From a virus, in the IMG/VR virus record IMGVR_UViG_3300034071_002052, positions 1 through 21,042 of that record: a stretch of 21,042 bases of DNA, one strand, 5' to 3'. Below the pieces are notes generated by a model. The model worked only from the letters and a program-made list of their open reading frames with translations. It was not told the DNA's origin and did no database searches. Made by a program: the position numbers and the translations under genes. Shown here piece after piece: positions 1 through 21,042 of this stretch; positions within the stretch are counted from its first letter, which is position 1, and each line of letters starts with the position of its first letter.

Positions 1-153
1 TCTTATGCAGACCAATGCAAAGAAATGGAGAAGGAAAGAATTGAAACTGCATACAACAAAGGAACAGTTCATGGAATTGATTATCCTGAAAGTACACTTC
101 CACTAACTGGTGAACAATACTACGAACAAACCTACGGAGGAGGTGAACAATGA
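1..153 (+). CDS. Partial small phage protein (C-terminal 50 residues)
   Basis: An open frame runs from the first base to a TGA at 151-153, so the start lies outside the window. The visible peptide contains CKEMEKERIETAYNKG and ends GEQYYEQTYGGGEQ. This matches the pattern of the complete gene at 605-868 (EQAKEMHKKEM and LYEQTYG), and 16 bases of DNA are identical between 124-139 and 809-824, so the two are paralogues. From memory, small proteins with an EQAKEM...YYxxTYGG pattern are common in phages of Bacteroidota and in aquatic viromes; their function is unknown. The last codons double as the ribosome-binding site of the next gene, whose ATG overlaps the stop. Confidence 0.75.
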   Translation, partial: SYADQCKEMEKERIETAYNKGTVHGIDYPESTLPLTGEQYYEQTYGGGEQ

Positions 154-167
154 AACTATACACAGAA
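139..167 (+). repeat. Direct repeat copy 1: strong RBS plus start of a gene
   Basis: This 29-base stretch (GGAGGTGAACAATG and onward) recurs at 369-397 with a single mismatch. It contains the Shine-Dalgarno GGAGG six bases before the ATG at 150 and the codons for MKLYTE. The preceding bases extend the purine run to GGAGGAGG (136-143). A second 22-base identity inside the two genes (247-268 and 480-501) shows that a whole gene cassette was duplicated. Confidence 0.9.
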
Positions 168-383
168 AAGCAATTAACAAGATACCTTTTAGATGAAGGT
201 ATTATGGAACTATCCGACCTTGCAAATAATTTAGTGCCATGCATCGAACTACCAAGTGATGAGGAGATTAAAAAAATGATGGAGTTGGATGGTATGGAGT
301 TTGATGAATTTGATCCTTACGATGTATCTTATTTAGGTGGTGCAACTTGGATGCGTAATAAAATACAAGGAGGTGAGCAATGA
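150..383 (+). CDS. Small acidic phage protein, tandem paralogue A
   Basis: A 77-residue protein of unknown function that I do not recognise. It begins MKLYTEKQL and is rich in Asp and Glu. Landmarks shared with the next gene are the MKLYTE start, ELPSDEEI around residue 35, a W-M-R-N/D-K-I motif near the end, and a tail encoded by the following ribosome-binding site. The start is well supported by GGAGG six bases upstream. The stop overlaps the next ATG as ATGA (380-383), so translation is probably coupled. Placement among small, strongly translated genes suggests an early accessory or host-modifying role, but this is inference only. Confidence 0.8.
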   Translation: MKLYTEKQLTRYLLDEGIMELSDLANNLVPCIELPSDEEIKKMMELDGMEFDEFDPYDVSYLGGATWMRNKIQGGEQ

Positions 384-397
384 AACTATACACAGAA
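369..397 (+). repeat. Direct repeat copy 2: strong RBS plus start of a gene
   Basis: Second copy of the 29-base element at 139-167, with one A-to-G change (GGAGGTGAGCAATG). A shorter third copy of the RBS part, 15 bases, lies at 594-608 before the ATG at 605. The repeated bases serve at once as C-terminal codons of the upstream gene, Shine-Dalgarno, and start of the downstream gene. Confidence 0.9.
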
Positions 398-601
398 GAA
401 CAAGTAAAAAAAATGTTAGATTTAGCAAGGTTTACTTATAATTCAGAGGATAAAATACTTTTATCTCAAATTCCCATCCAACTACCAAGTGATGAGGAGA
501 TAGATAAAGAAATTGAATGGTTAGACAATCCTTTAGAAAGATTAAATTTTAAAGCAGGGATTAGATGGATGCGTGATAAAATAAGAATACAAGGGAGGTG
601 A
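380..601 (+). CDS. Small acidic phage protein, tandem paralogue B
   Basis: A 73-residue paralogue of the gene at 150-383. Both proteins share MKLYTE, LPSDEEI and a C-terminal WMR(N/D)KI segment, and have blocks of almost unchanged DNA (369-397 and 480-501). The middle parts differ, so the copies have diverged or were selected for different targets. The start is fixed by GGAGG at 369-373 and the ATGA overlap with the upstream stop. It ends TGA at 599-601, inside the ribosome-binding site of the next gene. Function unknown. Confidence 0.8.
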   Translation: MKLYTEEQVKKMLDLARFTYNSEDKILLSQIPIQLPSDEEIDKEIEWLDNPLERLNFKAGIRWMRDKIRIQGR

Positions 602-604
602 GCA

Positions 605-868
605 ATGACAAACAATAAACAACAAACGGCAGTGGAGTGGCTAATTAAACAATTTGAAACAACAGAATTTTACAGTGAAGAATCAAAAGAAAATGTTAAA
701 GAACAAGCCAAAGAAATGCACAAAAAGGAAATGGTAATGTTTGTACTAAATGTTATGGGTAAGTATAGAAATGGTGATGTTTTAGCAGAAGTAGCAACAG
801 AATTATATGAACAAACCTACGGAGAAGACGATAGTATTAAAATCAATAACGGAGGACATCAGATCTAA
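605..868 (+). CDS. Small EQAKEM/YEQTYG-type phage protein
   Basis: An 87-residue, probably helical protein. It begins MTNNKQQTAVEWLIKQF and carries EQAKEM near residue 34 and LYEQTYG near residue 70. The same motifs occur in the truncated gene at 1-153, so the two are paralogues flanking the MKLYTE pair. I recall many small Bacteroidota-phage proteins with this AVEWL...EQAKEME...YYxxTYG layout, none with a known function. A third copy of the strong RBS (GGAGGTGAGCA, 594-604) precedes the start. The stop TAA at 866-868 shares its last base with the next ATG. Confidence 0.8.
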   Translation: MTNNKQQTAVEWLIKQFETTEFYSEESKENVKEQAKEMHKKEMVMFVLNVMGKYRNGDVLAEVATELYEQTYGEDDSIKINNGGHQI

Positions 869-1041
869 TGAAGCTAGGTGGTTTTGTTGAAAGGGTAATT
901 AATATTATTACCTTTGGACAAGGTTATCGAATTGCTCTCTTCATAGCCAAAAAAATGGGTTATGATGATTGTGGTTGTAAAGCAAGAAAAGACAAGTTAG
1001 ACTTGTTTTGGGACAAAATATTAAGTAAATTAAAAAAATAA
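868..1041 (+). CDS. Small phage protein with CGC motif (57 aa)
   Basis: A 57-residue frame that starts at the ATG overlapping the previous stop (TAATG) and ends at a TAA that overlaps the next ATG in the same way. This exact fit at both ends, and the absence of any other reading of these 170 bases, support it as a real gene. The protein begins MKLGGFVERVINIITFGQG, has an amphipathic or hydrophobic middle (IALFIAKKMGY), then CGC at residues 35-37 followed by a basic R-K-D-K-L-D helix. Small proteins with a DCGCxxRKxxL motif recur in Bacteroidota phages, from memory. A role in metal binding or membrane association is possible but unproven. Confidence 0.75.
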   Translation: MKLGGFVERVINIITFGQGYRIALFIAKKMGYDDCGCKARKDKLDLFWDKILSKLKK

Positions 1042-1538
1042 TGTTATTAAATTCAAATCAAATTTCAAATTATGTTATCGAATCTGAGTTTTCAAAACGA
1101 GCTCAAATCGGTATTGACTTATCTGTTCAAAAAATTGAATGGATTACAGCTGGTTCAGTAGTCTATAAAGACAAAACACATATTGATCCTGCTTTTTATC
1201 ATAAACAACCATTGATTAAAATTGATGGCAGGGATTGTTGGAGGCTATCAAAAGGTGTTTACTCAGTAACATTTAATGAAGGTATTAAAGTGCCTGATGA
1301 TTGTGCTGCTAAGATTACTCACCGTTCATCTTTATACCGTACAGGAACAGAAATTGAATCACCTTGGTGGGATCCAGGTTTCCATTGCGAGGTTATGAAC
1401 ACTACAATGATTGTTAATAATTCAATCATTATTGAAAAAGATGCTAGAATTGCTCAAATTGCCTTTTGGAGAGTAGAAGAAGTAGGTGAACAGTATGATG
1501 GTCAATGGCAAGGATTAAATACTGCTTATAAAAAATAA
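1041..1538 (+). CDS. dCTP deaminase / dUTPase-fold protein
   Basis: A 165-residue protein of the trimeric dUTPase/dCTP deaminase superfamily, which removes dUTP or converts dCTP to dUTP to supply thymidylate for phage DNA synthesis. Visible motifs: HRSSLYRTG (94-102), the nucleotide/phosphate-binding region; DPGF with E117 soon after (111-117); RIAQIAF (136-142); and a C-terminal QYDGQWQG (151-158) resembling the YxGKYQG tail of dCTP deaminases. The tail and the HRSS spelling favour the deaminase branch, but deaminase, diphosphatase and bifunctional forms cannot be separated by eye. The start ATG overlaps the previous stop and has no Shine-Dalgarno. A terminator follows, so this is the last gene of its transcript. 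Confidence 0.8.
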   Translation: MLLNSNQISNYVIESEFSKRAQIGIDLSVQKIEWITAGSVVYKDKTHIDPAFYHKQPLIKIDGRDCWRLSKGVYSVTFNEGIKVPDDCAAKITHRSSLYRTGTEIESPWWDPGFHCEVMNTTMIVNNSIIIEKDARIAQIAFWRVEEVGEQYDGQWQGLNTAYKK

Positions 1539-1559
1539 TTAAAACACTTTTGAAAAGAT

Positions 1560-1587
1560 AGGCTTGGGCAACCAAGCCTTTCTTGTT
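1560..1587 (+). terminator. Rho-independent terminator with GCAA tetraloop
   Basis: AGGCTTGG (1560-1567) pairs perfectly with CCAAGCCT (1572-1579) around a GCAA loop, and TTCTTGTT follows. The eight-base-pair stem is the clearest G+C-rich hairpin in any gap of this A+T-rich window. It lies 22 bases after the dCTP deaminase-like gene and just ahead of the polymerase gene, separating two transcription units. The T-tract is interrupted by C and G, so efficiency may be moderate. Confidence 0.85.
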
Positions 1588-1596
1588 ATATTAATA
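1587..1596 (+). promoter_or_regulatory. Putative -10-type promoter for polymerase operon
   Basis: TATATTAATA lies immediately after the terminator. The TATATT hexamer (1587-1592) is exactly six bases from the ATG at 1599, the same spacing as at 5183 and 14258. No -35 element is visible, since that position falls in the terminator stem. With usual -10 to start-site spacing, transcription would begin at or next to the A of the ATG. Confidence 0.55.
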
Positions 1597-1598
1597 GT

Positions 1599-4193
1599 AT
1601 GTATCAAGCTCTATATTTCGATAAAGACGAAAAACAATATTATTTGCGAGATGATAGATGGGATGGATTTAAAACAGTTAAATACTGGCCTACCTTATAT
1701 CAAGCAGACCCTGATGGTGAATTTGAAACATTGGAAGGTACTAAAGTAACACCAGTCAAAAAGATGGATGATTGGAAAGATCCTAAGTACTATGAAAAAG
1801 ATGTTGATAAATTAACTCGTTTTTTAGTAGACCACTATTATGAAACAGATGACACTCCTAAATCTCATAACATTATTTATTTAGATATTGAGTGTGTTGT
1901 TGCTGGAGCATTAACTGAAGAAAATATTAAAGATCCTAAAGGTGAAATAACAGCTGTTGCTTTATATGATCATAATTCTAAAAAATACTATTGTATGATT
2001 TTAGATAAAGATAAAACACTTAAGGATGTTAAAGAAGAAAATAAAGAAGTTATACCTTACTCTACTGAAAAAGAATTACTACATGGATTTTTAGATAAAT
2101 GGTATGAACTTGATCCTACTATTATTACAGGTTGGAATAGTGGTTTCTTTGATATTCCTTATTTATATTATCGTATCAAGAAAGTATTAGGTGAAACAAT
2201 AGCTGCTACTTTATCTCCTATCAATAAAATTAAATTCACCCCTCAATTTGCAGACCAACCAGTTAATTTAGGAGGTATTAATCATCTTGATTATATGCTT
2301 TTATTTAAAAAGTATATTATGAAACAAGAACCATCTTATCGTTTAGGAGACATAGGTAAAAAATATGCTAAGTTAGAAAAAATAGAATATCAAGGTTCAC
2401 TTGATAAACTATTTAAAGAAGATCCTCACACATTTATTGATTATAACTTACGAGATGTAGAGATTATTGTTGAACTTGAAAACAGAATGAAGTTTATTGA
2501 GTTAACAGTTACAATTGGTCATCTATGTCATACTGAGTATGAGGCTATTTATTATTCAACTATGTTGAATGAGGGAGCTATTTTGACTTACTTAAAACGT
2601 AAAGGAATTATCTCACCTAATAAACCAACTACTTACAATCCAGCTTTAAGAACATTAGAAGAAGAATATGCTGGTGGTTATTTAAAAGATCCTACACCTG
2701 GTTTATATGAATGGGTTATTGACTTAGACTTTACCTCACTGTATCCTTCTATTATTCGCTCTCTTAATATGGGTATTGAAACACTAGTAGGTAGGATTGT
2801 AAATAAAGACAAATATGATAATCAATGGTCACTCCAGGAACTTAAATCTATGAGTCCTGATAAAATTATCTATATTGAAAAAGTTAAAAAGAATAGAACT
2901 TTAGTTCGTTCTGAAATAACAGTGAGTGAAATTATTGATGTTATTGAAAAAAATAATTTAATTGTATCTGCTCCTGGTGTGTTGTTTAGAAAAGATAAAT
3001 CAAGTGTGGTTTGTGAAATCTTAGCTGACTGGTTTGCTAAACGACAAGAATATAAGAAGTTAATGAAAAAAGCATATAAGGTAGATAATGATCCGGTTAT
3101 GGGTGCTTTTTATGACCGACGTCAACATGCTTATAAAATTAAATTAAATGATGTTTATGGTGTGTTTGCTCAAAATGGTTGGAGATACACAGATGGAAAT
3201 AAATTCATTAGTAAAGCTATTACTTTATCAGGCCAAAGACTATTACAAGAAAGTATTAGGAACATGAATGAATACTTAAATAAAGAATTAGGTAATGAAA
3301 TTCATAAAGATTATATTGTTACTAGTGATACAGACTCATTGTTTATTCAATGTAAGGACTTATTAATAGCTAGACATCCTGATATTGATTTTAATAATAG
3401 GGAAGATGTTATCAATAAAATATTAGTTATAGCTAGTGAGTTACAAAAAATGGCTAATGAATTTATTGGTAACTTTGCTAAAACAGCTTTTAACTTAGGA
3501 AAGGACGCTACTCATTACTTTGAACTAAAGCAAGAAGTTGTACTTGATAGAGGTTATTTTGCAGGTAAGAGGAGATACGCCCAACATATTGTTAATAAAG
3601 AAGGTGTACCGGTAGATGAACTGGATGTTAAAGGATTAGATTTGATGAAATCTAATTTTCCACCCCTATTTAGAAAGTTTGGGGAAAACATTATTAATGA
3701 AATTATGTTTGGTAAACCTAAAACTGATATTGATAAACAAATCTTAGATTTTAGAACTGAATTAAGAACCATTGATTGGAGAAAAATTCTTAAACCTACA
3801 GGCTTAAAGAAAATGAGTGAATATTTAGCAGCACCGCCTCGTGCTGGTGAGGTATTTTCTAAATTAGGTTCAAAGTGTCCTATTAATACTAAAGCCGCTA
3901 TTTACTATAATGACATTCTAAGATTTAAAAATTTAGATAAAAAATATCCTACATTTCAAATAGGTGATAAAATGTTTATTGCTTACTTAAAAGATAATCC
4001 CTATAGAATTGATGTGGTCGGATTTAATGGATATAATGACCCTCCAGAACTAATGGAGTTTATAGAAAAATATATTGACCGAGATGGCTTATTCGATTCA
4101 GTTTTGAAGAACAAATTAGAGTCATTATATTCAGATTTAGGATGGGGTGCTGTAGTGCTTAACCGTAACATTAATAAATTCTTTAAATTTTAA
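1599..4193 (+). CDS. 43: Family B DNA polymerase (T4 gp43-like)
   Basis: An 864-residue replicative polymerase with 3'-5' proofreading; T4 gp43 is about 900 residues. Exonuclease motifs: Exo I DIE (96-98), Exo II GWNSGFFD (178-185, N180 and D185), Exo III YNLRD (282-286). Polymerase motifs: A, DFTSLYPS (377-384, catalytic D377); B, K513xxxN517 with DVYG (518-521); C, SDTDS (576-580, D577 and D579). All catalytic acidic residues are present, so both activities should be intact. Motif C has Ser where YGDTDS is usual, and motif B has Asp where NSxYG is usual. The ATG at 1599 is preferred because the protein begins only there and the TATATT-N6-ATG element precedes it. It heads the replication operon. 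Confidence 0.97.
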   Translation: MYQALYFDKDEKQYYLRDDRWDGFKTVKYWPTLYQADPDGEFETLEGTKVTPVKKMDDWKDPKYYEKDVDKLTRFLVDHYYETDDTPKSHNIIYLDIECVVAGALTEENIKDPKGEITAVALYDHNSKKYYCMILDKDKTLKDVKEENKEVIPYSTEKELLHGFLDKWYELDPTIITGWNSGFFDIPYLYYRIKKVLGETIAATLSPINKIKFTPQFADQPVNLGGINHLDYMLLFKKYIMKQEPSYRLGDIGKKYAKLEKIEYQGSLDKLFKEDPHTFIDYNLRDVEIIVELENRMKFIELTVTIGHLCHTEYEAIYYSTMLNEGAILTYLKRKGIISPNKPTTYNPALRTLEEEYAGGYLKDPTPGLYEWVIDLDFTSLYPSIIRSLNMGIETLVGRIVNKDKYDNQWSLQELKSMSPDKIIYIEKVKKNRTLVRSEITVSEIIDVIEKNNLIVSAPGVLFRKDKSSVVCEILADWFAKRQEYKKLMKKAYKVDNDPVMGAFYDRRQHAYKIKLNDVYGVFAQNGWRYTDGNKFISKAITLSGQRLLQESIRNMNEYLNKELGNEIHKDYIVTSDTDSLFIQCKDLLIARHPDIDFNNREDVINKILVIASELQKMANEFIGNFAKTAFNLGKDATHYFELKQEVVLDRGYFAGKRRYAQHIVNKEGVPVDELDVKGLDLMKSNFPPLFRKFGENIINEIMFGKPKTDIDKQILDFRTELRTIDWRKILKPTGLKKMSEYLAAPPRAGEVFSKLGSKCPINTKAAIYYNDILRFKNLDKKYPTFQIGDKMFIAYLKDNPYRIDVVGFNGYNDPPELMEFIEKYIDRDGLFDSVLKNKLESLYSDLGWGAVVLNRNINKFFKF

Positions 4194-4198
4194 ATATA

Positions 4199-4204
4199 TA
4201 TAAT
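4199..4204 (+). promoter_or_regulatory. Putative -10 box TATAAT before the clamp gene
   Basis: TATAAT sits in the 20-base A+T-only gap between polymerase and clamp genes, nine bases before the ATG at 4214. A transcript from here would have a leader of only a few bases. The region is so A+T-rich that chance is a serious alternative; no -35 is evident, and that position lies in the polymerase coding end. Confidence 0.35.
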
Positions 4205-4213
4205 AAATAAGTT

Positions 4214-4954
4214 ATGATTAATAAATTAGATTTAGTTTCAATTATTTCCAAGTATTACTTGAATGGAATGAATGAAAAAGTTAAGTGGGACATTCAAGAT
4301 AGTAAATTAATTATTAAATTTAATTCCCCTGACAATTCAATGATCGGAACAGTAACATGTGATGATTTTGAATTAGAAGATGCAACAATTTCAATCAGTA
4401 ATACATCTCAATTACTTAAATTATTGTCTATTACAAATGGTTATTTAGATTTAAGTTATATAAGACAACATAAGTTAATTACTAAACTTATTGTAGCTGA
4501 TAATCAATTTACTCTTAATTATGCTTTAGCTGATAATATGATTATTCCTAAGGCTGGAGAGTATGTTGGTGATGGTGTATACAATATTGAAGCCACATTA
4601 GATAATGAAAGTATAAACGCTATAATCAAAGCAAAATCAGCACTCGCAGATACTGATACAGTTGTATTTAAGCCGTTTATAAACGCTGATGGTGATTTAC
4701 AATTGGAAATGATGTTTGGAGGTAACATTGAATACTCAAATAAAGTATCTTTTTACTTACCAGACATCACTACTGATAATTTACCTAATGAATTTAAAGC
4801 TCATTATAATTCTAATTTAATTAAAGAAATCATGTACTGTAATAAAGATGTTGCTAATTGTACTATGGAAATTAATTTAGATGGAATTATGAGACTTGCA
4901 TTTGACAATGGAAGTATCAAAAGTGAGTATTATGTAATTGCTAAAGAACTATAA
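4214..4954 (+). CDS. 45: Sliding clamp (T4 gp45-like)
   Basis: A 246-residue protein read as the processivity clamp that tethers the polymerase to DNA; T4 gp45 is 228 residues and forms a trimer. There is no catalytic motif, so the call rests on pattern. It includes an early FELEDATISISNTSQLLKLLS segment like the gp45 region before its first interdomain strand, a middle SINAIIKAKSAL helix, and a closing strand pair ending KSEYYVIAKEL, like the gp45 C-terminus (NYVVALE). Alternating hydrophobic strands run throughout, as expected of a clamp fold. Position directly after the polymerase and ahead of both clamp-loader genes supports it. It is more diverged than its neighbours, and remote-homology comparison would be needed to be certain. 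Confidence 0.82.
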   Translation: MINKLDLVSIISKYYLNGMNEKVKWDIQDSKLIIKFNSPDNSMIGTVTCDDFELEDATISISNTSQLLKLLSITNGYLDLSYIRQHKLITKLIVADNQFTLNYALADNMIIPKAGEYVGDGVYNIEATLDNESINAIIKAKSALADTDTVVFKPFINADGDLQLEMMFGGNIEYSNKVSFYLPDITTDNLPNEFKAHYNSNLIKEIMYCNKDVANCTMEINLDGIMRLAFDNGSIKSEYYVIAKEL

Positions 4955-4955
4955 T

Positions 4956-5171
4956 ATGGGTATACCATTAATTACTATCAAAGATGACTTGTATCACATC
5001 ATTAGAGTAATTCCTGAACACACAGGAATTGATACAAATTTATTTAAAGGTTATACAAATACAACTAATGTATTTAGAAAAGATGGAATGTTTTGGTTTG
5101 TTCGTTTAATAGAAGAGGCTGAAGTGATTGAAGATGAACAACCACTTATTGAAGAAAGTTTGGAACAATAA
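4956..5171 (+). CDS. Hypothetical protein (71 aa)
   Basis: A 71-residue protein that I do not recognise, beginning MGIPLITIKDDLYHIIRVIPEHTG and ending in an acidic tail (EEAEVIEDEQPLIEESLEQ). An in-frame ATG at 4938 lies inside the clamp gene. I prefer 4956 because it forms the TAATATG stop-start junction found at four other gene boundaries here. The N-terminal two thirds look like a small beta-rich domain. Its place between clamp and chaperonin genes says nothing definite about function. Confidence 0.7.
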   Translation: MGIPLITIKDDLYHIIRVIPEHTGIDTNLFKGYTNTTNVFRKDGMFWFVRLIEEAEVIEDEQPLIEESLEQ

Positions 5172-5182
5172 AAAAAGAATGT

Positions 5183-5192
5183 TATATTAATG
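5183..5192 (+). promoter_or_regulatory. Putative -10-type promoter for groES-groEL unit
   Basis: TATATTAATG follows an A-rich run. The TATATT hexamer (5183-5188) is exactly six bases from the ATG at 5195. Ten of the first eleven bases from GTTATATTAAT onward are shared with the element at 1585; in fact all eleven match. It lies in one of the few intergenic gaps and would drive the small gene at 5195 and the chaperonin pair. Confidence 0.55.
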
Positions 5193-5194
5193 TT

Positions 5195-5488
5195 ATGAGT
5201 ACTGAAAAAGAATATACCCGTTTTATTAATGATCCTGTTATGGAACCTTATTTCATTTCTATGGATGACAACTGTATGACTGTTAATATTAAAGTCACAC
5301 CAGACACTAGATATAGTGATTCAGGTAAAGACTATAATAAAATTGTAGGTCATTATAGTAATTTAGGAAGCGCTTTAAGATCAATCGCTAAGGATAAAGT
5401 AAATAGTAAATCATATGACTCATTACAAGAGTATATTGATGAATATAGTGATGTAATTAATTCATTTACACAAAAGTTTAATTTTTAA
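5195..5488 (+). CDS. Conserved-looking hypothetical protein (97 aa)
   Basis: A 97-residue protein with a beta-type N-terminal half (PYFISMDDNCMTVNIKV) and a helical C-terminal half (GHYSNLGSALRSIAKDKVNSK, then SYDSLQEYIDEY). The layout, strands followed by a xxYSxLxxALxxIxK helix, reminds me of small phage proteins of unknown function; I cannot name a characterised family. The start is supported by the TATATT-N6-ATG element, and the stop joins groES as TAATATG. It is the first gene of the putative chaperonin transcript, so a role linked to folding is conceivable but unsupported. Confidence 0.75.
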   Translation: MSTEKEYTRFINDPVMEPYFISMDDNCMTVNIKVTPDTRYSDSGKDYNKIVGHYSNLGSALRSIAKDKVNSKSYDSLQEYIDEYSDVINSFTQKFNF

Positions 5489-5489
5489 T

Positions 5490-5780
5490 ATGTTAGAAGC
5501 AATTTATAATTCAGTTATCGTTAAGCCTGTTGAGTCTGAAGAGACATCATATGGAGGCATTATTGTCCCTGACTTGGGGAATGAAAAAAACAAACTAGGA
5601 GAAGTAGTAGCAGTTGGAAAAGGTTACTATTCAGCTACAGGAACTTTTATTCCTACTATGCTGAGTGTAGGAGATACAGTTGTATTGCCTACAATGGGTT
5701 TTAGTAAAATGGAATATGAAGGTCAAGAATATTGGCTGGGTCCTGAAAATCAAGTTTTAGCTAAAGTAAATAAAGATTAA
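5490..5780 (+). CDS. groES: Co-chaperonin GroES
   Basis: A 96-residue protein of the bacterial GroES type, nearly the length of E. coli GroES (97). It caps the GroEL ring in the cytoplasm and closes the folding chamber. The core strand NSVIVKP (7-13) matches the GroES signature. The mobile loop that docks on GroEL is present, with the hydrophobic segment GGIIV at 22-26, followed by GEVVAVGKG and the VGDTVVLP strand. It is not a T4 gp31-like protein, which is longer and diverged. It joins groEL one base downstream (TAATATG), so the two are almost surely co-translated as a matched pair. Confidence 0.96.
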   Translation: MLEAIYNSVIVKPVESEETSYGGIIVPDLGNEKNKLGEVVAVGKGYYSATGTFIPTMLSVGDTVVLPTMGFSKMEYEGQEYWLGPENQVLAKVNKD

Positions 5781-5781
5781 T

Positions 5782-7395
5782 ATGAGCAAAGTTATAGAAT
5801 TCGGTCCCGAAGCAAGGGAAAAAATGATTAGTGGTATTGATAAACTAGCTGATGCTGTTACAGCCACTTTAGGTCCTAATGGACGTAACGTAGTTATTGC
5901 TAATGGAGGTATTCCTCAAAGCACTAAAGATGGTGTCACAGTAGCTAAATCAATCACATTAGAAGATCCAATTGAAGAATTGGGAGTACAATTAGTTAAA
6001 CAAGCAGCTATTAAAACTGCTGATAATGCTGGTGATGGTACTACAACATCTACTTTGTTGGCTCGTGAAATGGCTAAACAAGGTCTTAAATATCTTAACC
6101 ATGGTGAAAATGCTGTTGAGATTAAACGTAGTATTGATAAAGCAGTAAAAGAAGTAATTGAACATCTCCGTCATGAAATTAAAGAAGATATTTCAAATGA
6201 GGAACAACTTAAACAAATCGCTACAATTTCAGCAAACAACGATCCAGAAGTAGGTGAATTAATTGCTACAGCGATGCAAAAAGTAGGTCGTGAAGGTGTT
6301 GTATTCATTGAAGAATCTAAAAACGGTGAAACATATCTTGAAACAGTAGAAGGTATGCAGTTTGATAGAGGTTACAAATCACCTTACTTTGTAACTGATA
6401 ACAATTCAATGACTACTACTTTACAAGATGCTTTGATTTTGATTGCAGACAAGAAATTTACTCAAGTAAAAGAGTTGTTGCCTATTTTAGAAGCTGTATC
6501 TAACCAAAATAAACCTTTAGTTATTATTGCTGAAGATGTAGATGGTGAAGCGCTTGCTACTTTGATTGTAAACAAAGCAAGAGGTATTTTGAAAGTTGTA
6601 GCTGTTAAGGCTCCTGATTTTGGAGACCGTCGTAAACTAATTCTTGAAGACATTGCTATCTTGACTGGTGGACAAGTATTCAGTACTGAAAAAGGTATGA
6701 AGTTGGATAAGTTTAGTTGGGATTGGTTTGGTCAAGCTCGTGTTGTGACTGTAGGTAAAGATGAAACTACTATTGTAGATGGTAAAGGTGAATCAGACAA
6801 AATCACAGACCGTATTGAAGAACTTCACAATCAAATTGAAAAAGCAATTTCACCATATGAAAAAGAAAAGTTGCAAGAACGTTTGGCTAAGTTTATTGGT
6901 GGTGTAGCAGTTGTTCACGTTGGTGGGTTTACTGAAGCGGAAATGAAAGAAAAGAAAGATCGAGTAGATGATGCTCTTCAAGCAACTAAAGCTGCTTTAG
7001 AAGAAGGTATTGTACCGGGTGGTGGAATGGCTTTGTTACATGCTCGAAATGGTATTAGTGATCTTAATAGTATTGGTGGTAGAATTGTTTATAATGTTTG
7101 TGCTGAACCATTTAAGAAAATTTTATCTAATGCTGGTTATGAATTAGAAGACATTTACAACGCATTATCAGGAGCAACAGGAGGTGATTATTGGTACGGA
7201 TTCAATTTGTTTGATGAAGATTTTCATGACATGAGAGAAATTGGAGTAATTGATCCAGCTAAAGTAACTCGTACAGCACTTGAAAATGCAGCTTCAGTAG
7301 CTGGTACTATCTTATTAACAGAAGCTGTTATTGTTGACAAACCAGAAGAAAAGAAAGGTGATGAAGGGTTTGGCAATATGATGGGAATGATGTAA
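5782..7395 (+). CDS. groEL: Chaperonin GroEL (phage-encoded)
   Basis: A 537-residue group I chaperonin, a little shorter than the usual 545. Nucleotide-site motifs: LGPNGRNVV (30-38), KDGVTVAK (49-56), GDGTTT (84-89, with the equivalent of E. coli D87), and the hydrolysis aspartate in DDAL (D397, equivalent to E. coli D398). The apical substrate-binding segment is kept as [10 protein letters not shown] (194-203), and GDRRK (281-285) is present. The tail ends GFGNMMGMM, a shortened version of the GGM repeat. The region after GGGMALLH is several residues shorter than in E. coli. All ATPase residues look intact, so it should be active. It is paired with groES and embedded between clamp and clamp-loader genes. 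Confidence 0.98.
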
Positions 7396-7405
7396 ATTAA
7401 CAATT

Positions 7406-7594
7406 ATGCAAGACGCAGTATCATTAATTGGAAAACTTATTACTATTGACGGTCAATTACTTACTGTTAAAGCGTTGTATTTTATTCCTGGTACTGATAG
7501 GATTTATGTAGGTATGGCCACAGCAGGTCATACTTACATAAACTATCCTATTGAGAGTTTAATTCCATATTTTCAAGATCAAATTAAGTTATGA
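7406..7594 (+). CDS. Hypothetical protein (62 aa)
   Basis: A 62-residue protein that I do not recognise. The sequence alternates hydrophobic and polar residues (VSLIGKLITIDGQLLTVKALYFIPG, then DRIYVGMATAG), which suggests a small beta barrel, and it has no cysteines or charged clusters. It starts ten bases after groEL and ends in an ATGA overlap with the next gene. Its place after groEL suggests co-transcription, but no link to the chaperonin can be shown. Confidence 0.65.
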   Translation: MQDAVSLIGKLITIDGQLLTVKALYFIPGTDRIYVGMATAGHTYINYPIESLIPYFQDQIKL

Positions 7595-7857
7595 GCAAAA
7601 CAGAAATACAAGAAAAATTAATTGAATTTGCTCAACGTGTCCCTCCTGGTGATCGTTGGCAAGTAATGCATGTTAATACTGTTCAAAATGGTTTAACAGA
7701 AGCATTAGAAGCTTATTATCAAGCCGTAGTTACAAAACCTCAAGCATTTCGTTTAGATTTGGCTCAAGGAAAACTTTATGGTATTTTCAACAATGAAGTA
7801 GAAGTTAAAGAACCAGAACCTAAAAAATATTCAATATACGGAGACTATGAGTTCTAA
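7591..7857 (+). CDS. Hypothetical protein (88 aa)
   Basis: An 88-residue protein that I do not recognise. The first 45 residues look helical (SKTEIQEKLIEFAQRV and LTEALEAYYQAVVT), followed by a short strand region and a charged Pro/Glu/Lys linker (VEVKEPEPKKYS). The ATG overlaps the previous stop as ATGA. The last 11 bases overlap the clamp-loader gene in another frame. Tight coupling to that gene suggests it belongs to the replication unit; no function can be assigned. Confidence 0.65.
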   Translation: MSKTEIQEKLIEFAQRVPPGDRWQVMHVNTVQNGLTEALEAYYQAVVTKPQAFRLDLAQGKLYGIFNNEVEVKEPEPKKYSIYGDYEF

Positions 7858-8782
7858 GCAACATACACTTTGGGTTGAGAAATATCGTTCTCAAAATCTT
7901 TCTACATATGTAGGAAATGAACAAATTAAAGGTACTATTTCAAAGTACCTAGAACAGAATGATATTCAAAATTTTATTTTCTACGGCCCTGCTGGTACCG
8001 GTAAAACTACTCTTGCTAAACTTATTGTTAATAATCTTAATTGCGATTATCTCTATATTAACGCTTCCGATGAACGTGGTATTGATACTATTAGGGATAA
8101 GGTCCAGGGCTTCTCATCTGTGGCATCGTTTAAACCTCTTAAAGTTGTTATCTTGGATGAAGCAGATTTTCTTACAATCCAAGCACAAGCATCATTAAGA
8201 AACATTATTGAAACATTTGCCCGTACTACAAGATTTATCTTAACTTGTAATTATGTTGAGCGTATTATTGATCCTCTTCAATCACGCTGCCAGGTACTTA
8301 AAATTGTACCTCCATCAAAACAAGATATTGCTTATCATATTATAGACATTCTTAAAAAAGAGAATGTTGGGATGGGAGCTGAGGACTTAAAACTAGTTAT
8401 TAATCAATTTTATCCTGATCTACGTAAAATGCTTAATACACTTCAAATGGGTGTAACAGGTGAGGAGGTAGTCATTGATAAAAACATATTAGTGTCTAGT
8501 AACTACAAAAATCAAGTACTCATGGAATTATGCAAACCAACAGCTAAGTCATTTAATAACATTAGACAGATTATAGCTGATTCTAGTGTTAATGATTTTG
8601 AAGAATTATTTAGATTTTTATTTGATAATGTAGATAAATATGCTCCTATAAGTATGGGTGAAGTTATTATTCATATTGAAGAATATCAATACCATGCTAA
8701 TTTTAGAATTGATAAAGAAATAAACATTATGGCTTTGATATCTAGAATTTTATCATTAATTTTAAGTAAAAGAGTAATATGA
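7847..8782 (+). CDS. 44: Clamp loader large subunit, AAA+ ATPase (T4 gp44/RFC-like)
   Basis: A 311-residue AAA+ ATPase that opens the sliding clamp and loads it at primer ends; T4 gp44 has 319. Motifs in order: WVEKYR (9-14), the clamp-loader N-terminal box; Walker A GPAGTGKTT (47-55); NASDERG (72-78); Walker B VILDEAD (101-107); sensor 1 TCNY (133-136); and the SRC arginine-finger box (146-148). All are intact. The C-terminal part should form the collar. The start at 7847 overlaps the previous gene by 11 bases and is needed for the WVEKYR box. The gene for its small partner lies two genes downstream, not adjacent as in T4. Confidence 0.97.
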   Translation: MSSKQHTLWVEKYRSQNLSTYVGNEQIKGTISKYLEQNDIQNFIFYGPAGTGKTTLAKLIVNNLNCDYLYINASDERGIDTIRDKVQGFSSVASFKPLKVVILDEADFLTIQAQASLRNIIETFARTTRFILTCNYVERIIDPLQSRCQVLKIVPPSKQDIAYHIIDILKKENVGMGAEDLKLVINQFYPDLRKMLNTLQMGVTGEEVVIDKNILVSSNYKNQVLMELCKPTAKSFNNIRQIIADSSVNDFEELFRFLFDNVDKYAPISMGEVIIHIEEYQYHANFRIDKEINIMALISRILSLILSKRVI

Positions 8783-8976
8783 AAAAATTCATCCACTTTT
8801 TTATACTTTGGGTAGCAAGTAACTTATCTGTTCCTTTTTGGATGGTAGGTCATGTTCACCTAACTATGAATGTGTATGATGATATTAAAGAAATTATAGC
8901 ATCATTTGGAATGAATACCTTAGTTGCTGTAGGATTTTATTTAGAATGGAAAAAACATAAAGAAAATGAAAAATAA
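8779..8976 (+). CDS. Small membrane protein (65 aa)
   Basis: A 65-residue protein with two likely membrane segments: roughly residues 4-25 (FIHFFILWVASNLSVPFWMVG) and 39-56 (IIASFGMNTLVAVGFYLEW), then a basic/acidic tail KKHKENEK. The loop between them is acidic (YDDIKE), so a hairpin topology is likely. It overlaps the clamp-loader gene by ATGA and the next gene by 11 bases. I do not recognise the family. A membrane protein between two clamp-loader subunits is unexpected; it may simply be an inserted accessory gene. Confidence 0.7.
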   Translation: MKKFIHFFILWVASNLSVPFWMVGHVHLTMNVYDDIKEIIASFGMNTLVAVGFYLEWKKHKENEK

Positions 8977-9208
8977 TCAAATGAACCTTAATTTTGATTT
9001 GTCTAAGACAACATCAATGGAAACACCATCAGGTGGTAAAATTTGGAGTCAAGGAGTTATCCTTCGAAAAGTATCTCGTTTTGTAGTAGGCGCTGATGAA
9101 GATGCTCTTATTCCTATTCCTGTATTTTATGATGTAGAAAGTGGAGAAATTTTACTTGAAGCATTGCCTAAGGAATTAAGAAAAGAATACGGCGGTGACG
9201 ATATTTGA
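8966..9208 (+). CDS. Conserved phage protein resembling a zinc ribbon without cysteines
   Basis: An 80-residue protein. It begins MKNNQMNLNFDLSKTTSMETPSGGKIW and continues VILRKVSRFVVGADEDALIPIPVF, then SGEILLEALPKEL. From memory, T4-like cyanophages carry a small protein of the form NFDLSKTxxVxCxxCG...LRKVS...xxxPIPVFxCxxCG...LP, with two CxxC pairs. Here the frame and the LRKVS and IPIPVF cores match, but no cysteine is left, so zinc binding would be lost. A second in-frame ATG at 8981 (MNLNFDL) fits that family's usual start equally well. It overlaps the gp62-like gene by 14 bases. Function unknown. Confidence 0.7.
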   Translation: MKNNQMNLNFDLSKTTSMETPSGGKIWSQGVILRKVSRFVVGADEDALIPIPVFYDVESGEILLEALPKELRKEYGGDDI

Positions 9209-9614
9209 TTGGTTAAAAGAAATCACCACTAATAAAACGTCCTGGTCTTCTTTTACGGAAGACCAGCAAGAGTCATTTAACTCTTATATGGTTCATAGAT
9301 TTGTAAGTATGTATGAAGGATACACTGAGGTTGCAAATTTTGGCCAAAGAATACCCTACCCTGATAAAGAAAAAACTTATAAATACTATTGTTCTATGTT
9401 ACCTAAAAAGAATGTCTTCCTCAAATACATCAAAGCTTCAAAAAAGAAGCCTAGCAACTCACTACTACAACATGTAGCTAATTTTTACACTATATCACTA
9501 GGTGAGGCTGAGGATTATTTATACATTCTTAAAAAAGAAGGAGTAGAATACATTCTTGAAAAATCAGGAATTGATGAAAAAGAAATTAAAAAGTTATTAA
9601 AAGAAATCCAATGA
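9195..9614 (+). CDS. 62: Clamp loader small subunit (T4 gp62-like)
   Basis: A 139-residue protein read as the non-ATPase clamp-loader subunit that joins four gp44-type subunits. T4 gp62 is 187 residues, and shorter forms occur in other T4-like phages. The pattern I recognise from those relatives is FDWLKEIT...W..FTEDQQESFNSYMVHRFVSM near the start, YYCSMLPKKNVFLKYIK (about 64-80), and the closing YILEKSGIDEKEIKKLLKE. The start is GTG, inside the previous gene; the first ATG is far too late (residue 32) and would remove the conserved N-terminus. A nine-base-pair hairpin lies within its first 25 codons. It ends in ATGA with the next gene. Confidence 0.85.
   Translation: MTIFDWLKEITTNKTSWSSFTEDQQESFNSYMVHRFVSMYEGYTEVANFGQRIPYPDKEKTYKYYCSMLPKKNVFLKYIKASKKKPSNSLLQHVANFYTISLGEAEDYLYILKKEGVEYILEKSGIDEKEIKKLLKEIQ
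9242..9266 (+). other. Strong hairpin inside the start of gene 62
   Basis: CTGGTCTTC (9242-9250) pairs perfectly with GAAGACCAG (9258-9266) around a seven-base loop TTTTACG. It starts 47 bases after the GTG start, inside coding sequence, and has no T-tract, so it is not a terminator. In the mRNA it could influence translation or stability. Chance is possible, but perfect nine-pair stems with this G+C content are unusual here. Confidence 0.5.
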
Positions 9615-9865
9615 CAAAAAACAGTGATTTAGGTTTTAGAGGAGAACATCCAAAAACAAGAACCATAATTGAAACAGACTCAATTATAGACTCAGTTATT
9701 GATGAGCATATTAAAAGAGCTGAAATGGGTAAAAACAAGTATAACAATACTTTAGATAGAACAGATTTATCTGTATTAGACTATCTACAACATGCTAAAG
9801 AAGAAGCAATGGATTTAGCTCTATATCTAGAGAAAACAATCCAGATGCTTAAAGGTAAAAAATAA
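9611..9865 (+). CDS. Small helical phage protein, MazG-like NTP pyrophosphohydrolase-like
   Basis: An 84-residue protein with HIKRAEMGKNKYNNTL around residue 33 and LSVLDYLQHAKEEAMDLALYLEK around 53-75. I recall this GxxKYGxxLDR.D...LxxAxEExxDxxxYLxK pattern from small phage proteins often labelled MazG-like or DUF5664-type. The E-E-x-x-D helix resembles a metal-binding helix of all-alpha NTP pyrophosphohydrolases. A full MazG domain usually has a second EExxD-type helix, which is not seen, so activity is doubtful. It overlaps gene 62 by ATGA. A role in nucleotide pool cleaning would fit the replication setting; this is inference. Confidence 0.6.
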   Translation: MTKNSDLGFRGEHPKTRTIIETDSIIDSVIDEHIKRAEMGKNKYNNTLDRTDLSVLDYLQHAKEEAMDLALYLEKTIQMLKGKK

Positions 9866-9868
9866 GTT

Positions 9869-10822
9869 TTGAGTAAAAAGAAAAAAATACCTGCAATTGT
9901 AAAACAAATCAAACAACATACTCTAAAGGAAATTAATTATGCTACTGAAAAAGCAATTTCCTATAGTCAAATGTCTATGTTTTTGTCTTGCCCTCGTAAA
10001 TGGTCTTTACAATATAGAGACGGTTATTATACATCTGAACAGTCTATTCATATGACATTCGGAACTGCACTACATGAGGTTATACAACACTATATAACAA
10101 CTATATACAATATTAGTGGTGCTGAAGCGGACCGAATTAATTTAGAAGAATATTTTGAGGAACGCTTTAGAGAAACATATTTAAAAGATTATAAATCTAA
10201 TAAAAATGTTCATTTTAGTGATCCTGTTGAAATGAGAGAGTTTTATGAAGATGGTTTAGCTATTTTAAATTTTGTAAAGAAAAAACGAAGTGGGTATTTT
10301 GGTAAACAAGGATGGTTTTTAGTGGGCTGTGAAGTACCTCTATTACTTAATCCTCATTCTGAATTTAGAACTATCTTATATAAAGGCTACTTGGATGTTG
10401 TTTTGTATCATGAACCAACTAATACTTTTAAAATTATAGATATTAAAACATCTAGAAGCGGTTGGGATGATAAAACTAAAAAAGATGAAACTAAACAACT
10501 CCAATTAGTCCTTTATAAAAAGTTTTATAGTAAACAATTTGGAGTACCTGAAGACAATATTGAAATAGAATTTTTTATTGTTAAAAGAAAAATATGGGAA
10601 GAATCACCATTTCCAATATCTAGGATTCAAGAATACACTCCTGCTAGCGGTAAAATTAAAATGGGTAAAGCAACTAACACTATTAATTCATTTATAGAAG
10701 AAGTATTTAACCATGATGGTTCATATAAAGATAAAGTATTTGAACCAAACCCATCAAAATGGAATTGCATGTATTGTCCTTTTAAAAATAAAAAAGAACT
10801 TTGTACTGCTAGTATATCTTAA
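9869..10822 (+). CDS. PD-(D/E)XK nuclease with putative Fe-S cluster (RecB/Cas4-like)
   Basis: A 317-residue nuclease of the RecB/AddB/Cas4 type. Catalytic elements: H69 in ALHEVIQHY, E155, D176 in GYLDVVL, D191-x-K193 in IIDIKTS, and the Q-rich motif QLQLVLYK (210-217). Four cysteines, C41 (FLSCPRKW), C300, C303 and C312 (NCMYCPF...LC), have the one-plus-three spacing that holds a 4Fe-4S cluster in Cas4 and AddB. The start is TTG at 9869, three bases after the previous stop; the first ATG would cut into the SYSQMSMFLSCPRKW box, so TTG is preferred. It may act in recombination or end processing alongside the replisome. No Cas1/Cas2 genes are near, so CRISPR adaptation is unlikely. Confidence 0.88.
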   Translation: MSKKKKIPAIVKQIKQHTLKEINYATEKAISYSQMSMFLSCPRKWSLQYRDGYYTSEQSIHMTFGTALHEVIQHYITTIYNISGAEADRINLEEYFEERFRETYLKDYKSNKNVHFSDPVEMREFYEDGLAILNFVKKKRSGYFGKQGWFLVGCEVPLLLNPHSEFRTILYKGYLDVVLYHEPTNTFKIIDIKTSRSGWDDKTKKDETKQLQLVLYKKFYSKQFGVPEDNIEIEFFIVKRKIWEESPFPISRIQEYTPASGKIKMGKATNTINSFIEEVFNHDGSYKDKVFEPNPSKWNCMYCPFKNKKELCTASIS

Positions 10823-10832
10823 AAAATCTTCA

Positions 10833-10850
10833 TATATTTATATATATAAA
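10833..10850 (+). promoter_or_regulatory. A+T-rich gap with -10-like elements before glycan module
   Basis: The 43-base gap 10823-10865 has no gene. It contains TTCATATATT (10829-10838), shared with the element before 14270, followed by TATATATAAA (10841-10850). Either TATATT at 10833 or TATAAA at 10845 could be a -10 box for the unit beginning at 10866, with a short leader of about 10-27 bases. No -35 and no terminator hairpin for the nuclease gene can be seen. Confidence 0.35.
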
Positions 10851-10865
10851 AATTAAATAAAAGCT

Positions 10866-11060
10866 ATGACAAATAAAAAGGATATGACATTAACCTCTGT
10901 AAAAGTACAGAGTGAGTTATTTGAGGATTTTAAGATTGCATGTGTTAAGTACAAATTTTCTTTACAAAAACTTGCTGACCGCACTATTCATTTGTATCTT
11001 ACAGATGAAGATTTTCGTAAAAAAGTTCATTCACACAACAACCTAGAAATTAAAAACTAA
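10866..11060 (+). CDS. Ribbon-helix-helix-like small protein
   Basis: A 64-residue protein with a likely ribbon-helix-helix fold: a short strand (TLTSVKVQSELF), helix 1 (EDFKIACVKYKF), a turn (SLQKL) and helix 2 (LADRTIHLYLTDEDFRKKV). Similar small proteins with FSLQKLxxR...YLxDxxFR are familiar in T4-like cyanophages, where the function is unknown; the fold suggests a dimeric DNA-binding regulator. It is the first gene after the A+T-rich gap, seven bases ahead of the glycosyltransferase genes, so it could control the promoter in front of it. That role is inferred from position only. Confidence 0.72.
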   Translation: MTNKKDMTLTSVKVQSELFEDFKIACVKYKFSLQKLADRTIHLYLTDEDFRKKVHSHNNLEIKN

Positions 11061-11067
11061 AAAATAC

Positions 11068-12501
11068 ATGAATTCAAGTTTTGCTTACTTACCTCCTGAT
11101 AAGAGGAAGAAAATTATGCTTATCTGTGATGACATTAGAGTTACTTCTGGTGTAGCAACAGTAGCTAAAGAAATAGTTATTCACACCGCCCAACATTTTA
11201 ATTGGGTTAATTTAGGAGGAGCTATTACTCACCCTGAAGTTGGTAAACGTTTAGACTTATCTCAATCAACTAATGATGTTACTGGATTAAAAGACTCATC
11301 AGTAATAATGTACCCAGTAAATGAATATGGCAACCCAGACATTTTAAGACAATTAATTAAAATTGAACAGCCAGATGCTATTATGTTAATTACTGATCCT
11401 CGTTACTTTGTTTGGTTGTTTGCCATGGAAAATGAAATTCGCAAATCAATCCCTATCACTTACCTAAACATCTGGGATGATTATCCAGCGCCATTATATA
11501 ATTTACCTTATTATGAGGCTTGTGATTTATTGATGGGTATTTCAAAACAAACAGTAAATATTAATAAGCTTGTTTTAGGAGATAAAGCAGATAAAAAAAT
11601 TATCAAATATGTTCCTCATGGATTGAATCATGAAATTTTTAAACCTTTAGATAAAAATGATTCTAAACTATTAGAATTTAAGAAAAATTTATTTAAAGGT
11701 AAAGAATATGATTTTGCTTTATTATTTAACTCCCGAAATATTAGACGCAAACAAATCCCAGATACAATGTTAGCTTATAGACATTTTATAGATAAATTGC
11801 CTATTGAACAAGCTAAAAAATGTGTTTTAGTTCTTCATACAGAACGAGTGAGTGAACATGGTACTGATTTAGAAGCTGTTATTGAATTATTACTAAATGG
11901 AGATCAATATAATGTAATTTTTACAGACGCTAGATTTGACCCATCACAAATGAATATGCTTTATAATAGTACTAATTGTCAAATCTTATTAACATCTAAT
12001 GAGGGTTGGGGATTAAGTTTAACAGAAGCTATTTTAGCAGGTAATCTTATTATTGCTAATGTGACTGGAGGTATGCAAGACCAAATGGGATTCAAAGATG
12101 AAAATGGAGAATGGTTTACACCATCACCAGAAATCCCATCAAATCATAGAGGAACATATAAAAAACAAGGTGACTGGGCATTTCCAGTATTTCCTTCATC
12201 ACGTACACTTGTAGGTTCACCTCCAACTCCTTATATTTGGGATGATACTTGTCGTCCTGAAGACGCTACTGAACAAATTATAAATGTTTATAATTTATCT
12301 CTTGAGGAGCGTGAAGAAAGAGGATTAAAAGGTAGAGAATGGGCTATAAATGAAGCTGGATTTACTGGAGAAACTCAAGGTAAAAGAGTAATTGAAGCAT
12401 TTGATGAATTATTTTCTACTTGGAAACCAAGAGAAAAATTTGAATTTATTAATGCTACTGAAGTTAAAGATAGAATTTTAAAACACGAATTAATATATTA
12501 A
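11068..12501 (+). CDS. Glycosyltransferase, GT-B fold (GT4-type)
   Basis: A 477-residue retaining-type glycosyltransferase. The N-terminal Rossmann half begins KIMLICDDIRVTSGVATVAKEIV, with the glycine turn typical of GT4 enzymes. The C-terminal nucleotide-sugar half carries the EX7E motif in EGWGLSLTE (E312 and E320), followed by AILAGNLIIAN. An insertion of about 60 residues after that motif (ENGEWFTPSPEIPS to YIWDD) resembles the equivalent in phage GT4 proteins. Donor and acceptor cannot be told by eye. It shares its last base with the next gene's ATG (TAATG), and the two glycosyltransferases probably act in sequence on the same glycan. Confidence 0.92.
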   Translation: MNSSFAYLPPDKRKKIMLICDDIRVTSGVATVAKEIVIHTAQHFNWVNLGGAITHPEVGKRLDLSQSTNDVTGLKDSSVIMYPVNEYGNPDILRQLIKIEQPDAIMLITDPRYFVWLFAMENEIRKSIPITYLNIWDDYPAPLYNLPYYEACDLLMGISKQTVNINKLVLGDKADKKIIKYVPHGLNHEIFKPLDKNDSKLLEFKKNLFKGKEYDFALLFNSRNIRRKQIPDTMLAYRHFIDKLPIEQAKKCVLVLHTERVSEHGTDLEAVIELLLNGDQYNVIFTDARFDPSQMNMLYNSTNCQILLTSNEGWGLSLTEAILAGNLIIANVTGGMQDQMGFKDENGEWFTPSPEIPSNHRGTYKKQGDWAFPVFPSSRTLVGSPPTPYIWDDTCRPEDATEQIINVYNLSLEEREERGLKGREWAINEAGFTGETQGKRVIEAFDELFSTWKPREKFEFINATEVKDRILKHELIY

Positions 12502-13805
12502 TGAAACCGTTATTTGTAATAAGTTGTCCATTTGATACCTTTTCAGGGTATGGTGCTCGTTCTAGAGATTTGGTTAAGGCCATTATTGAAACAGACAAGT
12601 ATGAAGTAAAATTATTATCTCAACGTTGGGGTAATACACCTTTTGGATTTTGTAATGCTAATCCTGAATGGTCATTTTTAATGAACCATGCTTTAACTTC
12701 TCCTCAACAACCCCAACCTGATATTTGGATGCAGATTACTGTCCCAAATGAATTTCAACCAATAGGAAAATTCAATATTGGATGTACAGCAGGTATTGAA
12801 AGCAACATCTGCCCAGGAGATTGGATTGAAGGATTAAATAGAATGAATTTAAATTTTGTTTCATCAAATCATTCTAAAAAAGTATTTGAAGATTGTGAAT
12901 TTGAAAAAAGAAATAAACAAACAAATGTTTTAGAGTCTACTATTAAATTAGAAAAACCAGTTGAAGTATTATTTGAAGGAGCAGACACAAATGTTTATAA
13001 AATATTAGATAAAATACCTCAAAGCGAATTATATACTTCATTAATGGGTATTAAAGAAAAATTTGCTTATTTGTTTGTAGGGCATTGGATGGAAGGTGAT
13101 ATGGGTGAAGATAGGAAAAATGTAGGTTTATTAGTTAAAGCGTTTTTAGAAACATTTAAAAATAAAATGAATAAACCTGCTTTAATTTTAAAAACATCTC
13201 AAGTAAGTTCATCTTATTATGATAGAGAAGAAATTCTTAAGAAAATTAAAAAAATTAAGAAAACAGTAAACTCTAAAAACTTACCTAACATATACCTTTT
13301 ACATGGTGAATTCTCAGATGAAGAAATGAATGAGCTTTATAATCATCCAAAAGTAAAGGCTATGGTTAATTTAACTAAAGGAGAAGGTTTTGGTCGTCCA
13401 TTACTTGAATTTAGTTTAACTAAAAAGCCTATCATTTGTTCTGGATGGTCAGGTCAAATAGATTTCTTAGACTCTAAACTAACCTGTTTATTAGGAGGCC
13501 AATTAACTAATGTTCATCCAAGTACTAAAAACCAGTTCCTGTTACCTGAATCAAAATGGTTTACTGTAGACCATGGTCAAACTGGTTTTTATTTAAAAGA
13601 TGTTTTTGAAAATTATAAAAATTACACTGAAAATGCTAAACGTTTAACTAGCAAAAATAAAAATAATTTTAGTTGGGATGCTATGAAAGAAAAAGTAGAT
13701 GAATTACTTACTAAATATGTTCCTGAGTTTCCTAAAGAAGTTAAATTAGAATTACCTAAGTTAAATAAAATTGAAATACCTAAATTAAAAAAGATAAATG
13801 GATAA
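12501..13805 (+). CDS. Glycosyltransferase, GT-B fold (GT4/GT1-type)
   Basis: A 434-residue glycosyltransferase. It begins PLFVISCPFDTFSGYGARSRDLV, a GT-B N-terminal donor/acceptor loop, and has the EX7E motif in EGFGRPLLE (E295 and E303), followed by KKPIICSGWSGQIDFL. The middle has LLFEGADTNVY and LFVGHWM, the usual start of the C-terminal domain. The last 25 residues are a Lys/Pro-rich tail with a loose repeat (KLELPKLNKIEIPKLKK), perhaps a membrane- or partner-binding extension. It overlaps the following zinc-ribbon gene by 8 bases. Substrates are unknown. Confidence 0.9.
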   Translation: MKPLFVISCPFDTFSGYGARSRDLVKAIIETDKYEVKLLSQRWGNTPFGFCNANPEWSFLMNHALTSPQQPQPDIWMQITVPNEFQPIGKFNIGCTAGIESNICPGDWIEGLNRMNLNFVSSNHSKKVFEDCEFEKRNKQTNVLESTIKLEKPVEVLFEGADTNVYKILDKIPQSELYTSLMGIKEKFAYLFVGHWMEGDMGEDRKNVGLLVKAFLETFKNKMNKPALILKTSQVSSSYYDREEILKKIKKIKKTVNSKNLPNIYLLHGEFSDEEMNELYNHPKVKAMVNLTKGEGFGRPLLEFSLTKKPIICSGWSGQIDFLDSKLTCLLGGQLTNVHPSTKNQFLLPESKWFTVDHGQTGFYLKDVFENYKNYTENAKRLTSKNKNNFSWDAMKEKVDELLTKYVPEFPKEVKLELPKLNKIEIPKLKKING

Positions 13806-14253
13806 TTTAATAATTTGTGACCGTTGCGGCTCAGACGCATGTTACGTAGATGAAGTAAACCAAGACATTAAAACCTATTTTTGTTACGGTTGTGGTTTCC
13901 AAACAAATTCATTAATGGTTGAAGATGGAGAGTTTTTAACTCAACAAAAAGAAATATTACCTGAACTTTATAAAGATTTATTTCATAAAGATGAAAAAGG
14001 TAAAATATGGATGCCATCAGCTATCAACTTACATGAAAAAGGAATGATTTTTGCTAATGGAGCCTCTGCTTTTGACTGGCATTGGTCAGCAGTAAAATCA
14101 GTACTAGTTAAAGAAGAAGAAAAACATAAATACCCTAATCCTAAAAAACCAGGTGAACATTATAAATTCAGAATGGATATGGACACTATAAAAAACTTTA
14201 GTGAAAAGGAATTTATGGATGCTCTAGAATATATTGGCATCTTTGAAGTTTAA
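13798..14253 (+). CDS. Zinc-ribbon protein (151 aa)
   Basis: A 151-residue protein with an N-terminal zinc ribbon: CDRC (7-10) and CYGC (29-32), with an extra Cys at 15. The remainder has a K-I-W-M-P-S strand around 65-70, a FDWHWS motif near 95, and a Lys/Pro-rich loop before a C-terminal helix (SEKEFMDALEYIGIFEV). I recall similar zinc-ribbon proteins of unknown function next to glycosyltransferases in T4-like phages. The start overlaps the previous gene by 8 bases. It could be a nucleic acid- or protein-binding factor; no enzyme motif is visible. Confidence 0.8.
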   Translation: MDNLIICDRCGSDACYVDEVNQDIKTYFCYGCGFQTNSLMVEDGEFLTQQKEILPELYKDLFHKDEKGKIWMPSAINLHEKGMIFANGASAFDWHWSAVKSVLVKEEEKHKYPNPKKPGEHYKFRMDMDTIKNFSEKEFMDALEYIGIFEV

Positions 14254-14257
14254 TTCA

Positions 14258-14267
14258 TATATTAATA
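14258..14267 (+). promoter_or_regulatory. Putative -10-type promoter inside glycan module
   Basis: TATATTAATA is identical to the 10-mer at 1587-1596, with TATATT (14258-14263) again exactly six bases before an ATG (14270). It lies in a 16-base gap, the only sizeable one between 11068 and 20480. It would allow the downstream sugar genes to be transcribed separately, and it fixes the start of the next gene. Confidence 0.55.
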
Positions 14268-14269
14268 AT

Positions 14270-14896
14270 ATGAAAATTAGTTATGCTATTACAGTCTGTG
14301 ATGAATTAGAGGAGCTTAAACGTCTAGTTAACTTCCTTACCGCTAACAAACATAAACAGGATGAGATAGTAATCTTATTCGATCAAGTTAAAGGTACTCA
14401 AGAAGTATTAACCTACTTAGATACAATTAGAACAATTAAAGGAATTAAAGGACGATTGGTAAGTGACCGCTTTAAAGGCCATTTTGCAGATTGGAAGAAT
14501 TTATTAACAGCAAACTGCACCGGTGATTTTGTATTCCAGATAGACGCTGATGAGCATTTACCTGAAGAGTTTATCGACCTTCTTCATCAGATACTAGAAG
14601 CTAACCCCGAAGTTGATCTGTATTATGTTCCTAGGATTAATACCGTAAGTGGTCTCACCGAAGAACATATACAGAAGTGGGGTTGGAGAGTACAGAACGG
14701 AAGAGTGAACTGGCCTGATTATCAAAGCAGGATCTATAGAAACAGTCCGGAGATTAAATGGAGGAATGCAGTTCATGAAGTAATTGAAGGTCATAAACAT
14801 TTTACAGTACTGCCTGCAGTTGATGAGTTAGCTTTAATTCATCCAAAAACTATTGAAAAACAAGAAAAACAAAACAATTTTTACAACACGTTATGA
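14270..14896 (+). CDS. Glycosyltransferase, GT-A fold (GT2-like)
   Basis: A 208-residue protein with a GT-A start (MKISYAITVCDELEELKRLV) and a metal-binding DXD motif in QIDADEHLPEEF (D92-A-D94). A later NAVHEVIEGH (around 165) resembles the acceptor/catalytic region of GT2 proteins such as LPS core glucosyltransferases. The frame is open from an upstream ATG at 14234, but that start would overlap the previous gene; 14270 has the promoter-like element and gives the expected N-terminus. The middle of the gene is visibly richer in G+C and in AGG/CAG codons than its neighbours, a possible sign of recent transfer. It overlaps the next gene by ATGA. Confidence 0.87.
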   Translation: MKISYAITVCDELEELKRLVNFLTANKHKQDEIVILFDQVKGTQEVLTYLDTIRTIKGIKGRLVSDRFKGHFADWKNLLTANCTGDFVFQIDADEHLPEEFIDLLHQILEANPEVDLYYVPRINTVSGLTEEHIQKWGWRVQNGRVNWPDYQSRIYRNSPEIKWRNAVHEVIEGHKHFTVLPAVDELALIHPKTIEKQEKQNNFYNTL

Positions 14897-15327
14897 TATA
14901 TTGGTTTACAGGACAGCCAGCACACGGCAAATCAGTTTTAGCTAATCTCCTTCATAAGCATATGCCTGATGCTTTTAGAATTGATGGAGATGAAATGAGA
15001 GACTTATTTACAAATAAAGACTACTCAATTAAAGGCAGGGTAGCGAATATTGATGCTGCTCAAAAAATAGCTCATTATCTTCATAATCAAGGTAAAACAG
15101 TTATTGTTTCTTTAGTATCACCATATGTTGATCAAAGGGAAGAATTTAAAGCTACTTTAGGTGAAGGTATTAAAGAAATTTATGTTCATACTTCTGAACC
15201 TAGAGAAAGAGATAATTTTAAGGCTGAGGCTTATGTTGCTCCAAAATCAAAATTCATTGATATTGATACAACAGAAGACACACCAGAACAGTCTTTAGAA
15301 AAAATCTTAAAAGCTATCAATGGATAA
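14893..15327 (+). CDS. APS kinase-like P-loop kinase (CysC-like)
   Basis: A 144-residue P-loop kinase related to adenylylsulfate kinase. Walker A is GQPAHGKS (7-14). The DGD motif followed by R (RIDGDEMRDLF, 29-39) matches the APS kinase DGDN-R box, and VSLVSPYVDQRE (72-83) matches its ISPF/SPY-R element. It is shorter than bacterial CysC (about 200) and has DGDE where DGDN is usual, so the substrate may not be APS. CysC-like kinases also act in capsule decoration, for example with phosphoramidate in Campylobacter. The next genes (phosphatase, nucleotidyltransferase) suggest nucleotide-activated donor synthesis. It ends overlapping the HAD gene by 8 bases. Confidence 0.85.
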   Translation: MIYWFTGQPAHGKSVLANLLHKHMPDAFRIDGDEMRDLFTNKDYSIKGRVANIDAAQKIAHYLHNQGKTVIVSLVSPYVDQREEFKATLGEGIKEIYVHTSEPRERDNFKAEAYVAPKSKFIDIDTTEDTPEQSLEKILKAING

Positions 15328-15661
15328 GAAAAACACTATATTCTGTGATATTGATGGTACTATTTTTAAATATCGTAAGTTTGAAACGTACAAAACAACA
15401 GAAGCTGAACCTATTCAATCAACCATAGAATATTTAAAAGAACAAACAGAAAAAGGGCATATGATTATTTTAACAACAGCAAGGCCTGATGTACTTTTTG
15501 AACATACAGTTTGGGAATTAGGAAAACATTTTGTACCTTATCATAAATTAGTGATGGGTATAGAAAGAGGACCAAGGTACTTAATCAATGATATGGACCC
15601 TGAAAAGGAAGGTAAAAGAGCAATAGCAGTAAATTTAATAAGAGATCAAGGATTTAATTAA
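15320..15661 (+). CDS. HAD-family phosphatase
   Basis: A 113-residue minimal HAD phosphatase. Motif I is D10-I-D12-G-T (FCDIDGTIF), with nucleophile and acid/base aspartates; motif II is the threonine in ILTTARP (50-56); the acidic motif near the end is NDMD (90-93). There is no cap domain, so the substrate could be a sugar phosphate or a nucleic-acid end. Lying between a kinase and a nucleotidyltransferase, it is most simply read as part of nucleotide-sugar or polyol synthesis, similar in layout to the kinase-phosphatase-nucleotidyltransferase trio of heptose activation. It joins the next gene by TAATATG. Confidence 0.87.
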   Translation: MDKKNTIFCDIDGTIFKYRKFETYKTTEAEPIQSTIEYLKEQTEKGHMIILTTARPDVLFEHTVWELGKHFVPYHKLVMGIERGPRYLINDMDPEKEGKRAIAVNLIRDQGFN

Positions 15662-15662
15662 T

Positions 15663-16058
15663 ATGGAAAACTGGAGTAAAAAATTACACGTAGAATCATC
15701 ATTACCTGCTAAACCAGGTCAACATGCAATGTTTGTAGGTAGATGGCAACCACTACATACAGGACATCAAGAACTATTTAAGCGAGCAATGGATGAAGGT
15801 AAAAATGTTTTGATTTGTATTCGAGACATCCAACCAGATGAAAAAAATCCATTTACCGCTCAACAAGTATTAGAAAACATTACTAAGTTTTATCAAAATG
15901 AACCTAGAGTTAAAGTAATGGTTATTCCTGATATTTGCTCTATTGAATTTGGTCGTGGTGTTGGTTATAATATTATTGAACATATTCCACCTACAGCTAT
16001 TGGAGAAATTTCAGCTACTAAGATTAGGGAACAAATGAAAGCCGAAGGTAAATTATGA
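15663..16058 (+). CDS. HxGH nucleotidyltransferase (NMNAT/cytidylyltransferase-like)
   Basis: A 131-residue enzyme of the nucleotidyltransferase alpha/beta-phosphodiesterase superfamily. The nucleotide-binding motif is GRWQPLHTGH (26-35, HTGH at 32-35), and the second signature is ISATKIR (116-122). The DEKNPFTAQQV segment (59-69) is like archaeal-type NMN adenylyltransferase (NadM), where ENPFTAxER occurs. The protein is short and lacks a second domain. It could salvage NAD or, given its neighbours, couple a phosphorylated sugar or alcohol to a nucleotide. The two readings cannot be separated from sequence alone. It overlaps the next gene by ATGA. Confidence 0.87.
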   Translation: MENWSKKLHVESSLPAKPGQHAMFVGRWQPLHTGHQELFKRAMDEGKNVLICIRDIQPDEKNPFTAQQVLENITKFYQNEPRVKVMVIPDICSIEFGRGVGYNIIEHIPPTAIGEISATKIREQMKAEGKL

Positions 16059-16492
16059 GCACCTCAAAAACATATCAAATAAGATACAACACAATATCTA
16101 AAGATGATACTGAAAGATGGAGACTGATTGAGAATGGTAATGAAACATTAGTAGCAAATATTATTATTGATGGTTCTACTTATACTACTAAGGACTGGAT
16201 GGAAGAAATTCAGGATTATAAATGGCATATTACTTGTGAAGGTCATTGTGAAATAAGAAATAATATTGCTTACATTAAAACTATTAAAGAAAAGTCAGTA
16301 TTAAAAAGACATATCCTAAAAGCAGTTTCTTGGAGAGTAATAGGAACTATTGATACTATGATTTTAGGTTGGATTATTACTGGAAATCCTTTAACTGGTT
16401 TAAAGATTGGAGCATTAGAAGTTTTAACAAAAATGACTTTATATTTCCTTCACGAAAGAATTTGGTACAAATACGTTAAAATTAAAAAATGA
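16055..16492 (+). CDS. DUF2061 membrane protein with phage N-terminal domain
   Basis: A 145-residue two-part protein. Residues 1-75 form a small beta-rich domain (YQIRYNT...RWRLIENG...IIIDG...TTKDWM...KWHITCEGHC) that I recall in T4-like marine phages. Residues 84-138 match the DUF2061 membrane domain: KRHILKAVSWRVIGTIDTMI, LGWIITGNPLTGLKIGALE and LTKMTLYFLHERIW, with two membrane segments. In bacteria DUF2061 is often beside or fused to CysC and other sulfate-activation proteins, so finding it two genes after a CysC-like kinase is meaningful. It may anchor the pathway at the membrane. Function of DUF2061 itself is unknown. Confidence 0.88.
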   Translation: MSTSKTYQIRYNTISKDDTERWRLIENGNETLVANIIIDGSTYTTKDWMEEIQDYKWHITCEGHCEIRNNIAYIKTIKEKSVLKRHILKAVSWRVIGTIDTMILGWIITGNPLTGLKIGALEVLTKMTLYFLHERIWYKYVKIKK

Positions 16493-17301
16493 AACTAAAA
16501 GTAGCTCACTTTGATAAACAAGTCTTTGAAGATAAACTTAAACATTTATCTCATTTAGACTTTTCTTTATTTATTGAGACACCTCCACAATCACAAGATG
16601 AGTTATCTCCTCTTAATATTATTTCATTTCAAGAACCAAATGAATACTTTGGTTTACATGATTGGGTTATTCAAAATAAAGATTTATTCAATATAATATT
16701 AACTCAAAGTGATAAAGTATTAAATAATTGTGAATCAGCTATTTACCAACCATTTGGACATACTTGGTTACAACAAGACCAATATGAAAAAGATCATGAT
16801 AAAATATTTCAATTAGCTCACTTACAAGGTAAACTACTTAAAACATATGGTCATTCTTTAAGACATGAAGTAACAGCTAGAAAAAATGAGTTTAGTATTC
16901 CTACTAAGTTTTATGAAACTTATGGAGATAGAAATAATATTGATGATGCTCGTTTAGGTAAAGAATTTATATTTGGTGATTCACAATTTGGAGTAGTAAT
17001 TGAAAATACTTCTCATAGAGGTTATTTTACCGAAAAAATACTAGATTGTTTTTTATTAAAAAATATTCCAATTTATTGGGGTTGCTCGAACATAGGTGAT
17101 TATTTTGATATAGACGGTATTATAACATTTAATAATGTAGATGATTTAGTGTATAAGACAAATCAATTAAATGAAAGTTATTACAAAAATAGAAAAGAAA
17201 TAATTGATAAAAATTGGAATTTAGCTTTAGAGTATGTAAATTACGAACAAAATATAGTTAACACAATCACAAAAATTTTTAAACACAATAATTTAATATG
17301 A
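16489..17301 (+). CDS. GT10-like (alpha-1,3-fucosyltransferase family) glycosyltransferase
   Basis: A 270-residue protein whose C-terminal half carries the GT10 donor-binding signature: FGVVIENTSHRGYFTEKILDC (168-187, with E172, N173 and T181-E-K183), followed by IPIYWGCSNIGDYF (193-206). In this family that region binds GDP-fucose or a related GDP- or other nucleotide sugar. The N-terminal half is diverged and shorter than in cellular enzymes (300-480 residues). It sits just ahead of deoxysugar-forming genes, so the transferred sugar may be the unusual one made by them rather than fucose. Coupled on both sides by ATGA. Confidence 0.87.
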   Translation: MKLKVAHFDKQVFEDKLKHLSHLDFSLFIETPPQSQDELSPLNIISFQEPNEYFGLHDWVIQNKDLFNIILTQSDKVLNNCESAIYQPFGHTWLQQDQYEKDHDKIFQLAHLQGKLLKTYGHSLRHEVTARKNEFSIPTKFYETYGDRNNIDDARLGKEFIFGDSQFGVVIENTSHRGYFTEKILDCFLLKNIPIYWGCSNIGDYFDIDGIITFNNVDDLVYKTNQLNESYYKNRKEIIDKNWNLALEYVNYEQNIVNTITKIFKHNNLI

Positions 17302-18440
17302 AAAAAGTATGGTATGCTCCTAATAAATTTGAGTCATATGGAGAAGAAGAAATCAAAGCAGTAGAAGAATGTTTACGTTCAGGTTGGCTAGCAGGATTTG
17401 GTCCTAAATCAATTGAATTTGAAGAAAAAATAGCTAAACACTTTGGCAAAAAATATGGTGTATTTGTTAATTCAGGTTCATCAGCTTGTTTATTAGCTTT
17501 AGCTAGTTTACAATTACCTAAAGGCACTAAAGTAATCACACCAGCATGTACTTTTTCAACTACATTAGCTCCTATTATCCAATTAGGACTAATTCCAGTA
17601 TTTGTAGATGTTGATTTAAATACTTATGTAGCTAATGTTAATGAAGTATTAGCTGCTATTACAAATGAAGTTAAGGTACTTATGTTACCTAATTTGATTG
17701 GTAACAAACCCAATTGGAAAGTTATTAAGGAAGGTTTAGTAGCTATGGGTCGTGAAGATATTATCCTAATTGAAGACTCAGCAGACACAGTTACTCACAC
17801 TCTAGAAACAGATATTGCTACTACTAGTTTTTATGCATCACATGTTATTACAGCTGGTGGGTCAGGAGGAATGGTAATGTTTAATGATGAAAAATTATGT
17901 AATGTATCTTTACAATTTAGGGATTGGGGACGAATGGGAGACAATTCAGAAATTATGTCTGATAGATTTAATCATAGTGTAGATGGTATTCCTTATGACC
18001 ATAAGTTTTTATATGGAGTGTTAGGTTATAATATGAAATCATCAGAAATGAACGCTGCTTTTGGGTTAGTACAATTAGAACGATTTAAACAATTTGAAGG
18101 TATTAGAAGAGCAAATGTTGAACGTTATATTGAAAATCTTAAGGATATAGAAGAAATTTTATTACCTGATGATTCTATTAAACCTAATTGGTTAGCAATT
18201 CCTTTACAAACAGAATATCGTTATGAGTTACTTAACTTTTTAGAAAATAATAACATTCAAACAAGAGTAACATTTGCGGGTAATGTAACTCGCCATCCTG
18301 TATATAGAGAATATTTACAAGAATTTACTAATTCAGATACTATTATGAAAAATGGTTTTTTGTTAGGTGCCCACCATGGAATGAATACTGAGGATGTAGA
18401 TTATGTTTGTGATAAAATTAAAGAGTTTTTTACTAAATGA
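17298..18440 (+). CDS. DegT-family PLP/PMP enzyme with His replacing the lysine (3-dehydratase-like)
   Basis: A 380-residue protein of the DegT/DnrJ/EryC1/StrS family. Cofactor features: NSGSSA (58-63) for phosphate binding, PACTFSTT (82-89), and E159-D160-S for the pyridine nitrogen. The segment that normally holds the Schiff-base lysine (SFxxxKxITxGEGG) reads SFYASHVITAGGSGG, giving H182 where Lys is expected. Two characterised branches share this change: the CDP-6-deoxy-hexulose 3-dehydrase E1 (AscC/RfbH) and ColD. Both use PMP to remove the C3 hydroxyl from a 4-keto sugar. So this is more likely a sugar 3-dehydratase than an aminotransferase. The RmlB-like gene next door could provide its 4-keto substrate. 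Confidence 0.9.
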   Translation: MKKVWYAPNKFESYGEEEIKAVEECLRSGWLAGFGPKSIEFEEKIAKHFGKKYGVFVNSGSSACLLALASLQLPKGTKVITPACTFSTTLAPIIQLGLIPVFVDVDLNTYVANVNEVLAAITNEVKVLMLPNLIGNKPNWKVIKEGLVAMGREDIILIEDSADTVTHTLETDIATTSFYASHVITAGGSGGMVMFNDEKLCNVSLQFRDWGRMGDNSEIMSDRFNHSVDGIPYDHKFLYGVLGYNMKSSEMNAAFGLVQLERFKQFEGIRRANVERYIENLKDIEEILLPDDSIKPNWLAIPLQTEYRYELLNFLENNNIQTRVTFAGNVTRHPVYREYLQEFTNSDTIMKNGFLLGAHHGMNTEDVDYVCDKIKEFFTK

Positions 18441-19384
18441 AAGTAGTATATGTAACTGGTTGTTTAGGTTTTATAGGTTCCTATGTAACCAAAGCCTGTC
18501 TTGAAAAAGGATGGTATGTGAGAGGTATAGATAAATGTACCTACGCTGCTAATTTAGATTTATTAGATGAATTTAATAAATATCCTAACTTTGTATTTGA
18601 GCAAAAAGACATTTATAATATTAATTTTTTATATGATTGTGATTATATAATTAATACAGCTGCTGAGACCCATGTTGGTAATAGTATTATAAGTAGTGAT
18701 GAATTTATCCATTCTAATATAAATGGTGTTCATAACTTATTAGAGTTAATTAGAAACCATAGGCAAGAAGGTCAACATACCCCTATTTTACTTCATTTTA
18801 GTACAGATGAAGTTTATGGCGACATTGAAATCGGTTTCCATATAGAAACAGATCTACTAAAACCGTCAAACCCTTACTCAGCAACAAAAGCTGCTGCGGA
18901 CCAATTAGTATTAGCTTGGGGTAGGACTTATAATTTACCCTATGTGATTATTAGACCAACTAATAACTATGGTATTGGGCAGTATATTGAAAAATTAATT
19001 CCGAAATCATGTAAGTATTTAAAATTAAATAAAAAAATACCTTTACATAACAATGGGACACCTATTAGAAATTGGTTACATGCTAAAGATACAGCTGAAG
19101 CTGTTATTACTATTATAGAAGCTGAAGTTAAAAATGAAATTTATAACATATGTGGTGGTTTTGAGCAAGACAACATTACCACATGTAAAAAAATAATTAA
19201 AGAATATTTTGGAGATATTGATCCTTATAATTATATTGATGCGTCTTATTCTAGAGTAGGTCAAGATGTAAGATATGCTCTTGATGACTCAAAATTAAGA
19301 TCATTAGGATGGAAACCACTAGCCGACTTTGATAAAGAATTACCTGAAATAATAAAATATTATAAAAACAAATTTATATGGTAG
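18437..19384 (+). CDS. RmlB-like nucleotide-sugar 4,6-dehydratase (extended SDR)
   Basis: A 315-residue NAD-dependent extended short-chain dehydrogenase. NAD-binding GxxGxxG is TGCLGFIG (7-14, with G8, G11, G14). The sequence STDEVYGD (122-129) is the dTDP-glucose 4,6-dehydratase signature with its D-E pair, and YSATK (147-151) is the YxxxK catalytic motif. RPTNNYG (173-179) and EKLIPK follow, as in RmlB. It is a little shorter than RmlB (about 350). It should make a 4-keto-6-deoxy nucleotide sugar, the entry point for the dehydratase and methyltransferase on either side. A 4-epimerase is the main alternative. Overlaps the next gene by 7 bases. Confidence 0.9.
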   Translation: MKVVYVTGCLGFIGSYVTKACLEKGWYVRGIDKCTYAANLDLLDEFNKYPNFVFEQKDIYNINFLYDCDYIINTAAETHVGNSIISSDEFIHSNINGVHNLLELIRNHRQEGQHTPILLHFSTDEVYGDIEIGFHIETDLLKPSNPYSATKAAADQLVLAWGRTYNLPYVIIRPTNNYGIGQYIEKLIPKSCKYLKLNKKIPLHNNGTPIRNWLHAKDTAEAVITIIEAEVKNEIYNICGGFEQDNITTCKKIIKEYFGDIDPYNYIDASYSRVGQDVRYALDDSKLRSLGWKPLADFDKELPEIIKYYKNKFIW

Positions 19385-20478
19385 AATGTAGAATATGTAG
19401 TTCATCTCTTGTTAAGTATAAAACATTTGATAAAGTAGCAAGACAAGTATCTGTCTTAAGAAAAGAACCTTTTAATTATCACGGGCAGGAAATTGAAATG
19501 TATCAATGTCCTAATTGTAACCATTATCAAATAGAGTATGATAATGCTGAAGATTATTATGATGATTATATAATGTTACCAAATGCTGAATCTATTTATC
19601 CTTTTAGAGAGCGACAAATTAATCAATTAGTTTCAATTAATCCTAATGTGACTTCTTTTATTGAAATAGGATGTGGGGATGGTGGTTTTCTAGAACATGC
19701 TAAAAAATTCTATAACCGAGTTGTAGGTAATGAACCTTCTAAAGTTTATAATAAATTAACTGTTGATAGAGGATTTGAATGTCTTTCATCTTACATTACT
19801 AAAGATTTTAAGGTAACAGAAACATTTGATTCATTTTGTGCTAAACAAGTATTTGAACATTTACCTAATCCTAAAGAAACATTACGTAAAATATATGAGA
19901 TGATAAATGATAAAGGAACAGGGTTCATTGAGATACCAAATGGATCTAAAACCATTTATAATCAACGTTACTATGATATTTTTACAGACCATGTTAATTA
20001 CTTTACACCTACCAGTCTATCTAAACTAGTTGAAGAATGTGGTTTTATAGTAGTTAAAGTAGAAGAAACATTTGGGGGTGATTATTTAGAATGCTATATG
20101 AAAAAAGATGTTAATGCTCGAAATATAAAACAAAAACGAGATAATGATCTTACTTTTATTAAAGAAAATTCTAAAAAATATAATAAAATTGGAGCATTTG
20201 GAGCTGGAGCTAAAGGATTTTCTATATTGACTGCTTTAGATGAAAATATACCTTTAAAATTTATTTTTGATGATGACCCTCATAAACAAGGAAGATATTT
20301 ACCAAATACAATCATTCCTGTTTCTAAACCTAAAATTGAAGATATAGAAACTTTAGATTTAATTATTATATTTGCTGCTTCTTATCAAGATGAGATTATA
20401 AATAATTTAAAAACAAAATATAATTTTAAAGGAGATGTAATTGGTTTACAAAACAACACATCAATTATTACTGTTTAA
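19378..20478 (+). CDS. SAM-dependent methyltransferase, sugar C-methyltransferase type
   Basis: A 366-residue protein with the three-part layout of sugar C-methyltransferases (TylC3/NovU type). An N-terminal zinc site has C4-x2-C7 and C44-x2-C47. The SAM domain carries EIGCGDGGFL (96-105), a later KQVFEHLPNP and a FIEIPNG strand. The C-terminal nucleotide-binding domain carries IGAFGAGAKG (271-280) and FIFDDDPHKQGRYLP. Members methylate carbon of 4-keto-deoxysugars. Here the two preceding genes would make just such a substrate. Methylation of another group is possible, since close relatives have varied targets. It joins the next gene by TAATATG. Confidence 0.9.
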   Translation: MVECRICSSSLVKYKTFDKVARQVSVLRKEPFNYHGQEIEMYQCPNCNHYQIEYDNAEDYYDDYIMLPNAESIYPFRERQINQLVSINPNVTSFIEIGCGDGGFLEHAKKFYNRVVGNEPSKVYNKLTVDRGFECLSSYITKDFKVTETFDSFCAKQVFEHLPNPKETLRKIYEMINDKGTGFIEIPNGSKTIYNQRYYDIFTDHVNYFTPTSLSKLVEECGFIVVKVEETFGGDYLECYMKKDVNARNIKQKRDNDLTFIKENSKKYNKIGAFGAGAKGFSILTALDENIPLKFIFDDDPHKQGRYLPNTIIPVSKPKIEDIETLDLIIIFAASYQDEIINNLKTKYNFKGDVIGLQNNTSIITV

Positions 20479-20479
20479 T

Positions 20480-21042
20480 ATGAAACTTAAAAAACGTATA
20501 TTAGAAATAGCCTATAAAAATAAATTAAGTCATTTAGGCTCCTATCTTTCTAGTTTAGAAATTATAGAGGAAATCTATAAAAAGAAAAACCCAGAAGATA
20601 TATTCATTTTATCCTCAGGTCATGCTGCTTTAGCTTTATATGTTGTTTTGGAAGCTTATGAAGGCAAAAATGCTGAGGTATTATTTAAAAAACATGGTGG
20701 TCATCCTCATCGAAATGAAGAAGATGGATTGTATTGTTCAACAGGTAGTTTAGGTTTAGGTATAACTGTTGCTGTTGGTAGAGCTTTAGCTAACCCAAAA
20801 AGAAAAGTATATGTTTTAATAAGTGATGGTGAATCAGCTGAGGGTTCAGTTTGGGAAGCTTTAAGATTTATTCATGACCAAAATATAAAAAATATAGAAG
20901 TTTATGTTAATATTAATGGTTATGCTGCTTATGATAAAATTGATTCAAAATACTTAAGTGATCGTTTATTAGCATTTTTACCTAATATTAATTTAAGGTA
21001 TACATCAGTAAATCAATATCCTTTTTTAAAAGGTATAAATGC
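20480..21042 (+). CDS. Transketolase N-terminal part (split type), cut by window edge
   Basis: An open frame of 187 complete codons runs off the right edge. It matches the first TPP-binding domain of two-subunit transketolases: SHLGSYLSSLEIIEEIY near the start, FILSSGHAALALY, HPHRNEEDG, STGSLGLGI, and the TPP/metal motif in SDGESAEGSVWEA. The motif begins SDGE rather than GDGE, FILSKGHAA reads FILSSGHAA, and GSLGQG reads GSLGLG, so it is diverged. A C-terminal partner gene would be expected just beyond the window. In this setting a two-carbon transfer to a sugar (branching) is more likely than a pentose-phosphate role, but that is inference. Confidence 0.88.
   Translation, partial: MKLKKRILEIAYKNKLSHLGSYLSSLEIIEEIYKKKNPEDIFILSSGHAALALYVVLEAYEGKNAEVLFKKHGGHPHRNEEDGLYCSTGSLGLGITVAVGRALANPKRKVYVLISDGESAEGSVWEALRFIHDQNIKNIEVYVNINGYAAYDKIDSKYLSDRLLAFLPNINLRYTSVNQYPFLKGIN

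Follow-up and report, generated by a model that had tools for sequence, protein, structure and literature searches.

The window, a 21,042-nt stretch of viral DNA, and a contig that overlaps it carry a phage gene cassette that, in our reading (probability roughly 72%), serves to make a C-branched 3,6-dideoxysugar, in which a split transketolase (TK) pair would add a two-carbon branch at C-4. The cassette is widespread, recurring in many related large phages that are uncultivated, and it varies a known type of pathway in a new way. A phage pathway of this kind, proposed in a first-pass annotation, is well supported by gene content, the presence of a C-terminal TK partner (TK-C), conservation of the module, exchange of the TK pair with YerE/JanthE-type enzymes, and bacterial operons combining RfbF, RfbG, the N-terminal TK chain (TK-N), TK-C, a reductase, and RfbH. 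The four neighbouring sugar genes described by that annotation are indeed present in the window as overlapping plus-strand open reading frames (Table 1) with the listed content, but the first two stand in the reverse order, with the His-type DegT/RfbH-like gene first and the SDR gene second.

Table 1. Sugar cassette genes in the window and on the overlapping contig L002
Feature	Position	Strand	Remarks
GT10-like glycosyltransferase	16489..17301	+	directly upstream of DegT, 4-nt overlap
RfbH/E1-like PMP-dependent 3-dehydratase (DegT fold)	17298..18440	+	NF011936, 273 bits; His182 replaces PLP-lysine
dTDP-glucose 4,6-dehydratase-like SDR (RmlB type)	18437..19384	+	TIGR01181, 283 bits
Sugar C-methyltransferase	19378..20478	+	Methyltransf_23 and Methyltransf_14
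TK-N, N-chain of split, shortened transketolase (ThDP-binding domain)	20480..21042	+	PF00456; cut by contig end
TK-N, full	L002 10007-10612		continuation of window gene
TK-C, 155 aa	L002 10609-11076		Transket_pyr above Pfam cut-off
SDR reductase	L002 11073-11849		directly after TK-C

Like RfbH/E1 and ColD, the window's 3-dehydratase combines the DegT fold with a catalytic His in place of Lys (the equivalent of His220 in E1/RfbH), and this His182 is invariant in the family alignment (A3). A role as an aminotransferase is disfavoured because every distinct phage copy in the alignment has His at the PLP-Lys position. The closest PDB entry is E1 (3bcx, E value 3e-60; ColD, 2e-40), and the protein is nearer to E1 than to ColD in sequence (208 versus 142 bits), although it resembles ColD, and differs from E1, in having no Cys in the segment that holds the E1 [2Fe-2S] cysteines (C251, C253, C261 region), so that it shows the ColD-type combination of a catalytic His and no FeS cluster. 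These cysteines are present in 35 long DegT relatives and absent in 18 short ones, and the two forms interchange among relatives. The score of the window protein with the RfbH model NF011936 (272.8 bits) is below the NCBIfam cut-off of 423, and one related contig (L010) carries a true RfbH/E1 in the same slot (473 bits).

The SDR scored 282.8 bits with the dTDP-glucose model TIGR01181 (equivalog cut-off, 365) and 58 bits with the CDP-glucose 4,6-dehydratase model, placing it outside RfbG. Each of its top 10 PDB matches is a dTDP-glucose 4,6-dehydratase (highest, 2hun, 217 bits), and the catalytic residues of RmlB are conserved among its relatives (TDE in 57/58 and YxxxK in 58/58). The C-methyltransferase is of the TylC3/TcaB9/MtmC type, with both PF13489 and PF08484 above cut-off, and its closest solved structures are the 3-C-methyltransferases MtmC (4rv9) and TcaB9 (4e2x). 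The first-pass annotation had counted it as part of the pathway set; however, it occurs in only 1 of 83 module contigs, and a single-sequence scan of IMG/VR found it in this virus only. We therefore place it outside the conserved module, as an accessory gene limited to this virus.

The final 14 codons of TK-N fall past the end of the window. A second contig (L002/L173) overlaps the window over 11,672 nt with 3 mismatches and extends past its end, where it encodes the remainder of TK-N, the Pyr-domain chain TK-C, and an SDR reductase that belongs to the conserved module. Lack of a C-terminal partner had been named as the main observation that would speak against the pathway; the partner is present on the overlapping contig, and that objection therefore falls. 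In contrast, the nucleotidyltransferase also expected beyond the window was not found there. None is encoded in the window, which thus lacks the glucose-1-phosphate cytidylyltransferase (RfbF) of yersiniose-type pathways, and PF00483 was absent in 15 of 16 large related contigs, all possibly incomplete, with a single marginal partial match in the other one. The earlier suggestion that the phage carries the whole set thus does not hold, and several relatives also lack the 4,6-dehydratase.

TK-N matched the split transketolase 6yak by profile (E value 3e-15) and by fold, as its AlphaFold model (pLDDT 90) aligned to 6yak with a VIA Z of 21.8 and an rmsd of 2.1 over 202 residues. The TK-C model is only moderate (pLDDT 74), and its fold match is therefore weak support. 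Phage TK-C proteins have 155 to 158 aa and stop after the Pyr domain, so that the transketolase C-terminal domain is missing. The ThDP motif, the catalytic Glu of the Pyr domain, and the active-site His residues (Ec H26, H66, H100, and H473) were kept in 65/65 phage TK-N and 66/66 phage TK-C proteins. The intact catalytic residues and a dN/dS of 0.08 to 0.28 indicate that the four-gene observation is not due to chance. The phosphate ligands are lost: the equivalent of Ec H461 is Gly in 66/66 phage TK-C and in 35/35 cellular cluster copies (Ala in a Bacteroidota 167-aa subclade), and that of Ec S385 is Gly in 65/66 phage TK-C. This loss is also compatible with other donor or acceptor changes.

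These residues bear on what is transferred. It is conceivable, albeit unlikely, that the branch is an acetyl group from pyruvate, as in YerE, with the TK pair being DXS-like or of the two-subunit alpha-keto-acid dehydrogenase type, given that the H461 position is Gly in the DXS reference as well and that DXS structures rank level with split transketolase for the TK-C model. On the other hand, TK-N is nearest to transketolases in both sequence and fold, and the donor-side His residues that bind the C1-OH in transketolase (Ec H100 and H473) are invariant, favoring a hydroxyacetyl unit.

We found 313 TK-C relatives. Among the 83 distinct viral contigs with TK-C, all 83 carry TK-N, 80 the reductase, 72 the 4,6-dehydratase, and 67 the DegT gene, in two main gene orders, and all five module genes (3-dehydratase, 4,6-dehydratase, TK-N, TK-C, and reductase) are present in 38 of 54 contigs after de-replication. 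No isolated phage among 50,697 records had a close TK pair; the best matches were below 36% identity, many of them in short records of bacterial appearance. The DegT region of Synechococcus phage S-B43 contains sugar genes and no annotated ThDP enzyme. A Patescibacteria operon (L154) has the order RfbF-RfbG-TKN-TKC-SDRred-RfbH, and similar gene sets are present in L151, L155, L158, and L161. PADLOC gave no meaningful defence match, and a thymidylate-synthase family, considered for a role in DNA modification, occurs in 5 of 16 related contigs, with a match that does not distinguish the ordinary from the hydroxymethylating type.

Removal of the C-3 oxygen may not be universal, because about 16 of the 83 phage contigs, some of them truncated, have no DegT within 9 kb and many Patescibacteria and Omnitrophota short-TK relatives have neither RfbH nor RfbG nearby. 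The TK pair might accordingly branch a non-3-deoxygenated 4-keto-6-deoxy sugar (or another sugar that is not a 3,6-dideoxyhexose), with DegT acting on a different sugar within that glycan. The bacterial clusters L158 and L159, in which RfbG and the TK pair occur and no RfbH was seen in the vicinity, and the many Patescibacteria relatives that adjoin generic SDRs only point in this direction. We nevertheless consider it improbable, as in many phages the DegT and TK genes adjoin and overlap by 4 nt, and the slot behind DegT is common to TK and YerE-like enzymes, the known acceptor of YerE being the 3-deoxygenated CDP-3,6-dideoxy-4-keto-glucose (PMC12247030).

This slot offers a further line of evidence. 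In sister phages, the order is GT10, DegT, X, and reductase, where X is a YerE/JanthE-type ThDP enzyme. DegT-anchored contigs carry TK-N/TK-C (14), a YerE-like gene (29), or neither (22), and never both (Fisher test, 1e-4). The exclusion held after de-replication (0/9/15/7; P = 8e-4) and was no longer significant with stricter de-replication to 18 contigs (P = 0.08); one phage (L102) has the TK pair and a YerE-like gene together. The genes flanking the swap are homologous (L188 versus L004: GT10, 87%; DegT, 93%; reductase, 57%), and the reductase is present in 34 of 43 DegT-anchored contigs with a ThDP enzyme and in 2 of 22 without one. The phage YerE-like protein is nearest to JanthE (8rph; 566 bits versus 261 for acetolactate synthase), and 7 of 24 such proteins have the JanthE CDG motif. 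The first-pass annotation drew an analogy with YerE, which is a ThDP enzyme of the decarboxylase type, unlike the transketolase of the window. We lean toward the view that, in large T4-like phages, the position following a single conserved 3-dehydratase is a slot for interchangeable sugar-branching functions, filled by a minimal two-chain transketolase, by a YerE/JanthE-type enzyme (sometimes with PanB making a 4-hydroxy-2-oxo acid donor), or by just an RmlD-like reductase, which would diversify the branched sugar on the target glycan, and that the minimal transketolase constitutes a new ketone-accepting ThDP subfamily.

Phages carry pentose-phosphate genes, and the fold is that of a transketolase, so the pair might be an ordinary auxiliary enzyme for pentose phosphates or nucleotides beside an unrelated sugar cluster. 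We reject this very improbable role given that the pair is always linked to the same set of four sugar genes, whose order varies, and given the exchange with YerE-like enzymes, the loss of phosphate ligands, and the separation of the short pair from housekeeping TK copies in the same bacterial genomes. An origin of the genes as decaying or drifting leftovers from a host O-antigen locus is hardly credible, since the cut last gene of this metagenomic fragment reflects the contig end only, and the retained active-site residues, the low dN/dS, and the occurrence in hundreds of viral contigs already contradict it.

For the branched 3,6-dideoxysugar cassette, we infer the following reactions and their order, together with donor, nucleotide, and destination. 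The host would supply NDP-glucose, most likely dTDP-glucose, which the SDR would convert to NDP-4-keto-6-deoxyglucose; the His-type DegT protein would then remove the C-3 oxygen to give an NDP-4-keto-3,6-dideoxyhexose. A heteromer of TK-N and TK-C, without a C-terminal domain, would transfer a two-carbon unit onto the C-4 ketone to yield a branched tertiary alcohol; this unit is probably hydroxyacetyl, with a ketose or hydroxypyruvate as the donor. The keto group of the branch would be reduced by the downstream SDR reductase. This virus alone has the C-methyltransferase, which probably adds a methyl group beside the 4-ketone. The GT10-like protein and the neighboring GT2 and two GT4-type glycosyltransferases may attach the sugar to some acceptor. 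The GT10-like protein is a candidate transferase for the cassette product: its gene adjoins DegT in many relatives, its match to PF00852 is weak (18.9 bits; cut-off, 23.9), and its family alignment (A4) contains an invariant ...ENTSHRGYFTEKILD... motif.

Branched sugars are uncommon, and their chemical synthesis is difficult. The naturally minimal pair (about 200 plus 155 aa) is conserved across hundreds of viral contigs as well as O-antigen-like operons of bacteria and provides candidate enzymes for making tertiary alcohols; its function is directly testable because two unrelated ThDP enzyme classes swap at one position. The cassette points to phages that produce and vary an unusual sugar of their own. 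This sugar might change how the host surface is recognized, cover virions, or serve to modify DNA.

Our search of a literature collection found no paper on a transketolase with an RfbH, CDP-glucose, or O-antigen cluster. The surface-glycan clusters of cyanophages and jumbo phages are likewise phage-encoded islands of sugar-nucleotide and glycosyltransferase genes, but their description mentions no branched-sugar ThDP module, and the words transketolase and aminotransferase are absent from its text (PMC7824862). The split transketolase of Carboxydothermus hydrogenoformans (6yaj/6yak) shares the two-chain layout, ThDP-binding residues, and fold with the phage pair, in which TK-C lacks the C-terminal domain (155 versus 341 aa) and Gly occupies the positions of Ec H461 and S385. 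Yersiniose/erwiniose-type pathways of bacterial O-antigens (RfbF, RfbG, RfbH, YerE or ErwE, and a reductase) have in common with the phage cassette an RfbH/E1-kind 3-dehydratase, a ThDP enzyme that would branch a 3,6-dideoxy-4-keto sugar, and a reductase. The cassette differs in being phage-encoded, in its dTDP-type rather than CDP-type 4,6-dehydratase, in having no cytidylyltransferase, and in the split, shortened transketolase that the window has instead of YerE, YerE-like enzymes being found in sister phages. According to a 2025 review, putative sugar-branching split transketolases have been reported only from Streptomyces, with none tested in vitro (PMC12247030). Those split-gene enzymes, from the miharamycin and amipurimycin antibiotic clusters, have been suggested to place a hydroxyacetyl group on a keto sugar (PMC12247030), as we propose for the phage pair, whose TK-C, in contrast, ends after the Pyr domain and which lies beside RfbH-like and RmlB-like genes.

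The window, a complete virus record of 21,042 bases, carries phage replication genes for a DNA polymerase (phrog_262), a clamp loader, and an exonuclease, and at its right end a module of same-strand genes with short overlaps. The first-pass annotation had identified all four enzymes of this module correctly but had placed the short-chain dehydrogenase/reductase-type gene (SDR) ahead of the DegT gene.

Module genes and the adjoining glycosyltransferase in the window
Feature	Position	Strand	Remark
GT10-like glycosyltransferase	16489-17301	+	
DegT-family protein	17298-18440	+	best NCBIfam model RfbH, 273 bits (under its cut-off of 423)
SDR	18437-19384	+	dTDP-glucose 4,6-dehydratase type
C-methyltransferase	19378-20478	+	
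Transketolase N-domain (TK-N)	ATG 20480 to contig end	+	

The solved structures closest to the DegT protein are the CDP-4-keto-6-deoxyglucose 3-dehydratase E1 (208 bits) and ColD (142 bits), with which it shares a His at the PLP-lysine position, whereas it lacks the iron-sulfur-cluster cysteines of E1. Among other phages, the DegT slot holds either a longer form with these cysteines (n = 35), one of which clears the RfbH cut-off (473 bits), or a short form without them (n = 18). Catalytic residues are kept in window-type SDRs, and the solved proteins closest to the methyltransferase are sugar 3-C-methyltransferases. TK-N matches the split transketolase 6yak in profile comparison (E = 3e-15), and all 202 residues of its AlphaFold model (pLDDT 90) align to that structure (Z = 21.8, rmsd 2.1). 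Elsewhere in the window, sequence reading indicates tandem GroES-like (5490-5780) and GroEL-like (5782-7395) genes. Between the glycosyltransferases (14893-16058) are three small genes, for an adenylylsulfate-kinase-like P-loop kinase, a HAD phosphatase, and a cytidylyltransferase-like protein; this kinase and transferase also occur in the related contig L003 but not in L004 to L006.

The first reading had made its branched-sugar pathway depend on a C-terminal transketolase partner past position 21042, and this partner is indeed present. An overlapping contig, identical to the window over 11,672 nt apart from 3 mismatches, completes TK-N, which is directly followed, with a 4-nt overlap, by TK-C (155 amino acids; Transket_pyr, 46 bits versus a cut-off of 27) and then by an SDR-type reductase (258 amino acids; Epimerase, 71 bits). 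The phage TK-C ends after the Pyr domain, whereas the split transketolase chain 6yaj has 341 amino acids.

A TK-C profile scan recovered 313 viral relatives. In 83 distinct TK-C contigs, TK-N was present in 83, the reductase in 80, a 4,6-dehydratase in 72, and DegT in 67, but the C-methyltransferase in only 1. The commonest gene order was DegT-SDR-TKN-TKC-reductase (n = 38), followed by TKN-TKC-reductase-DegT-SDR (n = 16). All five genes were present together in 38 of the 54 contigs that remained after de-replication. Their dN/dS values (0.08 to 0.28) indicate purifying selection. Three contigs binned as Thaumarchaeota or Maricaulis (L013, L015, and L016) carry phage-type modules and glycosyltransferases, nest in the phage clade, and are probably viral contigs within MAGs. 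The isolated Campylobacter phage CP21 offers a cultivable lead: its short gene CP21_104 (L255:8001-8450), annotated as a putative transketolase, is 28% identical to phage TK-C; its neighbors are a chaperonin gene and one with an N-acetylneuraminate lyase annotation.

The strongest clue of this analysis is the exchange of ThDP enzymes behind DegT. A DegT profile scan of viral contigs kept 80 of 250 relatives; among those with sufficient downstream sequence, the slot held the TK pair in 14, a YerE-like enzyme in 29, both in 0, and neither in 22 (Fisher P = 1e-4), and the reductase was present in 34 of 43 contigs with a ThDP enzyme versus 2 of 22 without, although these statistics were devised after data inspection on related, non-independent contigs. 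De-replication gave 9, 15, 0, and 7 for the same classes (P = 8e-4) and 19 of 24 versus 1 of 7 for the reductase (P = 0.004); under stricter de-replication (18 contigs), both associations were nonsignificant. The related contigs L188 and L004 illustrate a clean exchange, one having the YerE-like gene and the other TK-N/TK-C between homologous flanks (identities: GT2, 83%; GT10, 87%; DegT, 93%; reductase, 57%; next gene, 46%). The TK-anchored phage contig L102 has both ThDP enzymes. In L222, L225, and L233, an RmlD-like reductase occupies the slot, which would fit an intermediate that in some cases is just reduced.

The phage YerE-like protein is closest to 8rph (566 bits; second, acetolactate synthase, 261), which is JanthE, a characterized YerE-like enzyme (PMC12188165), and JanthE's rare CDG motif occurs in 7 of 24 distinct phage copies. 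In some phages, a PanB gene (3-methyl-2-oxobutanoate hydroxymethyltransferase) directly follows the YerE-like gene (L180:10930-11865, above the TIGR00222 cut-off; L102:12271-13203). PanB could be a source of a 4-hydroxy-2-oxo acid donor; ErwE prefers such donors (PMC12247030).

In the proposed pathway to a C-branched 3,6-dideoxysugar, the host would deliver NDP-glucose, SDR would catalyze its 4,6-dehydration, and DegT would then remove the 3-hydroxyl; the TK pair would transfer a C2 unit onto the C-4 ketone, and the reductase would reduce the branch ketone, with optional C-methylation in the window virus. Fifteen of 16 large related contigs lacked a nucleotidyltransferase gene, and three large DegT-TK contigs without an adjacent SDR had no 4,6-dehydratase anywhere; precursors are therefore probably host derived. 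Dehydratase similarity makes dTDP the most likely nucleotide. GDP is a less likely alternative, given that G001 carries a strong GDP-mannose-dehydratase-family gene.

In the transketolase active site, all ThDP-binding residues, the activating Glu, and the four His adjacent to the cofactor (E. coli H26, H66, H100, and H473) are invariant in phage copies. H461 is Gly in all 66 phage copies and in the short (15/15) and long (20/20) cellular cluster copies, Ala in a Bacteroidota 167-amino-acid subclade, and His in 6 of 9 housekeeping copies; S385 is Gly in 65 of 66 phage copies. In established transketolase structures, H100 and H473 bind the donor C1-hydroxyl, and S385 and H461 bind phosphate. The residue pattern may therefore point to a hydroxyacetyl donor whose partner has changed.

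Similar bacterial TK pairs sit within CDP-deoxysugar operons. The Patescibacteria operon L154:4722-10555 (RfbF-RfbG-TKN-TKC-reductase-RfbH; TK-C full length, 311 amino acids) is apparently a complete cellular version of the pathway; L151, L155, L158, L159, and L161 hold subsets of its genes, and in L020 (Actinomarina), RfbF and RfbG (the latter above its cut-off) adjoin the pair. Some such genomes encode a second, longer transketolase elsewhere. In the tree, which has some weak deep branches, short TK-C forms cluster apart from most housekeeping copies, with phage copies nested within. Many Patescibacteria and Omnitrophota copies have neither RfbH nor RfbG nearby, and other substrates therefore exist. 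In the Omnitrophota contig L029 (1173-3873), a YerE-like gene precedes one related to the phage reductase (183 bits), with a TK pair ~6 to 7 kb beyond.

We found no paper linking transketolase to RfbH/CDP-glucose O-antigen clusters, and a jumbo-phage glycan-cluster survey does not mention such a module; because literature coverage is incomplete, the novelty of the proposed phage transketolase branching is provisional. A 2025 review recognizes three classes of sugar-branching ThDP enzymes: YerE-like enzymes, those of the alpha-keto-acid dehydrogenase type, and split transketolases, which it records from Streptomyces only and with no in vitro tests (PMC12247030). Compared with these pathway types, the module provisionally stands out as phage encoded, with a minimal transketolase at the YerE position.
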